Assembly: GCA_021801355.1 (NCBI GenBank)
Contig: JAJYYB010000013.1
Span: forward strand, 1 to 61,916
DNA: 61,916 nt
Direction of reading: 5' to 3'
From: Microcaldota archaeon
GTDB taxonomy: Archaea > Micrarchaeota > Micrarchaeia > Micrarchaeales > Micrarchaeaceae
Shown: positions 1 through 61,916 of the stretch, piece after piece
How positions within the stretch are numbered: the first letter of the stretch is position 1
How the letters are laid out: the number at the start of each line of letters is the position of its first letter
The notes under the pieces: model-generated
What the model was told of the DNA's origin: nothing
Database searches by the model: none
Seen by the model: the letters and a program-made list of their open reading frames with translations, nothing else
Program-made: the position numbers and the translations under genes

Positions 1-200
1 TATATCCTGAATTTGTAGGCGCACATTGTTTCCATGCTTCCTATTTTGTTTTGCATTATTATATGCCTTCTTGCGCCCTAACCCACCATTGGAAATGATG
101 GGTTTGCGGGCGAATCATTTTATCATCATGATAATCTGCGCTACGAATAAATACGTTGCTATAGATAAGTATGTTAATTATTTTTCATCTGGTAAGTTTT

Positions 201-3200
201 ATGAGCGCTGATGATGCTAACAATGCACCAGAAACGATGGTGCGTTTGGATAACGTGCAGGGTGCACAGAATACTGAAATGCCACCGCCCCCGCAGGCTA
301 CTGCTATAGGCATAAGCCCGGAGCAACAAGCCAGGATACCTCAACGCAAGCCGGAACAGGCCAGCAAAGGAAAGAAGGAGACCGCAGGAGGGGGCATAGG
401 CGGTGCAGTAGTAGGCATAATACTGCTTCTGCTGATCGCAGGAGCTGCGATATTTTTCATAGCACCCGTTATAACCACTCCGACAAATTCTGTAGTAACC
501 TACACCTCGACGATACCTGGACCCAAGACAGTAGGATGCAACGTGATAAGCACGCCAGGCACCTATTATGTTTCAAGCCCAGCCAAGTATAGGAACCTGA
601 GCGGCGCCTGCCTATACATAAACGCAAGCAATGTGAACGTGGTGTGTGAAAACGTGAGGATAGAGGGCTCAGGGCCATTCGGTTCTGTTCCGCCTTTCAC
701 GTACGGTGCCGAGTTCAATGGTGGTAGCAACGACAGCATAAGAGGTTGCGATATAAGCAACTTCTCTTATGGGATAATGGCGATAGGAGCCGACAACCTT
801 ACAATAAAGAACGACAACGTATCCGTAAACTACGTCTCGGACATCTATCTGAACAGATCTTCGGGAAGCGAAATAAACAACAATTATATATCTAGGGCCG
901 AGAGCACTCAGGGCGGGGTATACCTTTCTAAGGGTTCCACGAACTCAAGAATATCGAACAACACGATACAATTCAACACGTTCTACGGCGTAATGATAAA
1001 CTCTTCGCACAACACATTCATAGACAACCACGTCAACGGCACGCCCACATCGTTTTATTGCAGTCTGAACAACAGCTTCCCGACAAGCAGCTATGCTCAC
1101 GGGAACGTCTGTTACAATGACACAGGATGCGGATTCCTAGAATGCTTCGGCAACAACATACCTGCCGACATATCCGACATAGTGCTAGGCAGCTCGATAA
1201 ACGGCTGCGGCTCGATAAATTCGCCTGGTTCATACGCGCTTGAAGGCAACATAGACATGGCGAATTTCGTTAATGTAGGGAGCCTTAGCGCAAATGGCAG
1301 GTCCGTGCCTTGCATAGATATAAAGGCAGATAACGTCAACCTTAACTGCAACAATTTCACAATCTCGAATGCCACTGTAGGATTGGAAGCGGCGCACGCG
1401 ACAGGGCTGACGTTGAATAACTGCAAGTTCATAAATTCAACGGTTGGCATCTCGCTCAGCAGTGTCACAGTCGCGCATATGGGTAACCTCACTTTCATGC
1501 ACGACAGGAATTCTTTCTTGATAAGCAATTCAAGCGCACTGTTCGTAACTAACCTCAAAGCAGTAAACAACATCTTCGGGGTTTACCTGCTCAGCTCACA
1601 GGACATAGAAATGAATGACTTCAATATATCCAGGAACGTGTGGGGTCTTTATCTGAACAACTCAATCCGCGATGTATTCAACAGCGGCACGGCGTTCAAC
1701 AACTCAGAACTAGACGTTTATTCATCGCCTAACTATGTAAACGCAAGCGACGAGACGATGGAGTCTACCAACTGCGGCACGACTAACGCCCAATGGGCCA
1801 CATGCAACCAGCATGAAAGTGCCAGTCTGGGCTATTCCGTGATATCGTCTTGCCAAGGTATAAACAAGTTCGGAGACTATGTCTTGAATGGCGAATTGCT
1901 AGCCGGCAACAACTGCATAGATATAAAGGCGAGCAACGTGGACCTGAACTGCAAGGGCAATGCCATACAGCCTCTGCAGCGCGCTTACGGGTATGCAATT
2001 GCTATTGGCAACGTCACAAACGTTACTGTGCAGAACTGCAGGCTGGCAAGCTACGGCACAGGGCTTGAGGCGTACAACGTGAGCGTGCTGAACCTGAGCA
2101 ACCTCGATGTCCTGAATAGCAATCAAGGCATAATACTTACAAGGATAACACGCAGCGACATTTTGAACAACACGGTCAATGGATCTACAAATTCGGACAT
2201 GCTGCTCAACGGGATAAATTATTCGTTGATAAAGGACAACAATCTCAAATATTCAAGCGCAAGCGGCACATCAGGAATGCTGCTGAACGACTCCCAGTAC
2301 AACATAGTGATTAACAATACAGGGGCTAGCAACTACTTTGGTATGAATATAACAGGGCTATCCAGGAACAACACGGTACTGTACAACTCTTTCAATTACA
2401 GCGCAGGCTCAGACTACGTTTGCGCACCGCAGGATTCTGGGTTGCTGGCCGAGCGGGGTAAAATAGATTACGGCTTGACAAAAGGCACATGCAGTTGGAT
2501 GGCCGTGATCGCGAAGCTTAACCAGGAGATAAGCTGCAATGCTGCTCTAAGCGCTGGCGCCTACGTACTTACGAACGACTGGCTCTACAAATACAACAGC
2601 ACCTGCTTCAACATATATTCAAGCGGATCGACAATAAACTGCAATGGGCATACAGTAGTCGCAACCGACGGCGGCACGTTTGCGCGATTCATGAACAGCA
2701 AGGACTCTAAGTTGGAGAACTGTTACCTTGAAGGCTTCATAACGCCGATAATCGCGGTAAACGCGAGCGTTGACATAGTAAACGACACAGTAATCATGAA
2801 TGCAACAAGCATATTCCACCGTGGCGCGTATGCGATAAACATAACCGGAACAGATAGCAGCACGATAAGCCTGGACAACGTATCATCTGTGCTCAACGGG
2901 ATAAGGCTTGCCAACGCAACAGGAACAGCCTTGCAGCACGACACAGTTAATGCAAATGGCACGGCTTACGAGATCTCTAACACAGTAGGCACGGAGGTTG
3001 ACTTTGATACTGCAGGGCCGAAGAGCACGGTCGGAATAGAGTTGCTAAATTCCACTTTCGGGACGTTCCAAAACGACAACTTCATGGGCAGCAAGGGCCT
3101 GGTCTGCGTAGGCACATCGAACGCCAGCGCGAACAACCTGGATCAGGGTGGGAACTCATGCTCGCTGAATTCTGGATGCGAATGGGTAAGCAAATCGGCG

Positions 3201-3212
3201 AAAACGTGCTGA
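201..3212 (+). CDS. Membrane-anchored, four-module parallel beta-helix (NosD/PbH1-like) surface protein
   Basis: About 1,003 residues from the ATG at 201; a TTG/ATG-type start 30 nt upstream would only add a hydrophobic leader. The first 60 residues are Pro/Gln/Lys-rich and probably cytoplasmic. One membrane segment follows (IGGAVVGIILLLLIAGAAIF), and the rest is outside the cell. The ectodomain consists of four successive modules of about 220 residues, beginning near nt 525, 1190, 1840 and 2520. Each opens with a Cys-Pro/Gly header (for example GCGSINSPGSYAL), then a CIDIKADNVNLNC-type strand, then Asn/Ser-rich rungs typical of right-handed beta helices, and closes with paired cysteines (GCGFLEC, GCEWVSKSAKTC). 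Asn-X-Ser/Thr sequons are very abundant, suggesting heavy N-glycosylation. A role as cell-wall protein, adhesin or glycan-binding protein is inference; no catalytic residues were identified. Confidence 0.8.
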   Translation: MSADDANNAPETMVRLDNVQGAQNTEMPPPPQATAIGISPEQQARIPQRKPEQASKGKKETAGGGIGGAVVGIILLLLIAGAAIFFIAPVITTPTNSVVTYTSTIPGPKTVGCNVISTPGTYYVSSPAKYRNLSGACLYINASNVNVVCENVRIEGSGPFGSVPPFTYGAEFNGGSNDSIRGCDISNFSYGIMAIGADNLTIKNDNVSVNYVSDIYLNRSSGSEINNNYISRAESTQGGVYLSKGSTNSRISNNTIQFNTFYGVMINSSHNTFIDNHVNGTPTSFYCSLNNSFPTSSYAHGNVCYNDTGCGFLECFGNNIPADISDIVLGSSINGCGSINSPGSYALEGNIDMANFVNVGSLSANGRSVPCIDIKADNVNLNCNNFTISNATVGLEAAHATGLTLNNCKFINSTVGISLSSVTVAHMGNLTFMHDRNSFLISNSSALFVTNLKAVNNIFGVYLLSSQDIEMNDFNISRNVWGLYLNNSIRDVFNSGTAFNNSELDVYSSPNYVNASDETMESTNCGTTNAQWATCNQHESASLGYSVISSCQGINKFGDYVLNGELLAGNNCIDIKASNVDLNCKGNAIQPLQRAYGYAIAIGNVTNVTVQNCRLASYGTGLEAYNVSVLNLSNLDVLNSNQGIILTRITRSDILNNTVNGSTNSDMLLNGINYSLIKDNNLKYSSASGTSGMLLNDSQYNIVINNTGASNYFGMNITGLSRNNTVLYNSFNYSAGSDYVCAPQDSGLLAERGKIDYGLTKGTCSWMAVIAKLNQEISCNAALSAGAYVLTNDWLYKYNSTCFNIYSSGSTINCNGHTVVATDGGTFARFMNSKDSKLENCYLEGFITPIIAVNASVDIVNDTVIMNATSIFHRGAYAINITGTDSSTISLDNVSSVLNGIRLANATGTALQHDTVNANGTAYEISNTVGTEVDFDTAGPKSTVGIELLNSTFGTFQNDNFMGSKGLVCVGTSNASANNLDQGGNSCSLNSGCEWVSKSAKTC

Positions 3213-3233
3213 ACTGCAAGGCAGGTGCTGCGA

Positions 3234-5009
3234 ATGCTTTTTAGCGAACTGGCCGATTATTACAACAGGCTAGAAGCTGTTTCTTCAAGGCTTACCATGA
3301 TAGACATAATGACGGAACTGCTCAACAAGTCATCAAAGAAGGAGGTAGCGCACATAATATACATGACCCAGGGGGTGCTTGCGCCTCCATTCGAGGGCGT
3401 GGAGTTCGGCGTGGCGGAGAAGCTTGTCGAGGAGGCTATATCTGTGGCGACTGGCTATCCCAAGGAGGAGGTCGAGAAGGATTACAAGAGGCAGGGCGAC
3501 CTTGGGCTTACCGCACAATCGCTTTGCGGCGCGTCCAAGCTCAAGAGGATGAACGCCAACAAGAACAGCGTGACCGAGGTATACAAGACGATGCTCGACA
3601 TAGCGCAGACTTCCGGATCTGGCAGCAAGGATGGGAAGATAAGGATGCTAGCAAACCTGATAGCCGCGGCTACGCCGCTTGAAGCAAAGTACATGGCGAG
3701 GTACCCCCTTGGGCAGTTGAGGCTTGGGCTTGGCGATTCGACGATACTTGAGGCGCTTTCAAAGGCATATACGGGCAGCAGGGAGTTTAAGGGGCAGCTG
3801 GAGCGCGCTTACAACCTTTGCAGCGACCTTGGAACCATCGGGGAGGAGCTCTCGGCTGGAGGCCCGAAGGCGATAGAGGAATTCAAGGTGACGCTTTTCA
3901 AGCCGATAAGGCCAGCTCTGGCGGAGAGGCTGCCTACAGCCGAGGCGATAATAGAGCGAATGAAGGGCAGATGCGCGGTGGAGCAGAAGTACGACGGATT
4001 CAGATGCCAGATACACAAGAGCGGCAGCAGGATAAAGCTTTTCTCGAGGAGGCTCGAGGAGACCACGGAGATGTTCCCGGACATAATAAAGGCAGTGCAG
4101 AACGAGGTGCGCGCGAACAAGATAATATTTGAGGGTGAGGCGCTTGCCTTCAACGAGGCGACGAACGAGTTCTTCCCGTTCCAGGAGACAATACAGAGGA
4201 AGAGGAAGCACGGGGTGGACGAGAAAGCGAGCGAGATGCCGCTGCACCTTTTCGCCTTTGACCTGATGTACCTGGAAGGAGAGGATTACATAGGCAAACC
4301 TTATGAGAGGCGGAGGGAGGCGCTTGAACACGTACTCAAAAGCTCTAAGACGATAATACCATCAACCATGATACTTACGAGCTCCGCAAAGGAACTTGAT
4401 GATTTTTTCAGGACTTCTGTGACCAACGGCCTCGAAGGCATAGTGGCGAAGGACCTGACCGCGCCGTACGTCGCCGGTGCAAGGAAGTTCAGCTGGATAA
4501 AGATGAAGCGCAGCTACAGGGGCGAACTTTCTGACACGCTCGACCTCGTAATAATCGGTTATTACCTTGGGAGAGGCAGCAGGGCCGAGTTCCAGTTCGG
4601 CGGGCTGCTCTGCGCTGTGTACAACAGCTCCAAGGACGTTTTCGAGACCATAACTAGGATAGGGACGGGGTTCAGCGAAGCACAGATGAGGGAATTCAAG
4701 CAGGAGCTCGACAAGATAAGAGTGAAGGCAAAGCCGCCAAGGGTTGATGCGATGATGGAGCCCGACTTCTGGGTGTATCCGAAATACGTGATTACGGTCA
4801 AGGCTGACGAGATAACGAAATCACCGACGCACACGTGCGGGAGGGAGAAGTTAGCGGATGGCACTGAGGTAGGCTATGCGCTTAGATTCCCGAGGATAGT
4901 AGGCGAGGAGACCGTGCGCCCGGACAAGAGCATCGAGGAGGCGACCACAACAAAGGAAGTGATAGAGCTATTCAATCAGCAAAAGAAGGTCGGCGTAGAA
5001 GAAGAATGA
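3234..5009 (+). CDS. lig: ATP-dependent DNA ligase (archaeal LigB type)
   Basis: Seals nicks in duplex DNA during replication and repair, using ATP to adenylate a lysine. About 591 residues, the normal archaeal length. The nucleotidyltransferase motif I KYDGFR is at about residues 252-257 with K252 as the adenylated lysine; motif III-like FEGEALAF, motif IV LEGIVAKD and motif V SWIKMKR follow in order. The N-terminal helical DNA-binding domain occupies roughly residues 1-210 and the OB fold about 430-590. The ATG at 3234 is preferred over GTG 3225 because an AGGTG Shine-Dalgarno lies six bases upstream. It starts 21 nt after the beta-helix gene and converges with the winged-helix gene with no spacer. 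Confidence 0.95.
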   Translation: MLFSELADYYNRLEAVSSRLTMIDIMTELLNKSSKKEVAHIIYMTQGVLAPPFEGVEFGVAEKLVEEAISVATGYPKEEVEKDYKRQGDLGLTAQSLCGASKLKRMNANKNSVTEVYKTMLDIAQTSGSGSKDGKIRMLANLIAAATPLEAKYMARYPLGQLRLGLGDSTILEALSKAYTGSREFKGQLERAYNLCSDLGTIGEELSAGGPKAIEEFKVTLFKPIRPALAERLPTAEAIIERMKGRCAVEQKYDGFRCQIHKSGSRIKLFSRRLEETTEMFPDIIKAVQNEVRANKIIFEGEALAFNEATNEFFPFQETIQRKRKHGVDEKASEMPLHLFAFDLMYLEGEDYIGKPYERRREALEHVLKSSKTIIPSTMILTSSAKELDDFFRTSVTNGLEGIVAKDLTAPYVAGARKFSWIKMKRSYRGELSDTLDLVIIGYYLGRGSRAEFQFGGLLCAVYNSSKDVFETITRIGTGFSEAQMREFKQELDKIRVKAKPPRVDAMMEPDFWVYPKYVITVKADEITKSPTHTCGREKLADGTEVGYALRFPRIVGEETVRPDKSIEEATTTKEVIELFNQQKKVGVEEE

Positions 5010-5339
5010 TTATTCTCCGCCCCTAACGTTCTCCAATACCTTCGAGAACTTCTGGACGCCCTTTATTATGTCCTTTACCTTTGGGTTTAGCCTATATCCG
5101 AGCCCGTAGCCTTTGTCCGTCCTTATGTGCGTAGGCTGTATTATATTAAGCCCGAGCGAAAGCTCCCTAAGTGTTATTATCAGGGTCTTACGCGTGAATT
5201 TCTTCTCAAGTATTGCGTAAAGCTCCCTCGTGGTCCTTGGAGACTTCTGCATGAGAAGCTCCATTACTGCATAATTAGGCCTGCTTATCGCCTTCCTTAG
5301 AGCCCAGATTTCATCCTTGAGCTTTTCTTTCTTTACCAT
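5010..5339 (-). CDS. Winged helix-turn-helix transcriptional regulator
   Basis: A 109-residue basic protein. Residues 20-75 read as a winged HTH: helix-rich PNYAVMELLMQKSPRTTREL, then a recognition-helix-like stretch RKTLIITLRELSLGLNI and a GYGLGYRLNP wing. A TATA-like box (ATTTAAA, about 5364-5371 on this strand) sits close upstream, so the mRNA is probably leaderless. The stop codon abuts the ligase stop, a convergent arrangement. The target is unknown; a one-domain MarR/ArsR-like repressor or general chromatin-associated regulator are both possible. Confidence 0.65.
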   Translation of the reverse strand: MVKKEKLKDEIWALRKAISRPNYAVMELLMQKSPRTTRELYAILEKKFTRKTLIITLRELSLGLNIIQPTHIRTDKGYGLGYRLNPKVKDIIKGVQKFSKVLENVRGGE

Positions 5340-5480
5340 GTTTTGTATTATGGCGATAAAGGTTTAAATATGTTACACAAGTCCCAATTCCTGAAGCGAC
5401 TGCCAAAAGCTGTAGCCAGGGTTTAATTTGGCTATCTGGATAAAAGAGCGTAAAATACGCGCGGCCCAATCGCATGCATA

Positions 5481-5488
5481 TTTATATT
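5481..5488 (+). promoter_or_regulatory. TATA box of tRNA-His
   Basis: TTTATATT centred about 26 nt upstream of the tRNA 5' end, the expected archaeal spacing. Confidence 0.55.
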
Positions 5489-5509
5489 TGTGATTAAAAT
5501 TACGTCCGT

Positions 5510-5582
5510 GGCCTTAGTGGTGTAACGGCTCGCACAGGAGGCTGTGGACCTCCCAGACCGGGTCCGACTCCCGGCTAAGGCC
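5510..5582 (+). tRNA. tRNA-His (GTG)
   Basis: Cloverleaf with acceptor GCCTTAG/CTAAGGC, anticodon arm GGAGG-CTGTGGA-CCTCC giving anticodon GTG, and T arm around GGTCCGACTCC. A G at position -1 (5510) faces C73 (5582), the identity element of tRNA-His, so G-1 seems to be genome-encoded. No intron. Confidence 0.93.
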
Positions 5583-5589
5583 CATGTTT

Positions 5590-6605
5590 CTAAAAAGCTC
5601 TAGTTGAGCTGCGCTTCTGCTTCTCCACCTGTCTGCGCGGCAAATCTGTGCCGTAATCAGTCTCTGAGTAGTATATGTGTGAGCCGTTCTTTATGAGCAA
5701 TTCGACTACGTCATTTTGTAACTTCAATGCAGCAGCCATTAGGGCCATGTTGCCATATTTGTTCATCACCTCAATTTCTGCTCCGCTTTCTATTGGGTGC
5801 GTGACTGCATCTATTTCACCGTTTGTGGCAGCATGAGTCAAAGAGGTCTTGCCCTAATCATCTGCGGCTTCCAGATCGGCACCTTTTTGTATCAATACTT
5901 CAACGACATCTGACTCGCAGTTCACAGCGGCCTCGAAAAGTGCGGTGTCGCCATCGTTGTCGACTGCATCGACATCCGCATCGTTTTCCAAGAGAAGTTC
6001 AAGCGCATCCGTTTCACCGTTCTCGGCTGCATCCATAAGCGCTGTGTTGCCTTCATCGTCAGTTGCATCAACATCCGCATCGTTCTCTAAAAGGGGCTCA
6101 ATTGCTTATGTTTAGCCCTCTTCGGACGGAGCCATGAGCGTGGTATTACCAGCCTCATCGTTTGCATCGGCATATACACCATTTTTATAACCTTTTCCAT
6201 TTCTTCGATGTCCCCATCAGAAGCAGCTTCTATTAGCTCGTTGCCTGCTCCGCCGCAGCCCAGACCATCGTCTTCAGAATGATTCGTACCGACTTCGTAT
6301 GTGGTTTTATCCTGACCATCGTTTACCCGGTTTGCGTATCTGAGCTCAAATACGATGCCGCCAACCCAGATCAAACCTAGAAGCGCGCCGGTTATCCGGT
6401 ACTGCTAGGTGATTGTAAGAAATACTGCAATGCCAAAGGTGCATGCTGCAGAGCTTAACACAAATGGCACGATTCTGAGATTAGCAAAAATAGATTCCGA
6501 TCTCTTTGAAACAGCGTGCGTCTTTTTAGCGGATATCTTTGACTTACCTGCGCTATCCTTGCGTTTATAGGATTTTTTCACTTTATGCCTGGACTTTGAC
6601 TTCAA
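5590..6605 (-). pseudogene. Broken membrane-anchored ankyrin-repeat protein gene
   Basis: Read along the minus strand, the region encodes a Lys/Ser-rich cytoplasmic head (from 6605), a first membrane segment, an in-frame TAG (6405-6407), a second membrane segment (ITGALLGLIWVGGIVFEL), then at least five ankyrin repeats with recognisable units such as GDTALFEAAVNCESDVVEVL and GNMALMAAALKLQNDVVELL. The frame is broken by an apparent single-base loss in an A run near 6181, by two TAA codons near 6109 and 6115, and by a TAG near 5853. Ankyrin sequence continues in frame after each lesion, so these are decay of one gene and not separate genes. It ends eight bases from tRNA-His. Confidence 0.8.
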
Positions 6606-6693
6606 GTCTGTTACACTGCTAACGTCTTAAAGCGACCTTATCGACCTTAGGGCAGGGTAGTTAACACCCGAATGGTTGTATATTTTATAGGCT

Positions 6694-6722
6694 TTGTTGA
6701 TTAATGCTCAATAAATCAACAA
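6694..6722. repeat. 9-bp inverted repeat
   Basis: TTGTTGATT (6694-6702) and AATCAACAA (6714-6722) form a perfect hairpin with an 11-nt A/T-rich loop. It lies just past the 3' end of the GIY-YIG gene at 6744 and could be its terminator, or an end of a decayed insertion sequence, since transposase remains lie close by. Confidence 0.5.
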
Positions 6723-6743
6723 CACGAATAATTTATCAACAAT

Positions 6744-7148
6744 TCAAACTCCCTTCCAACCACCAGTTTTATTTAGTGGCGGCAATTCTTTGTGCCTGAT
6801 TTCATACTGTTCCAATAACATATTTTCTTTCGCAAAAGCCTCTTTTTTATTCTTAGTCTTTTGGTACTTGAACTCCAATTCTCCTTTATGAAGTTTCCTG
6901 ATTTTAAAATAATGATAGCGTTGTCCCTCTATATGTTGCATACTTTTTCTTTGTCCCGTAGATGCTACGTAAAAAGCCCAGATTCTATCGTGTAGATTTT
7001 TTGATGCCCCTATCATTAGTAGCCCTTGATTGTCCACTCCGAATAGCCTTTTAATTTTCATATTAGAACGAATCCAATATACCCCCGCCACTTCTTTAAG
7101 TGTTTCAATCGACTTTTCATTTAATGGTTTCCATTTCATTTTATTCAT
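6744..7148 (-). CDS. Small GIY-YIG domain protein
   Basis: 134 residues. A GIY-YIG-like nuclease core is visible: GVYWI (about residue 22, the GIY strand), LLMIGASKNLHDRI (the YIG strand and the following Arg helix, about 43-56), KEAFAKENMLLEQY with a candidate metal-binding Glu, and a terminal PPLNKTGG Asn. The protein is the domain alone, without a DNA-binding partner. The tyrosine of YIG is replaced by Met-Ile, so activity is uncertain. Its ATG begins two bases after the stop of a transposase remnant, which suggests that the gene arrived with or beside mobile DNA. Confidence 0.6.
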   Translation of the reverse strand: MNKMKWKPLNEKSIETLKEVAGVYWIRSNMKIKRLFGVDNQGLLMIGASKNLHDRIWAFYVASTGQRKSMQHIEGQRYHYFKIRKLHKGELEFKYQKTKNKKEAFAKENMLLEQYEIRHKELPPLNKTGGWKGV

Positions 7149-7150
7149 CT

Positions 7151-7480
7151 CTAAAAATGCACCTCTATACCTAACTCAAACATCTCCTGAATCAAACAAC
7201 AGATATTGTGCGACAAGATTTTTAGCAGTATCTCGTTCACGCAAGCGGCATCCGTCTTTGACCTTGTGTAATCCCCGAACTTGCTCTTTATCATGTGGAA
7301 TGCGCTCTCTATGTTGCTTCTTGGGTGGTATCTCTGCAAGAAGGCGAACTGGTTCATGGCAAAGTAGTTGTATGCCTTGCCCCATGCGGAAGTGGTATCG
7401 GAGGTTGCTATGGTGTTCGACTTGAACGGAATATATGCGGTTATCCCCATGGCTTCCAGCGCTTTTGCATCTCTATCTTG
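7151..7480 (-). pseudogene. C-terminal remnant of a DDE transposase (IS4/IS5-like)
   Basis: About 110 residues of a DDE transposase tail: LEAMGITAYIPFKSN, then YHPRSNIESAFHMIKSKFGD, whose Glu is the likely catalytic E of the DDE triad, then NEILLKILSHNICCLIQEM. The similarity extends upstream of the first ATG (7450) in the same frame to about 7480 and then stops, where NFACT-R sequence in another frame begins. The N-terminal two thirds, including both catalytic Asp residues, are missing, so it cannot be active. Confidence 0.75.
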
Positions 7481-8253
7481 AAAGTGCCGGTAGGCAGCAA
7501 CTGCATTATGAAATCAATGTCATCAAAGCCGATCGCTTTTGCGATCTGCTTTGCTGCATCTGATTTCTTAGCACTGCCTTGCGACACAACGACGTATTTC
7601 GCATTCTCTGTTTCCTCGGGCTTCATTCTCTGGAATGCCTTCATCGGCGTCGCCCTGGGAGCTGAACCATTATTCAGCATGATGACCAGCGATACGGGCA
7701 CATTCCTGAACCATTCACGCTCGCCTTTGAGCAGGAAACTCCCTGTGCCTAACGAGCCCTTTGAGGTGGACTTGCTCACCTGCTCCCTACGCATTGCATA
7801 GACATCAACGCTCAACAGCATCTTCTCCCAAGTGCTAGAGTAGCACGCGGCGAACTGCGCCACCTCCTCCTTGGTATCCTGATCCGCTTTCGCACCGCCC
7901 TTGAGTATGGTTACAGGTGCACCGAATATGTCTGCATGGAAGAACAGGTCGCCATCTTCAAAATGCTTTGAATTGAGTATCTCGTTCTGCTTCGCGTCGC
8001 GCCCTCCGATGACTAGCATGCCGCTCGTTGTATTGAACCAGTGGAACTTCTCGTACCACTCCTTCTTGTATTCGACTATGACCCTGCGCTCTTGGGTCTG
8101 TTCAGCCTGCGCCAGCTCCTTTGAAAGGCGCTGCTGCAGCTCTTTTATCGCTTTTTCCGCGCCTTCCTTCTTTAGGGCGAGCTTCTTCGCCTTCGCATAA
8201 TATTCGTTGGCGTTTTCCTGGGCGCTCTTTGTAAAGTCTATCTTTATTTTCAT
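7441..8253 (-). CDS. Stand-alone NFACT-R domain protein (C-terminal half of Rqc2/NEMF homologue)
   Basis: 270 residues. In full-length archaeal Rqc2/NEMF proteins (about 650 residues) an NFACT-N domain and coiled coils precede the NFACT-R RNA-binding domain. Here only the end of the coiled coil (residues 10-60, ANEYYAKAKKLALKKEGAEK) and NFACT-R (WYEKFHWFNTTSGMLVIGGRD, then DLFFHADIFGAPVTIL) are present. The start follows secE by six bases, so the two are probably co-transcribed. The last 10-15 residues (…EMQKRWKPWG) are read out of frame through a transposase remnant that also supplies the stop codon. A role in ribosome-associated quality control is inferred from the family. Confidence 0.8.
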   Translation of the reverse strand: MKIKIDFTKSAQENANEYYAKAKKLALKKEGAEKAIKELQQRLSKELAQAEQTQERRVIVEYKKEWYEKFHWFNTTSGMLVIGGRDAKQNEILNSKHFEDGDLFFHADIFGAPVTILKGGAKADQDTKEEVAQFAACYSSTWEKMLLSVDVYAMRREQVSKSTSKGSLGTGSFLLKGEREWFRNVPVSLVIMLNNGSAPRATPMKAFQRMKPEETENAKYVVVSQGSAKKSDAAKQIAKAIGFDDIDFIMQLLPTGTFKIEMQKRWKPWG

Positions 8254-8259
8254 CTAATC

Positions 8260-8484
8260 TTATATGGCTATGCCTGGCAGCCCTATAAGCTGGAGGGTGC
8301 CGAATTCGACGAGCGAAGCGACGATTGCTATGCCGAGGCCGAGCACCCCTATAAGTAGTATGCCCAGTATTATTATCCTTGCGCTCCTGTTGAACTCCTC
8401 GTTCGTAGGCTTGTAGCTTATGTTGAGCACGTGCTTTGCGTTATCAATGAACTGGCCGAGCTTTTTTGATATGTTCAAATCCAT
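8260..8484 (-). CDS. secE: Preprotein translocase subunit SecE (Sec61 gamma)
   Basis: 74 residues: an amphipathic N-terminal helix (LGQFIDNAKHVLNISYKPTN) followed by one membrane segment (ARIIILGILLIGVLGLGIAI), the classic SecE plan with the conserved region before the TM containing NEEF. It clamps the SecY channel. First gene of a two-gene unit with the NFACT-R gene; the usual archaeal neighbour Spt5/NusG is absent. Confidence 0.9.
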   Translation of the reverse strand: MDLNISKKLGQFIDNAKHVLNISYKPTNEEFNRSARIIILGILLIGVLGLGIAIVASLVEFGTLQLIGLPGIAI

Positions 8485-8573
8485 TTGAGCACCACATCTA
8501 ATCCTTTAAATATTCCCATATAAATATTTTGTTGTAATGGGCGAGGCGCCCGATCGTTTCATGGCTGGTAATA

Positions 8574-9719
8574 ATGCGGGGATACAAGGCCGTGGTAATG
8601 CACTTCGGCGAGATATGGCTTAAGGGGAAGAACCGCTCGTCATTCATTTCGCTGCTTTTCTCGAACGTCAAGCGCGCGCTCTATGGAGAGTCGTACCTAA
8701 GGCTTGAGAATGACAGGGACCATTTCACGCTCTATCTTGCCGATAGCTCGAACCTTGAAAGCATACTCGATAAGCTAAGATACGTATTCGGGCTTGAGTG
8801 GTTCGCGCCCGTGATATTCGCAGACAATGATATCAAGAGCATAGTCGATGCGGCGAAGGGCCTCGTTAAGAAGGGTGATAAGGTAAGGATAGTGGCGCAC
8901 AGGTCCAACAAGAGCACCGAGTTCAACTCCATGGACATAGTCAGCGCTTTCATAAAGGGCTCGGCATCTCTGCCTTTCAGAATAGATAAAGAGGCCGAGG
9001 CAGAGCTTTTCGTTAACGTGACCGATAAGAACACATTGATGTATAAGGGAAAGATCAGGGGGCCGGGGGGGCTGCCTGTCGGTTGCTCCGGCAAGGCCGT
9101 CATACTTTTCTCTGGAGGCATAGATTCCCCGGTTGCTGCTTTTTACGCTATGAAGCGCGGACTTTTCCCTATATACCTGCATGTGCATGCGCTCCAGTCA
9201 AACGACCAAGTGGATTCTACCAAGATAGGCGAACTTATGTGCCTCATGTCGCGTTACTGCCCGGAATCCGTTTCTTACTATGTCCCTGCACACATATTTC
9301 AGGCAAGGATACTTAAGACACCGAATAGGTACGAGCTTGTGCTCTTCAAGAGATTCCTGATTAAGCTTGCAGAGCGTGTCGCCAAGGATGAGGGCGCAGC
9401 CACTATCGTCACAGGAGAAGGGCTGAGCCAGGTTGCCTCGCAGACCGTAAAGAACCTCACCGCGTCTGAATACGGCAGCAAGCTCTTCATGATGAGGCCG
9501 CTCATAGGTTTCGACAAGAACGAGATAGTGAGGAAGGCGGTGGAGGTAGGCACCTTCGAGAGCTCCAAAAAGAGCTACAGGGACGTCTGCTCGTTCAACG
9601 CGGCAAACCCCTCCACGGGAGCGAGGGTCGATGTTATAAACGAGCTGTACAAGAAGATGGGCATGAACAAGGCAGTGACCGAGTCACTGAGGAAGGCTAT
9701 GCGCAAGCCTAGCTTATGA
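8574..9719 (+). CDS. thiI: tRNA 4-thiouridine synthase ThiI (no rhodanese domain)
   Basis: 381 residues: ferredoxin-like/THUMP N-terminal half (residues 1-165), then a PP-loop ATPase domain with SGGIDSP at residues 180-186. It adenylates U8 of tRNA before sulfur insertion. The C-terminal rhodanese domain of bacterial ThiI is absent, as in many archaea, so sulfur must come from another donor; a Cys in DVCSFN near residue 340 is a candidate catalytic cysteine. Its last 11 bases overlap the convergent rio1 gene. Confidence 0.93.
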   Translation: MRGYKAVVMHFGEIWLKGKNRSSFISLLFSNVKRALYGESYLRLENDRDHFTLYLADSSNLESILDKLRYVFGLEWFAPVIFADNDIKSIVDAAKGLVKKGDKVRIVAHRSNKSTEFNSMDIVSAFIKGSASLPFRIDKEAEAELFVNVTDKNTLMYKGKIRGPGGLPVGCSGKAVILFSGGIDSPVAAFYAMKRGLFPIYLHVHALQSNDQVDSTKIGELMCLMSRYCPESVSYYVPAHIFQARILKTPNRYELVLFKRFLIKLAERVAKDEGAATIVTGEGLSQVASQTVKNLTASEYGSKLFMMRPLIGFDKNEIVRKAVEVGTFESSKKSYRDVCSFNAANPSTGARVDVINELYKKMGMNKAVTESLRKAMRKPSL

Positions 9720-10473
9720 TTTGCCCGAACGCGTCCTTCTCGTCCGTCGACACGCCGTACCTTTTGCTGAAATACTGCACCATGTTAGAAACATCCCTGT
9801 GCAGGAACTCCATGGCCTTCGGATGCTTTATCGAAACCGCCTGGCCGAAATCTATGATGCATGGCGCGTTCCTCTTGATAAGTACGTTGTACTCACTCAG
9901 GTCTGCATGTACAAGCTCCCCTACGTATAGCTTCCTCGCCTCGCCCAGAATCCTGTCCAGCATCGATTCTGGATCATTTATCTCGGTCTTGTAAAGTGGG
10001 GGAGCCGGGACCCCGTAAGAGTCGCCTATGAACTCCATCGCAAGTATGTTGCCGTTCGCCATGAACGGCTTGGGCGCCCTGACACCTGATTTCAGCGCGA
10101 CAAGAAGGTTCCCGAGCTCCTTCCTGCACCACACGTTGATTATCTTTGCCTTGCTGCCGGATATCCCGCTGAACCGCGGGTCGCCTATTATGTAATCCGA
10201 CATGTTGGAGAAAAGCGATGTCTCGATCCTGAAGAACTTCAGGACAACGAACCTGTAGTCCTTTTCCAGCCCCTGCCCGGGCGAGGCGAGGTATATGTCC
10301 GATTCCTTACCGCTCGCGGTCTTGAATTCAAGCCTTGATATGATTCCCTTGTTGAAGAACTTGCTCAGGTATATCATGGTCTGGGCGTCGAACAGCTCGT
10401 CCACTTTCTTCTGCTCATTGAGCATATAGTCTTCCCTTAACGGAGCCTTCTTCCTCCCTAGCCTTCTAGCCAT
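9709..10473 (-). CDS. rio1: RIO1-type serine/threonine kinase
   Basis: 254 residues, the usual archaeal Rio1 length. Catalytic loop LVHADLSEYN and metal-binding IIDFGQAV are present, as is the flexible-loop region after SGKESDIYLA and the Lys-bearing VVLKFFRIE strand. RIO kinases act in late maturation of the 30S subunit. The 3' end overlaps thiI by 11 bp on the opposite strand. Confidence 0.94.
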   Translation of the reverse strand: MARRLGRKKAPLREDYMLNEQKKVDELFDAQTMIYLSKFFNKGIISRLEFKTASGKESDIYLASPGQGLEKDYRFVVLKFFRIETSLFSNMSDYIIGDPRFSGISGSKAKIINVWCRKELGNLLVALKSGVRAPKPFMANGNILAMEFIGDSYGVPAPPLYKTEINDPESMLDRILGEARKLYVGELVHADLSEYNVLIKRNAPCIIDFGQAVSIKHPKAMEFLHRDVSNMVQYFSKRYGVSTDEKDAFGQIIS

Positions 10474-10561
10474 AGAACCACGAAAACGCGTTAAAAGAGA
10501 AATCTAATAACGCGACTACATTTTTAAGCTTTGCACATTATATATAGTGGATGGTGCGGAG

Positions 10562-10837
10562 ATGGCTGAAAAGAAGACGATTGTCACTATAGACCCTAGC
10601 CTGGAGTATCAGCGTAGGATGGATTACATGGAACGTAACGCAGGTTGGGAGATATTCAAGGGCGTCTACTGGAGCATCTACATATTTGTCATTGGTGCGA
10701 TACTTTTCGCTTATGTACCAGGTAAATTCACGCAAACAGAGTTCTTAGGTCTCGCAGTTATGCTCCTGGCGATGTTCTACGTCGTATATGGATTCGCTAT
10801 AGGCTTACATTCCAGGACCATTAAGGAGGATGGCTAA
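10562..10837 (+). CDS. Small two-TM membrane protein of unknown function
   Basis: About 91 residues from ATG 10562. A TATA-like run (TTATATATA, about 10538-10546) lies roughly 20-25 nt upstream, so the transcript should be nearly leaderless, which argues against GTG 10547. A cytoplasmic N-terminal third is followed by two membrane segments (GVYWSIYIFVIGAILFAYV and LGLAVMLLAMFYVVYGFAIG) and a short basic tail. No family recognised. It lies upstream of secF but has a separate promoter. Confidence 0.6.
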   Translation: MAEKKTIVTIDPSLEYQRRMDYMERNAGWEIFKGVYWSIYIFVIGAILFAYVPGKFTQTEFLGLAVMLLAMFYVVYGFAIGLHSRTIKEDG

Positions 10838-10942
10838 TAATGCGCAAGAAAGTCGCCTTTAAACTGTGCAGCGGAAAGGCACTGATGCCTTGTCAGTTCT
10901 TAAATATATTTCGTATCAAAACCTTATGTAAAACGCTCTAGC

Positions 10943-12121
10943 ATGGAATTGCTGATTTTGATGGGCATACCGAACTTTTACCAGTCAAAAAACTACAGGC
11001 TACTCATATTGGTGCCGCTGGCGCTTATGGTGATAGGCTTATGGTATATACCCCATATACAGCTTGACAGCTCGCTGAGAGGTGGCCTACAGATAGAGAT
11101 ACAAACGAACTCTTCTGTGAACCAGTCGCTCATAACATCGAAGCTTGATTCTGCTATACCTGGAGCACAGGCAAGCGTGGTCACGGCAACCTCAGGTATA
11201 ACTATAACAATAGCAGCGAATACGAGTCTTACGACTGCGCAGAATCAGCTGCTCGCTATATCGACGCTGTATGGGAACTACTCAAAGGCCGCAGCCCTTG
11301 CCGCGGAGTATGAGGCCTCGCTGAAAAGCCAGCCTTCGAATAGCACGCTGCAGGCGGCGTATTCTTCATCACAGGCAAATGCTACAAGTTATCTTTCGCA
11401 ACTGACTGCAACGTATTCGAGCGAGATAGCGACTCTGAAACCACTGCTCAACTCTACTTCACCGTACTCTTATAACGCAAGCAACCCAGCAAGCATGGTT
11501 TCTGCCGCGCAAAGCGCCGAAACGGCTGCCCAGACGCGTTATCAGAATTTCATAAGCGGAGTGATACAGAGCATAATGCCGAACTCTTCTCCGTCATACC
11601 AGACAATCACGCCTGAGGAGGGCTCTTACTTCCTGGGGCAGATGTTCGAGATAGTGGTGGCTGCGTTTATACTCGTCGCGATAGCGGTGTTTTTCGTTTT
11701 CAGGAACCCTGTACCGTCACTGACAGTGGTTTTCGGCGCGGCAAATGATATAGTAGTGGCGTTAGGCGCTATGGGGCTCTTCGGTATACCGCTTGGCATA
11801 GCGTCCATAGGTGGCCTTCTCATGCTGATCGGCTATGCGATCGATACGGATCTTCTCTCATCAATAAGGATAATGAAGAGGGGCGAAGGCACGCCGCAGG
11901 AGAGAGCCTTCGGAACAATGAAGACAGGGATAACTATGACCTCTACGGCCATCATATCATTCGGAATACTGTTCATAGTTTCATATGTCGCTTTCATACC
12001 TACATACTTCGAGATATCTGGAGTGGTGCTCGCTGGACTGATAGGTGACATATTCACCACATGGTTCGGTAACACGCCGATGATATTGTGGTATAAGCTC
12101 AGGAAGGAGGTGAGAAAATGA
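10943..12121 (+). CDS. secF: Protein translocase subunit SecF
   Basis: 392 residues. TM1 is followed by the SecF signature D-x-x-L-R-G-G (LDSSLRGGLQIEI), a long extracytoplasmic loop of about 210 residues, and five C-terminal TMs with GLPLGIASIGG-like and GYAIDTDLLSSIRIMKR motifs (the latter equals the TM4 D-x-V/T-x-x-R signature). Archaeal SecF is usually about 280-300 residues; the excess is an Ser/Ala/Asn-rich loop (about residues 100-200). The gene overlaps secD by ATGA. TATA-like TAAATATAT at about 10901-10909. Start alternatives: ATG 10943 or 10961. Confidence 0.9.
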   Translation: MELLILMGIPNFYQSKNYRLLILVPLALMVIGLWYIPHIQLDSSLRGGLQIEIQTNSSVNQSLITSKLDSAIPGAQASVVTATSGITITIAANTSLTTAQNQLLAISTLYGNYSKAAALAAEYEASLKSQPSNSTLQAAYSSSQANATSYLSQLTATYSSEIATLKPLLNSTSPYSYNASNPASMVSAAQSAETAAQTRYQNFISGVIQSIMPNSSPSYQTITPEEGSYFLGQMFEIVVAAFILVAIAVFFVFRNPVPSLTVVFGAANDIVVALGAMGLFGIPLGIASIGGLLMLIGYAIDTDLLSSIRIMKRGEGTPQERAFGTMKTGITMTSTAIISFGILFIVSYVAFIPTYFEISGVVLAGLIGDIFTTWFGNTPMILWYKLRKEVRK

Positions 12122-13692
12122 GCCTTAAGGATTACATACTTGACAGGAGGATACTCACACTGATAATAATAGTGCTGCTTCTCGGAGCTGCGGATGCAGT
12201 CTATGGAATACATTACGGAATAGAGTTCGCAGGAGGCACGCAGATACCTCTCGTACTGCAGCAACCGGCCAATGCCAGCGCAATGTCTTCGCTCATATCG
12301 GCGCTGCAGCAGAGGGTCTCGACTTTCGGGCTTAAGCAGGTCATAGTAGAGGGGATAGGGAGCTCGGAGATAGAGGTAACTGTACCGACAGTCTCAAACA
12401 CCAACATAAAACAGACGATAAGTATAATAGAAAGCCAGGGCTCGTTTGAGGGCATAGTTAATGGAGTTGAGGCGATAAACGGGTCAGGGATACTTAAGGA
12501 TAGCATAGCGCAGATACCTGCGACTACCACAAATAACTCTTATCAGTGGGCTGTCCAGTTCTTCGTTACACAGTCAGGTGCGACGTATTTCTCAAGGCAG
12601 GCCTTCGGGCAGGCGAACCAGCCTCTTTACATGTTCCTCGACAGGCCGGTGAAGACAGCGATACTGATAAACTCTTCGACGCTCGGCAACACAACCGCCG
12701 GGGTAGGTGCTGCCGAAGCGCTTACCGACATGCAGAAGGCACTGTCGTACGGAAACGCAACCATACCGGTCATAAGCATATCGAACACCAACGGCAGCAT
12801 AACAAACGCCAAGAGCTTCTTCTTGAATAACAAGAAGAGGTACAGCGAGGTTCTCGCCAGCGCGAACATAAATGCCAGCGTGATATCATGGCTCGTGGCA
12901 AACAATTACACGGTCAAGCTGGAAAGCCAGAAGAACATGACGCCCACCTACCTCAGCACAAGCATAAACGAATCCCAATTAGAGACATGGCCGCTGGTCG
13001 GGCTGCTCTCAGCGCCTGCGCTAAGCCCTGCGATAACCAACGGGAATGTGAGCAGCGAATACGAGATATCGGGCGAGGCGCCGCTGACGCTGAGCGCAGC
13101 GCAGAAGCTGGCTTATGCAAACAACGAATCGAAGACTATAGCTAGCATATTGAGCGGAGGTGCGCTGCCGATACAGGTCATACCCGGAACTCCGACGTTG
13201 GTCCCGCCCACATTGGGCAGCCACTTCCTTTACATAAGCCTAATAACAGGGCTGATAGCAGTTCTCTTCGTATCGATTTTCATAATGCTTAGGTACAGGA
13301 AGCTCTTCCTGGTTGTGCCGATACTTTTCACGACTCTGGTGGAGCTTTTCATAATAGTCTCTTTCATAGGGCTCATAGGGACGATAGACCTTGCTGCGGT
13401 CGCCGGAATGATAGCCGTTGTAGGAACCGGAGTGGATGCGCAGATAATAATAACTGATGAGGTGCTTGCAGCGCACGGTGAGCACACCTCGGCGCACACG
13501 CTCCTAGGCAATGCGTTCTACATAGTTTACGCTGATGCTGCGCTTCTGGTCATAGCAATGCTGCCGCTGTTCTTCTCGACTTCGCTGGTGAACGTTATAG
13601 GGTTCTCCGAGTCAACAATCATAGGGGCGCTCCTTGGCATATTCATTACAAGGCCTGCTTACGGTGCGATAATAAGCAAGCGCTACAAGTGA
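12118..13692 (+). CDS. secD: Protein translocase subunit SecD
   Basis: 524 residues. TM1, the EFAGGTQIPL signature (D/E-x-x-GG-T), P1 and P2-like extracytoplasmic domains (about residues 50-370) and five C-terminal TMs. The TM4 signature is VVGTGVDAQIIITDEV. SecD and SecF form one complex that helps late steps of protein export through SecYE. The ATG overlaps the secF stop (ATGA), so translation is coupled. Confidence 0.92.
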   Translation: MSLKDYILDRRILTLIIIVLLLGAADAVYGIHYGIEFAGGTQIPLVLQQPANASAMSSLISALQQRVSTFGLKQVIVEGIGSSEIEVTVPTVSNTNIKQTISIIESQGSFEGIVNGVEAINGSGILKDSIAQIPATTTNNSYQWAVQFFVTQSGATYFSRQAFGQANQPLYMFLDRPVKTAILINSSTLGNTTAGVGAAEALTDMQKALSYGNATIPVISISNTNGSITNAKSFFLNNKKRYSEVLASANINASVISWLVANNYTVKLESQKNMTPTYLSTSINESQLETWPLVGLLSAPALSPAITNGNVSSEYEISGEAPLTLSAAQKLAYANNESKTIASILSGGALPIQVIPGTPTLVPPTLGSHFLYISLITGLIAVLFVSIFIMLRYRKLFLVVPILFTTLVELFIIVSFIGLIGTIDLAAVAGMIAVVGTGVDAQIIITDEVLAAHGEHTSAHTLLGNAFYIVYADAALLVIAMLPLFFSTSLVNVIGFSESTIIGALLGIFITRPAYGAIISKRYK

Positions 13693-13704
13693 TCGGTGGT
13701 TTGA

Positions 13705-14343
13705 ATAATAAAGTACTGCCCGACATGCAACAGATCAAGTGAACAGGCGCGCTTTGTAGGCGAATTCTGCGAGTTCTGCATAATAGACAAGATCAGCGGC
13801 AGGGCTCCGACATCAGTAACGATATCGCAATGCAGAGGCTGCATGAGGATAAGGACAAGGGACGGATACAAGGAACTGAATAAAGAGTCGCTGGCATCCG
13901 CGATAGGGAGCTCGATACGCGGAAAGTTCAAAGTTGCGATCACGGGCTTCACTGAAACCATGGCCTACGCCAACCTTACGTATTACACCGACCCCGGCAG
14001 CGTGACGTTCGAGAAGAAGATAAGCATAAGGAGGACGCACGAGATGTGCACTAGCTGCTTCAGGAGGAGGTCTGGCTATTTCGAGGCTACGGTGCAATTG
14101 AGGGGCAACCCGGAGAGGATACAATCGATGATAAGGAAGCTGACAAAGTATATAGAAAGAAGGGGCGGCTTCATAACCAAGGTCGAGGAGGTGACAAACG
14201 GCATTGATGTTTACACAAGCGACAAGCTAGCGACTTCGGAATTCTTCAAGGAGTATGAGTTGAAGCCTGGGCGCTCCTACACTTTATACGGGCTTAAGCA
14301 CGGGAACAAGCTTTACAGGAATACCTATGTCCTGAGATTGTGA
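13705..14343 (+). CDS. nmd3: NMD3-like 60S/50S export-maturation protein, apparently starting at ATA
   Basis: About 212 residues if started at ATA 13705. The open frame runs from the TGA at 13702-13704 and encodes two zinc ribbons: YCPTCNRSS, FCEFC, and later QCRGC and MCTSCFRR, the eight-Cys signature of archaeal NMD3. The first in-frame ATG, at 13843, would delete six of these residues, so the true start must lie upstream. Only ATA codons (13705 and 13708) are available, with a GGTGG Shine-Dalgarno at 13695-13699, five bases before the first ATA. The gene follows secD by 12 nt. NMD3 binds the large ribosomal subunit late in assembly. Confidence 0.8.
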   Translation: MIKYCPTCNRSSEQARFVGEFCEFCIIDKISGRAPTSVTISQCRGCMRIRTRDGYKELNKESLASAIGSSIRGKFKVAITGFTETMAYANLTYYTDPGSVTFEKKISIRRTHEMCTSCFRRRSGYFEATVQLRGNPERIQSMIRKLTKYIERRGGFITKVEEVTNGIDVYTSDKLATSEFFKEYELKPGRSYTLYGLKHGNKLYRNTYVLRL

Positions 14344-14360
14344 ATGCTCGAAAGGAGGCT

Positions 14361-14873
14361 TCATGAATAGCTCGTAATGTATACGCAAGGTATCGGAGGG
14401 TTTGGCGCCGGGCACGTCTGCTGCGCGCTCACGTTGACTAGGTATGAGCCGCTTGAGACTATCTCACCGAGGTATCCGCTCACGTTTACTGGAGAATAAG
14501 CCGTAACGTAGCTTGCGCCTGCGTTTGTGTTCACCACGAATGTTATAGCATGCCCTACCACGTTGTTCAGGCTGCCTACGGATATGTTCTTTACATTAGG
14601 TGGTACCTGCACGAGGACGAGCTGCTTGGCGGGATAGCCCTGCGAACCGACAGATGCCGCTATGCTTGCCAGCTTGGTGGCTGCAGCCTGCGCCTCGGTC
14701 GTGGCCAGCGTTGAAGTTGATGAAGATATCTGCATGAAAGCGAGTATCACTATAGGCAAAAGCACTGCCAGCCCGAATGATAGGGTTATGAGCAGTTCCA
14801 TGCTCGACTGTCCTCTCCTGGAAGCGGGATTACTCCTCAGCTTCCTCCCCCCTTGAGGTGAGTCGCCTGACAC
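14361..14873 (-). CDS. Pilin-like secreted protein with class III signal peptide
   Basis: 170 residues from GTG 14873. The motif RRGQSSMELLITLSFGL matches the archaeal class III signal peptide (cleavage between Gly and Gln by an EppA/PibD-type peptidase, then Glu at +5 and a hydrophobic assembly helix). The mature part is Ala/Ser/Val-rich and ends with a Cys pair (TCPAPNPPIPCVY). Its 5' end overlaps the end of the CBS gene by 44 bp; no ATG start retains the signal, which supports the GTG. Probably a pilus or adhesive-filament subunit. Confidence 0.75.
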   Translation of the reverse strand: MSGDSPQGGRKLRSNPASRRGQSSMELLITLSFGLAVLLPIVILAFMQISSSTSTLATTEAQAAATKLASIAASVGSQGYPAKQLVLVQVPPNVKNISVGSLNNVVGHAITFVVNTNAGASYVTAYSPVNVSGYLGEIVSSGSYLVNVSAQQTCPAPNPPIPCVYITSYS

Positions 14874-15987
14874 TAAGATACCTCTCTTTTATCTTGAGAA
14901 CGTCATTCTTTATCAGTTCCAAAAGCTGCTCGAATGTCCTGTCGAGCAGGAAGCCTGATGTAGAGACGGTTATTATGCCCCTGTTGGCAAGCGCGACTCT
15001 TGCGTGCAGCTCGTACTCCCTCACCTTTATCTTCTTGAGCCGTATTGTGGCGTATAGTATCTTGACGTTGCTGAGCTTCTCCATCTTGTCCATGAAGGAC
15101 TTAAGCTGCTCGCGCATTTCGTCCTCGTACTCATATGTAGTGGAATCGAAGCCGGATATGAAGACGTTGTTCTGCTCTATGTGCCTCTTCGCCACGACGC
15201 TCTCTATTATGTCTGTGACAGTGAGCATCCCTACCGGCTTGCGCCCCCTGAGCGCTATGAGCGATGATATGTTAGCCTCTATTAGCTTGCGCGCGGCATC
15301 TGCCAGGCCGCTGTCGCTGTTCACGGTCTTTGGATCTGGCTCCATCACGCTGCTTACAGGAACATTCGATGGCGAATATATCTCTGTCTTCATCTCTGGC
15401 AGCCTCTCGCTGTTGTTTGGAGTGTACTTGTGAAGTATGTCGTAGTTCGTAAGCAAGCCGACGAACTTGTTGTCCTGCATTACTATGAACCTGTTAACGT
15501 TGTTGCTCCTCATGGCAGCCTTCGCCTCGGAGAGCTTCGAATCCGCGCTTATAGCGACTATGGGAGTGGTCATCGCATCGCTGACCTTTATTTCCTGAAG
15601 CATCTTCATCGATAGCATTATCTTGAGAAGCGTGAATCTGTCCAGGACGCCCTTTATGGTCTTTCCTTCGACGTAAGGCAGTGCCCTCGTGCGGGTCTTG
15701 TAGAAGTAGTAGATCACATCATCTATGGATGAAGTCACTGTTATCCTGGGCACCTTTATGGCGAAATCGCCTATGCTCTGCTTCTTGTTGAGTGTCATGC
15801 CGGTCTGTGTTTTGTATATCGACTTGGCGTCCACGACGCCGTAGTAAGCGTCCTCCTTTGTTATTATCGTTGCAGCGTACTTTTTGCTCTCAAGGACCGG
15901 AAGCACCTTCGTTATAGGTGTCTTATAATCAAAGAATACGGCCTTTGATATGAGCTCTTTCGGAACGCTGAATGCCTCTTCGGTCAT
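14830..15987 (-). CDS. Four-CBS-domain protein with an extra C-terminal alpha/beta domain
   Basis: 385 residues from ATG 15987 (GTG 15996 is possible). Two Bateman pairs, that is four CBS motifs, occupy residues 1-275, with typical units such as VSDAMTTPIVAISADSKLSE and PVSSVMEPDPKTVNSDSG. The final 110 residues (from about 285) form a separate domain rich in alternating strands and helices (LYATIRLKKIKVREYELHAR, then FLLDRTFEQLLELIKNDVL). That pattern recalls the HPF/S30AE ribosome-hibernation fold, which I propose without certainty. CBS domains usually sense AMP, ADP or ATP. The stop lies inside the pilin-like gene. Confidence 0.7.
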   Translation of the reverse strand: MTEEAFSVPKELISKAVFFDYKTPITKVLPVLESKKYAATIITKEDAYYGVVDAKSIYKTQTGMTLNKKQSIGDFAIKVPRITVTSSIDDVIYYFYKTRTRALPYVEGKTIKGVLDRFTLLKIMLSMKMLQEIKVSDAMTTPIVAISADSKLSEAKAAMRSNNVNRFIVMQDNKFVGLLTNYDILHKYTPNNSERLPEMKTEIYSPSNVPVSSVMEPDPKTVNSDSGLADAARKLIEANISSLIALRGRKPVGMLTVTDIIESVVAKRHIEQNNVFISGFDSTTYEYEDEMREQLKSFMDKMEKLSNVKILYATIRLKKIKVREYELHARVALANRGIITVSTSGFLLDRTFEQLLELIKNDVLKIKERYLSVRRLTSRGEEAEE

Positions 15988-16079
15988 TAGATACACTTAT
16001 CCGCTTGGAATGTATAGGATAATAAGATAATAAACAAGAAGGTATAAATAATTGCCATCGTTTGAACTCTATAACTTGC

Positions 16080-16150
16080 GCTAGGATGGCAGATCGGCTA
16101 TGCGTCCGCCTGCAGAGCGGAAAAGGGGGGTTCAATTCCCTCTCCTAGCT
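16080..16150 (+). tRNA. tRNA-Cys (GCA)
   Basis: Acceptor GCTAGGA/TCCTAGC, anticodon arm TCCGC-CTGCAGA-GCGGA giving GCA, T arm GGGGGTTCAATTCCC. The discriminator base is T (U73), a known tRNA-Cys identity element. No intron. Confidence 0.93.
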
Positions 16151-16170
16151 AACAAGAAAGCTAATGGCGT

Positions 16171-16881
16171 TTACTTGCGCGAAATAGGGCGGATCTCTGG
16201 CGATGATTTTGTCGCGTGGAGCTTAGGTATGATTCTGTAGCAGTTAAGCCTGCTGGAGAGAAATATGTCCTCTACCCTGTCATGGATCTGATCATACTTG
16301 CCGCTGGCAGACTCGAGCAGTATCTGGTTTAGTATCTCTCGGGTGGCACGGAAAATCTTTTCTGCCTTTATGCATTCCCGCGACTTTTTAAGATGTGAAA
16401 AATGCGAGATTGCGCCAGCGCCCAACATATCCTCAAGGCTGAAAATCATGTTGCCGTTGGCCAAATTCTTCTCGTACTCATCAAGCAGAGTAAGGCGTGC
16501 CTTATTTATTTCTCCAGCGGCCAGGAGGGTAACGCTTCTTTTATTCCCATCTATGTATTTTGCAATAGACTCTGCGTTTAACAGTGCGCCTATTACGACA
16601 TTCTTTGATTTTTTAGCCGCTGAAAGTGCGAGAAAGGCGCCATTGGAAGAGAATATCGTGACTTTGCTTGGTTTCTTGCCGAAGAAGTATACGGGCGATA
16701 AGGTCTCGGTCTCCTTTTGGCGGTCTTCTGTGGCAGCCGGTCGGATAACAAAGCCAAGTGCCGCTGCGGTAACAACCGCTGAAGAAAAACGCAGGACGTC
16801 TATTATTACTATGTCGTCGTCACGCGCGATAGCTCGCTTTAAGCCATCTATTCCCCATTCAAGCTTAAGAGTATGCGGCAT
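16171..16881 (-). CDS. ComB-like 2-phosphosulfolactate phosphatase family protein
   Basis: 236 residues from ATG 16881. DIVIIDVLRFSSAVVTAAAL resembles the ComB N-terminal signature, followed by FSSNGAFLALSAA and a VTLLAAGE strand, both matching the family core. ComB removes phosphate from 2-phosphosulfolactate in coenzyme M biosynthesis, but homologues occur in organisms without CoM and their substrate is unknown. No other CoM gene is visible here, so the function is open. Confidence 0.65.
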   Translation of the reverse strand: MPHTLKLEWGIDGLKRAIARDDDIVIIDVLRFSSAVVTAAALGFVIRPAATEDRQKETETLSPVYFFGKKPSKVTIFSSNGAFLALSAAKKSKNVVIGALLNAESIAKYIDGNKRSVTLLAAGEINKARLTLLDEYEKNLANGNMIFSLEDMLGAGAISHFSHLKKSRECIKAEKIFRATREILNQILLESASGKYDQIHDRVEDIFLSSRLNCYRIIPKLHATKSSPEIRPISRK

Positions 16882-16966
16882 TGTAACTACCAACCAAGGA
16901 TTTGCTTCTTGATGTTATTATAATTTTCTCTGGCAAATAAAACTCTTACGCAAGACGACATCATTC

Positions 16967-18067
16967 ATGGCATGGTATTTTATCCTTTTCAAGCAACTAT
17001 TCAATGCTGGTGCTGTGAGACAGATAAGTGACATAAGGCCGGTAAAGTGGGATGACGGCAGCATAGCCTGGATAAACCAGACCAAACTGCCATGGAATGA
17101 GGAATGGAAGCGGAGCAAATCGATTCCAGAACTCGCCAAGGCGATAAAGGATCTTGAGATAAGGGGAGCACCTGCCATTGGCATAGCGGCGGCGTACGGG
17201 ATAGCTATTTCTGCTGCGAATACGGCCGGCGGTACGGAAGCAATCATGAAGAGCGTAGAAAAAGATGCGAAGACTCTTGGAGAAACAAGGCCTACTGCTG
17301 TGAACCTGTTCTGGGCCATAGACAGGATGCTGAAGAAAGCACGTTCGCTTGCTAAGGCCGGAGCAAAGCATGATATGATTGCATATGAACTCGCAAAAGA
17401 AGCGCAGCGCATACAGGAGGAGGATATAGAATCTAACAAGATGATGGGCAGGTTAGGTAACAAGTTGATTGAGGACGGGGACGTTATAATGACCCACTGC
17501 AATGCAGGGGCGCTCGCGACTGGCGGATTCGGGACCTCTTATGGCGTAATAAGGACCGCATGGCAGGAAGGGAAGGATATAGAGGTGATAGCCACGCATA
17601 CTGCACCGCTTTACCAAGGCGCAAGGCTTACTGTTTGGGAGCTTATGCGCGACGGCATACCTGCAACTCTAATAACCGACAATATGGCAGCTTATGCGAT
17701 GAAGAACGCCGGCGTAACAAAGGTGCTTTTGGGAGCGGATAGGATACTTATGAACGGCGATGTGGCTAACAAGATAGGCACATACGGGCTTGCGATACTT
17801 GCAAAGCATCATCACATACCTTTCTATGTGGCCGCGCCTGTTTCTACAATAGACCAAGTTGGCAAAAAGATAAAGATAGAACAGAGGAAGCCTGATGAGG
17901 TCAGGAACATACTTGGTAGACTAATTATAACAGTACCTGAAGTGCCGGTTCTCAACCCTGCTTTCGATGTCACAAGTCACAAGCTGGTTTCCGGCATAAT
18001 AACCGAGCATGGCATAGCGAGGGCGCCTTATAGCTCATCGCTTAAAAGAATCGCTTCTGGCAAATGA
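16967..18067 (+). CDS. mtnA: S-methyl-5-thioribose-1-phosphate isomerase (MtnA, aIF2B-like)
   Basis: Up to 366 residues. Signatures of the aIF2B/MtnA fold are RGAPAIGIAAAYG, THCNAGALAT (catalytic Cys), THTAPLYQGARLT, and GADRILMNGDVANKIGTY (catalytic Asp). It isomerises methylthioribose-1-phosphate in methionine salvage; the related ribose-1,5-bisphosphate isomerase is an alternative. The family normally begins close to DIRPVKWDDG, so GTG 17015 may be the real start rather than ATG 16967, whose 16 extra residues are unlike the family. Confidence 0.88.
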   Translation: MAWYFILFKQLFNAGAVRQISDIRPVKWDDGSIAWINQTKLPWNEEWKRSKSIPELAKAIKDLEIRGAPAIGIAAAYGIAISAANTAGGTEAIMKSVEKDAKTLGETRPTAVNLFWAIDRMLKKARSLAKAGAKHDMIAYELAKEAQRIQEEDIESNKMMGRLGNKLIEDGDVIMTHCNAGALATGGFGTSYGVIRTAWQEGKDIEVIATHTAPLYQGARLTVWELMRDGIPATLITDNMAAYAMKNAGVTKVLLGADRILMNGDVANKIGTYGLAILAKHHHIPFYVAAPVSTIDQVGKKIKIEQRKPDEVRNILGRLIITVPEVPVLNPAFDVTSHKLVSGIITEHGIARAPYSSSLKRIASGK

Positions 18068-18074
18068 AGGTCAT

Positions 18075-18602
18075 TTACATTATGTATTTCATGGCCTCGT
18101 AAAGGTGCTTTATCCTCCTTCTCACTCTCGCGGCTTTGGGCGCACCGTATGACTCCCAATGTATAAGCACAGCCGGTATGCCGCGTTTTACTGCAGATTT
18201 GTAGTCGTAAGTGTAGCTATCGCCCACCATTATTGCGTCCTTCTTTGAGATGCGCTCTTTTTTTAGTACTTTCTCTATCAACTTGCCTTTTGAGTCAGGG
18301 TGCTCTGCCACTGGATACAGCTCATCGAAATATTTGGCAAGATGGAAGTGATCCACACGCCTCCTGAGTATCTCCATGGCCTCCTTCCTTGGATGGGGGA
18401 TTATTGACAAAACAGCAAGCTTGACTCCGCTGCCCTTTAGCCTCTTGAGAACTCTAAGAGTTGACGGGGTCAGTGTTAGGTGGTTGTTTGGATCCTTCGA
18501 TGTTACAGGGTCGCTGTATATCCAATGAGGCGGTCTTTTACGTTTTGTTAGTCGTGGATACCAGAGCGTTCCGTCTCCATCTAGGAAAACTATTTTCTTC
18601 AC
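18075..18602 (-). CDS. HAD-superfamily phosphatase (MDP-1-like)
   Basis: 175 residues. Motif I is DGDGTLW (nucleophile D8 or D9), motif II is in LAVLSIIPHP, and motif III/IV is MVGDSYTYDYKSAVKRG. The short cap and the DGTLW sequence fit the MDP-1/histidinol-phosphatase-like subgroup. Substrate unknown. It converges with mtnA, with seven bases between the stop codons. Confidence 0.8.
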   Translation of the reverse strand: MKKIVFLDGDGTLWYPRLTKRKRPPHWIYSDPVTSKDPNNHLTLTPSTLRVLKRLKGSGVKLAVLSIIPHPRKEAMEILRRRVDHFHLAKYFDELYPVAEHPDSKGKLIEKVLKKERISKKDAIMVGDSYTYDYKSAVKRGIPAVLIHWESYGAPKAARVRRRIKHLYEAMKYIM

Positions 18603-18706
18603 TGTGAGGCACCGTTAGATTATTTTGGTTAATGCATTTAATATTTACTTTAGAATGACGTACTATAAAGCGCCATTTAATGTATCGCGCCTACCCCTTA
18701 CACGCG

Positions 18707-19735
18707 TTATTTATCCCTTTTATACATGTCTTTTATTGCAGAAAACATTATCTCCTTATACTCGTTATCTGGTAGCCTGTCGCTGTACTTTTCAAGCAGT
18801 TTTGTTGCGTTCTCGCCGTACTTTTCTCTTACATCAGTGGCATAGCCTATGCCATCATACTTGTCTATTATCTGCCTGAGGAAGTCTATTTCCTCCGGAG
18901 TCTTCTCTGCCCTTTTCTTGGAGTATATTGCGTCTATGCTGATCTTTTCTGCCTTAGTGGCGGACTTGCATGCGTGTAGCATCATGAGCGTCAACTTACC
19001 TTCATATAGGTCTCCGAAGTTCTTCTTGCCAAAAATTTTCTCATTGGCAGTCATGTCCAGTATGTCATCGGTTATCTGGAACGCCACGCCTGCGGCTGTG
19101 CCAATCTCCTTCAGTATTTTCAATGAACTGTCATTTGCTCCGGCAGCTATAGCACCTAGCTGCAAAGGGCCGTATACGCTGTAGTAGCATGTCTTGCTGT
19201 CCACGATTCGGTAGTATATCGCCTCCGTAGCTTTCTTCATGTCCTTGGTGTTGTGTATGAAATAGTTCTCTATGTACTGTCCTTCAGCCGTATATTCTAT
19301 CATGTCATAGAATTTCTCGAAAAGCCTGTTCCCATTTTCCAAACCTTCTTTGAGCATATAATCCTTCAGCATGCGCCACATTGCCATGTGGCCTATGTTT
19401 GATGAGTTTATCGTGTGAACGGCACCGTATATCCTGTGCGCGGCAGGCTTACCTCGTCTCAGTTCCGAGTCGTCATACGTGTCATCCTGCATCAAGATCC
19501 AATCCTCGGAGAGCTGCTGCGCCGCGGCAGGGAGGATCAGTTTTTCTATAGGCGCGCCGAACATCTGGCCGCTCAGAAGAAGCAGACCAGGCCTCCTATA
19601 GTTGCCCTGCCTGTCTATGTAATCCCTCATTATTGAGTGGTGCCCCTTCGGCTCCTTTATAGGGACGTAATCGCATATCTTCGCGTAAACCTTGTCCTTA
19701 TTAAGAGCGACATACTCCTTGAAATCCACCAACAC
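18707..19735 (-). CDS. Trans-polyprenyl diphosphate synthase (geranylgeranyl type)
   Basis: 342 residues from GTG 19735; in-frame TTG and GTG follow immediately. First aspartate-rich motif DDTYDDSELRRG near residue 88, second motif DDILD near 218, and the basic YRRPGLLLLSG region that binds isopentenyl diphosphate. It makes the C15-C25 prenyl chains of archaeal ether lipids. Lys GKLTLMMLHACKSA follows the second motif as usual. Chain length cannot be fixed from the sequence by eye. Confidence 0.88.
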   Translation of the reverse strand: MLVDFKEYVALNKDKVYAKICDYVPIKEPKGHHSIMRDYIDRQGNYRRPGLLLLSGQMFGAPIEKLILPAAAQQLSEDWILMQDDTYDDSELRRGKPAAHRIYGAVHTINSSNIGHMAMWRMLKDYMLKEGLENGNRLFEKFYDMIEYTAEGQYIENYFIHNTKDMKKATEAIYYRIVDSKTCYYSVYGPLQLGAIAAGANDSSLKILKEIGTAAGVAFQITDDILDMTANEKIFGKKNFGDLYEGKLTLMMLHACKSATKAEKISIDAIYSKKRAEKTPEEIDFLRQIIDKYDGIGYATDVREKYGENATKLLEKYSDRLPDNEYKEIMFSAIKDMYKRDK

Positions 19736-19865
19736 ACCCCGTGAATGCTACTTCGCATTTTCGATATTTAAAGCTATTTGTACTTAGAAAGCAGAAAAAT
19801 TCGCGTTTTTGTTGCATATATCAGCATAAAAATGGGCTTCAGAAGGGTATTTATTACTTATTGTA

Positions 19866-19875
19866 GTATATATTA
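19866..19875 (+). promoter_or_regulatory. Probable TATA box of the RNA polymerase operon
   Basis: GTATATATTA about 40 nt upstream of the rpoH ATG, predicting a short leader. Confidence 0.5.
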
Positions 19876-19912
19876 GCCGGACTTACTGCCGGTAGCCTGT
19901 CCCAGCTATCGT

Positions 19913-20149
19913 ATGGTGTGTTGCTTGGCCTATAATTATGAACTTATTCCTGAACATGAACTTGTGAGCGCTAGTGAAGCCGCTAAGATAGCGAAGAAGT
20001 TCAGAACTCCGCTGGAGAAATTCCCAAAGATACTGGAGAGCGACCCACAGGCTAAGAAACTTGGCGCATCTGCAGGGCGCCTTATAGCCATACACAGAGA
20101 AGACCCGACTGGCAAATATGTATATTACAGGTACGTCGTCAAAAGTTGA
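19913..20149 (+). CDS. rpoH: RNA polymerase subunit H (Rpb5 C-terminal domain)
   Basis: 78 residues: YNYELIPEHELVSASEA, LEKFPKILESDPQAKKLGAS and the terminal YVYYRYVV are hallmark RpoH/Rpb5 C-domain sequences. Archaeal H lacks the Rpb5 N-terminal jaw. It is the first gene of H-B''-B'-A'-A'', the usual archaeal order. The five residues before YNYEL (VCCLA) look unusual, but no alternative start is better. Confidence 0.93.
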   Translation: MVCCLAYNYELIPEHELVSASEAAKIAKKFRTPLEKFPKILESDPQAKKLGASAGRLIAIHREDPTGKYVYYRYVVKS

Positions 20150-20204
20150 TGGTTGAAAGGTCTCTGCATTTTTGTGCAGATATTTTATCGCAGAATGTGG
20201 TATC

Positions 20205-21677
20205 ATGGTAAACACCCACGAAATCTTGGAATCATATTTGGACTCTGCTTCTCTCGTGCAGCAGCAGATAGAGAGCTACAACAGGTTCATAACAATAGGC
20301 ATAAAGAAGGTTGTTGAGAGCCAGAGTCTGGTGGAACCCGAAGTCAACAATTTCGCGATAAAATTCAGGGGTATAAGGCTTGAGCAGCCAGCGATAATAG
20401 AAGCCGACAGCTCTACGAGGCATGTGCTTCCGAACGAGACATTGGCAAGGAACCTAACGTACTCGGCCCCCATGTACATAACATACGCCCCCATAGTGAG
20501 CGGAATAGAGAAGACGGATTCTTCTGGCGAGGCTTTCATATGCGAACTCCCGGTAATGGTGAAGAGCGATCTTTGCTACACGCACAACATGACCAGAGAG
20601 CAGCTCATAAGCAACAACGAGGATCCTGATGACCCTGGCGGTTATTTCATAATAAAGGGAACGGAACGCGTCCTGGTGGGGATAGAGGATCTAGCGCCCA
20701 ACAGGATAATATGCACCAAGGAGAAGAGCAAGGGCGTGGTGAGCAAGGTTTTCTCGACAACACTGAGTTTCAGGGCAAGGTGCAGCGTGACAAGGGATGA
20801 CTATGGGATATACAGCCTTTTGTTCCCCACACTCTCTAAGGGGATAGACCTCATACTTGTACTCAGGGCACTTGGCCAGCAGATGAAGGACATAGTTGAC
20901 TTCTCAGGAAACAAGGACGTGAAGAACGACTTCTTGCTTAACACGGACCTGAGCAAGGCTAAGGACATGTCGCCAACGCAGGCGCTCGAGGAACTTGGCC
21001 GCATGTCTGCACCTAACCAGGCGAAGGCTTACCAGGAGAAGAGGGCCGAGATGCAGCTCGATACTTATATACTACCTCACCTTGGGACAAAGCCAGATGC
21101 CAGAAAGAGCAAGGCGCTCTACCTGATGCACATGGCGGAGAGGGCTTCGCTCGTGGCCTACAGGTACGCCAAGTCTGACGACAAAGACCATTATGCAAAC
21201 AAGCGCATAAAGCTCGCAGGAGACCTGATGGAGGAGCTTTTCAACAACGCTTTCAAGTTTTTCGTGAAGGACATAAAGTACCACGTCGAGAGGACAACAG
21301 CGAGAGGGAGGAAGCTCACGGTCAGGACGAATATAAACCCTGACACGCTCACTGATAAGATACTATATTCTATGGGAACCGGATCGTGGCCGGCAGGGCA
21401 GACAGGAGTGTCGCAGGTGCTGGACAGGACAAACATAATGAGCGCGCTGGCGCACCTGAGGAGAGTAAAGTCGCCTTTGGCGAAGAAGCACCCGCATTTC
21501 AGGGCAAGGGACGTCCATGGCACCCACATAGGCAAGCTGTGCCCAAGCGAGACTCCAGAAGGAGTTGAGGTAGGACTCACAAGATACCTTGCAATAATGT
21601 CGAAGATAACAGTCGGCGCCGAAGAGGTAAGCCTTGAGGACAAGATAAATGAGTTGAAGCTCATTAAGAACGAGTGA
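20205..21677 (+). CDS. rpoB2: RNA polymerase subunit B'' (N-terminal part of Rpb2)
   Basis: 490 residues from ATG 20205 (MVNTHEILESYL); an in-frame upstream start at 20172 adds a segment unlike the family. It contains the protrusion, lobe and fork of the beta subunit, ending with THIGKLCPSETPEGVEVG, the conserved fork/rifampicin-pocket region. Four bases separate its stop from rpoB1. The B'/B'' split is shared with methanogens, halophiles and some DPANN. Confidence 0.95.
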   Translation: MVNTHEILESYLDSASLVQQQIESYNRFITIGIKKVVESQSLVEPEVNNFAIKFRGIRLEQPAIIEADSSTRHVLPNETLARNLTYSAPMYITYAPIVSGIEKTDSSGEAFICELPVMVKSDLCYTHNMTREQLISNNEDPDDPGGYFIIKGTERVLVGIEDLAPNRIICTKEKSKGVVSKVFSTTLSFRARCSVTRDDYGIYSLLFPTLSKGIDLILVLRALGQQMKDIVDFSGNKDVKNDFLLNTDLSKAKDMSPTQALEELGRMSAPNQAKAYQEKRAEMQLDTYILPHLGTKPDARKSKALYLMHMAERASLVAYRYAKSDDKDHYANKRIKLAGDLMEELFNNAFKFFVKDIKYHVERTTARGRKLTVRTNINPDTLTDKILYSMGTGSWPAGQTGVSQVLDRTNIMSALAHLRRVKSPLAKKHPHFRARDVHGTHIGKLCPSETPEGVEVGLTRYLAIMSKITVGAEEVSLEDKINELKLIKNE

Positions 21678-21681
21678 TATT

Positions 21682-23505
21682 ATGGGAGAGAGAAAGTGTT
21701 ATGTTTACCTTGATGGTCGCGCCATAGGCTTCGTCGAGGACGGAAAGAAGTTCGCCGAAGAGATAAGAAAAAATAGGAGGGTAGGCGCTATATCTGGAGA
21801 GGTGAACGTAGCTTATAGGAAGGGGCTGAACGAGATCAGGATAAACGCTGACCGCGGAAGGGCGAGGAGGCCTTACATAATAGTCGAGAACGGCGCCAGC
21901 AGATACACTGAAGACCTCAAGGAGAAGCTAAAGAGCAAAGAGATAGATTTCAATTACCTGCTGAGGAGAGGTGTGATAGAGTACCTCGACGCCGAGGAGG
22001 AAGAGAATGCGATAGTCGCGATAAACAAGGACAGCATAACAAAAGCAACTACGCACCTTGAGATAGATCCTGCGATACTTTTCGGGCTTACATTCAACGT
22101 CAGCGTCTACCCGGAGCACAACTCGGTGGGAAGGCACGCCATATCCGCGAACTTCATAAAACAGAGTCAGGGCTTATACGCGATAAACTTCAACGCCAGA
22201 TACGATGCAAGGGCTTTCGTGCTCTACTACCCGCAGGCGCCGATAGCGGACAGCGTTGCCTACCGGAAGCTCAACCTCAGCAAGCACTCGAGCGGGCAGA
22301 ACTTCATAGTGGCGGTATCAACTTATTATGGTTACAACATGAAGGACGCGCTGGTAATAAACAAATCAGCAGTGGACAGGGGCTTGGGAAGGAGCGCCTT
22401 CTTCAGGACGTACAGCGACGAGGAGCGCAGATATCCAGGAGGCCAGCAGGACCGTTTCAAGGTGCCCGCAGCTACGACCGAGGGCTACCTCGGCGAACAC
22501 GCTTATTCGAAGCTCAGCGACGACGGTATAATAGAGCAGGAGACGCCGGTGGCAGAAGGCGATGTGCTAATAGGTAAGGTTTCGCCGCCGAGGTTCCTCG
22601 AGGAGCAGACCAGTTTCGGCGTGGTGGAGGAGAGGAGCAGGGACAACTCAGTAACGCTAAGGGCAGGGGAGGAGGGAGTCATAGACAACGTAATGCTTAC
22701 TGAAACGACCGGAGCGACAAAGCTCGTCAAGACCAGGGTCAGAAGCGTCAAGGTGCCGGAGGTCGGCGACAAGTTCGCCAGCAGGCACGGACAGAAGGGA
22801 GTAGTTGCGCTAATAGTAAATCAGGCGGACATGCCATTCACAAAGGACGGCATAATACCTGACCTTTTGCTTAACCCGCACAGCCTTCCGGGAAGAATGA
22901 CTTTCGGGCATATGATAGAGACGATAGCAGGCAAGGCTGGCGCACTGAGCGGCACGCACTTCGACGGAACCGCGTTCTCGGTGAACGGGAAGGAGCGCGT
23001 CGACATGTACGGATCGATACTCGAGAAGTATGGGTACGACAAGTTCGGAGACGAGGTTTTGTATGATGGAAGGACAGGCAAGCAGTTCAACGCAAAGATA
23101 TTCACAGGAGTCGTATACTTCAACAGGCTATGGCACATGGTAAGCCTCAAGCTCCAGGTAAGAAGCAGAGGGCCTGTGCAGATACTCACTCACCAGCCGA
23201 CAGAGGGCAAACCAAGAAGGGGAGGCCTCAAGTTCGGAGAAATGGAACGTGACGCGTTGGTGGGCCACGGCGCTAGCCTGCTGCTGAAGGACAGGATGCT
23301 CGAGCAGAGCGACAAGGCCGACATCTGGATCTGCAAGGACTGCGGAGACGTGGGCTACTTCGACTTCGTGAAGAACGTCCCTGTCTGCTCCAACGACGGA
23401 GGCAACAACCTCGAGAAGGTAGAGATAAGCTACGCGTTCAAGCTTCTGCTTGACGAGGTAAAGTCCATGCACATACTGCCGAGGATAAAATTGAAGAGCG
23501 AGTGA
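21682..23505 (+). CDS. rpoB1: RNA polymerase subunit B' (C-terminal part of Rpb2)
   Basis: 607 residues. Includes the hybrid-binding domain with YYGYNMKDALVINKSAVDRG, the active-site GDKFASRHGQKGVV, and the C-terminal clamp RGGLKFGEMERD. A zinc ribbon with CKDCG and VCSNDGG is present; the fourth ligand pattern (C-x-N rather than C-x-x-C) looks altered. It forms the catalytic core with A'. Confidence 0.95.
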   Translation: MGERKCYVYLDGRAIGFVEDGKKFAEEIRKNRRVGAISGEVNVAYRKGLNEIRINADRGRARRPYIIVENGASRYTEDLKEKLKSKEIDFNYLLRRGVIEYLDAEEEENAIVAINKDSITKATTHLEIDPAILFGLTFNVSVYPEHNSVGRHAISANFIKQSQGLYAINFNARYDARAFVLYYPQAPIADSVAYRKLNLSKHSSGQNFIVAVSTYYGYNMKDALVINKSAVDRGLGRSAFFRTYSDEERRYPGGQQDRFKVPAATTEGYLGEHAYSKLSDDGIIEQETPVAEGDVLIGKVSPPRFLEEQTSFGVVEERSRDNSVTLRAGEEGVIDNVMLTETTGATKLVKTRVRSVKVPEVGDKFASRHGQKGVVALIVNQADMPFTKDGIIPDLLLNPHSLPGRMTFGHMIETIAGKAGALSGTHFDGTAFSVNGKERVDMYGSILEKYGYDKFGDEVLYDGRTGKQFNAKIFTGVVYFNRLWHMVSLKLQVRSRGPVQILTHQPTEGKPRRGGLKFGEMERDALVGHGASLLLKDRMLEQSDKADIWICKDCGDVGYFDFVKNVPVCSNDGGNNLEKVEISYAFKLLLDEVKSMHILPRIKLKSE

Positions 23506-23509
23506 TTGT

Positions 23510-27123
<3,614 letters not shown>

Positions 27124-27172
27124 AGCTTTTTATTTGTTCTTCCTAATCTAATATTGGTTTTTTGGTGTTATC

Positions 27173-27394
27173 ATGCAGGAAAGGCCATTCGATTTGTTGA
27201 ATAAGGTGCTTGGACAGCAGGTGCTGGTCAGGCTGAAGAACAACGTTAGCATAAGGGGCAAGATAACCTCTTTCGACGCCCACATGAACATCGTGATGGA
27301 GAACGCCGAGGAGTTAGATGATGGCGAGCTGAAGTCCAAGCTTGGCACGATACTTCTCAGGGGAGGCAACATAATATTCGTCTCGCCGGCCTGA
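27173..27394 (+). CDS. Archaeal Sm-like protein (SmAP/LSm)
   Basis: 73 residues. Sm1 motif: VRLKNNVSIRGKITSFDAHM with Asp and Met-Asn; Sm2 motif: ILLRGGNIIFVSP (Arg-Gly…Asn). Forms a heptameric ring that binds U-rich RNA. It follows the RNA polymerase operon by 49 nt, with a T-rich stretch (CTTTTTATTTG) in between that may end the upstream operon or act as its own promoter. Confidence 0.92.
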   Translation: MQERPFDLLNKVLGQQVLVRLKNNVSIRGKITSFDAHMNIVMENAEELDDGELKSKLGTILLRGGNIIFVSPA

Positions 27395-27459
27395 CCCTAA
27401 AGGAGCGGGCACTTCCACTCACTCTTTTTTAGAGCTTTGTTTCTCAATTATACTGCTAT

Positions 27460-27531
27460 GGGCTCATAGCGTAACGGTAGCGCACCTGCATGGCATGCAG
27501 GGGGTTGCGGGTTCAAATCCCGCTGAGTCCA
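27460..27531 (+). tRNA. tRNA-Ala (GGC)
   Basis: Anticodon arm CCTGC-ATGGCAT-GCAGG gives GGC. The acceptor GGGCTCA/TGAGTCC contains the G3-U70 wobble pair, the identity element of tRNA-Ala. T arm GCGGGTTCAAATCCCGC. Discriminator A at 27531. Confidence 0.95.
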
Positions 27532-27574
27532 CTGACGCTTGAAGTTGCTTATTTTACTTAGGCAGGATTTTATT

Positions 27575-28015
27575 ATGAAAGTGCTTTTCTTATGTGGTGC
27601 TAACATAAACAGGAGCCAGATAGCCTGCGCAATATTCAACGCAGAGTCGAAAACCGGCCATGCGACCTCGGCGGGCATGTCAGTGAGACCTGAAAATGAC
27701 GGAGCGATGATCAAGGACGCCTTGAACAACCCGATAATACCGATGGCAAAAGAGGGTTATGACCTGTCCACTGCAAGGATGAGGCAGTTGACTCCTGCGA
27801 TGCTTAAAGATGCAGACAAGGTGGTGCTCCTGCGTAGCAAGGAATCGCTTGGAGGCGTGCTGCCAAGCAGCCTAAGTGGCATTCATGACATAGAGTGGTG
27901 GGATATAAACAGCATAAGCGATGACACCCCATTCGATGAATACTGCGAGCTTGAAAAAGGGCGCATCGATAGGATAAAGACCCTCGTAGACGACCTGGTA
28001 AAAAGGATAGGCTAG
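27575..28015 (+). CDS. Low-molecular-weight protein tyrosine phosphatase/arsenate reductase-like protein
   Basis: 146 residues from ATG 27575 (MKVLFLCGANINRS), which puts the P-loop CGANINRS (C-x5-R-S) at its normal N-terminal position; an earlier in-frame start would add a tail unlike the family. Other fold elements include ATSAGMSVRP. Phosphotyrosine phosphatase or arsenate reductase activity cannot be separated by eye. It lies 43 nt after tRNA-Ala. Confidence 0.8.
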   Translation: MKVLFLCGANINRSQIACAIFNAESKTGHATSAGMSVRPENDGAMIKDALNNPIIPMAKEGYDLSTARMRQLTPAMLKDADKVVLLRSKESLGGVLPSSLSGIHDIEWWDINSISDDTPFDEYCELEKGRIDRIKTLVDDLVKRIG

Positions 28016-28025
28016 CCGCGTACTG

Positions 28026-28988
28026 TCACGCTAAAAGGGACAGCCCTATTATCGCGAAGTAAAACGCTATCAGAAAGACGCTCAGCTTGTAATCTAGGCT
28101 TCCTCTCTTCATCACCAATAGTGCGATGACGTTGACGGCTATTATGGCTATGAACTCAGGCAGAGCGTTGGCTATGGGCAGGTAAGGGAGCGCGAACAGG
28201 CAGACCAGCCCGAGAAGCAGCGTGTTGTTTTGCAGCTTCGACCCTATGAAGCTCACTATCGCTGTGGAGCCTCCGCCTTTCCTGTTCTTTGCGAGCTTGT
28301 ATGCATTTATGTTCTCGCTAAGATCAGCGAAGATAGGCACTATTACAAGGGAAAGCCATATTGCAGGGATCTGAAGAAGATTAGCAAGGCCCGATATATC
28401 ACCAACGAGGATGCCGGACAACAGCGCTACCACTATGAAACCGGCTATTATGTACAGAACGGCGCGCTCCATGTCTTTCCTGAAGCTCTTTTTGCGCTCG
28501 TTCTTGACGAAGACGTCGCGCGCGTTTGAGTATCTTATCGCCAGATATCCGACATATAGGATTATCAGTATTACACCGATGTAGGGATTCAGGATCTGGT
28601 ACGCTGCTATTGCTATGAAAAGCAGAGTCGCAGCGAGAAGGAAATTGAACTCCACCGCGTAGTCATCCTTCATCTGCACTGGAGCCTTCCACTTCCCGAA
28701 ATACACTATGCCAACCATGCCTGTCCCTAATGTGAACAGGATTATGTTGCCTCCGAGCGCTGCACCTATAGCTACGCCGTAGGACTGCTGCATTATGGCT
28801 ATTATGACAACGAGTGTCTCAGGTATGGCTGTTATTATACCAAGAACCACTCCGGCCGCAAAACCTTGGCCGAATATGTCCTCTAGCTCGTTCGTGGCTC
28901 TGCTTATGAGCTCTGCAGCCAGCCTGAATGCTATGAGTATTGATACTACTTCAAGAAGCAGCAGATAAGCGCCCATACAAAGACCCAT
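28026..28988 (-). CDS. Sodium/calcium exchanger family (CaCA) membrane protein
   Basis: About 320 residues, 10-11 TMs. The alpha-1 repeat has GIITAIPETLVVIIAI and GAALGGNIILF; the alpha-2 repeat has PIFADLSENINAY. Glu in both repeats is consistent with cation coordination. ATG 28988 or 28976 are both plausible; a TATA-like TTAAATACTTTT near 29030-29041 on this strand would place the RNA start near 29005, favouring ATG 28988. Probable Ca2+ or other cation antiport across the plasma membrane. Confidence 0.8.
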   Translation of the reverse strand: MGLCMGAYLLLLEVVSILIAFRLAAELISRATNELEDIFGQGFAAGVVLGIITAIPETLVVIIAIMQQSYGVAIGAALGGNIILFTLGTGMVGIVYFGKWKAPVQMKDDYAVEFNFLLAATLLFIAIAAYQILNPYIGVILIILYVGYLAIRYSNARDVFVKNERKKSFRKDMERAVLYIIAGFIVVALLSGILVGDISGLANLLQIPAIWLSLVIVPIFADLSENINAYKLAKNRKGGGSTAIVSFIGSKLQNNTLLLGLVCLFALPYLPIANALPEFIAIIAVNVIALLVMKRGSLDYKLSVFLIAFYFAIIGLSLLA

Positions 28989-29082
28989 TTGCAGTTGGAA
29001 AAGCCGCAATTAGATAGATGAAGAGCTAAAAGTATTTAAGACGGGACGGATTGCTGACAGAAAATGCGTTAAATCGTCAACT

Positions 29083-29664
29083 TTAAATGATAAACGCAAC
29101 AAGGCGCTTTATTATGTGGTACGTGAGCCCCCAGATAATGTAACCATCATATTCGAAAGACGGGACGCTAAGCTTCTCGCCCCGCATAGTCACATCATGA
29201 ATCGAGCCATCTGGATTCTCCGAGAATTTGCTTAATGGGATCCACTTATATGATGAGACTTCCATGCCATTGGGATGTATCTCTTGCTCCTTCTGTAACC
29301 AGAATACGCATGGAGCCACTGTTATGCCCCCGTGCTGCGCGCTCAAAGGCTTAAGATAGCCTAAAAACTTCGAGTTCGCGCTCAGATCCAGCCCCATCTC
29401 TTCCATCATTTCCCTTATCGCAGTGTCATGGCATGACTTGTCCACATTTTCCCGCCCTCCGCCTGGAAAGGCTATCTGACCAGACCAGAAATCGTCGTCC
29501 CTTTCAGAACGCCTCATCAAGAGCGCGTTTATTCCGGACTTTGATCTGAAAAGGGCTACTGCGACGCATGCGTTTATACCCCCTGTGGGATACGGCTCGG
29601 CCTTGCTGAGTTTCAGGTCGAGCACGCTTATTGGATCGCTTTTAGAGCCATCTTCCAAGTCCAT
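29083..29664 (-). CDS. Nudix hydrolase (NudL/CoA pyrophosphatase-like)
   Basis: 193 residues. The Nudix box is GGGRENVDK…REMMEEMGL, with the upstream WSGQIAFPGGG typical of the NudL/YeaB group (UPF0035 motif) that cleaves coenzyme A or related nucleotides. ATG 29664. The metal-binding Glu residues of REMMEEMG are intact. Confidence 0.85.
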   Translation of the reverse strand: MDLEDGSKSDPISVLDLKLSKAEPYPTGGINACVAVALFRSKSGINALLMRRSERDDDFWSGQIAFPGGGRENVDKSCHDTAIREMMEEMGLDLSANSKFLGYLKPLSAQHGGITVAPCVFWLQKEQEIHPNGMEVSSYKWIPLSKFSENPDGSIHDVTMRGEKLSVPSFEYDGYIIWGLTYHIIKRLVAFII

Positions 29665-29760
29665 AGCAGTCCTACCAAAGAGTTATTAGGAATTATACCT
29701 TATAACGGATGTGTTGTTAGGTTATTTATTTTTATTTAGCGCAATAATACATTGATTTTG

Positions 29761-31284
29761 ATGAATCTTAAATTGCAATTAACGAAATTTTTTGATGACA
29801 TATACGAATTAGACAGCAGCGGCATTCCATGCTTCAAGCTTTCCCTAGGAGGCAAGTGGGTCTTCCCCAAGGAGAAGAAGTTCATTGACATAAAGAGCCC
29901 TATAGACGATTCGATAATAGCGCGCGTTTCAGCTGCAGGGGATGCTGACGCTGATGAAGCAGTATTGAATGCATACAACACTAAGAGGACCATAAGGGGC
30001 GTTCCTGCAATTGAGAGGCTTAACTTAATGGACAGGGCCGCTGCGCTGCTGGAGGAGCACAAGAAGGAGTTGATAGATTCTATAGTGATCAACAACGGCA
30101 AGACCATAGCAGATGCAAAAGGCGAGGTAAGTGCAACAAAGAACCGGTTGCTGCTTTCCTTTGAAGAGGCAAGGAAGATATACGGAGATTACCTGCCAGG
30201 GGATTGGGCTGAGGAGAACCTTGGTAAATACGCAATGGTCATAAGGGAGCCGGTGGGCGTGGTTCTGGCGATACCTCCGTTCAATTATCCTCTGTTCATA
30301 ACCTACACCAAGATCATACCAGCTTTGCTTGCCGGGAACCCTGTAATAGCTAAGCCGGCCAGCGCCGATCCGCTGCCAGGCATACTAATGGCCAAGATTA
30401 TGGAAGCCGCAGGAGTTCCTGCCGGAGCACTGAACTTTATAACAGGCGGGGGAGCCATAGGCAGCAGGATGGCGGAAAGCCCAATGGTTAATATGGTAAC
30501 TTTTACAGGTAGCACCGAAGTGGGCGAGGAGCTGACCAAGATATCAGGAATAAAGAAGATACACCTTGAGCTCGGGGGCAAGGGCTGCGCGATAATATTG
30601 GACGATGCAGAACTTGGAGTCGCTGCAGAGAAAGTTCTGGCTGGTTCGCTCAAGAATGCAGGCCAGCGCTGCGATGCAATAAATTTTGTCTTGGTCCAGG
30701 AGGGCGTGGCTAACAAATTCGTGGAGCTATTGAAGGAAGGCATTAAGGGATGGATCCTGGGTGACCCTACCGATGAGAAAAGCAAAGTCGGACCGCTCAT
30801 AGATTCAAGAGCTGTTGCAAGGGTTACATCGTTTATTGATGATGCGGTCAAGAAGGGTGCGACACTTGCTTATGGCGGCAAGGCCAATGGCAATTTCGTA
30901 GAACCGACATTACTGCTCAACGTGCCATTGGATGCTACAATAATGAAGGAGGAGACGTTCGGCCCCGTTGTGCCTGTGCACGTATTCAAGACTGTAGATG
31001 AGGCGATAGAGATAGCCAACAGGTCGAAATACGGGCTTGATTCTTCAGTATTTACCACAAACATAAATTCTGCTTGGAAGGTGGCTAAGAGACTCGAGGT
31101 CGGCGAGATAACGATAAACAATTTCCCTGCGCATGGAATAGGGTTCTTTCCTTTTGGCGGCGTCAAGGAAAGCGGCTTGGGCAGGGAGGGGATAGGTTAC
31201 AGCATTGAGGAATTTACAAACATGAAGACTATAGTGGTCGACACAAGGGCTGCAAAGACCTGGAACAACGAAGGGCAGAAGTGA
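29761..31284 (+). CDS. Aldehyde dehydrogenase, probably non-phosphorylating glyceraldehyde-3-phosphate dehydrogenase (GAPN)
   Basis: 507 residues from ATG 29761 (TTG 29752 is possible; a TATA-like TTATTTATTTTTATT about 25-40 nt upstream suits the ATG). The catalytic Cys lies in NAGQRCDA, the general-base Glu in HLELGGKG, and cofactor sequence FTGST and PPFNYPLF are present. GAPN oxidises glyceraldehyde-3-phosphate directly to 3-phosphoglycerate with NAD(P). The GAPN assignment over other ALDH members rests on overall similarity and the cupin PGI nearby, and is an inference. Confidence 0.75.
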   Translation: MNLKLQLTKFFDDIYELDSSGIPCFKLSLGGKWVFPKEKKFIDIKSPIDDSIIARVSAAGDADADEAVLNAYNTKRTIRGVPAIERLNLMDRAAALLEEHKKELIDSIVINNGKTIADAKGEVSATKNRLLLSFEEARKIYGDYLPGDWAEENLGKYAMVIREPVGVVLAIPPFNYPLFITYTKIIPALLAGNPVIAKPASADPLPGILMAKIMEAAGVPAGALNFITGGGAIGSRMAESPMVNMVTFTGSTEVGEELTKISGIKKIHLELGGKGCAIILDDAELGVAAEKVLAGSLKNAGQRCDAINFVLVQEGVANKFVELLKEGIKGWILGDPTDEKSKVGPLIDSRAVARVTSFIDDAVKKGATLAYGGKANGNFVEPTLLLNVPLDATIMKEETFGPVVPVHVFKTVDEAIEIANRSKYGLDSSVFTTNINSAWKVAKRLEVGEITINNFPAHGIGFFPFGGVKESGLGREGIGYSIEEFTNMKTIVVDTRAAKTWNNEGQK

Positions 31285-31286
31285 AT

Positions 31287-31904
31287 TCAGCCATGCTTCG
31301 AAAGGAAAATGCTTATTATATCATTGAACTTTACAGGATCGTCAAGGTAGCATGCATGTTTTGCGCCCGGCAACTTCTTAGCCTCTGAATTTCTTATCCT
31401 GCTTTTAAGGAATCCGCTCTTATCAGGCATATTAAGTTCATCATCAGACCCCCATATGCCAAGGGTGGGCACTTTTACATCTTCCAATTTGACCGTGTCG
31501 ATCCTGACTGGTCCAACGACTATGAGTGCGCTTATGCTTTCACTATGCGATGACGCGTATCTTAATGCAAGATATCCGCTGAGAGATGAGCCCAGCAGTA
31601 GGGGTTTGTGGCCGCCAAATTCCTTTATTACGTAATCTATGAACCCTAAGTAGCCTTCATCAGTAAGCACGAACCTGCTTTTGCTGTTTGGATAGCCAGG
31701 CATGTCAAGCGATATGACAGAATAACCGGAATCTGCGAAGCTCTGCATCGTTCCGGTCTTTGCCCAAACATCGGCGTAGAAGCTGTAGCCATGCATCAGC
31801 ACCGCTACTTTCTTCTTTCCTGTATTTGCGCTTAGATACCTGAACCTGTTGCCTTTATAGTCGCCGAAAAGCTCATCGATTTTAAGTGGCATGTAAGCTC
31901 TCAC
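31287..31904 (-). CDS. Alpha/beta-hydrolase
   Basis: 205 residues. Nucleophile elbow GSSLSG, oxyanion-type MHGYSFYADVW, acid in WGSDDE, catalytic His in PGAKHACY. The GTG start at 31904 overlaps the stop of the aminopeptidase gene as GTGA; ATG 31892 would also work. It is probably co-translated with the M1 peptidase. Substrate unknown. Confidence 0.8.
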   Translation of the reverse strand: MRAYMPLKIDELFGDYKGNRFRYLSANTGKKKVAVLMHGYSFYADVWAKTGTMQSFADSGYSVISLDMPGYPNSKSRFVLTDEGYLGFIDYVIKEFGGHKPLLLGSSLSGYLALRYASSHSESISALIVVGPVRIDTVKLEDVKVPTLGIWGSDDELNMPDKSGFLKSRIRNSEAKKLPGAKHACYLDDPVKFNDIISIFLSKHG

Positions 31905-34432
31905 TTGAGATTGGCTTCGAGGAACCTTATGTTTATCTTTATCCTCTCTGCAGTCTTCCTTACGGGACCCTCTATGTCCTGCCTCATATTTTCTTTCTCA
32001 GCAAAGAAACGGTCGAAATCGGAAAGCGATCTCTTGTCTGAGATGACGCGCATGTTCTCCACGTACCTTTTCAGCAGATGCGTACCGCTTATGAACTTGC
32101 CAAGCATAACGTGCCAGTTTTTCTTAGACCATTTCCACACGATAAGCTTGCCGCATGGATTGTCGGCCATAGCAAAGGATGGTATGTAGGAATCCTGCAG
32201 CCTTACCGAGTCCGAGAATGAGAAGTCGAGCGTCTTTGACAGCAGAGCCGGATCCCTGAACATGGCAAGAGCTATTAGCAACCTGCGCTGCTCTTCCGGA
32301 TTAGGCTCTTTCTTGTAAAGTTCTATCAACTTCTCATGCGTATCTGCGTTCCCGTTCCACGCAGATATCTTGTAGACTGCGCCCCTTATGTTTGGCTCGA
32401 TCGCTTTGCCTCCGTTTATGTAATCATTAAACAATTCCGCAGCCTTCTTTGCCGTTGGTTTGTGGCCCGTAAGCCCGAGACCTGATATCGCCATTGACCT
32501 GAGTATCGTTGTTATGTCGCTCTCGTTGCTCTTCCTCTCCCAGCCGAGCTTCTTTAGTATTTTTTCATGATAAGCCAGCGATATAGAATCGATCTTTTGA
32601 TGCAGTTTGGTGTCATAAAGCGTAAACTGGAGCCAGCTTAGATGACCAGATATGCTGAAATTCAGTGGGTACTCATCTATCCTGTCAAGGCAGTAACGCT
32701 CTATGAAATCAGTGTATTTGCTGAGCTTGATCATGCCTGACCTGGCTATTACGAAAAGGTCGTTCTCTATGCCCCATGCTTCGGTACCATTAAGGCTGCC
32801 ATTGCTTATTGCCTTGCCAAGCCGCTCAAGATTCGCATCGTCATAAAGCACCCTGTAGAGGCCGCTTTGGGTATAGTTAAGCTTTACCCAATCGGCATCT
32901 CCGACATTGAATTTAGCGGCCTTGCCTTCCATCAGAATGGTTAGTTGCTTGCCTTTGTCGCTTATTGTATGGATAGGTATGGGCCAAATGCCCTTATTGT
33001 TGCTCCCTAGCATAGTGAAGCGCTCCTGGGACGCCGATACTGCGCCACCCTTGCTGCTGCACTTGACAACCGGATACCCTGGGTTGTCTATCCAGTACCC
33101 GGCTACGTATTTTATCTTCTTTTGTTCTTTGGCTTTGGAGGCTGCCTTGTCTATAGCGTTCCATAAATCGTACTTGGTCGCGTTTGCATAAGAATACGCC
33201 TTCAGATAGTCGCTAAGACCCTTCCTGAATATCTCATGACCGGAATAATCCTCGAGCATATGAAGGACGCTGCCGCCCTTCTCGTAGCTTATCTCATCGA
33301 ATATGCTGTCTATCTCCTTCGGGTTGTTTACATTGACACTTATTGGATGGGTTGACTCAAGAGCGTCTGCATTCAATGCGGTGCCCATCACGTTTAGCAG
33401 GTACTGCGTTCCCATACGCCATTCCGGGAACGTTGCATCTACTGCCTTGTAGCTCATGAATGTGGCAAAGCTCTCGTTAAGCCAGAGGTCATTCCACCAT
33501 TTCATTGTCACGAGGTCGCCGAACCACTGATGCGCCAGCTCGTGCGCTATCACTTCCGCTATACCCTGCTTGTTAGCCACTGCAGTGTTCTGGTCGGCAA
33601 GGAGCCTTACTTCCCTAAAAGTTATCGCACCCCAGTTTTCCATTGCGCCTACTGCAAAATCTGGGACAGCTATTATGTCAAGCTTCTTTAGCGGATACTT
33701 TACACTGAAGTACTTTTGATAGTAAGCGACGAATTTCCTTGTAAACTCGAGCGGGAGCTTGCACATGCTTTTCTTTCCCGGAGTTGATACGACCCTTATC
33801 TTAAGGCCGTCAAGCTCGCCTTCTGTGTATTCGAATTTGCCAACGCCTATGTAAAGCAGATAATCGGACATCTTTGGCGTGGTCTCGAACACTACGACTT
33901 TCTTGTCGCCCTTTGTGGTCTGGCTTTTTATTTCTGTGTTCGATATCGCATCGAACCCCTTAGGCATTACCAAAGACAGGTTGAAAGTCGATTTGAATGC
34001 AGGTTCGTCAAAACACGGGAAGGCAGCCCTTGCATCGGCAGCCTCGAACTGCGTTGTCAGCATGTATTCTGTCACGCCTTCGTTCTTGTATGAGCTCCTG
34101 TAGAAGCCGTACATCTTGTCATTGTTGTATCCGCGGAATCTTATTTGGATTTTTGCGTTTCCCGAAAGTTTATCGCGCAATTTTAGCTCTATCTGCTCCT
34201 TCTCCGGAATGCTAGTTATGCTTGCAAAGTGCTTTTTGCCATTCTGCTCTATTTCTGCGTCTATTATGTCCATGTCCTTTGCGTTAAGGAACACTGAATC
34301 AGTCTTGCTTTTTATTATGACATCTATAGATTCGTAACCTTGATACTGGAATTTAGCTAAATCAAGCTCCAGTTTTATATCGTAATTGCTAGGCACTACG
34401 TTATCACCTAGCGTTTCGTATCCATAGTCCAA
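31901..34432 (-). CDS. M1 family zinc aminopeptidase (tricorn-interacting factor F2/F3-like)
   Basis: 843 residues. Zinc site HELAHQWFGD with His at residues 297 and 301 and the third ligand Glu in LWLNESFATF (about 320). Exopeptidase motif GAMENWG precedes it. Four-domain M1 layout including the C-terminal helical domain. It trims peptides released by the proteasome; the proteasome beta gene is in this window. GTGA overlap with the downstream hydrolase. Confidence 0.93.
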   Translation of the reverse strand: MDYGYETLGDNVVPSNYDIKLELDLAKFQYQGYESIDVIIKSKTDSVFLNAKDMDIIDAEIEQNGKKHFASITSIPEKEQIELKLRDKLSGNAKIQIRFRGYNNDKMYGFYRSSYKNEGVTEYMLTTQFEAADARAAFPCFDEPAFKSTFNLSLVMPKGFDAISNTEIKSQTTKGDKKVVVFETTPKMSDYLLYIGVGKFEYTEGELDGLKIRVVSTPGKKSMCKLPLEFTRKFVAYYQKYFSVKYPLKKLDIIAVPDFAVGAMENWGAITFREVRLLADQNTAVANKQGIAEVIAHELAHQWFGDLVTMKWWNDLWLNESFATFMSYKAVDATFPEWRMGTQYLLNVMGTALNADALESTHPISVNVNNPKEIDSIFDEISYEKGGSVLHMLEDYSGHEIFRKGLSDYLKAYSYANATKYDLWNAIDKAASKAKEQKKIKYVAGYWIDNPGYPVVKCSSKGGAVSASQERFTMLGSNNKGIWPIPIHTISDKGKQLTILMEGKAAKFNVGDADWVKLNYTQSGLYRVLYDDANLERLGKAISNGSLNGTEAWGIENDLFVIARSGMIKLSKYTDFIERYCLDRIDEYPLNFSISGHLSWLQFTLYDTKLHQKIDSISLAYHEKILKKLGWERKSNESDITTILRSMAISGLGLTGHKPTAKKAAELFNDYINGGKAIEPNIRGAVYKISAWNGNADTHEKLIELYKKEPNPEEQRRLLIALAMFRDPALLSKTLDFSFSDSVRLQDSYIPSFAMADNPCGKLIVWKWSKKNWHVMLGKFISGTHLLKRYVENMRVISDKRSLSDFDRFFAEKENMRQDIEGPVRKTAERIKINIRFLEANLK

Positions 34433-34463
34433 AGAACCACCGGATTATCTAAGCATTGGCAGC

Positions 34464-35045
34464 TTATTCCTCCGAGAAAATCTCGATCTTCTCTGCAGGC
34501 TTGTATTCTGATTTGAGCAGGCTTAGCATTATGTCATCGACGAATTTGTCAACGTGGAATACACTGTGACGCATGACGCCTTCCTTGACGAAACTGAGCG
34601 ACTCGAGAACTTTAAGCGAACGTTCGTTGAATGTGAAAACAGTTGCGTATACTCTATTCATACCGAGCGAGGAGAATGCGACGCCCAAAAGCAGTGAGAT
34701 AGCCTCCTTTGCATATCCGTTGCCCCAGAACTTCTTGCCGACCCAGTAACCTATCTCGCATTTCCTGTTCTTGTAGTCTATGTTCTTTATCCCAGCTATA
34801 CCTACGAGCTCATCGGTCTCCTTTATGACTATGCCGTAGTGGAACTCTGTCCCATTTATGAGCGCCCTTGTGGCCGCGTCTATGAACTGCAAAGCATCGG
34901 AACGCTTATACGGGAACGGGAATGAGCCGAGTTCAGCTATGTTGTAAACCACATCATAGTCGTTTGCGTGCTCCGCGATAGAGTCGGCATCGTCCACTGT
35001 AAGAACGCGTAGCGAGACCTTGAAGTTCTTTGACGTTACTAACAT
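34464..35045 (-). CDS. GNAT acetyltransferase (RimJ/RimL-like)
   Basis: 193 residues. VSLRVLTVDDADSIAEHAND opening, acetyl-CoA loop GYWVGKKFWGNGYAKEAI (Q/R-x-x-G-x-G/A type), and NERSLKVLESLSFVKEGVMR, all matching the RimJ/RimL group that acetylates protein N-termini or small molecules. Substrate not predictable. Confidence 0.85.
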   Translation of the reverse strand: MLVTSKNFKVSLRVLTVDDADSIAEHANDYDVVYNIAELGSFPFPYKRSDALQFIDAATRALINGTEFHYGIVIKETDELVGIAGIKNIDYKNRKCEIGYWVGKKFWGNGYAKEAISLLLGVAFSSLGMNRVYATVFTFNERSLKVLESLSFVKEGVMRHSVFHVDKFVDDIMLSLLKSEYKPAEKIEIFSEE

Positions 35046-35095
35046 GGTTTAATATCCGCTTAACACTTTATAAGCTTTTCTCTTGAAAAGTATAT

Positions 35096-35202
35096 AGGAA
35101 GTTGACAAATCGTTTTGTATCGATGGAACATGGTCGCAAGATTTTCCATACCTATGAAATCCCTTCGATAAAATATTCCATAAATTCAAATGTCAACTTC
35201 CT
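35096..35202. repeat. 107-bp element with 12-bp perfect terminal inverted repeats
   Basis: AGGAAGTTGACA (35096-35107) is matched by TGTCAACTTCCT (35191-35202). The inner flanks share partial inverted similarity (TATCGATGG against TATCGAAGG). No coding capacity. It could be a MITE-like non-autonomous element or an extended operator upstream of the gene at 35247. Confidence 0.55.
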
Positions 35203-35246
35203 AAAGTATATCTAAACGAGTCACCGATACTGATAAAGCTGATAGT

Positions 35247-35795
35247 ATGCAGAAAGGAACAAGCGTACCTGCATGGTTGCTTTGCGAAGACATAATGACC
35301 AAGATGAAGGAGGCATTGGTAGACGAAGCTCTAACCACTCTGCACAATGAGATAGACAGCGGCAGGATAAAGCTGGATGCGAAGTGGATAAATACAGAAT
35401 CCCAGACCGAGGCGCTAGAAAGGGACATGTTCCTGATAAATAACCTTATTGAGCAGGCACCAAATATGCTCCAAGTGCAGAACGATTACATAATGAAAAA
35501 TGAGAACGCAGGAGCGAAAATGGATGCGGAAAAAATTGAAAAGCTGGAGAATGTAAAGAGGCTGTCTATGGCAGTCTCTTACATATCAGTACTTATGAGG
35601 AACGCCACAGTTATAGACGATTGGATTAAGACAGTGGAACAACTCCCGCAAGATTCAGATTCAAAATCTATACTTAAACAAACACTCGATGATGAGAGAC
35701 TTGATTTGGTGAAATTCGTGCTCAAAACGAAACCTTTCAATGATGGCATCTTTAGCGAGGAGGAGCTCTCTATATTGAGATCATTGGATAAGTAA
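35247..35795 (+). CDS. Hypothetical all-helical protein
   Basis: 182 residues, charged, no membrane segment, no family recognised. Long amphipathic helices dominate (residues 10-50 and 85-180), with ENAGAKMDAEKIEKLENVKR suggestive of a coiled coil. Its stop is 20 nt before the TTG start of the ABC transporter ATPase, so it may be co-transcribed with the exporter as a regulator or accessory factor. Confidence 0.6.
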   Translation: MQKGTSVPAWLLCEDIMTKMKEALVDEALTTLHNEIDSGRIKLDAKWINTESQTEALERDMFLINNLIEQAPNMLQVQNDYIMKNENAGAKMDAEKIEKLENVKRLSMAVSYISVLMRNATVIDDWIKTVEQLPQDSDSKSILKQTLDDERLDLVKFVLKTKPFNDGIFSEEELSILRSLDK

Positions 35796-35814
35796 TCGTG
35801 AATTTGGTGGTCAT

Positions 35815-36822
35815 TTGGATAATGCTATAACAATAGAAAACGTCTTCAAAAGGTTCAAGACTTATGAGACTGATACCGGGGCGGCCGGAACGCTGTTCGG
35901 CAGGAAGAACAAGATAAAGACCGCCCTAGACGGAGTCAGCTTTGAAGTGAAGAAAGGCGAGGTCCTAGCGCTTCTGGGTAGGAATGGAAGCGGCAAGTCC
36001 ACGCTCGTAAAGCTCCTTGCCGGTATACTGCATCCTGATTCTGGATCGATAAAGGTACTAGGGCTTGACCCATTTAATGACAGGATAATGCTGGTGCAGA
36101 ACATAGGCGTGGTCTTCGGATCGACGCATCCGCAGCTTTTCTGGGACCTGCCCCCTATCGACACCTTCAACTACATAAGGGGCATGTATGCGATACCGCA
36201 GGACCGGTTTGAGAGGCAGCTGGATTATTTCGTTGAAATGCTTTCATTGAAGGACATATACAAGAGGCAGACGAGGCAGCTTTCACTGGGCGAGCGCATG
36301 AAATGCGAGTTCGTATGCGCCAACCTGCATTCACCTAAGCTGGTGCTTATGGACGAAGCCACTGTGGGCGTCGATCTCCCATCCAGGATAGCTATAGGAG
36401 AGGCTGTACTGTCTCTGAGGAAGAGATATGGGACAACTTTCATAATAACCACGCACGTAGTGGACGACATAGCGAACGTGGATAGGATAGTACTTATGGA
36501 TCACGGTAGGGTCGTATTTGAGGGACAGCAGGAGAAAATGCGCAGCATGTTCAAGAAAAGCGTGATAATAGAGCTTTACTTCTCGAAGAAAATGCGCAGT
36601 TCCGCCTATGCCAAGTACGGTAGGGTCATCCTAAGTAGGGGAGACTACATAAAAATGGAGATGGCGCCACATATGATAAAGCGCAACTGGTTTACTGAGA
36701 TGCTAAAAGACGACTCGGTGATCGACTACAGGGTGAATGAGCCTAGCCTTAGCGCACTGCTTAACAACATGTACAAGGCAATAGACAAGGAGAACAAGAC
36801 TAAGGGTGTCAAGGATGGGTAA
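35815..36822 (+). CDS. ABC exporter ATP-binding protein
   Basis: 335 residues from a TTG, supported by GGTGGT Shine-Dalgarno at 35806-35811. Walker A GRNGSGKST, Q loop in VFGSTHPQLFW, signature LSLGERMKCE, Walker B LVLMDEATVGVD, H loop TTHVVDD. The C-terminal extension of about 90 residues follows the ATPase. Two ABC-2 permease genes follow with overlapping or abutting ends, forming one complete exporter. Similar systems with two DUF990-type permeases are common and poorly characterised. Confidence 0.88.
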   Translation: MDNAITIENVFKRFKTYETDTGAAGTLFGRKNKIKTALDGVSFEVKKGEVLALLGRNGSGKSTLVKLLAGILHPDSGSIKVLGLDPFNDRIMLVQNIGVVFGSTHPQLFWDLPPIDTFNYIRGMYAIPQDRFERQLDYFVEMLSLKDIYKRQTRQLSLGERMKCEFVCANLHSPKLVLMDEATVGVDLPSRIAIGEAVLSLRKRYGTTFIITTHVVDDIANVDRIVLMDHGRVVFEGQQEKMRSMFKKSVIIELYFSKKMRSSAYAKYGRVILSRGDYIKMEMAPHMIKRNWFTEMLKDDSVIDYRVNEPSLSALLNNMYKAIDKENKTKGVKDG

Positions 36823-37621
36823 CGGCATACAGCCTTATGCGGCTGCTTTCAAAGTGCAGTTCAAGAACCAACTCGCGTACAGGACGGACATCATACTTGA
36901 CATGATACTGACAATGCTTTCATCGCTCATTTTCGTCTTCGTTTGGGTTGCGGCGTACTCTTTCTCAGGGACTACATCGCTGGATGGGCTGTCGCTTACG
37001 CTCATGATAGCTTATTTCGTTATGGTCGGCGCGATACGCCAGATAACTGGCTGGCCGCAGATAATAAACAATATGGAGGATGACATCAAGCAGGGAGGGA
37101 TAGCGAGGTTCATGATAAGGCCGATGAGCTACACTATGCAATTATTCCTCGAGGCGCTCCCAGTGAATATACTGTTTTTCGTATTCGGCTCTATACCTGT
37201 AATAGTTTTGGTCATTGTCTTTGGCCATTTCGTAGTGTCCTACCAGTTGATCGCGATATTCGTGGTCGAGATGCTTATAGCATATTTCATGATAAACCTG
37301 ATAGGCTTCATGATAGGCAGCATGGCAGTCTATCTAAGCAGCGTATGGGGCATAGCAAACGGGGTGGCGGAGGTCTTCAGCATAGCGGGCGGGGCTATAG
37401 TGCCGCTTGCGTTTCTATCCCAAGGAGTAGCGAATACGCTCATGCTCACACCGTTCCCGTTCATGTATTACATACCTGCAGGCACATTGCTTGGCATAAT
37501 ACCTATGTCTACAGCACTGCAAAGCGTAGCGGTAGGGATTGCATGGGTTGCTGTGCTGGCAGTGCTTGCACATTTTGTTTGGGGCAGGGTCAAACGCGAC
37601 ATTAACGCAGTAGGCGGATGA
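36815..37621 (+). CDS. ABC-2 type permease (DUF990-like), first subunit
   Basis: 268 residues from ATG 36815, with GGGTGT 36803-36808 as RBS; overlaps the ATPase by eight bases. Six predicted TMs: IILDMILTMLSSLIFVFVWV, LSLTLMIAYFVMVGA and four more towards the C-terminus, with the cytoplasmic NQLAYRTDIILD at the front. It pairs with the following permease. Confidence 0.78.
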   Translation: MGNGIQPYAAAFKVQFKNQLAYRTDIILDMILTMLSSLIFVFVWVAAYSFSGTTSLDGLSLTLMIAYFVMVGAIRQITGWPQIINNMEDDIKQGGIARFMIRPMSYTMQLFLEALPVNILFFVFGSIPVIVLVIVFGHFVVSYQLIAIFVVEMLIAYFMINLIGFMIGSMAVYLSSVWGIANGVAEVFSIAGGAIVPLAFLSQGVANTLMLTPFPFMYYIPAGTLLGIIPMSTALQSVAVGIAWVAVLAVLAHFVWGRVKRDINAVGG

Positions 37622-37622
37622 G

Positions 37623-38417
37623 ATGCTGGATGGTGCAAGACGAAATATTGATGTGTTCCTGAGCTCACAGCGCTACACATGGCTGTCGTTTCTAATTTAC
37701 AGAGTGCAGGCCTTGACTTGGATAATAGTTTGGATGTTTGGCACTGCTGCAAGCCTTGTGAGCATAAGTGTAATATATGGGGTATCTGGCGGGATAGCCG
37801 GATGGAGCTATTATCAGATGCTCGCAATAGCTGCGCTTGCGAACATGTTAATAGGGATAGTGAGCTATACAATAACACCGTGGAATCTCGTGCCGATTAT
37901 GCGTTTAGGTACGTTTGACCAGTACCTGACGAAACCTTACAACCCTATAGTACTGATATTATCGCGATCGGGCTCCAAAGCTTCGATAGGTGGGGTCATA
38001 AGCGGATCGATAATGCTGGTTTACGCATTGGCGAATATAAGTGGCATCAATCCAATCGCGTTGGCCTCGTCGTTGGCTTTATTCGTGCTAGGAACTGCAA
38101 CGCTAGTCATGTTCGCTGTCATGATTTCGCTCCTTTCTTACGTACTTTTCAGGAGCGGCAACTACATACAGTGGCTAATGAACATAGCGAGCGACACAGC
38201 AAACTACCCACTCCAGATTTACGGTCTTGCAGGCACAGTGCTACTGACGGTCGGGCTTCCGGTAGGGCTTGCGGCTTTCTATCCTGCAGAGCTGATGTTC
38301 GTTAAAATAGATTACACATTCACAGTAGGGATAGCGCTATTATCTGCGCTTATGTTGTTTGGATTCTACAAGTTAAGCATGTATCTCTTGAGGTTCTACA
38401 CGAGCGGAGGAGGTTAG
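37623..38417 (+). CDS. ABC-2 type permease (DUF990-like), second subunit
   Basis: 264 residues, six TMs, the ATG one base after the previous stop. The N-terminal sequence QRYTWLSFLIYRVQALTWII and the LGTFDQYLTKPYNPIV loop are typical of the paired ABC-2 permeases. Substrate unknown; lipid, polysaccharide or drug export are the usual possibilities. Confidence 0.78.
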   Translation: MLDGARRNIDVFLSSQRYTWLSFLIYRVQALTWIIVWMFGTAASLVSISVIYGVSGGIAGWSYYQMLAIAALANMLIGIVSYTITPWNLVPIMRLGTFDQYLTKPYNPIVLILSRSGSKASIGGVISGSIMLVYALANISGINPIALASSLALFVLGTATLVMFAVMISLLSYVLFRSGNYIQWLMNIASDTANYPLQIYGLAGTVLLTVGLPVGLAAFYPAELMFVKIDYTFTVGIALLSALMLFGFYKLSMYLLRFYTSGGG

Positions 38418-38546
38418 GCAAAGTATGATACCAAAGTTGACCGGATTTATACGGGCATAAGCGCAAAGCCTAAATAAGTAGGAATTCCAGAAGACTAAAT
38501 CCAGTGATCTGACTGGTAATCACTTGTACTTAAAAGGGATGTAATT

Positions 38547-39296
38547 ATGGAGACGCTCAATGTCAAGGGCTTCAGGCTGGAACTGGATGGCGCATCCTTG
38601 TATAAGGATGGCAAGCCTCTGGATCGTAAAGCCAGAAAGCTATCCGAAATGAGAGATGTGCTCATGGATCCTGGCGCGATAAACTCGAAAAGCATGGATG
38701 ACGAAACATATTTCATGTTCAGGGCGCTCAGCTCTTCTGATGATTCCGAAGCATTCAAAAAATATGGAGTGCGTTATGACGTCACAATAATGGAGGATTA
38801 CAAACTCGGCATGGAACTTAACAAGACTTTTGGCCACTACCATCCAGAAGCAGAGCGTGGGCTCTCTTATCCAGAGGTTTACGAGGTGATAAAGGGGAAC
38901 GCAGTAATGCTTCTGCAAAAGAAGTTGAATGATACAGATTACGAGGTAATACTTGTGCACGCGGAAACTGGAGACAAGGTTATCGTAGAACCGAATTATG
39001 GCCATATAACCATAAATGCAGGCCCTGGCCGGCTTGTCACAGCAAATTTGGTGAGCGAACAGTTCATCCCTGATTACAAGTCTATAGAAAACAAACATGG
39101 AGGGGCGGTCTACCTTACTGCGGATGACAAGAAACTGCGTAACAAAAATTATGGGAACGCCTCTGTAAGCGAAGACCGTAATCGCCCTGTACCGCCTTTC
39201 CTGGGAGGTTCTGTGGGCATATACGATTCGTTCATTAAGACGCCGGACAAATTTAGGTTCCTTAACAAACCAAGCTTGATGGGAGAACTGCTCTAG
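38547..39296 (+). CDS. pgiA: Cupin-type glucose-6-phosphate isomerase
   Basis: 249 residues. The cupin metal site is GHYHPEAERGLSYPEVYEV (His, His, Glu) with the final His in NYGHITINAG. KTFGHYHP is the family hallmark. It interconverts glucose-6-phosphate and fructose-6-phosphate in euryarchaeal glycolysis and gluconeogenesis. A C-terminal extension of about 60 residues follows the cupin barrel. Confidence 0.9.
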   Translation: METLNVKGFRLELDGASLYKDGKPLDRKARKLSEMRDVLMDPGAINSKSMDDETYFMFRALSSSDDSEAFKKYGVRYDVTIMEDYKLGMELNKTFGHYHPEAERGLSYPEVYEVIKGNAVMLLQKKLNDTDYEVILVHAETGDKVIVEPNYGHITINAGPGRLVTANLVSEQFIPDYKSIENKHGGAVYLTADDKKLRNKNYGNASVSEDRNRPVPPFLGGSVGIYDSFIKTPDKFRFLNKPSLMGELL

Positions 39297-39403
39297 TCGA
39301 TTCGGATGCGGGAGCCGCTTCCACTGCTTAAGACAAATCTGGTAAGGCCTTTTGTCGAATTTTATTTGACATTTCAACTATTAGTGCAAAAAAACGAACA
39401 TTA

Positions 39404-39412
39404 TTTAAACAT
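39404..39412 (+). promoter_or_regulatory. Probable TATA box of the HTH-grpE-dnaK operon
   Basis: TTTAAACAT about 50 nt upstream of the ATG at 39461, with a GGTGGGTG Shine-Dalgarno at 39447-39454. Confidence 0.45.
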
Positions 39413-39460
39413 ATCGATGCATAATATGTATTTGGACAGGAGTTGTGGTGGGTGCTTTTG

Positions 39461-39877
39461 ATGGAAAGGATCAGCATACGCGTAGTAAGCGTGCCTGACA
39501 AGAAGAGCGCCGAGCAGCTGATAAAATGGTTCTGCCTTGCTTTCGGGCTCGAGACCGGAAATTCGGCCGATGCGGGAGTCGAGGAGGAGCTGCTGAAGAA
39601 GTTCATCGAAGCTGCTTACAAGGACAGAGGAATTTCAAGCTCCGAGATAAAGCTCAGGAATCACATTGCGCGAAGCACGATAATATACCACCTTAACAGG
39701 CTTATGGACGCAGGACTGCTGGTGAAGAAGGGCAGGAAGTACTACCTGCGCGCAACCGATATGTACAGGTCGATAGAGGAGATAGAGTACGACCTTGACA
39801 GGGAGATGAGTAGGATGCTTGACACCGCCAGGGAATTTGACAGGATTATGGCAACTAAGCTGAAAAAGCTAAAATGA
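39461..39877 (+). CDS. Winged-HTH regulator of the heat-shock cluster
   Basis: 138 residues from ATG 39461, preceded by GGTGGGTG. The central HTH is in GISSSEIKLRNHIARSTIIY followed by HLNRLMDAGLLVKKGRKYYL (ArsR-type winged helix), and the C-terminus is a coiled-coil-like helix. It lies 10 nt before grpE. Position suggests that it controls the chaperone genes in the way HrcA or Phr do elsewhere, but its family is different; this role is inference. Confidence 0.7.
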   Translation: MERISIRVVSVPDKKSAEQLIKWFCLAFGLETGNSADAGVEEELLKKFIEAAYKDRGISSSEIKLRNHIARSTIIYHLNRLMDAGLLVKKGRKYYLRATDMYRSIEEIEYDLDREMSRMLDTAREFDRIMATKLKKLK

Positions 39878-39887
39878 TGGTGCGATT

Positions 39888-40469
39888 ATGCCTGATGAGA
39901 AGCCTGCTACAAACGAGCAGAAGGACGTTAAGGATGTGGGAAAGCGGAGTCAGAACAGTGATGAAGCGAAGGCTGAAGCAAATGATAAAAGGAATCAGAA
40001 TAACGAGTATGAGGAGCTCAGGGAGAGAATACTCAGGCTTGCGGCCGAATTTGACAACTACAAGAAACGCGTCAAATCCGATATAGAAAACGCGAAGAGC
40101 GCTGGAAGAGCTGAAATGATGAAGGATATGCTATCCGTGCTGGACGAATTTGAACTTGCAATAAATGCATCAAGCAAAAGCAGCGGAGAGAATATGTCGA
40201 AGGGCTTTGAGCTGGTTTACTCAAATCTGGTTGACCTGCTTAAGAAGGAAGGGCTTGCAGAGATAGAAACAGACGGCCCGTATGACCCGTACAAGCATGA
40301 GATACTGATGACGAAACAGAGCATCAAGAAGGAGGGTACAATACTCGAAGTTGTAAAAAAGGGTTACACGTTCAACAACGTGCTAATCAGACCGGCTGCA
40401 GTCATAATATCGAATGGGAAGGGATTGAACAAGGATGATAATGTGGCTGATGAAGGTGGGAAGAAGTGA
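39888..40469 (+). CDS. grpE: Nucleotide exchange factor GrpE
   Basis: 193 residues. Acidic/Lys-rich disordered head, long helix (ERILRLAAEFDNYKKRV), and the C-terminal beta domain with EGPYDPYKHEIL-like DGPYDPYKHEIL and VVKKGYTFNNVLIRPAAV. It exchanges ADP for ATP on DnaK. Second gene of the cluster; archaeal grpE-dnaK-dnaJ are considered of bacterial origin. Confidence 0.95.
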   Translation: MPDEKPATNEQKDVKDVGKRSQNSDEAKAEANDKRNQNNEYEELRERILRLAAEFDNYKKRVKSDIENAKSAGRAEMMKDMLSVLDEFELAINASSKSSGENMSKGFELVYSNLVDLLKKEGLAEIETDGPYDPYKHEILMTKQSIKKEGTILEVVKKGYTFNNVLIRPAAVIISNGKGLNKDDNVADEGGKK

Positions 40470-40499
40470 GTTTTAAGCTTATAGGAAATGGGTGAATGT

Positions 40500-42380
40500 A
40501 TGAAAATAATTGGAATAGATCTTGGAACTTCGAACTCTGCCGCAGCGGTGCTCGAAGGAGGCAGGCCGGTAATAATACCGAGCGGTGAGGGGACTTCACA
40601 GTACGGGAAGGCTTTCCCTAGTTATGTAGCCTTCACGAAAGATGAACAGAGGCTAATCGGTGAACCTGCAAGGAGGCAGGCTGTTGCAAATCCTGAAGGG
40701 ACGATAACTGCATTCAAAAGGAAGATGGGTACCGATTACGTGTACAAGATTTACGGCAAGGATTATAGGCCGCAGGAACTTTCAGCTATGTTGCTACAGA
40801 AGATAAAGCACGATGCCGAGACATTCTTAGGGGAAGAGGTCAAGAAGGCGGTCATAACGGTGCCCGCTTACTTCAACGATAACCAGAGACAGGCAACCAA
40901 GGATGCCGGCCAGATAGCGGGACTTGAGGTGGTCAGGCTGGTCAACGAGCCTACTGCAGCGTGCCTTGCGTACGGCCTTGACAAGACTGACAAGGAGATG
41001 AAGATACTCGTCTACGACCTGGGAGGCGGCACGCTTGACGTGACCATAATGGAATTCGGCAACGGCGTATTCGAGGTGAAGGCAACAAGCGGAGACACGC
41101 AGCTTGGAGGCACGGACATGGACAACGCGATAGTAGCATTCCTCGTGCAGGAGTTCAAGGACAAGACAGGGATAGACATAAGCGGCCAGCCGCAAGCGAT
41201 GCAGAGGATACGCGAGGCGGGGGAGCGCGCCAAGATAGAGCTATCCACCGTGCTGAACTCTGATATAAACCTGCCTTTCCTGACGCAGGACAAGAGCGGT
41301 AACCCGGTGCACTTTGAGTACAAGTTCACACGGGCGAAGCTGGAGAGCATCGTGATACCGATCGTTGAGAAATCGGCCAAGCCGGTAACCCAGGCGCTAA
41401 AGGATGCGAAGCTTGAGCCGAACGACCTTGACAAGATAATTCTGGTAGGGGGGCCTACCCGCATGCCTATAGTACAGAGGTACGTGGAACAGCTTTTGAC
41501 CAAGAAAATAGAGCGCGGCGTGGATCCTATGGAGTGCGTAGCGCTTGGAGCTGCGATTCAGGCTGGCGTGATGACTGGAGAGGTCAAGGACATAGTCCTG
41601 CTGGACGTGACTCCGCTGACCCTCAGCATAGAGACTATGGGAGGCATAGCGACATCGATCATAGACAGGAACACGACGATACCGATAAAGAAGTCCCAAA
41701 TCTTCACAACCGCCGGGGACTTCCAGACAAGCGTAGACATACACGTAGTGCAGGGAGAGAGGACGCTTGCCAAGGACAACGTAGACCTGGGAAAATTCAC
41801 CCTGATGGGCATACCGCCATCTAGGAGGGGCATACCGCAGATAGAGGTCACCTTCGACATAGACTCGAACGGGATACTGCACGTCACTGCCAAGGACAAG
41901 GCCACTGGCAAGGCGCAGAGCATGGACATAGTTGCTCCGCACAAGATGAGCAAGGACGAGATAGACAAGAAGATAAACGACGCGAGCAAGTTTGAGGAGC
42001 AGGACAAGAAGCTCAGGGAGGAGATAGAGACGAAGAATATGGCCGAGTCGCTGGTCTATACTGCGGAGCACACGCTAGAAGAGTACAAGGACAAGGTCTC
42101 CAAGGACGTCGTAGACAAGGTAAACAAGGCTAAGGCAGAGCTCGAAAGCGCGATAAAGGGCGAGAAGTACGATGAGATAAAGGCGAAGGCGGAAACCTTG
42201 AAGCAGGCACTTGAGGAGATAGGCGCAAGCATGTACAAGGGAAGCGAAGGGGCAGCTGGGCCGGGGCAAGAAGGGGGTGATGGAGGTACAAGCTACCAGA
42301 CCGATGACCATGGAGGAAGCAGTACAGGAGGAGAAAATTCCGGCCCTACAGATGCCGACTTCAAGGTGAAGGGCAAGTAA
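40500..42380 (+). CDS. dnaK: Molecular chaperone DnaK (Hsp70)
   Basis: 626 residues from ATG 40500 ([17 protein letters not shown]), with a GGTGA Shine-Dalgarno at 40491-40495. ATPase motifs [12 protein letters not shown] and [10 protein letters not shown], substrate domain [12 protein letters not shown], and a Gly/Ser-rich C-terminal tail lacking the bacterial EEVDKK end. It folds and refolds client proteins with DnaJ and GrpE. Confidence 0.96.
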
Positions 42381-42444
42381 TAATATATAATCAGGAGGAA
42401 ATATCCTGATGTATGTTCATACAGCATGAATCCCAGCGATACTG

Positions 42445-43584
42445 ATGACCAATGATTATTATAGCGTATTGGGTGTCGGCAAGAACGCCAGTATAGACGA
42501 TATAAAGAAAGCCTACAGGAACCTGGCGTTGAAGTACCATCCCGACAGGAACAAGAGCAAAGACGCGGAAGAGAAGTTCAAGGAGATAAACGAGGCCTAC
42601 GCTGTGCTCAGCGATCCTGAGAAGAGGAGGCAGTACGACTCATACGGCCCTGAGCAGTTCAACCAGAGGTACAGTAGGGAGGACATCTTTAGGGACTTCA
42701 ACTTTGAGGACATCTTCAGGAGCATGGGTATAAATTTCGATTTCGGGGGCGCTGGGTTCGAAAGCTCTGACGACATGCTGAACAACCTGTTCGGCTTCGG
42801 AGGCGGAAGAAGACAGAACATGGACATCGGTAACGACATTCTCGTGCACGTGACGATAAGCCTTGAGGACGCCGCGCGAGGCACGCAGAAGACGGTAGCG
42901 ATAAAGCACATAAAAGAGTGCCCTAGATGCAGGGGCGCGGGAGCTGAGCCGGGCACAGGAACTGTAACATGCCCGACGTGCAAAGGTGGGGGGCAGGTGA
43001 AGGCAACCACAAGGACCGCTTTCGGGATCATGCAGACCATAAGCACTTGCCCAAAGTGCGGTGGAAGAGGGAAGACGTTCAAGGAGCCATGCAGCGAATG
43101 CAGCGGGAGGGGGAGGGTGCAGGAAGAGGAGAAAGTGGACATGAGGATACCGAAAGGCGTGGATTCAGGAATGCGGCTTAGGCTGCGAGGGATGGGGGAC
43201 TACGGAAGGGACAGGCATGGTGACGCTTACGTCGAAGTTACCGTACAGAAGAGCAAGACGTTCGAAAGAAGAGGCGACGACATCTATGTTGATGTCAATA
43301 TACCGTTCTATCTTGCAGCACTTGGAGGCAGAGTAGCCGTGCCGACGCTAAACGGCGAAATTGAAGTTCCAGTGAGTGAAGGCACGCAGAGCGGGGATAA
43401 GTTAACGATAGAAGGCAAAGGCATGCCAAGGTTCAACAGCAATGCGTATGGAGACGAGGTAGTCAGCCTGATTGTAGATATACCTAGGCGTCTCAGCACT
43501 GAACAGCGTGAGCTGATGAAGAAGTTCGCCGAAACTGATGGCGGCAGCTACAATGACAGGAAGCGTAAGTTCGGAATTTTTTGA
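42445..43584 (+). CDS. dnaJ: Co-chaperone DnaJ (Hsp40)
   Basis: 379 residues. J domain with YHPDRN at about residue 33, Gly/Phe-rich linker, four CxxCxGxG zinc repeats ([32 protein letters not shown]), and the C-terminal dimerisation domain. Type I DnaJ; stimulates DnaK ATPase. It starts 64 nt after dnaK, in the same direction. Confidence 0.96.
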
Positions 43585-43644
43585 ATGATAGAAAAAGTTT
43601 TAAATTCTTAAACCAATTCCTATCCTGTACTTATAATTGGTGTT

Positions 43645-44409
43645 ATGATAGTGGAGAATGAAGATGAGGTTCCTGGCCTAGCAGTGATACTTTCCGGAGG
43701 TGAAGGCACAAGGCTCAGGCCGATAACATACGAGATACCAAAGCCCATGATTCCTGTAAAAGGCAAGCCGATATTGGAGCACCTTGTGCTGGAGCTTAAG
43801 CGCAACGGGGTAAAGAACCTTGTAGTAACGCTCGGATACAAGCCAGAAGCCATAGAGAAGTACTTCAAGCATGGCGAAAAGTTCGGCTTGAGGATAGATT
43901 ACAGCATAGAGAATGAGGCGCTAGGGACTGGAGGCGCAACAAAGCTTGCAGTGACGCATCAGATGGGCAGTATAGACGGCTCAGACATACTTGTAGTAAA
44001 CGGCGACAACCTTATAGAGATCGACTTGAAGGCGATGTACAAGCTCCATTGCAAGGAGAAGGCGTTCGTAACGCTTGCAGTAAAGAGAGTCGGGAACGTG
44101 GAGGGCTACGGAGTTATAACCGTGGACGGGAACGTGATAAAGAATTTCGTTGAAAAACCAGACCCTAAGGACGCTGAAAGCAACATAATAAACATAGGAG
44201 TATACATGCTCAGCCCTGAAGCCATAAGGATGCTGCCTGAGCAGAAGAAATTCTCTATGGAGAGGGACTTTTTCCAGCCGATGGTGAGCAGATACAAGTT
44301 TTGCGCTTATGAGATGGGTGGGCAGTGGTTTCCTTCGGACACCATGGAGCGATACGGGAAAGCGATACTTGGATGGAAACCTTTGAATTCTGGTACAGCT
44401 AATAAATAA
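43645..44409 (+). CDS. NDP-sugar pyrophosphorylase-like nucleotidyltransferase
   Basis: 254 residues. Signature LSGGEGTRLRPITYEIPKPM with the catalytic Arg-Lys surroundings, GYKPEAIEKYF, the metal-binding Asp in VVNGDNLIE, and EALGTGGA. Transfers a nucleotide to a sugar-1-phosphate (glucose, mannose or similar). It lacks a left-handed beta-helix C-terminus. A role in surface polysaccharide or glycosylation donor synthesis is plausible given the glycosylated surface protein in the same window. Confidence 0.85.
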   Translation: MIVENEDEVPGLAVILSGGEGTRLRPITYEIPKPMIPVKGKPILEHLVLELKRNGVKNLVVTLGYKPEAIEKYFKHGEKFGLRIDYSIENEALGTGGATKLAVTHQMGSIDGSDILVVNGDNLIEIDLKAMYKLHCKEKAFVTLAVKRVGNVEGYGVITVDGNVIKNFVEKPDPKDAESNIINIGVYMLSPEAIRMLPEQKKFSMERDFFQPMVSRYKFCAYEMGGQWFPSDTMERYGKAILGWKPLNSGTANK

Positions 44410-44561
44410 TAAGCCTGTACTGCTTATTCGTGCAAAAGGCGCATCTGCAAATCCTACGGCCACGTTGGTCAGATTGCGAAATCTTACGCTTAGCGATTGG
44501 ATGTCGTGCTATACTTTTGGCTGCGTGAAAAATGGTAATATGCCAAGCAGTATTGCGCGCC

Positions 44562-46601
44562 TTACTTGAGGCGTGTTGTGTCGAGGTTCATCGGTGCGCG
44601 CGAATCGGCGTGTATGGCCCGCCCGAGCGCCCTTGCTAAGTCCTCGCATTTCTGCTCCTCTCCATGCATCGTGAATAAAGTCTTCGGTCTTGGCCTAAGG
44701 TTCTCGACGAAGCTCATGAGCTGCCTCCTGTCGCTATGCCCGGAGAAGCCGTCAACGGTCTTTATGCCAATGTTGACCTTGACAGGCATCAGCTTGCCGT
44801 CTTCATCAGGAAGAGCGACCTCGCTGACACCGTTCTGCACCCTCCTCCCAAGCGAATTGGGGCTGTTGTAACCCACGAATATTGTAGTGTTCCTCGGATC
44901 TTCTGCAAGGCGCCTGAAATAGTCCACGCTGGCGCCGCCGTTAAGCATTCCGCTGCTTGCTATTATGACAGCAGGTCCTCTGTCAAGGACTTCCTCGCGC
45001 TCGCCCTTGATTATCTCGAAAATCTGGCTTTCGAAAGGCGACATGTTACTGAGTATCCTGTTCTTAAGGCTCTCCTTTAGGTACTCCGGATATGCGGTGT
45101 GTATCGCGCTTGCCTCAAGGATCATGCCGTCTAGGTAGACCGGCACGTTTATCCCATACGGGCTGTTCGGACCTATGTAGTTCTCTAGCACCATCTGGAC
45201 TTCCTGGCTCCTCCCGACTGAGAATGCTGGTATAAGGACTTTGCCGCCGTTGTCCACGGTGCGCTTTATTATGTCTATGAGCTCCCTTTCGGCATCGTGC
45301 CTGTTAGGCGTTATGTCGTTCGGCCCCCCGTAAGTACTTTCTATGAAAAGCGCGTCTATGCGCGGATACCTTACGCTTGCAGGGTCGAAAAGCCTCGTGA
45401 ATCCGTACTTCATGTCTCCAGTATGCACGATGTTGTACATGCCTTCGCCGACGTGCAGGTGCACTGTAGCGCTCCCAAGTATGTGACCGGCGTTGTGGTA
45501 TGTAAGCTTGAGCTCGTCAGTTATGTTTGTTACCTCGCCATAGTCCCTGCATATCATGTGCATTAGCATTTTCCTTATGTCCTTCTCGTCATAAAGCGGT
45601 GTGCCTCCGCTCCTCACTACCAGCTTTGTGTAGTCGTTCAGTAGCAGGGCCATTAGGTCCCTGGTCGGAGGCGTTGCGTATACGGGTCCCTCGTATCCGT
45701 ACTTGAACAGATACGGGACGAATCCTGCGTGATCCATATGAGCGTGTGTCAATATAACTGCATCAATCTCGTTAATGGTGAAGTTAGCACTGTCAAGATA
45801 TGGGAATGCCTTGTTTGCATCAGAACCGGCGTTCGCCTCCAGCCCTTTTATTCCAGGTTCAGGGCTTATCCCGCAGTCTATTATGACTTTTGAGTGCGGC
45901 GTCTCAAGGAGCAAGCTGCTCCTCCCGACCTCCCTGAAGCCCCCGAGTGATGTGACCTTCAGCCATTCGCTCTTGGTTATGGGCTGGTTTATGCACTTGC
46001 CTACCTTGGAGAGGAATTTCTTCCTGAATGCACCCTCGTTGAACAGGAGCTGCCTCACGCCGCTTATCGTATCGCTCGCCATCGTAGGCGTCCTTAGGAC
46101 CTTGGGCGACCAGTTCGTTTGCATCGCTATGTTCTTAAGCGTCATACCGTTCTTGCCTATTACAAGACCAGGCTTCATCGCCTCTATGTACACCTCGCAA
46201 AACTCAGGCATAAACTTGAGGTTGTTGATAACAGCCTCGGGTGGCACTATGCTCTTTATGATGTCCTGCGCCTTCTCTGGATTCATGAGCACCGAGTTGT
46301 CGCTCCTGACTATGAGCTTCTTCTTTATCGAAGAGGCTATGTTCCTGATTACCGTGTCATCCTGATATACGATCTTTGGGTTCTTCAGGTACACTATTAT
46401 GTCAGGCCCCTCGAACTCTATGTGGTCATAGCCGGCCTCAGGAGGCAGCATGTTACTTATGCTACCAGAAAGTGCCTCGAACCTCTGCTTCGCTATCTGC
46501 TCTTCGCTATTAACCTTTTTCTCTTCCAACAAACCACAGTTGATTTTTCCTTTATGCAAAGGTCTGGCCTTTGCCAAATTTAGAGGATTAAAATAAAACA
46601 A
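44562..46601 (-). CDS. aCPSF1/FttA: KH-domain beta-CASP metallo-beta-lactamase ribonuclease
   Basis: 679 residues from ATG 46601; a shorter start just before NSEEQIAKQRFEAL cannot be excluded, because TATA-like AGAATATTTT lies unusually close to the ATG. Two N-terminal KH-like domains (about 60-200, with VIGKNGMTLK), then the metallo-beta-lactamase core with THAHMDHAG (HxHxDH at 286-291), PAFSVGRSQE and the beta-CASP part, plus a C-terminal HSDRRQL. This is the archaeal transcription-termination endonuclease. Confidence 0.95.
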   Translation of the reverse strand: MFYFNPLNLAKARPLHKGKINCGLLEEKKVNSEEQIAKQRFEALSGSISNMLPPEAGYDHIEFEGPDIIVYLKNPKIVYQDDTVIRNIASSIKKKLIVRSDNSVLMNPEKAQDIIKSIVPPEAVINNLKFMPEFCEVYIEAMKPGLVIGKNGMTLKNIAMQTNWSPKVLRTPTMASDTISGVRQLLFNEGAFRKKFLSKVGKCINQPITKSEWLKVTSLGGFREVGRSSLLLETPHSKVIIDCGISPEPGIKGLEANAGSDANKAFPYLDSANFTINEIDAVILTHAHMDHAGFVPYLFKYGYEGPVYATPPTRDLMALLLNDYTKLVVRSGGTPLYDEKDIRKMLMHMICRDYGEVTNITDELKLTYHNAGHILGSATVHLHVGEGMYNIVHTGDMKYGFTRLFDPASVRYPRIDALFIESTYGGPNDITPNRHDAERELIDIIKRTVDNGGKVLIPAFSVGRSQEVQMVLENYIGPNSPYGINVPVYLDGMILEASAIHTAYPEYLKESLKNRILSNMSPFESQIFEIIKGEREEVLDRGPAVIIASSGMLNGGASVDYFRRLAEDPRNTTIFVGYNSPNSLGRRVQNGVSEVALPDEDGKLMPVKVNIGIKTVDGFSGHSDRRQLMSFVENLRPRPKTLFTMHGEEQKCEDLARALGRAIHADSRAPMNLDTTRLK

Positions 46602-46622
46602 TAAAATATTCTAAATGTTAAT

Positions 46623-47264
46623 TCACTTCTGGCCCAGTACCTTCTCGAGATCCTTGCCCTGGTACTCAGTGTAGCCCGACTTGGTTATCGTGGCGATGAC
46701 CATGTTGTCGCCTGTTGCCGAATCGCGCTTCATAGCTATCGAAAGCGCCCTTGAAACGTTCTTTATCGAGTCCTTTGCGGTCATGCCCTTCTTGTACGAG
46801 TCCTCGACATAACCCAATGCGGTAAGCGATCCGCTGCCGGTGGATGTGAACTTCGATTCCTCTGTGTAGCCGCCTATCGCGTCTATGTTGTACAGCTGTG
46901 GCTGATCTCTGTCCATGCCTGCTATTATCAACTGCACCATGAAAGGCATCATCTTGTTCTCCTGAAGTATTATCGAAAGCAGAGAGCATGCACTCCTTGG
47001 TGAGAGCGGCCTTCCCTCGTTCATCTTGTAGATTTCGTTCTGCGCCTTCATTATCCTTATAAGCTCCTGTGCGTCTCCTACTGCACCTGCTATCGTAAGT
47101 CCTAGGTTTTCGTCTATCTTCCATACCTTCTTCGCTTCAGGGCTTGCTATGAACGTGTCCATAGTAGCGCGTGTGTCTGCCCCTATCACTATCCCATCGC
47201 TGCATATCAGGCCCACCGTAGTAGTGCCCTTCATGTGTTCCTTGTAGAGAGATTCGTTATACAT
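46623..47264 (-). CDS. psmB: Proteasome subunit beta
   Basis: 213 residues. A short propeptide (MYNESLYKEHMKG) ends with Gly before Thr14, the N-terminal nucleophile after autocleavage (TTTVGL). GADTRATMD, GSGSLTALGYVED and the Lys in EAKKVWKID are all present. It forms the inner rings of the 20S core. The alpha subunit is not in this window. Its stop lies 21 nt before the aCPSF1 start, a possible shared transcript. Confidence 0.95.
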   Translation of the reverse strand: MYNESLYKEHMKGTTTVGLICSDGIVIGADTRATMDTFIASPEAKKVWKIDENLGLTIAGAVGDAQELIRIMKAQNEIYKMNEGRPLSPRSACSLLSIILQENKMMPFMVQLIIAGMDRDQPQLYNIDAIGGYTEESKFTSTGSGSLTALGYVEDSYKKGMTAKDSIKNVSRALSIAMKRDSATGDNMVIATITKSGYTEYQGKDLEKVLGQK

Positions 47265-47473
47265 AAACTACACCATTAGCGTAAATTTTTGGCTCGGAAA
47301 AGTGCAAGACAAAATCCAGCGGAGATTAAACACTCATCAGGCTAAAGATCAAAGCGTTAGAGCGGACCGGTCAAATCCACCTATACAACAAAGCGCAAAT
47401 AAATCGAATAATATCTATTGCACCATTAATTATATAAGGCTTCCTTTGACAGCGGGCGCTCTCTTCCGCCGTT

Positions 47474-47716
47474 CTATAGCTCGAGTATGCTGCCGTTCCC
47501 TATTATCTGCTTCTTGCTCTTCCGGAGCTCGGCAAGGGCGAACGTTCTGTGCACCTTCGTGACCTTTATGTCATAGATGTTTCCTATCCTTGTCCTTGCG
47601 TTGTTCACAAAGACAACGAGGTTGCCCAGCTTCCCTATCCCCTCTCCGTGGGTGCCCTTCGCATCCACCTTGAGTTCGTATACTTCGCCTTCCTCTACGT
47701 TTTCGTCTACTGCCAT
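47474..47716 (-). CDS. TRAM domain RNA-binding protein
   Basis: 80 residues: EEGEVYELKVDAKGTHGEGI, LVVFVNNARTRIG and YDIKVTKVHRTFALAEL define the TRAM beta barrel. Stand-alone TRAM proteins act as cold-shock-like RNA chaperones in archaea. ATG 47716 with a short upstream gap to the next gene. Confidence 0.9.
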   Translation of the reverse strand: MAVDENVEEGEVYELKVDAKGTHGEGIGKLGNLVVFVNNARTRIGNIYDIKVTKVHRTFALAELRKSKKQIIGNGSILEL

Positions 47717-47889
47717 GTTTACACCGTGCTTAATGCAATCGTAAATCTATGCCACGCGCTAGCAATGCTAAAAACCTAACTTGGACTTTGTCGTATACCA
47801 ATCTATCGCAATATCCTCGCTAATTGCTTAGCCGGTTCGCCTGTTACCAGATATTACAATTTTATATACCGAAAGGAAGCTTATTAAAG

Positions 47890-48360
47890 CTATTCTATAG
47901 GCTTGACAATGGTAGAACTTTTCTTCCCCGATGGCCTGGAGTGCACGCCCTTCCTCGGCTTCATGACGAAGTACATAAGAAGCGCGACGACCACAATCGA
48001 TGCGAGAGCTACGTACGCGGCAGAGGTTGCGCTCTGCTCTATCAAGGTCTCCTGCCGGGATGCGCTGGTCTTGGCCTCGCGGAGCAGGAGCAGCGCGTAG
48101 GTGATATTGCTTGACTTTGCTTCCTGCGTTGCCTTGCTGACCAAGTTGTAGGCATTTGTCAGGTTAGGGTAGAACACCAGATAGGCGCTTTCATTTACCG
48201 TTTCTATATAAGAATAGGTATCGTTGAGCGCTTTGGAGAAAGTAGAGTTAGTTGAGTTATTAGTTGCAGGTTGCGCTGCTGCTATGTTGATTGAAAGTAA
48301 AAAACAGATAAGAAATGCCGAAAAAAGCAACGGCAGAAACAAATCCCGCGAGCCTGACAT
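47890..48360 (-). CDS. Small secreted-then-anchored membrane protein
   Basis: 156 residues. Sec-type signal peptide (LFLPLLFSAFLICFLLSINI, cleavage after AAA), an extracellular helical segment with six or more N-glycosylation sequons, then a C-terminal membrane anchor (AAYVALASIVVVALLMYFVM) and a basic cytoplasmic tail. No family recognised. It lies 15 nt after the TFB stop, in the same direction. Confidence 0.65.
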   Translation of the reverse strand: MSGSRDLFLPLLFSAFLICFLLSINIAAAQPATNNSTNSTFSKALNDTYSYIETVNESAYLVFYPNLTNAYNLVSKATQEAKSSNITYALLLLREAKTSASRQETLIEQSATSAAYVALASIVVVALLMYFVMKPRKGVHSRPSGKKSSTIVKPIE

Positions 48361-48375
48361 CGAATCATTTGTTGG

Positions 48376-49494
48376 CTAGAGGTTGACGTCTATCTGTAGC
48401 TGCTCCTTCAACTCCCTGTACCTGTTCCTTATAGTCACCTCAGTGACACCGGCAACGTCAGCGACCTCTTTCTGGGTCCTGCGCTCACCGGCAAGCGCAC
48501 CTGCTATGTACACTGCAGCTGCGCTGACTCCGGTAGGGCTCCTGCCTGAAACGAGGCCCTTCTTCATAGCCTCCTTCAGCAGCTCTATGGACTTCTCCTG
48601 GGCCTCGCCGCTGAGCTTGAGCGCGCTTACGTACCTTGGCACGTAGCTGACCGGATCAGTAAGCGGTATCTTTAGGCCGAGCTCGTGGGATATGACCCTG
48701 TAGGCCCTGCCTATCTCCTTCTTTGGTAGACCCGATATGTTTGCTATCTCATCAAGCGTCCTAGGCATACCGGCTGCCCTGCATGCTGCGTATATTACCG
48801 CCTGCACCACCGTCTCTATGGGCCTGCCCCTTATGAGATTGTTCTGGACGCACTTCCTGTAAAGAAGCGCTGCGCTCTCCCTTATATTGTCAGGTAGACC
48901 GAGGTAGCTTGACACCCTGTTCAGCTCAGGCAGAGCTATCAGGTAGTTCCTCTCGCTGGAACTGGCTATGCTGGCTCTCTTGTGCCATTTCCTCATCCTG
49001 TACAGTTGCGCCTGTCTCTTGGACGGTATCCTCACTCCCCTTATGTCCTTGTTGTACAAGTCTATCTCTGTGACAAGGCCCCTGTTCGGCTTTGTGAACT
49101 TTATCGGAGCTCCGGTCCTTGCCCTGGCGTTCCTCTGATCTGCATCAAAAGCGCGCCATTCTGGCCCCGTGTCTGTTACGTTCTCCTCTATAACGAGGCC
49201 ACAGCTGTTGCATACCAACTCGCCACGCTCGTTGTCGAATACCAAGTTTGCGCTGCCGCAGCTCGGGCATTTCTTGACCTGTTCCTGCACGTTTGGCAGG
49301 TTAGGCTCGCGAGGATGGAATGTAGGGCGTGCTATGCTTACCTCAGGAGCCTCGCTCGGAAGCTGGGCTTCTGTTTCCTCCTCCACCTGTTGCTTCTTCT
49401 CTGCATGTTTTTTAACGGTAACATCCTTCTTTGCGCCCTTTGAGGCTGCGCTGGCCTTTTTAGCTGATTTTTTGATTTTAGGTTTCGCGTTCAT
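48376..49494 (-). CDS. tfb: Transcription initiation factor B (TFB) with a long Lys/Ala N-terminal extension
   Basis: 372 residues from ATG 49494; ATG 49497 and 49506 are alternatives, and GGGTGG at 49500-49505 is the likely Shine-Dalgarno. A Lys/Ala/Glu-rich extension of about 70 residues, absent from most TFBs, precedes the zinc ribbon CPSCGSANLVF…CNSCG (about residue 75), the B-finger region (TGPEWRAFDADQR) and two cyclin repeats, with the final HTH (QKEVADVAGVTEVTIRNRY). It recruits RNA polymerase to TATA-bound TBP. TATA-like ATTTAAAAG near 49538-49546 on this strand. Confidence 0.95.
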   Translation of the reverse strand: MNAKPKIKKSAKKASAASKGAKKDVTVKKHAEKKQQVEEETEAQLPSEAPEVSIARPTFHPREPNLPNVQEQVKKCPSCGSANLVFDNERGELVCNSCGLVIEENVTDTGPEWRAFDADQRNARARTGAPIKFTKPNRGLVTEIDLYNKDIRGVRIPSKRQAQLYRMRKWHKRASIASSSERNYLIALPELNRVSSYLGLPDNIRESAALLYRKCVQNNLIRGRPIETVVQAVIYAACRAAGMPRTLDEIANISGLPKKEIGRAYRVISHELGLKIPLTDPVSYVPRYVSALKLSGEAQEKSIELLKEAMKKGLVSGRSPTGVSAAAVYIAGALAGERRTQKEVADVAGVTEVTIRNRYRELKEQLQIDVNL

Positions 49495-49506
49495 CATTCC
49501 ACCCAT

Positions 49507-49771
49507 CTATCTATTGGCTCCTAGAAAACAAGAAAAGCTTTTAAATCTTCCTAGAATGAGCAATAGAATTGTGGGCAACCAAATATTTAAATCTTTCGGT
49601 CATTTTAGGCCTATCTTGCATGCCTTTTGCCCTCTGTAAATGCATTTTATTCCAAAATTATGAGATTCAGTATCGCTCAGTTCTCCTACATAATGGTAGT
49701 ATGCATCATTCTGCATCTTGTACAACAAAATAATCACATAGCAAAACGTCAGTTTTACTCAGAAATTTGAT
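49507..49771. other. Intergenic stretch 3' of the TFB promoter
   Basis: Holds the TFB promoter (minus strand) and a plus-strand TATA-like AAATATTTAAATCTTTC near 49583-49599 with no gene start in the next 150 bases. No RNA gene identified. Noted because the whole gap before the tRNA exceeds 450 bases. Confidence 0.4.
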
Positions 49772-49921
49772 ATGATTAATCGAAGAGATCGACCAAACTG
49801 TCACGGGAGAACGTTTTTCAGGCTCAACTCAACAGATTCGAATAAGGGCTACGATAGGATTTTCAACGACCTCTTTCGCACCGAGCAGGAAAGCTTTATA
49901 GCGTTTGCCGCTTACATATGA
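49772..49921 (+). CDS. Short ORF upstream of tRNA-Glu (uncertain)
   Basis: 49 codons starting ATG 49772 and ending TGA. The composition (RRDRPNCHGRTFFRLNSTD, then RIFNDLFRTEQESF) looks protein-like, but there is no recognised family and no strong RBS. It may be a remnant of an earlier insertion at this tRNA, or chance. Confidence 0.2.
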   Translation: MINRRDRPNCHGRTFFRLNSTDSNKGYDRIFNDLFRTEQESFIAFAAYI

Positions 49922-49962
49922 AAACTGTTTTGTGAGAAACTAATGTTTTTAAGCAACAGGAT

Positions 49963-50037
49963 GCTCCCTTCGTCTAGTCCGGCCAAGGACGCGGGGCTTT
50001 CAACCCTGCAACTCGGGTTCAAATCCCGAAGGGAGCA
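49963..50037 (+). tRNA. tRNA-Glu (TTC)
   Basis: Acceptor GCTCCCT/AGGGAGC, anticodon arm CGGGG-CTTTCAA-CCCTG giving TTC, T arm CTCGGGTTCAAATCCCGAG-like. The gene is complete: the integrated element restores its 3' half. It is the integration site of the mobile element that begins at 50038. Confidence 0.93.
49976..50037 (+). repeat. Left attachment site (attL), 3' part of tRNA-Glu
   Basis: 62-bp direct repeat with 54354-54415. Differences at 50004 (C here, T at 54382) and 50007 (T here, C at 54385). Both are third-codon silent in the integrase frame and keep a Watson-Crick or G-U pair in the tRNA anticodon stem. Confidence 0.93.
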
Positions 50038-50925
50038 CATGCAATTTGCGACAGTAAAGCCGGGTTCAAATCTCTAGCCAATGCAAAGAAATTAAGCGAC
50101 ACACGGTTCGGTTCCATCACGGAGACCGAACCCGAAAAACTTAAGAAGTACATAAAAGAGGTGCTTCCAAATCTAACCTTCCATGAGATTAAGGGCGTGC
50201 TATCCTTAATCTACCAAATCAAGAAAAGACGATACAGAAGCAATGCGCCTCCCAAGTACGGAAGCCTGAACAAGGGCTTCTCGGAACAGGAGGTGCAGGC
50301 CTTCTTCAAGGTAATAGAAAACGACAAGTTTCGCCTATTGTTTGGGTATCAAGCGCAGCTTGGACTCAGGATAGGCGAAGCTGTCAAGGTAAACGTGAAA
50401 GACATAAAGTTCGAGACACGTGAGCTAATCGTTAAAACTGAAAAGGCTCACGTGATAGACACGATGCTTATACCAGTCCCATTATTTCGGCAGACTTTAG
50501 AGTTCATAAACCGTAACGAGAAAGCTATAATGCAAGCTGGCGGGTTCGTGTTCTTCGCAGAAAAGGGGCATAGCCTTAGGGGCGAGCCCTACCTAGAGAA
50601 GAACTACGTCCGCAAGGTATTCCGGGAGTACGTCCAAGCGGCCAAGCTGGACGAGGTCTACGACCAGAGCGATGAGACCTACGGCAGAACACCTAGAAGG
50701 CTGCATAGGCTAACCACGCATAGCTTAAGGCACTATGCGATAACCAGCTTCGCTAGGCAGAGCAATGGGAATGTAGTGCTAGCCAGCCGCTTCGCAAGGC
50801 ATAGCGATCCCAGCACCACCATGACCTACATAAATACAAGGAAAGACGAGCTTTACAAGGCAGTAGATGAAGCATTCTCTCTAGAGAGGGCATCCAGCCT
50901 CAAAGCCAAGCTTTCCATGCCATAA
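50038..50925 (+). CDS. SSV-type tyrosine integrase, C-terminal (catalytic) part
   Basis: The frame stays open from inside the tRNA without any ATG, GTG or TTG until GTG 50161, so in the integrated state it lacks its own natural start. Fused in frame to the 28 residues encoded at 54332-54415 it gives about 323 residues. Catalytic residues of tyrosine recombinases, numbered in that joined protein, are Arg139 in LGLRIGEA, His256 and Arg259 in HSLRHYAI, the His of ARHSDPST, and Tyr292 in MTYINTRK. It catalyses site-specific integration and excision at tRNA-Glu. Whether any truncated protein is made from GTG 50161 is unknown. Confidence 0.88.
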   Translation, partial: HAICDSKAGFKSLANAKKLSDTRFGSITETEPEKLKKYIKEVLPNLTFHEIKGVLSLIYQIKKRRYRSNAPPKYGSLNKGFSEQEVQAFFKVIENDKFRLLFGYQAQLGLRIGEAVKVNVKDIKFETRELIVKTEKAHVIDTMLIPVPLFRQTLEFINRNEKAIMQAGGFVFFAEKGHSLRGEPYLEKNYVRKVFREYVQAAKLDEVYDQSDETYGRTPRRLHRLTTHSLRHYAITSFARQSNGNVVLASRFARHSDPSTTMTYINTRKDELYKAVDEAFSLERASSLKAKLSMP

Positions 50926-50934
50926 ATCTGACAT

Positions 50935-51082
50935 TTTCTCTACATGGCTAGGATTCTCTACATGCCCAGCCAAATTCATGTAGAGAAAGGTTACGAGGGA
51001 TTTACTCGTAAATGCCCTATTTTCTCTCTACACTACTGCACATCAATATTATAGCCGTCCATGTAGAGAGTCATGTAGAGAC
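50935..51082. repeat. Iteron cluster: five copies of CATGTAGAGA plus one degenerate copy
   Basis: Copies read as TCTCTACATG at 50937-50946 and 50955-50964, and as CATGTAGAGA at 50977-50986, 51060-51069 and 51072-51081. A degenerate copy TTTCTCTCTACA lies at about 51021-51032. Two copies point one way and three the other. Likely binding sites for a replication or partition protein, next to ParA. Confidence 0.85.
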
Positions 51083-51101
51083 TTACGCCTACGCAGCCTG
51101 C

Positions 51102-51334
51102 GCCCGCCCCTAAAGACACCTTCGGTGTCGCTCAGGCGGGCTACGGCTGCCACGGCGGCTGCTTTGCAGGACATGGCGGCTAGGAACTACGTCTTTTGTC
51201 TATAAAAGACGCCGATTTTGGGCGGGGGCAAAATCGGCCTTTAAGGTAGTTCCTACTGGTGGCAGTTTGCAGTCCGTTGGGACGCTAGCCCTCATAAGCC
51301 GTAGGCGCATGAGTTGGCGTAGCTAAAGGGCTAG
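51102..51334 (+). ncRNA. Highly structured G/C-rich region: candidate structured RNA or replication origin
   Basis: Six or more perfect stems are visible. GCCCGCC 51102-51108 pairs with GGCGGGC 51135-51141, enclosing GACAC/GTGTC with a UUCG-type loop. CTGCCAC 51147-51153 pairs with GTGGCAG 51259-51265. Inside that, TAGGAACTAC 51181-51190 pairs with GTAGTTCCTA 51246-51255 and encloses two hairpins: GTCTTTT/AAAAGAC (51191-51210) and GCCGATTTTG/CAAAATCGGC (51211-51238), a three-way junction. GTCC/GGAC at 51272-51283 and CTAGCC/GGCTAG at 51285-51334 follow, the last enclosing CTCAT/ATGAG. No ORF fits. Strand is not determined by the pairing; plus is assumed because ParA follows. Confidence 0.6.
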
Positions 51335-51349
51335 GGTTACCTAATGATA

Positions 51350-51416
51350 CGGTTCGAGTTAGTTGGGGACAAAATCTAACTAAATTAATAAATATTGTGC
51401 TACCTAAGTTAGTATT
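51350..51416 (+). promoter_or_regulatory. ParA promoter with GTTAG repeats
   Basis: TATA-like AATAAATATT near 51386-51395 predicts a near-leaderless ParA mRNA. AGTTAG motifs at about 51358 and 51407 and an inverted CTAACT at about 51377 surround it and may be an autoregulatory operator. Confidence 0.4.
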
Positions 51417-52397
51417 ATGAAACAGCTAGTTTTCTTCAATAATAAAGGTGGCGTAGGGAAGACCACTTTCATACAACATCTAGGTTACGCTTTAGAGAGA
51501 CAAGGCAAGAAGATATTGTTCATTGATGCTGATCCGCAATGCAACTTGACTGCGTATATTTGTACGGACGAACAGATAGATAAGTTTTGGTTAAGCAAGG
51601 ATAGTATCTACAACGTTGTTCAACCAATAATAGTCGGTACTGGCGACATTGATACAAAAATAGTACCATATCAAGTTCCCGGAAGAAATATCTGGTTACT
51701 TCCGGGCGATGTCGCACTCGGTGAATTTGAACAAACACTAGCTGATAGCTGGATAAATGCGCTTGCAGGCAGAGAGATTGGTTTTAGAGCGACTTCTGCT
51801 ATTTTTCGTTATATAAACAATTGGGCTGTAGCGAATGGAATAGATTATGTATTACTAGATATAGGGCCTAATCTAGGGGCACTAAATCGCGCGATATTGT
51901 TAGGGTGTGATTATTTCATAATACCACTAGTCCCAGATTTATTCTCTCTTAGGGGTCTAACAAATATGGGCCGAACTTTTGTAAGATGGATGAATGAGTG
52001 GGGCGGCGCCACTAGTCGGTTTGAAAGCAAAACATTTCCGGTTCAGAATGGCAGACCTGCCTTTGCCGGCTATGTAACTGCACATTTTAATATATATAGA
52101 AAAAACCCAACAAAGGCGTGGGAGAGATGGAATGCAGAGATACCATCGCGAATAAAGAGAGATGTAGTAGACCAATTATTGAAGATTGACAAGAATTTGG
52201 TTGTTCCACTAAATGGTGGTTATAGTATAGGTGACATGAAGAACTATCATAGTTTAGTTCCACTTTCGCAAGATAAATTGAAACCTATTTTTGAGTTAAC
52301 TTCAAAAGACGGTGTAGTTGGGGGGCATGTGGCATATGTTGAAGAGTGTAATGCGACGTATACTGAAATTGCAAAGAAAGTATGCAAGAAGTTATAG
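51417..52397 (+). CDS. ParA-like partition ATPase
   Basis: 326 residues. Deviant Walker A KGGVGKTTF at residues 10-18, Walker A' FIDADPQCNLTAYI, Walker B YVLLDIGPNLGALN, matching the ParA/MinD superfamily (AAA_31). C-terminal half (from about 200) is variable. No ParB gene follows. The stop codon TAG is the first three bases of the IS630 insertion; without the insertion the frame would end one codon later (Ile then TGA). Likely segregates the element's circle. Confidence 0.88.
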   Translation: MKQLVFFNNKGGVGKTTFIQHLGYALERQGKKILFIDADPQCNLTAYICTDEQIDKFWLSKDSIYNVVQPIIVGTGDIDTKIVPYQVPGRNIWLLPGDVALGEFEQTLADSWINALAGREIGFRATSAIFRYINNWAVANGIDYVLLDIGPNLGALNRAILLGCDYFIIPLVPDLFSLRGLTNMGRTFVRWMNEWGGATSRFESKTFPVQNGRPAFAGYVTAHFNIYRKNPTKAWERWNAEIPSRIKRDVVDQLLKIDKNLVVPLNGGYSIGDMKNYHSLVPLSQDKLKPIFELTSKDGVVGGHVAYVEECNATYTEIAKKVCKKL

Positions 52398-53481
52398 ATA
52401 ATTGCGCTGTTTAGTTTACATTTATATACTTTGCTATTGATAATAAAGTATGCATAAATTGACCGGGTACCAGATACCTCATCAGGTTCTTGAACACTAC
52501 AGGTTCCGAGCGGTAGAACTGAGAAAAGAAGGGAAGAAAGTAAATGACATTGCACATTATTTTGGTTTGAACAGAGTTACTGTTTCATATTGGCTATCAA
52601 AATATAAAAACGAAGGAAAAGAAGCACTGAAGAGCAAGAAGGCATCGGGGCCTAAACTGAAACTTTCTCCGAAAGAAACAATGAAGATACTCAATAATCT
52701 TAAATTGCCTGCAACTGATTTTGGTTTCGAAACGCCACTTTGGACATGCAAGAGAGTCGAATATCTGATCAAAAAACTAACCAGGAAGAATCTGGATAAT
52801 TCAAACGTATGGAGACTATTAAGGAGATTGGGGTTAACCAATCAGAAAGGAGAACGTAGAGCATTGGAACAGAATCCGAGGGAAACAAAAAAGTGGCTGA
52901 GAGAAGAATGGCCGATGATCCTTGCTCATGCAAAACGTTGGCAGGCCATGATATATTTCCAAGACGAGGCAGGAGTTTCAGTGAATGCAGTTATGGGTAA
53001 AACATGGGCGCCTAAAGGTAAAACGCCGATAGTGAAACTGTCTGGTAATAGAGGAGGCATCTGTGTGTCCTCTGCAATAAGTCCTGCAGGCAGGTTAGTG
53101 TTTAGAGTAGAAAAGAAAACAGTCAATTCTACAACTTTTATCGACTTTTTAGATAAAATCAGAAAGCATCACAAAAATCGTAAAGTTATCGTTATAGTAG
53201 ACCGGGCACCATCACATACTTCAGGCAAAGTCAAAAAGTATGTAAAAGAAAACAAGAGGGCATTTGCACTTTATTATCTGCCACCATATTCACCAGAATT
53301 GAATCCAGATGAAAAAGTCTGGGGGTATCTGAAGGAGAATAAACTGAAGTCTCATCAGGCAAAGACGAAGGTGGAATTGAAGGATATTACTGTGTCTGCT
53401 ATGAAAAGCATACAGAGGCAACCAACACTTCTGACATCCTTTTTCTATAATATTATGTAAAATAAGCTACGCAATTATCTA
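52395..53481 (+). mobile_element. IS630-family insertion sequence (about 1,087 bp)
   Basis: Terminal inverted repeats TAGATAATTGCG (52395-52406) and CGCAATTATCTA (53470-53481), flanked by TA on both sides (52393-52394 and 53482-53483), the target-site signature of the IS630-Tc1-mariner group. Encodes one intact transposase. It split the ParA and MUG113 genes, which would otherwise be within about 10 nt of each other. Confidence 0.85.
52450..53460 (+). CDS. IS630-family DDE transposase
   Basis: 336 residues, apparently intact. N-terminal helix-turn-helix (VNDIAHYFGLNRVTVSYWLS), then DDE catalytic residues: Asp in YFQDEAGV, Asp in VIVDRAPSH, Glu in LNPDEKVWG. ATG 52450, with TATA-like TTTATATACTTT near 52420-52431 inside the left end. 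Confidence 0.92.
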   Translation: MHKLTGYQIPHQVLEHYRFRAVELRKEGKKVNDIAHYFGLNRVTVSYWLSKYKNEGKEALKSKKASGPKLKLSPKETMKILNNLKLPATDFGFETPLWTCKRVEYLIKKLTRKNLDNSNVWRLLRRLGLTNQKGERRALEQNPRETKKWLREEWPMILAHAKRWQAMIYFQDEAGVSVNAVMGKTWAPKGKTPIVKLSGNRGGICVSSAISPAGRLVFRVEKKTVNSTTFIDFLDKIRKHHKNRKVIVIVDRAPSHTSGKVKKYVKENKRAFALYYLPPYSPELNPDEKVWGYLKENKLKSHQAKTKVELKDITVSAMKSIQRQPTLLTSFFYNIM

Positions 53482-53489
53482 TAATATGA

Positions 53490-54209
53490 GTGTTGTATGT
53501 GGATAAACAATACATTCTTGAGGAGATACGCAGAACGACCATAGAAAATGATGGAAAACCATTGGGCCATCGTAAATTTGAGAATGAAACAGGTATAAAA
53601 TATCACGATTGGCTTGGAAAATATTGGGCCAGATGGGGCGATGCTCTTAAGGAAGCAGGGTTTACACCCAACAAACTTACTAGTGCATTTACTGAAGATT
53701 TTATTTTAGAAAAACTATGTGGATTAATTCGCGAATTGGGATATTTTCCATCCGCTGCGGATCGAAGATTGAAGAGGAATAAAGATAAGACATTTCCAGC
53801 TGATGGAGTTTTTGAGCGAATTGGTAATCAACGTACTCTCAAATTGAAGGTAGTTTCGTATTGCAAGCAGAGAGGTATTGAAGATGTAATCAAGTTATTT
53901 CAGATACCTGAAAGTGGTGAAGAGAAAAAGAAAATCAATACAACTATTGAAATTGTTGGAACTGTATACTTGATAAAATCTGGCAAATTCTACAAAATAG
54001 GCCGTACCAATTCACTGGGGCGGAGAGAATATGAAATCTCATTACAATTACCAGAAAAGGAGAAATTGATACATTCGATTAAAACGGATGACCCTGTCGG
54101 GATAGAAAAATACTGGCACGATAGATTTGATAAATTCCGTGCTAACGGCGAATGGTTCTCACTCACGCTAGAAGAAGTCAATGCGTTTAAGCGTAGGAAA
54201 TTCATGTGA
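53490..54209 (+). CDS. HNH-associated-repeat protein with MUG113/T5orf172 (GIY-YIG-like) C-terminal domain
   Basis: 239 residues from GTG 53490 (GTG 53499, MDKQYILEEIRR, is an equal candidate). Two N-terminal repeats of the homing-endonuclease-associated type: GKPLGHRKFENETGIKYHDW with WGDALKEAGFTPN, and a second from about 70-130. The C-terminal 90 residues, GTVYLIKSGKFYKIGRTNSL then WHDRFDKFRANGEWFSLT, are the MUG113/T5orf172 form of the GIY-YIG fold. Such proteins are thought to nick or bind DNA. It may act in replication, copy control or defence of the element; all are inference. Confidence 0.75.
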   Translation: MLYVDKQYILEEIRRTTIENDGKPLGHRKFENETGIKYHDWLGKYWARWGDALKEAGFTPNKLTSAFTEDFILEKLCGLIRELGYFPSAADRRLKRNKDKTFPADGVFERIGNQRTLKLKVVSYCKQRGIEDVIKLFQIPESGEEKKKINTTIEIVGTVYLIKSGKFYKIGRTNSLGRREYEISLQLPEKEKLIHSIKTDDPVGIEKYWHDRFDKFRANGEWFSLTLEEVNAFKRRKFM

Positions 54210-54214
54210 TGCCG

Positions 54215-54243
54215 CGGTTCAGATATTTCGCAAATCTGAACCG
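54215..54243. terminator. 10-bp perfect inverted repeat after the MUG113 gene
   Basis: CGGTTCAGAT (54215-54224) pairs with ATCTGAACCG (54234-54243), loop ATTTCGCAA. It sits just after the gene's stop and before the integrase promoter; it could terminate transcription or be an operator for the integrase. Confidence 0.5.
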
Positions 54244-54250
54244 TGCCTGC

Positions 54251-54257
54251 TTATATA
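54251..54257 (+). promoter_or_regulatory. TATA box of the integrase gene
   Basis: TTATATA, about 75 nt upstream of the integrase ATG. AGGTG at 54322-54326 provides a Shine-Dalgarno five bases before ATG 54332. Confidence 0.6.
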
Positions 54258-54331
54258 GCTTGCTTGGTAAATGCTACTGTTCAGAAAGCTTGGAATGTTT
54301 GGGTTGGTTTTGTTTGTGTTTAGGTGCTTGA

Positions 54332-54430
54332 ATGAAGCTAGAAAACGACGCTAAGTCCGGCCAAGGACGCGGGGCTTTCAATCCCGCAACTCGGGTTCAA
54401 ATCCCGAAGGGAGCAAAAACTCATTTTTAA
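54332..54430 (+). CDS. SSV-type integrase, N-terminal part (reads through attR)
   Basis: ATG 54332 opens MKLENDAKSGQGRGAFNPAT and continues through the 62-bp tRNA-derived repeat in exactly the frame used by the C-terminal part at the left end. In the integrated state it ends at TAA 54428-54430 after 32 residues. In the excised circle it would run into 50038 and onward. This is the diagnostic arrangement of a partitioning integrase. Confidence 0.85.
   Translation: MKLENDAKSGQGRGAFNPATRVQIPKGAKTHF
54354..54415 (+). repeat. Right attachment site (attR)
   Basis: 62-bp copy of the 3' part of tRNA-Glu, 60/62 identical to 49976-50037. It lacks the 5' half of a tRNA and is not a functional tRNA gene. 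Confidence 0.93.
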
Positions 54431-54517
54431 AATAAATATGGAGGCAGGGATTTCAGGAATCTCATATTATAATGAGGTATTAAATATTCATCAAAAGCAA
54501 TATAGATAGACGATTTA

Positions 54518-54925
54518 ATGGAGGAAACGAAGGGAGCGCCAAATGAGCTTACTGCGGATTACGCAAAAAAATCAACACCCGATACAAGAAAAACCTATGG
54601 CGATGCCGAAGACGCTAAAATGCTACGCGAAGGATTTCACGACAATGCTACGGGCAATAAAGATGCCAAAAGGGAAGCCGAACAAGGCGATAAGGCCAAG
54701 ATTTCTTTGAAGGAGCGGTTATCAGATGCGTTGTGGAACGTGGGGAATAGCATTGCTCCAGATGTTGAGGGTGCGATACTGCTTGGCATGTCAGGCGGAA
54801 TCTTTGGTACGATTGGAGGCGGCGCAGTGGTTGCCATCTTTGCACTTCCAGTGTCCGGCGTGATTATTGGTGCACTGGCTGGGGTCACAATCGGTGCATT
54901 CGTAGGAGGTTACTGGAATCGCTAA
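54518..54925 (+). CDS. Small glycine-rich membrane protein of unknown function
   Basis: 135 residues. Charged, probably disordered N-terminal 75 residues, then two Gly/Ala-rich membrane segments forming a hairpin (GAILLGMSGGIFGTIGGGAV and SGVIIGALAGVTIGAFVGGY). Such glycine-zipper hairpins occur in stress, phage and toxin proteins. It lies 102 bases outside attR, so it belongs to the host side, or to an older insertion. Confidence 0.55.
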   Translation: MEETKGAPNELTADYAKKSTPDTRKTYGDAEDAKMLREGFHDNATGNKDAKREAEQGDKAKISLKERLSDALWNVGNSIAPDVEGAILLGMSGGIFGTIGGGAVVAIFALPVSGVIIGALAGVTIGAFVGGYWNR

Positions 54926-54992
54926 CTTTCGAAGCGATATAGACGCAACTAAGTCCTGCCAATAGTGTGTTGGGTGGGGGGCTTTGCCTTAA

Positions 54993-55769
54993 TCATATTA
55001 GATTAACCAAAAATCCAACAAGAAAACCTATGAATATGCCAAGATAGGTTGTTTTCTGCCTTATGGGATCTATCTCTTTCAGTTGGTGCTTTATCATCGG
55101 CAGTATGACGTAGAGTATCGCGCCTATCGCGAGTCCATCAACGAAGATATTGAAAATAGTTGAGCTGTAATAGAATCCTGCTATGCCGCCTATCACAGTC
55201 GGCAATCCGCCCACCAGAAAGAGCAATGACAGAGTGGATAGGCTCTTCTCCTCGTTAAGAAATGGCGCTGCGATTGGGAAACCTTCGGTTATATTCTGCA
55301 GTATGAAGCCGAAGAGGATGACAAGAGCGACTCCCGAAAACAGGCCAAGCGCATCTGACAAAGCACCAAAGACCAATCCTTCGGTAAGGTTTTGCAGACC
55401 CATTCCGATTGCTATCATTAGAGAGATCTTTGCTGGCGAAAGGCTCTTCTTCGACCTATTCTCAAATAGGTATAGCATAAGGAATCCTATCGCCAAAGCA
55501 ACTGCAAATGCTGCGCTCAGCGATGGACTCGCACCGTAGCCCGACAATGCGCCGCTCGCATAAAGGCTTGGCGTCACATCTGAAAAAACGTCACACATCA
55601 GGAAGAGTAGTATGCCTATAGCAACAGCGTTAAGAAGCCGTGTAGTTTTCTCGCTCGTCTTTTTTCTCAGCACCAGAGGAAGCGACAGATAAATCGAGAA
55701 TCCCATTATCAATGAGAATAATACGGTACCTATGAAACCCATAACAACCACGATAAGTATTGAAAACAA
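54993..55769 (-). CDS. ZIP-like metal transporter with altered metal-site motifs
   Basis: 258 residues, about 8 TMs. The two hallmark TM4/TM5 motifs of the ZIP (GufA-type) family read GLQNLTEGLVFG and LQNITEGFPIA. Glu and the Asn-x-x-Glu-Gly pattern are kept, but the usual His of HNxxEG is Gln in both. Metal specificity may therefore differ from Zn/Fe. No partner genes. Confidence 0.75.
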   Translation of the reverse strand: MFSILIVVVMGFIGTVLFSLIMGFSIYLSLPLVLRKKTSEKTTRLLNAVAIGILLFLMCDVFSDVTPSLYASGALSGYGASPSLSAAFAVALAIGFLMLYLFENRSKKSLSPAKISLMIAIGMGLQNLTEGLVFGALSDALGLFSGVALVILFGFILQNITEGFPIAAPFLNEEKSLSTLSLLFLVGGLPTVIGGIAGFYYSSTIFNIFVDGLAIGAILYVILPMIKHQLKEIDPIRQKTTYLGIFIGFLVGFLVNLI

Positions 55770-55971
55770 ACAAGAAAGCCATAAAATTATAACTCGGTTA
55801 TATTATTTGTGCTAGCTTTAAATGCGTTACTAGAAAGTAGAGGTAATAAGCAACATTTATTGCAATTGAGATTTGGCATGTTTCGATAAATTCACTTGTT
55901 GGCCTTTACAAATCTTAAATCGCAAGATGCGCACATTTTTGTAAGGCTTTTATTCGTTCGGCAGGATAATA

Positions 55972-56566
55972 TTGACTGAAGTGAACGCGCGATAGTTTAC
56001 GAGGTCCTTATATCTGTTGACGCGATAGGTCTTCTTGAAGGCAACGATATTTCGCTTTTCACTCTGGCTGCCGCAAGCAGCTACAAGTGGAGGAAAGCCT
56101 GGCTTGTTACGCTTGCCGGGCTGCTTACACTGGTGCCTCTCCTGCCCATATTCTACCTCTTCTTCCAGACCGTGCAAACGCTTGCAGGATTGGCGACGCC
56201 TATCGCTGCGGCGATAATATTCGTACTTGGTGCTCATTTCTTTTATGAGGGCTTCACTGCAAGGAACGAGAAGGACGGATTCGGGGAGGAAGAAAAGGAA
56301 AAAAGCAAATAGGTTTGTTTGGCATATATGCGACAATGATGTAGGAAGGAGCCGAGGCGAGTGGGATAAGCATGTCTATAGCGATGGCTGAAGGAGGAGC
56401 TTACATATCAGCACTCATAGGTCTTGCAATAGGCGTGCTCTTGCCACTGACCGCGGTCAAAGGCCTTGAATCGTTCCTTGAGAAGTTGCCCGAGTGGCTT
56501 GTGCAGTTCACAGTCGGAGCAGTGATGATGATCGCTGCGGCGCTCATTATACTTATTCACATATAA
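55972..56566 (+). pseudogene. Broken multi-TM membrane protein gene (COG4280-like), two fragments
   Basis: Fragment one: TTG 55972 gives LTEVNAR then TAG; after a one-base shift the frame is open to TAG at 56310-56312 and encodes IVYEVLISVDAIGLLEGNDI and two TM segments (LVTLAGLLTLVPLLPIFYLF and PIAAAIIFVLGAHFFYEGF). Fragment two: ATG 56372 to 56566 encodes two TMs ending in EKLPEWLVQFTVGAVMMIAA. Order and TM pattern recall the two halves of an uncharacterised COG4280-type membrane protein. Decay of one gene is the simplest reading; two small genes is the alternative. Confidence 0.45.
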
Positions 56567-56658
56567 TTGTAGGACAACCGCTTGACAGGCAGCGTGCATA
56601 CTTCACGCTGAAAGCAAAAATAAACAAGAAAAAGTTGTTTAAAATAAAAATTACAGAT

Positions 56659-56943
56659 TTATCTGCCTGAAAGGTTAGACACTTCCTCTGCGTTGTCGTG
56701 CTTCTGGCCTTGTCCTACTGCAGAAACGAGTACGACGTCACCTATGTTCTTTATGTTCTTGAAAAGGACGCTCTTCTGCTGCAGTATCCTCTTGACCTCC
56801 TCCTTGTCCGCGTTTTTCCATTCCTCCATAAGGAGCCTGCTGACCTCGCCCCTCTCAAGGTCGACTATAGCATCGCGCACTTCGCCAAGGTATTGGCCTG
56901 CATCGCTGTAGATATCCATGTTGTAAACTTCAGAGATCTTCAT
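56659..56943 (-). CDS. PRC-barrel domain protein
   Basis: 94 residues from ATG 56943, preceded by GGGTGT; an upstream in-frame start exists but adds an uncharacteristic tail. MKISEVYNMDIYSDAGQYLG followed by VRDAIVDLERGEVSRLL is a PRC barrel, and the middle IKNIGDVVLVSAV is its final strand. Archaeal PRC-barrel proteins include CdpB-type cell-division factors and RNA-processing proteins; the role here is unknown. Confidence 0.85.
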   Translation of the reverse strand: MKISEVYNMDIYSDAGQYLGEVRDAIVDLERGEVSRLLMEEWKNADKEEVKRILQQKSVLFKNIKNIGDVVLVSAVGQGQKHDNAEEVSNLSGR

Positions 56944-57085
56944 TGGTACACCCGATATTATATCCGATAGCATATTTAAATAACTTGTGCTAAACAATTC
57001 ATATCTCGCATTTCAATCAACCATTCGGCGCTTATTGCAGCATCACTTTTAAATAACTTTAAAACGAGATAATTTAGCGTAACTA

Positions 57086-58618
57086 GTGGTTAAATTGGCA
57101 GAGCACCAAGTCGATCCGGAAGCCAAGGATCATTGGAAAAAGGGCAACGAGCTATTCGAAGAAAGCCGTTTCGAGGACGCGCTCAAGGAGTACACCGCCG
57201 CGGTACAGATAGACAAGGAGTATGGCGATGCGTATTTCAACCGTGCCCTTACCGAAAGGATACTGCACGACTATGATGGCGCAAGGAGAGACCTGGAGAG
57301 CGTAATAGAGCTGCAGCCGACCAGTTCCGATGCGCTGCTGCTTATAGGCGACATAGCCGAGACCAACAATGACCTGCTAGGTGCCAGGTTCTGGTACGAA
57401 AAATCCCTTGCAGCCAACCCTGACTACACAGAGGCCAAGAATAGGATAGAACATCTCGACACTCTGATGCATGCTGAAAAAGAAAAGGGCGGAGGCAGAC
57501 CTGCCGTGTCAGGCAAGTCAAGTGCAAAGCAGGTTGAGGCTCAGCAGGCCAAGCCAAAGGAGCAGGAGGAACAGAAGGAAGTTATAGAGGAGGGCCAGAT
57601 AAAGAAGCTGCCTTTTTACAAGTCGACGATGAAGTTTGACAGGGTGGTAGGACTTGAGAAGGTAAAGCGCTATCTCATGGAGAACGTGGTGCTGGCCATA
57701 CAGAGGCCAGAACTGTTCAAGAAGTATGGCAAGAAGATGGGTATAGGATTGCTTCTTTACGGGCCGCCTGGAGTCGGTAAGACGCACATAGTAAATGCGA
57801 TAGCTGGAGAAGCCGGCGCTAACGTCATAATAGCCAGAATAAACCAAATCGTGGACATGTATACCGGCAACACGGAGAAGAACCTTCACCAGATATTCGA
57901 GCAGGCGAGGAAGAACACCCCGTGTCTCATAATGTTCGATGAGGTGGACGCGCTTGGAGTGAAGAGGAGCGGCGGGGGAGAGGGCGGTGAAAGCTCTGCA
58001 ATGAGGCTGGCAGTGAACCAGTTCCTAGTGGAGATGAACGGCGTGGAAGCGAACCCGGAGGGTATATTCGTAATAGGAACGACCAACCAGCCTTGGGACA
58101 TGGATCCTGCATTGAAGAGGAGCGGAAGGTTCGGGGACAGCCAGTACCTGTCGCCTCCTGGCTTCAGGGACAGAAAGAAACTTTTCGAGCTTTACACAAG
58201 GAACTCGCCGAGGGGAAGGCTGCGCTACGGCAGGTTGGCTAGGGCAACTGCAGGCTACAGCCCCGCAGACATAGAGCGAATATGCGACAAGGCGAAGATG
58301 AAGCCATTGCTGCACGAGTACTCTAGAAGCGCGAGCAGGAAGCTCACAATGGGCGACATGCTGTCGGTTCTAAAAGACAAGGACTACAGCGGAAGTTCGC
58401 TTGATGAATGGTACCTCATGGTAAAGAAGGACGTTATAAGCAAGACAGAGACCCAGATAGTCGACGGTAAGAAGCAGGAGATAGTCAAGGAGGGTAAACT
58501 CGACGCACAGGAGAAGATACTTTACAAGACCATGATAAGGGACATAAAGCACAACACCAACAACATAAGGATAGAATTCAAGAAGTTCACAAGATGGTTC
58601 GCCATACACGTATTCTGA
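57086..58618 (+). CDS. TPR-repeat AAA+ ATPase fusion
   Basis: 510 residues from GTG 57086 (TTG 57095 possible). Residues 10-130 hold three to four TPR repeats (for example WKKGNELFEESRFEDALKEY, AYFNRALTERILHDYDGARR). A Gln/Glu/Lys linker (130-175) leads to an AAA+ domain: Walker A GPPGVGKT (226-233), pore-loop MYTGNTEKN, Walker B LIMFDEVDAL, sensor-1 GTTNQ, Arg finger RSGRFG. The last 100 residues have no recognised domain. The AAA part is of the Vps4/CDC48/proteasomal type. The TPR region should bind partner or substrate proteins. Confidence 0.9.
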   Translation: MVKLAEHQVDPEAKDHWKKGNELFEESRFEDALKEYTAAVQIDKEYGDAYFNRALTERILHDYDGARRDLESVIELQPTSSDALLLIGDIAETNNDLLGARFWYEKSLAANPDYTEAKNRIEHLDTLMHAEKEKGGGRPAVSGKSSAKQVEAQQAKPKEQEEQKEVIEEGQIKKLPFYKSTMKFDRVVGLEKVKRYLMENVVLAIQRPELFKKYGKKMGIGLLLYGPPGVGKTHIVNAIAGEAGANVIIARINQIVDMYTGNTEKNLHQIFEQARKNTPCLIMFDEVDALGVKRSGGGEGGESSAMRLAVNQFLVEMNGVEANPEGIFVIGTTNQPWDMDPALKRSGRFGDSQYLSPPGFRDRKKLFELYTRNSPRGRLRYGRLARATAGYSPADIERICDKAKMKPLLHEYSRSASRKLTMGDMLSVLKDKDYSGSSLDEWYLMVKKDVISKTETQIVDGKKQEIVKEGKLDAQEKILYKTMIRDIKHNTNNIRIEFKKFTRWFAIHVF

Positions 58619-58624
58619 TTCGTA

Positions 58625-59323
58625 TCAGCGCTTTTCCTTTGCCATGTTGAGAAGTTCGTTCAGCACGGCGTGCACCTCGGTAACGCCGTCAAACTCCGTG
58701 AAATGGCCTCTTTTCGGGTGCACTATTATCTTGGCACCGAGATACTTACGCAGAATCTCGGAATCGGACAGGTTGATATACTGGTCGTCATCAGAGAATA
58801 CAGCGCTTAGACGCTTGAGATGAACGCTCACTCTGGCTATCTCGATTTGGGAATTTAGCCACTCATCTGCTATGGCAACTCCTTCTGGCGTTTCTAGAGA
58901 GCCTTCCTTCAGGCTTAGCCAAGGCGCTACGAAAACAGCGCCTCCGACTGTGACTCCATCACCGAGTGTCTCTACGTACCTCAGTATCGTTTGGCATCCT
59001 ACGCTGTGGCCGACGAAGTAAGTGTCTGCATCTGATTTCACGACAAGACGCGATAGGTAGGGCACCCATGAAGATATATGAGGGTGATCAGGATCAGGCA
59101 TTTGGGGCACAAATACCTCAAACCCAAATTTGTTTAGTGTATCCTTCAACCACTTGTACCAATCGCTTTCTGGGCTTGCACCCCACCGGTGTATTATGAA
59201 GACACGATTTTGCAGCCACTCACCCGAGTATAAATGTTTTATCGCCTTTTGATTGCAATGGAATGCAGCTTCTGGCCGTGGATAGCTTAAGTCATAGGTC
59301 TGATAATAGGTTATGCGACCCAA
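58625..59323 (-). CDS. RBBP9/YdeN-family serine hydrolase
   Basis: 232 residues. HRWGASPESDWYKWL at the front, nucleophile elbow VGHSVGC, acid in FSDDDQYI, catalytic His in PKRGHFTEF. The 45 residues before the hydrolase have no clear start: only TTG 59323 is available, and the family normally begins near VFIIHRWGAS. The true start is uncertain. Converges with the TPR-AAA gene, six bases apart. Confidence 0.78.
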   Translation of the reverse strand: MGRITYYQTYDLSYPRPEAAFHCNQKAIKHLYSGEWLQNRVFIIHRWGASPESDWYKWLKDTLNKFGFEVFVPQMPDPDHPHISSWVPYLSRLVVKSDADTYFVGHSVGCQTILRYVETLGDGVTVGGAVFVAPWLSLKEGSLETPEGVAIADEWLNSQIEIARVSVHLKRLSAVFSDDDQYINLSDSEILRKYLGAKIIVHPKRGHFTEFDGVTEVHAVLNELLNMAKEKR

Positions 59324-59353
59324 ACAAGTATAAAGCCTGGGCCGATGTCAATG

Positions 59354-59662
59354 CTATCTGCCATTGCCATTAGAAAGCGCTTTTCCCTTCAAGTAATCGG
59401 CGTCTAGCTTCTCATGCTTTTTCTTTTCAGTAAGCTCGTCTATTATCCTGCTCAATCCGGCGCTTAAAGCAAACAGGGTGATTTCTCCTTCTTCATAATT
59501 TTTGATTAATTTATTTGCTTTCGAGTATAGGTTATCTGCGCTCTCGTGTACCGCATCGTAAGCCTCTATTCGCAAAAGATGTTTGGGTGCTGGCGTATTG
59601 TGGTTGCCCTTCGAATCGTTTTTGCTATTTGCGGCTTCATTCCAGCTTTTCTTGTCATCCAT
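59354..59662 (-). CDS. Small helical hypothetical protein
   Basis: 102 residues. A Lys/Asn/Ser-rich N-terminus of about 30 residues and two long helices (AYDAVHESADNLYSKANKLI, then FALSAGLSRIIDELTEKKKH). No family recognised. TATA-like TTATATATAA at about 59692-59701 on this strand, the divergent promoter region shared with the ACT-domain gene. Confidence 0.55.
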   Translation of the reverse strand: MDDKKSWNEAANSKNDSKGNHNTPAPKHLLRIEAYDAVHESADNLYSKANKLIKNYEEGEITLFALSAGLSRIIDELTEKKKHEKLDADYLKGKALSNGNGR

Positions 59663-59710
59663 ATGATCAACGTGATGGTATTAAAGTTTGAATTATATAT
59701 AAATTATGTT

Positions 59711-59740
59711 ACAAATTTATGCAAAATTAGCATAATTTGT
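59711..59740. promoter_or_regulatory. Inverted repeat in the divergent promoter region
   Basis: ACAAATTTATGC (59711-59722) and GCATAATTTGT (59730-59740) form a near-perfect palindrome with one extra T. A second, looser pair (GTTACAAATTT and AAATGTAAC) surrounds it. It is placed for a dimeric regulator controlling one or both genes. Confidence 0.5.
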
Positions 59741-59762
59741 GTCAAATGTAACATGTGATTGT

Positions 59763-60359
59763 ATGTCATCAGTATCTGATATGGTAAGGGTATACTTGAA
59801 GAACCGGCCATACGCCTTAGAAGCACTTAGTAGCGGAATAGTTAATTATAGCTCCTTAGCAAGGGCCTTGAAAAGTGAGCTTAATGTAAGCAGCGTATAT
59901 GCGGTTAAAGCTGCAATAGTGAGATATGCCGAACAGTTAAGCAACGATAAGTATACTATAGAAGACAAGGCACTATCAGTCCTCAAGGACAATAGGCTTA
60001 CATTGCTAAATTGTATGAATGTAGTTATAACAGATAGGGAGGTTGGCTTGAATGGAGACGTAGTAGCCAAAATAGGATCATTGTACATTTATTTGACGGA
60101 TACTGAAGTCAGACAGATAACCATTAAGAAAATCAAAAATAGCATAATAAAATTACACGAGAATTGCTCTGTCATTTTAGTTAGTTCGACTCAAAAACTG
60201 GAGGATGTGCCCGGGGTGGTGGCCTTTCTAACATCAGTTTTCGCTGAACAGAGAATAAATGTTATAGAACTGATATCGTGTTATACGGAGACCATACTAG
60301 TGGTCAAAAAAGATGACGCTTTGAGGAGCTATGAACTGCTGTCTGAAATGACCAAGTGA
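59763..60359 (+). CDS. ACT-domain regulatory protein with N-terminal HTH-like segment
   Basis: 198 residues from ATG 59763. Residues 1-70: VYLKNRPYALEALSSGIVNY and SLARALKSELNVSSVYAVKA, a conserved helical, HTH-like front seen in archaeal ACT proteins. Residues 80-198 form two ACT-like repeats (second: KLEDVPGVVAFLTSVFAEQR with INVIELISCYTETILVV). Two ACT motifs usually bind amino acids; it may regulate amino-acid metabolism or act on DNA. Confidence 0.75.
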   Translation: MSSVSDMVRVYLKNRPYALEALSSGIVNYSSLARALKSELNVSSVYAVKAAIVRYAEQLSNDKYTIEDKALSVLKDNRLTLLNCMNVVITDREVGLNGDVVAKIGSLYIYLTDTEVRQITIKKIKNSIIKLHENCSVILVSSTQKLEDVPGVVAFLTSVFAEQRINVIELISCYTETILVVKKDDALRSYELLSEMTK

Positions 60360-60394
60360 AATCGGGCTGCTCTATATCCTAAAATCAAATCTGA

Positions 60395-60469
60395 TGGGCC
60401 TGGAGAGATTTGAACTCTCGACCTCCCGATTATCAGTCGGGCGCTCCAACCAGGCTAAGCTACAAGCCC
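60395..60469 (-). tRNA. tRNA-Ile (GAT)
   Basis: Minus strand. Acceptor GGGCTTG/CAGGCCC (one G-U type pair), anticodon arm CCCGA-CTGATAA-TCGGG giving GAT, variable loop and T arm GAGAGTTCAAATCTCTC. Discriminator A. No intron. Confidence 0.93.
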
Positions 60470-60497
60470 ACAGCTTAAATATGCGATGCCATGCTTA

Positions 60498-61163
60498 TTA
60501 AGTTTTTCTTGAAGCCATGGCTTCCAAATCCAATTCGACCACTTTGCCGGCGGGCTCTTCCTCGCGGAATACCTGGCTCTCGAACTTGTAGAGCTGCACA
60601 TTCTGTTGCATCCAGTAATTCTCGGGTAACCCGGCTTTCACGCATGTCTCAGAAAGGAACTCATCAACACCCCAACCCTGCTCGATAGGGACTACCGGGA
60701 GCAGCAAGCCGGAGTAGACACCATATTGCAGCATCAGCCCGTCCCTGCCGATCTTAACTTCACTGCGCCTCTTGTCTGGATTGCCCTCTATTTTGAATAG
60801 TATAGACAGTATGCTTATCTCTATGGTAAGTTTGCCCAATTCAGCACTTGACAGGGGCCCAAATCTTGGATCCTCGAACGCGGCTGATATGGCCGCTTCT
60901 ATTACAGAACGCTTAATTGGCTCAATAGCACGTGGGAAACCTATGCATCCTCTGAGCTCCTTGGACGGATAAAGCTCCAGCGTCACGAAAATACCGGAGT
61001 TCTGATCAAACGCAGACAGGGCGTTTGATATGAATGTCAAGTCCGCTTTAGGATTCGCGCAATATTGCTCTATGCACTTCCTTGCCGCTCTTATAAGCGT
61101 CTCTCCATCCTTGAGAGAATAAACTTTGATACCACCACCAATTAAATAAATCTCTAATTCCAT
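60498..61163 (-). CDS. AMMECR1-domain protein
   Basis: 221 residues. The hallmark LRGCIGFP is at about residue 75, with IEISILS and LLPVVPIEQGWG downstream, all within a single AMMECR1 domain. Elsewhere AMMECR1 is linked with Memo and a radical SAM protein; neither is near here. Its biochemical role is not settled. Confidence 0.9.
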   Translation of the reverse strand: MELEIYLIGGGIKVYSLKDGETLIRAARKCIEQYCANPKADLTFISNALSAFDQNSGIFVTLELYPSKELRGCIGFPRAIEPIKRSVIEAAISAAFEDPRFGPLSSAELGKLTIEISILSILFKIEGNPDKRRSEVKIGRDGLMLQYGVYSGLLLPVVPIEQGWGVDEFLSETCVKAGLPENYWMQQNVQLYKFESQVFREEEPAGKVVELDLEAMASRKT

Positions 61164-61225
61164 ATATATCTATCTAATCTCGTTCAACAGGTGATTACCT
61201 GCCGGATATCGAACCTAAAAATGCC

Positions 61226-61636
61226 GTGATTGAAGTTTATACCGATGGAGCTGCACGTGGCAACCCAGGCGACAGCGCTTCCGGTTTCATGGTCTTGTCC
61301 GATGGGGAAGTGATAAAGGAGCATTCTGTGTACAATGGAACCGCGACAAATAATTATGCAGAGTACACCGCGGTTATACTTGCGCTTAGATGGTGCGAAG
61401 AACACCTGCCCTGGCGTAATGATGTAGATATAAAACTTTATTCGGACAGCGAGCTGATAATAAGGCAGCTAAATGGCACTTATAAAGTGAAGTCGAAGGA
61501 CCTTGAACCTTTGAACAAGGAGGCCAGCAGGCTAATAAAGCAATTCAAGCGGGTGCTACTTAATAATGTGCCAAGGGAAAACACTTACATAACACAGGTC
61601 GACAGGAACCTGAACCTCTTGCTCGATAAAATCTGA
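61226..61636 (+). CDS. rnhA: Ribonuclease HI
   Basis: 136 residues from GTG 61226. DGAARGNPG opening with the first catalytic Asp, Glu in NNYAEYTAV, Asp in LYSDSELIIRQL, and a final VDRNLNLLLD. The reading frame is open upstream to 61178 (…PDIEPKNAV…) and an AGGTGATT Shine-Dalgarno at 61189-61196 would suit a CTG at 61199; start choice is uncertain. Degrades RNA in RNA-DNA hybrids. Confidence 0.88.
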   Translation: MIEVYTDGAARGNPGDSASGFMVLSDGEVIKEHSVYNGTATNNYAEYTAVILALRWCEEHLPWRNDVDIKLYSDSELIIRQLNGTYKVKSKDLEPLNKEASRLIKQFKRVLLNNVPRENTYITQVDRNLNLLLDKI

Positions 61637-61741
61637 CCGTTGTCCTATCTCAGGATTTTTTAAGCAGGAGAGAGAGCCAGATCAATGTTTACGAGATAGT
61701 AATATTTTTATATATCCTAAGAATATATATGATTAAGGAAG

Positions 61742-61916
61742 ATGGTGGGTCTTACGGCATTTTCAAAGTTAGGTGATCTGCGCCATTCTTTTAAGGCAGC
61801 GCCAAGAGGGCAGGGCGTAACTGAGTACCTAATAACTTACAGCTGGGCGCTCGCCATAATAGGCCTCATAATAGTCGGTCTGTTCTATTCCGGCGTATTT
61901 GGTACACCGAGCACAC
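61742..61916 (+). CDS. Pilin-like protein with class III signal peptide, 3' truncated by window end
   Basis: 58 codons visible, running off the window. APRGQGVTEYLITYSWALAI is a class III signal peptide: Arg-Gly before Gln, Glu at +5, then a hydrophobic helix IIGLIIVGLFYSG. TATA-like TTTTATATATCC lies about 25-40 nt upstream. Comparable to the pilin-like protein at 14361-14873. Confidence 0.8.
   Translation, partial: MVGLTAFSKLGDLRHSFKAAPRGQGVTEYLITYSWALAIIGLIIVGLFYSGVFGTPST

Follow-up and report, generated by a model that had tools for sequence, protein, structure and literature searches.

Within the window, i.e. the whole stretch of 61,916 nucleotides of Micrarchaeota DNA that was analysed, we found an integrated element that probably belongs to a family of cargo carriers of 1.9-7 kb in Micrarchaeota, characterized by a split tyrosine integrase (Int), a module of iterons and hairpins, and exchangeable cargo. 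This family is previously unremarked in the literature searched, in which we found no description of it (subscription papers and preprints were mostly outside reach). The initial annotation had proposed an integrative plasmid with int, ParA and MUG113 as its gene set. The integrated element and its SSV-like split integrase stand, but these three genes do not define it, since relatives retain int, the module and the right end together with different cargo. (As had been supposed, the combination of int, ParA and MUG113 is not catalogued elsewhere as a described family.) The features of the element are as follows.

49963-50038, + strand: tRNA-Glu(TTC), the integration target, restored by attL (ARAGORN; Rfam tRNA, 58 bits)
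49976-50037, + strand: attL, a 62-nt direct repeat that in the circular form codes for residues 8-28 of Int (open joined frame)
50041-50925, + strand: int(C), the catalytic part of the tyrosine integrase (PF00589, E 9e-13)
50938-51080, both strands: iterons, five copies of CTCTACATG, two on + and three on - (repeat and relative comparison)
51085-51330, + strand: conserved hairpin module, structured and non-coding, ~245 nt (covariance model R1)
51344-54215, + strand: exchangeable cargo interval, start approximate (similarity to relatives ends at ~51329-51343 and restarts at 54216)
51417-52397, + strand: ParA/MinD-superfamily ATPase, 326 aa, cargo (AAA_31, E 3e-29)
52392-53484, + strand: IS630-family insertion at the ParA stop codon, transposase at 52450-53460
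53490-54209, + strand: MUG113/T5orf172 (GIY-YIG-type) protein, 239 aa, cargo (MUG113, E 4e-15; T5orf172, E 4e-8)
54216-54331, + strand: right-end shell, with a hairpin and the TATA-like CTTATATA ahead of int(N)
54332-54415, + strand: beginning of int(N) (MKLENDA), which continues into attR at 54354-54415 (joined 323-aa frame, no stop)

The boundaries of the element were set by script-found repeats, and those of its cargo are approximate. The two 62-nt direct repeats (49976-50037 and 54354-54415) are 97% identical, lie 4,378 bp apart and correspond to the last 62 nt of tRNA-Glu(TTC). The left boundary is the repeat at 49976, and int begins, with its 5′ part, at the far right end (54332-54415). 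The circular form would have a length of 4,378 bp, or ~3.29 kb without the IS630 of ~1,090 bp, which agrees with the earlier estimate of a complete element of about 3.3 kb minus the IS. Its proteins are the integrase, a 326-aa ParA-type ATPase, the IS630 transposase and a 239-aa MUG113/T5orf172 protein. The T-arm sequence of the tRNA, CGGGTTCAAATC, is repeated at 50061-50072 of the window, 47 bp inside the element and within int; this second copy is perhaps a trace of an earlier change of target.

A single open frame of 323 aa spans the circle junction, starting with the ATG at 54332 in the right end and continuing through the att repeat into the left end. This places the att site within int, which is therefore divided into int(N) and int(C) on integration. 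Those relatives of int(C) that are 87-95% identical sit in tRNA-Glu in every case with a called tRNA. The joined Int frame is likewise open through a tRNA-derived att in 14 of the 16 family elements with both ends defined (313-343 aa), and the att sites of these 14 derive from differing tRNA genes. A TATA-like sequence precedes int(N) at the right end and is conserved in relatives, so insertion would part int(C) from its likely promoter. The right-end shell that contains this sequence is 94.5% identical in one related locus (L046) and 85% identical in two others (L049 and L050). Among the Int loci searched, none has an int(N) signature upstream of int(C), with a signature that covers only some groups; the assemblies examined thus gave no sign of an intact int or a free circle.

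The initial annotation had called the integrase SSV-type. Self-splitting through an att inside int bears this out, but the domain expected of that type is missing. Int matches PF00589 alone above the cut-off (five family members scanned, E up to 10), whereas SSV-type integrases carry Phage_integr_3 (PF16795) and are described as having arisen once (PMC8371274). PF16795 has no match in the element's own genome; across the phylum just 3 of 245 genomes have it, and none of the three belongs to Int's host family or its sister family. Given that this domain is missing from Int and near-absent in the phylum, it is possible, as far as sequence comparison goes, that self-splitting integrases arose a second time in the Micrarchaeota elements. 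Elsewhere in the same genome (L056, contig C7, ~16.0-18.2 kb), two opposite integrase genes, one of them interrupted by a stop, have no hairpin module nearby.

Comparison with other genomes, which are metagenome assemblies of varying completeness, shows that the ends of the element are conserved and its interior is not. In one relative (G167), the left end (49962-51329) is 89% identical and the right end (54216-54415) ~94% identical, and the interval between them is unrelated. Similarity breaks at the same points in several other relatives. Furthermore, two genomes of the same genus can be compared at the same site. In one (G231), a tRNA-Glu that is 96% identical lies beside the same TFB gene with no integrase, i.e. 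the site is empty (L169); in the other (G034), an identical tRNA-Glu beside the same TFB gene holds a related element of ~7.2 kb with different cargo, including an Eco57I-like methylase relative. Both insertion and cargo difference are thus evident at one site. (In L057 and L166, on contig C2 of G034, the int gene of this related element at the same tRNA-Glu site is interrupted by ~1.3 kb of other sequence.) The element's own genome has five strong copies of the hairpin module, each near an Int, and its five elements occupy five tRNA genes: Glu-TTC, Leu-TAG, Ala-TGC, Gln-TTG and Gln-CTG. Sizes within the family are 1.9-7.4 kb.

The hairpin module had been noted as a structured region, and both its folding score (z = -4.4 on the + strand, 51085-51330) and covariation across relatives confirm that the structure is real. 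With the covariance model, 78 copies were detected across 55 of 301 genomes, which all belong to two taxonomic families of one order. Changes on both sides of the pair (compensatory) occur at 24 of the 36 pairs. In an alignment that was itself fitted to the covariance model, pairing is retained in 96.4% of structure cells, compared with 86.5% in shuffles, and none of 500 shuffles did as well; slid structures pair in only 28-48%. G-U and A-C cells are both rare. RNAalifold, applied to an independent, unfitted alignment, gives double changes at 13 of 24 pairs. Rfam 15 has no match for the module, and returned two tRNA matches only. The loops of some copies are reverse-complemented while their stems are kept, in the first hairpin for L123 relative to L065, L116 and L121, and in the second for L130 relative to L057. 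These inverted loops favour a role at the level of DNA, or none for the loop sequence, and argue against a sequence-specific RNA role. The apex of L123 is the exact reverse complement of that of L065; loop inversion at hairpins could be neutral, or mutational noise. Neither the hairpin pattern nor the DNA of iterons plus hairpins matched anything in viral contigs, plasmids or phages.

Iterons, also noted initially, lie immediately before the hairpins. Copies of CTCTACATG start at 50938 and 50956 (+ strand) and at 50977, 51060 and 51072 (- strand), so that five are observed within 190 bp upstream of the hairpins versus 0.04 expected from shuffling. Most module copies have two to six iterons resembling CTCTACATG in the same 190 bp, with an expectation below 0.1. 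Of the 46 module copies examined, 32 are preceded on their own strand by an Int gene no more than 3 kb away, and four more are cut off by the edge of a contig or of the extracted sequence; the gap from Int to the module is ~165 bp in many copies. Module-bearing genomes are Int-positive in 47 of 55 cases, versus 110 of 295 overall (P ~4e-16). At gaps of 0.7-1 kb between int and the module, the iterons stay beside the hairpins, not int. They are also retained with Int proteins that are only 42-61% identical and in some of the module copies that have no same-strand Int nearby. Three loci (L104, L118 and L126) have iteron-hairpin modules without a nearby integrase; L104 retains a GHKL-ATPase-like cargo gene and the right end, which suggests an element that has lost int.

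The present cargo consists of the ParA and MUG113 genes. ParA has the Walker motif KGGVGKTT, and its nearest solved relative, aligned over the full length, is 3pg5, an uncharacterised protein. Full-length ParA occurs in 5 of 295 genomes, the element's own included, and the relatives in the four other Micrarchaeota genomes (63-66% identical) are single genes in unrelated chromosomal settings, one of them adjoining tRNA-Gly (L005-L008). We considered and rejected a role in partition, as there is no ParB and the close relatives are stand-alone genes. Homologues on bacterial plasmids are 30-39% identical. In plasmids of Vibrio ponticus and Spirosoma (L040 5001-6856 and L041 5001-6889), a full-length homologue is directly followed by a SIR2-family gene, which suggests a ParA-SIR2 pair, possibly for defence. 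The IS630 copy (transposase match E 3e-65; 30-nt terminal inverted repeats at 52392-52421 and 53455-53484) is the only one in its genome. It sits at the end of ParA, but the length of ParA still matches that of its relatives, so the gene is not visibly damaged.

The second cargo protein had been described as HNH-repeat/MUG113. The MUG113 domain matches at E 4e-15, but the HNH_repeat match is sub-threshold, at 16.1 bits with a cut-off of 26. Y160, G171, R178, H195 and E206 are invariant in ten relatives; a structure model of low confidence (pTM 0.36) matched no solved fold at E <=0.001. The protein occurs in 4 of 295 genomes, in one of them as a fragment only. Two relatives in Micrarchaeota, 86% and 61% identical, follow an AlbA_2 gene and an HNH gene. 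Those in bacterial genomes are 44-54% identical and, as with free-standing homing nucleases, are mostly single genes between housekeeping genes. (Full-length bacterial homologues, L152-L159, are from diverse metagenome genomes and lie mostly singly between unrelated genes, and could possibly be a free-standing mobile GIY-YIG gene.) The MUG113 protein thus appears to resemble a free-standing GIY-YIG nuclease. The initial annotation had suggested a search for ParA and MUG113 in other archaeal genomes; this revealed relatives of each, but their pairing is confined to the element's own genome among the 295.

Elsewhere in the family the same interval holds other genes. These span defence, metal resistance and surface proteins, and include an OLD-type ATPase with a type IIG restriction-methylase (L046), an M.Eco57I-type methylase accompanied by a helix-turn-helix gene and an unnamed partner (L137), a PD-(D/E)XK nuclease (L111), and an HNH protein with MUG113 (L043). 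Other elements carry ParE-like toxin, cation-efflux and LMW-phosphatase/arsenate-reductase-like genes (L049), a redoxin and a mercuric-reductase-like flavoprotein (L114), a copper-type P-ATPase (L120), or LemA and 2′-5′ ligase-like proteins (L103), and the other elements of the same genome (L052-L055) carry unknown or surface proteins. Redox cargo (redoxin, mercuric-reductase-like flavoprotein, ArsR-like regulator) recurs beside the module in several species (L114, L107, L112 and L126). We discarded L110 as an example of an empty element: on reading its sequence, a toxin-antitoxin-like pair lies between int and the iterons, so this 1.9-kb unit is not strictly cargo-free.

A replication protein shared by the family would be expected to recur among these genes. 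When 174 cargo ORFs from 45 Int loci were clustered, no protein besides Int occurred in more than four loci, which argues against a hidden Rep common to the family. Furthermore, no replication initiator is among 28 Pfam-scanned proteins of relatives, nearly all of them cargo. The element's own proteins include no match to a ParB or centromere-binding partner or to a replication protein, in agreement with the earlier observation of ParA without ParB or known Rep, and none of the relatives examined has a known Rep; the presence of one in an undamaged relative had been named beforehand as what would speak against the earlier proposal. The further suggestion that an unknown initiator hides among int, ParA and MUG113 is not supported, as the latter two are absent from nearly all relatives that share the module. 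Since the core persists around other cargo and ParA and MUG113 are rare, these two proteins are best read as passengers and not as parts of a replication engine.

Based on these comparisons, the elements have a core of three parts. One is a tyrosine integrase gene with att near its 5′ end; when the element enters a tRNA gene at its 3′ end, int is split so that int(N), together with its likely promoter, comes to lie at one end of the element and int(C) at the opposite end. Another is the iteron-plus-hairpin module downstream of int, and the last a conserved right end, with the genes between module and right end being exchanged freely. In the present element, ParA and the GIY-YIG-type MUG113 protein are the current cargo, with IS630 a later arrival. 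Integration would silence int and the excised circle would restore it, so the element presumably stays put until the intact Int of a sister element acts in trans; excision of elements with SSV-type integrases is likewise expected to need intact Int in trans (PMC8371274). Judging purely from its anatomy, the module most likely serves in cis as an origin or mobilisation site on which a host or helper protein acts, though we hold this role with less certainty; such a protein would explain why no Rep is carried. It is also possible that the module represents arm-type sites of Int, or packaging or transfer signals.

This last interpretation of the module belongs to an explanation that is quite possible, in which the elements have no replication of their own and only excise and integrate, or are packaged or transferred by a helper, with the module serving as an Int-arm, packaging or transfer site. 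No Rep was found in any member examined, the iterons adjoin int in many members, with ~165 bp between Int and the module, and bacterial hitcher elements can lack replication or transfer genes (PMC11389934). However, the iterons are fixed beside the hairpins and not int where the gap is 0.7-1 kb, they are conserved though Int is only 42-61% identical, and we found no virus or plasmid that bears the module. It is extremely improbable that the element is instead a minimal autonomous plasmid with ParA, MUG113 or both as its unknown initiator: these are its only proteins apart from Int and the IS, and iterons are typical of iteron plasmids, but other iteron-hairpin elements lack ParA and MUG113 (save one with MUG113), and both proteins have stand-alone chromosomal relatives.

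Similarly, we consider it very improbable that the element derives by decay from a larger virus or plasmid and has lost its Rep. The same compact plan of 1.9-7 kb recurs in many species with no larger relative seen, neither the ends nor the joined int frame are damaged, and Int, ParA and MUG113 have no relatives in viral contigs, although the IS630 insertion does represent some decay and SSV viruses and Thermococcus plasmids typically have split integrases (PMC8371274). A further idea, compatible with a cargo carrier, concerns only the two passengers, which could form a two-gene defence system with an ATPase sensor and a nuclease effector. They lie in tandem on one strand with only the IS between them, bacterial ParA homologues precede a SIR2 gene in two plasmids, and many sister elements carry defence genes. 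This idea is nevertheless improbable, considering that the pair occurs only in the element's own genome, that in other Micrarchaeota MUG113 comes after HNH and AlbA_2 genes, whereas its bacterial relatives mostly stand by themselves, and that a PADLOC search gave no convincing match.

To our knowledge, almost nothing is known about gene movement between DPANN archaea, which are mostly uncultured and lack genetic tools. With its recognisable core, a compact and abundant carrier of this kind predicts where cargo genes are located and could explain the patchy occurrence of defence and metal-resistance genes; its core is also a candidate vector backbone. The family furthermore challenges the view that self-splitting integrases have a single origin, and an origin-like module without an encoded initiator raises a testable question. 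In its widest form, the proposal would be that Micrarchaeota harbour widespread Rep-less elements with a second, independently evolved lineage of self-splitting integrases, and that these elements persist extrachromosomally through an iteron-hairpin origin served by the host or a helper and exchange defence and metal-resistance cargo. As a whole, this picture is tentative and somewhat unlikely.

Among known systems, the SSV-type (‘suicidal’) elements (SSV viruses, pSSVi, pTN3 and pT26-2) likewise have att within int and a split into int(N) and int(C). They encode replication or virion genes, unlike the Micrarchaeota element, and their integrases have PF16795, whereas Int has PF00589 only. Within Micrarchaeota, the islands of Mia14, an ARMAN-type archaeon, have ParA, an XerD-type integrase, defence genes and copper genes (PMC5498576). 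The Mia14 island is 36.5 kb long and lies in a protein gene, in contrast to the small tRNA-bound element here, and the part of that paper available to us mentions neither small elements bound to tRNA genes nor a split integrase or a hairpin module (PMC5498576). ParA resembles the 3pg5 family and MUG113 the GIY-YIG proteins that are free-standing, but in this case both are carried as cargo by an integrated element.

Tycheposons are small integrating elements that consist of an integrase and variable cargo and depend on others for spread. Together with PICMI and other bacterial hitchers, which share this plan (PMC11389934), they appear by analogy to be the nearest bacterial elements in lifestyle. 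We identified no packaging signal, primase or helper for the Micrarchaeota element. In contrast to the bacterial hitchers, it belongs to an archaeon, its integrase splits itself on insertion, and its iteron-hairpin module is conserved.

What the first reader, a model, noticed from the sequence alone, without database searches (positions are those of the whole stretch)
51102..51334. Dense nested stems: a candidate structured RNA or single-strand origin
A 230-nt G/C-rich block in an A/T-richer element holds at least six perfect stems of 5-10 bp, including a three-way junction closed by TAGGAACTAC/GTAGTTCCTA and an outer CTGCCAC/GTGGCAG. There is no open reading frame. Such organisation resembles regulatory RNAs, plasmid antisense RNAs or rolling-circle single-strand origins, but none of these is recognised here.
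Basis: seen in the sequence. Interest (0 to 1): 0.8.

Follow-up and report, generated by a model that had tools for sequence, protein, structure and literature searches.

The report
Structured RNA module of archaeal mobile elements
A 276-base stretch in a small mobile element of an archaeon of the Micrarchaeota group folds into a set of hairpins that evolution has kept by paired mutations in dozens of related elements, most likely as a new non-coding RNA, whose job (copying, moving or regulating the element) is not yet known.

Summary
It lies in a 4.4-kb element integrated at a tRNA-Glu gene, just behind the integrase. Related blocks occur in 67 of 164 genomes of the order; all 63 of 301 phylum genomes with a match belong to that order. 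Of 19 named pattern hits, 15 are titled Micrarchaeota, 4 Marsarchaeota. On 71 aligned copies, 61 of 67 modelled pairs change on both sides (624 cells; shuffles 142). G-U exceeds A-C (198:87), favouring the integrase-sense strand. Rfam has no match at E<=5. Upstream sits an array of short repeats whose order and orientation are kept while the sequence differs between elements (five classes; 48 of 70 copies assigned). Integrases 93% identical carry different classes and integrases 42% identical share one, so the array is unlikely to be an integrase site. Cargo varies, including defence and metal genes. Best reading: a structured RNA module serving the element (maintenance, transfer or regulation). 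RNA versus single-stranded DNA, and the function, are not shown.

The parts
49963..50038 (+). tRNA-Glu gene (anticodon ttc), left attachment site
   Evidence: ARAGORN; 62-nt direct repeat 49976-50037 with 54354-54415, 97%
50161..50925 (+). tyrosine integrase; reading frame open for 315 aa, so the true start is probably upstream of 50161
   Evidence: Pfam PF00589 E 6.4e-13; open frame 315 aa
50937..50946 (+). repeat arm 1, TCTCTACATG
50955..50964 (+). repeat arm 2, TCTCTACATG
50977..50986 (-). repeat arm 3 (inverted); with arm 1 or 2 can form a hairpin
50991..51011 (+). small hairpin TTACGAG/CTCGTAA between the arms; this stretch varies among copies
   Evidence: read by eye
51041..51053 (+). 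A/T-rich CATCAATATTATA, conserved in class-I copies, TATA-box-like; possible promoter (inference)
   Evidence: by eye
51060..51069 (-). repeat arm 4 (inverted)
51072..51081 (-). repeat arm 5 (inverted); its ATGTAGA is the loop of hairpin P1
51066..51341 (+). covariance-supported structured core (model R1, full length, 157.7 bits, E 7e-51)
51066..51086 (+). P1 hairpin (fewer pairs than in most relatives)
51087..51156 (+). P2-P3 long hairpin: GCC-TAC-GCAGCC-TGC-GCCCGCC-(GACACC hairpin)-GGCGGGC-TAC-GGCTGC-CAC-GGC, with symmetrical 3x3 internal loops
   Evidence: helices 2-5
51159..51169 (+). P4 hairpin CTGC-TTT-GCAG
   Evidence: helix 6
51181..51255 (+). three-way junction TAGGAACTAC/GTAGTTCCTA with two hairpins (51191-51210 and 51211-51238); present in 8 of the 27 copies of alignment A5
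51256..51265 (+). P6 hairpin CTG-GTGG-CAG
   Evidence: helix 8
51272..51283 (+). P7 hairpin GTCC-GTTG-GGAC
   Evidence: helix 9 (all 4 pairs change on both sides); also found unaided
51284..51323 (+). P8 hairpin GCTAGCCCTCAT...ATGAGTTGGCGTAGC
   Evidence: helices 10-12; not found unaided
51326..51341 (+). conserved 3' tail AAGGGCTAGGGTTACC; cargo begins after it
51417..52397 (+). ParA-like ATPase, cargo of this copy (other copies have other cargo)
   Evidence: Pfam PF13614 E 3e-29
52450..53460 (+). DDE transposase (IS630-like by recall), apparently a later insertion between 30-nt inverted repeats
   Evidence: PF13358; inverted repeat I1, 87%
53490..54209 (+). T5orf172/MUG113 (GIY-YIG-type by recall) protein, cargo
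   Evidence: PF13455, PF10544
54354..54415 (+). right attachment site (3' part of tRNA-Glu)

Best explanation
The block is the conserved core of a non-coding module carried by a family of small tRNA-integrating elements (22 with both ends seen: 1.9-9.1 kb) of one order of Micrarchaeota. Shown: it has a conserved secondary structure of a series of hairpins, with a bias for the integrase-sense strand; it sits between the integrase and unrelated cargo genes; where it could be assigned, a class-specific repeat array precedes it. Inferred: it is transcribed from a promoter at the conserved CATCAATATTATA and works as a structured RNA that serves the element itself rather than its cargo. The repeat presented in the P1 loop, complementary to repeats 1-2 upstream, would give each element its own pairing specificity, as copy-number RNAs of plasmids do. 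I take a role in maintenance or transfer of the excised element as most likely, with regulation of the element as second; this last step has only weak support.
For: Covariation: 94.0% of 3772 cells paired vs 75.1% in shuffles; 61 of 67 pairs with both-side changes; slid controls 34-41% paired. The same sign on MAFFT alignments not fitted to the model: 14 of 67 pairs, score 0.184 vs 0.099 in 11 copies (the structure was drawn on one of them), and RNAalifold on 27 copies finds P1, the inner P2, P3, P5 and P7 without guidance, 13 of 43 pairs with both-side changes. Strand: G-U 198 vs A-C 87 cells, 74 vs 31 one-sided changes between 26 nearest-neighbour pairs. Context: of 70 copies 43 have a tRNA upstream, 45 a same-strand integrase upstream, 22 tRNA, integrase and right att repeat. 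Repeats independent of the integrase. The integrase cluster is in 50 of 69 loci, the next largest cluster in 15. Exact class-I arrays lie at a core match in 20 of 20 cases, class II in 6 of 7 (lists compared by eye).
Against: No transcript, promoter or terminator is demonstrated; no conserved T-run follows the 3' end (by eye, in the part that was shown). A4 was fitted to the model and the model scores G-U pairs, which inflates the pairing and the G-U counts. Unaided, RNAalifold does not find P4, P6 or P8 and pairs the 5' end of P2 with the P8 region instead. G-U:A-C is only about 2:1 (134:84 without the first three P8 pairs), and states seen in one or two rows show no excess (57 G-U, 60 A-C). 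The first downstream gene, by a longest-ORF rule, is on the same strand in 49 of 67 copies, which a cargo leader would also give. 22 of 70 copies have no array of the five classes (2 are cut at a contig start). Integrases without a detectable core exist, for example L195. The pairing test inside the upstream hairpin is modest (p 0.009 for 26 class-I arrays, not corrected for relatedness; p 0.51 for 4 class-II arrays).
Confidence: 0.6

Rival explanations
1. A single-stranded-DNA site: a conjugative or rolling-circle origin, or a single-strand origin, folds on the transferred strand and is recognised by a helper's or the host's proteins; the repeats are iterons of different helpers.
For: The strand bias fits ssDNA as well as RNA. 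Repeats with kept order but class-specific sequence resemble iterons. No replication domain among the 22 different proteins scanned (not all cargo was scanned). The P5 hairpin loop occurs in both orientations, C-rich in 21 and G-rich in 6 of 27 copies, which suggests DNA-level hairpin events (inference).
Against: No relaxase or Rep was found to act on it; no helper with the array was found: 0 viral contigs with the exact class-I array, no match of the block in plasmid or phage records. Compensated helices and P8 with a majority U-G pair are at least as natural for RNA.
Confidence: 0.22
2. A 5' leader (riboregulator or insulator) of the cargo mRNA, transcribed from the conserved promoter and controlling whatever gene lies behind it.
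For: First downstream gene on the same strand in 49 of 67 copies, median distance 75 nt for these (longest-ORF rule); no terminator seen.
Against: 18 of 67 copies have the next gene on the other strand, among them the best-scoring copy L153 (289 bits). L033, L055 and L160 have a TATA-like sequence of their own before the cargo start (by eye). Unrelated cargo gives no common regulatory logic.
Confidence: 0.12
3. An accessory of the integrase: attP arm sites, a bridge-RNA-like guide or a resolution site.
For: Adjacent to the integrase in many copies; hairpin P5 with a short asymmetric loop looks superficially like a recombinase core site.
Against: Repeat class does not follow the integrase: 93% identical integrases with different classes, 42% identical ones with the same class. 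The tRNA target does follow the integrase (mean identity 83% for same tRNA, 57% for different known tRNAs); loops of the core other than the repeats were not tested against the target. In the window the array is about 900 bp from the left att site, and no other copy with at most one mismatch lies in the element. Related integrases occur without a detected core.
Confidence: 0.05
4. No function: a chance or passively hitchhiking palindrome-rich stretch.
For: The opposite strand also folds; some copies look decayed (L046, L060; by eye).
Against: Covariation far above shuffles and slid controls in copies from two families and 34 of 54 genera.
Confidence: 0.01

Closest known systems
sgm-sRNA of Salmonella genomic island 1 (PMC9299015; outline with abstract, section 2.6 and eight passages read)
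   Same: Small RNA encoded by an integrative element next to a gene of the tyrosine-recombinase family (mpsA) and an oriT with inverted repeats; needed by the element, not by cargo.
   Different: Bacterial, with a demonstrated role in conjugation; no sequence relation was tested, and no transfer role is shown here.
ColE1-type RNA II / RNA I replication control (recalled)
   Same: A replicon without a Rep protein whose structured RNA carries loops that pair with complementary loops and set specificity.
   Different: Here the complementary repeats are on the same strand; no replication, RNase H step or antisense transcript is known.
Plasmid iteron origins (recalled)
   Same: Short repeats in a fixed arrangement with type-specific sequence and an A/T-rich stretch.
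   Different: No cognate Rep recognised; a covarying structured core follows.
IS110 bridge RNA (PMC11208160; search listing and start of abstract only)
   Same: Non-coding structured RNA beside a recombinase gene of a mobile element (recalled).
   Different: Different recombinase family; here the target tRNA follows the integrase protein and not the repeat class.
Rfam release 15 families
   Same: None.
   Different: No match at E<=5 for 50930-51416.

Membership tests
Conserved structured RNA family (any) | Compensatory base changes beyond chance | tested here: met
   61 of 67 pairs, 0 of 500 shuffles reach the observed values; also on alignments not fitted to the model
Conserved structured RNA family (any) | Strand bias in G-U over A-C | tested here: inconclusive
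   198:87 and 74:31 in favour, but rare states 57:60, and ssDNA would show it too
Conserved structured RNA family (any) | Transcription | not testable with these tools
   no transcriptome; TATA-like sequence only
Known Rfam family | Score above a curated or lenient threshold | tested here: not met
Integrative element with tRNA target | Integrase, intact tRNA at one end, tRNA 3' repeat at the other | tested here: met
   for the window; 22 of 70 copies have all three
Bridge-RNA-like guide | A guide segment varies with the target site | tested here: inconclusive
   not met for the repeats: class I occurs with tRNA-Glu, Leu, Val and Ala; other loops not tested
attP arm sites of the integrase | Repeats follow integrase type and lie at the att site | tested here: not met
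Iteron origin | Cognate Rep protein in the element | tested here: inconclusive
   none recognised: only the integrase cluster is in more than 15 of 69 loci and no replication domain was reported for the proteins scanned, but not every cargo protein was scanned and a helper could supply it
Cargo leader / riboswitch | Always co-oriented with the downstream gene | tested here: not met
   49 of 67 co-oriented, 18 of 67 opposite
SGI1 sgm-sRNA type mobilisation RNA | Needed for conjugative transfer | not testable with these tools
   no cultured host or transfer assay
ColE1-type RNA-primed origin | RNA primer at the origin, no Rep needed | not testable with these tools
   no replication data

The most novel reading that the evidence does not exclude
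The module is an RNA-based, protein-free identity system of a mobile element: one RNA exposes the element's own repeat in the P1 loop, and the complementary repeats just upstream form a second hairpin that exposes the matching sequence. Pairing between the two would control copying or transfer of the excised circle, and the swappable repeat classes (at least five, in the same arrangement) would be compatibility types that change independently of the integrase and the cargo.
Probability: 0.2. Interest if true: 0.9.

Novelty: new variant of a known kind. Interest (0 to 1): 0.74.

Why it matters
It adds a large, strongly covarying structured RNA candidate absent from Rfam, in a phylum of small-genome archaea for which my six literature searches listed little on mobile elements, and it identifies the shared non-coding core of elements that carry defence and metal genes. 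If it is an RNA that copies or moves an element in which no replication protein was recognised, it would show how the smallest integrative elements persist. The class-swapping repeats give a direct test.

Tried and rejected
Coding: no ORF of 80 aa or more overlaps the core; relatives differ by single-base indels (by eye). tRNA, group I intron and other known RNAs: Rfam has no match. My first version of P8 (TAGCCC with GGGCTA) was replaced by the longer GCTA-GCC-CACGT pairing. Integrase arm sites: rejected by the integrase/repeat comparison. Leader of cargo: 18 of 67 copies have the next gene in the opposite direction. Free circles: 8 small whole contigs tested for exact terminal overlap, none has one. 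Helper viruses: the promoter-arm pattern and the class-I array find 0 viral contigs; exact-match patterns only. A promoter before repeat 1: TATA-like sequences occur in some copies but at variable positions, and not where the integrase ends 12-18 nt before repeat 1 (by eye). Elements lacking the core do not obviously carry a Rep instead (seven loci, starts of ORFs read by eye, not scanned).

Literature: 'not in Rfam' rests. That I found no paper on this RNA rests on six searches of an open-access library; subscription papers and preprints are mostly not held. A notebook entry of mine says six Marsarchaeota titles; the right number is four of 19.

Full report
WHERE IT IS. The window lies in a 1.07-Mb genome of 21 contigs. 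The finding sits in a 4.4-kb integrated element: an intact tRNA-Glu at 49963-50038, a 62-nt repeat of its 3' part at 54354-54415 (97%), a tyrosine integrase (PF00589, E 6.4e-13), the block, then a ParA-like ATPase, a DDE transposase and a T5orf172 protein. The integrase frame is open for 315 aa.

OBSERVATION. The fold is more stable than dinucleotide shuffles on the + strand (z -3.5; -3.7 for the core) and even more so on the - strand (z -5.35).

RELATIVES. DNA searches found relatives in 26 of 85 genomes of the family and, with another copy as query, in 53 of 164 of the order. A covariance model (R1) was built from 11 copies without the three-way junction, with a hand-drawn structure. It finds matches in 67 of 164 genomes of the order at E<=0.01 and in 63 of 301 genomes of the phylum at E<=0.001, every one of them in the same order (both with Infernal's stricter filters, which lose weak matches). 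The window copy scores 157.7 bits although it was not in the model's training set. A pattern scan of named genomes gave 19 stretches, 15 titled Ca. Micrarchaeota and 4 Ca. Marsarchaeota; the four have the contig lengths of contigs in genomes of this order (G078, G068, G125, G041). No match in plasmid or phage records or, for two exact patterns, in viral contigs.

COVARIATION. Of 76 sources searched, 71 matches with E<=1e-12 were aligned (A4; one is a partial opposite-strand match, L167:6961-7037, which I dropped from the later per-copy counts, leaving 70 copies in 69 loci). On 70 distinct rows 94.0% of 3772 cells pair (shuffles 75.1%), 61 of 67 pairs change on both sides (shuffles 41.2), 624 cells change on both sides (shuffles 142), and sliding the partner by 1-3 columns drops pairing to 34-41%. 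A4 is fitted to the structure, so I repeated the test on alignments that are not: on the 11-copy MAFFT alignment 14 pairs change on both sides and the covariation score is 0.184 against 0.099 +/- 0.007 (the structure was drawn on one of these rows). On a 27-copy MAFFT alignment RNAalifold predicts P1, the inner part of P2, P3, P5 and P7 unaided, 13 of 43 pairs with both-side changes; it does not find P4, P6, P8 or the junction and pairs the 5' end of P2 with the P8 region. P7, a 4-bp stem with a GUUG or GUGG loop, is the clearest: all four pairs change on both sides. The three-way junction is present in 8 of 27 copies of A5; in six copies 4 of its 27 pairs change on both sides, which 20 of 500 shuffles reach (7 cells; 1 of 500).

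STRAND. Over all modelled pairs there are 198 G-U and 87 A-C cells. Without the first three P8 pairs it is 134 to 84. Between 26 nearest-neighbour pairs, one-sided changes give 74 to or from G-U and 31 to or from A-C. States present in only one or two rows show none of this (57 G-U, 60 A-C). On balance the bias favours the strand of the integrase gene, argues against a duplex cruciform, and does not separate RNA from single-stranded DNA.

THE REPEAT ARRAY. In front of the core of the window lie exact TCTCTACATG copies at 50937 and 50955 and inverted ones at 50977, 51060 and 51072. In relatives the order, orientation and, within about 20 nt, the distance to the core are kept, but the sequence is not: besides CTCTACATG (36 of 70 copies) there are ACTAAAGACC (6: L054, L056, L169, L171, L176, L178), CTTGGAAC (4: L063, L064, L146, L147), CTTTAACC (1: L034) and ACTTCATCTG (1: L059); 22 of 70 copies are in none of these classes, 2 of the 70 being cut at a contig start. 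In class I and III a copy is the loop of hairpin P1 (by eye). Repeats 1 and 3 with the two spacers can form a hairpin that leaves repeat 2 in its loop; spacers pair better with their own partner than with those of other class-I arrays (-3.15 vs -2.20 kcal/mol, p 0.009, 26 arrays, relatedness not corrected), while four class-II arrays show no difference (p 0.51). All 20 exact class-I arrays in 164 genomes lie at a core match, and 6 of 7 class-II arrays do (the seventh, in L205, has no core match). L054 and L056 carry class-I repeats followed by a class-II array, so array and core can recombine.

NOT AN INTEGRASE SITE. Among 38 integrases aligned, two that are 93% identical, both at tRNA-Leu, carry class I in one element and class II in the other (L167 and L169), and integrases 42% identical share class I. 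The target tRNA does follow the integrase (mean identity 0.83 for the same tRNA, 120 pairs; 0.57 for different known tRNAs, 376 pairs). Of 20 further stretches fetched because a core match was missing or unclear at an integrase (19) or an array (L205), two gave a core match (L198, L199); two more (L197, L213) end 95 and 199 bases after the integrase, just behind a repeat array; two (L203, L204) end 230 and 70 bases after it; the rest gave none, among them L195 from a one-contig genome. So the core looks like a separate, optional module.

ELEMENTS AND CARGO. Of 70 copies, 43 have a tRNA within 4.5 kb upstream, 45 an integrase on the same strand, 27 a right att repeat (blastn E<=0.01, some short), 22 all three; these 22 elements are 1.9-9.1 kb, median 4.3 kb. 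Some copies lack these because the contig ends. Small minus-strand genes, some toxin-antitoxin-like by recall, often lie between integrase and array. Cargo differs from element to element: type IIG and type II restriction-modification, GajA/OLD-like ATPase and AbiU-like proteins, P-type ATPases with metal-type domains and a pyridine-nucleotide oxidoreductase. Two of these proteins, in L158 and L163, lie behind a core but not in an element with both ends seen. The first downstream gene, by a longest-ORF rule, has the orientation of the core in 49 of 67 copies and the opposite in 18; 3 of 70 had too little sequence.

MECHANISM. What is shown is a conserved fold, a strand bias, a position, and a repeat code independent of integrase and cargo. 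A protein that reads five different repeat sequences would have to be encoded somewhere, and no protein cluster but the integrase is in more than 15 of 69 loci. Pairing between the repeats themselves needs no such protein. I therefore favour an RNA that recognises its own element by pairing, acting in maintenance or transfer, by analogy with sgm-sRNA of SGI1, which is encoded between mpsA and oriT and is needed for mobilisation (PMC9299015, abstract, section 2.6 and passages). There the oriT sequence is not part of the core functional RNA, so base-pairing with it is not required, which limits the analogy. This last inference is weak, and a single-stranded-DNA origin remains the main rival.

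KNOWN OR NEW. Not in Rfam. The review of archaeal tyrosine recombinases does not contain the words DPANN or Micrarchaeota (PMC8371274, word search only). I rate it a new variant of a known kind: mobile-element RNAs are known, this fold and the class-swapping array are not known to me.

Noticed in passing
window 51211-51238 and the same hairpin in A5: The loop of hairpin P5 is C-rich in 21 of 27 copies and G-rich in 6 (window, L156, L035, L159, L184, L142); the L156 hairpin reads as the exact reverse complement of the L043 one (by eye). This looks like inversion of the hairpin, for example by template switching.
   Followed up: partly
L197, L203, L204, L213: Four contigs end 70-230 bases after the integrase stop, two of them just behind a repeat array, as if assembly breaks at this multi-copy module.
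   Followed up: partly
L054, L056: Composite copies: class-I repeats and promoter-like motif followed by a complete class-II array and core (L049 looks similar by eye).
   Followed up: partly
L034 and L060: Two successive right att repeats behind one tRNA (L034 at 8819 and 10601; L060 at 8180 and 8974, oriented coordinates), suggesting tandem or successive integrations.
   Followed up: no
window 52392-53484: A DDE transposase gene (IS630-like, recalled) flanked by 30-nt inverted repeats (87%) between ParA and the T5orf172 gene of the element.
   Followed up: no
L159, L150, L064, L173: The elements carry anti-phage genes (type IIG RM, GajA/OLD-like, type II RM, AbiU/AIPR-like), so they may be defence carriers of these archaea. 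L173 was only grouped with L159 by BLAST, not scanned.
   Followed up: partly
Genome contigs titles: Four of 19 hits are titled Candidatus Marsarchaeota although their contig lengths equal those of contigs in genomes of the window's order, so the titles may be mislabelled.
   Followed up: partly
G000: The window's own genome has six core matches at E<=0.001 (C20, C16, C12, C3, C21, C19), with at least three repeat classes.
   Followed up: partly
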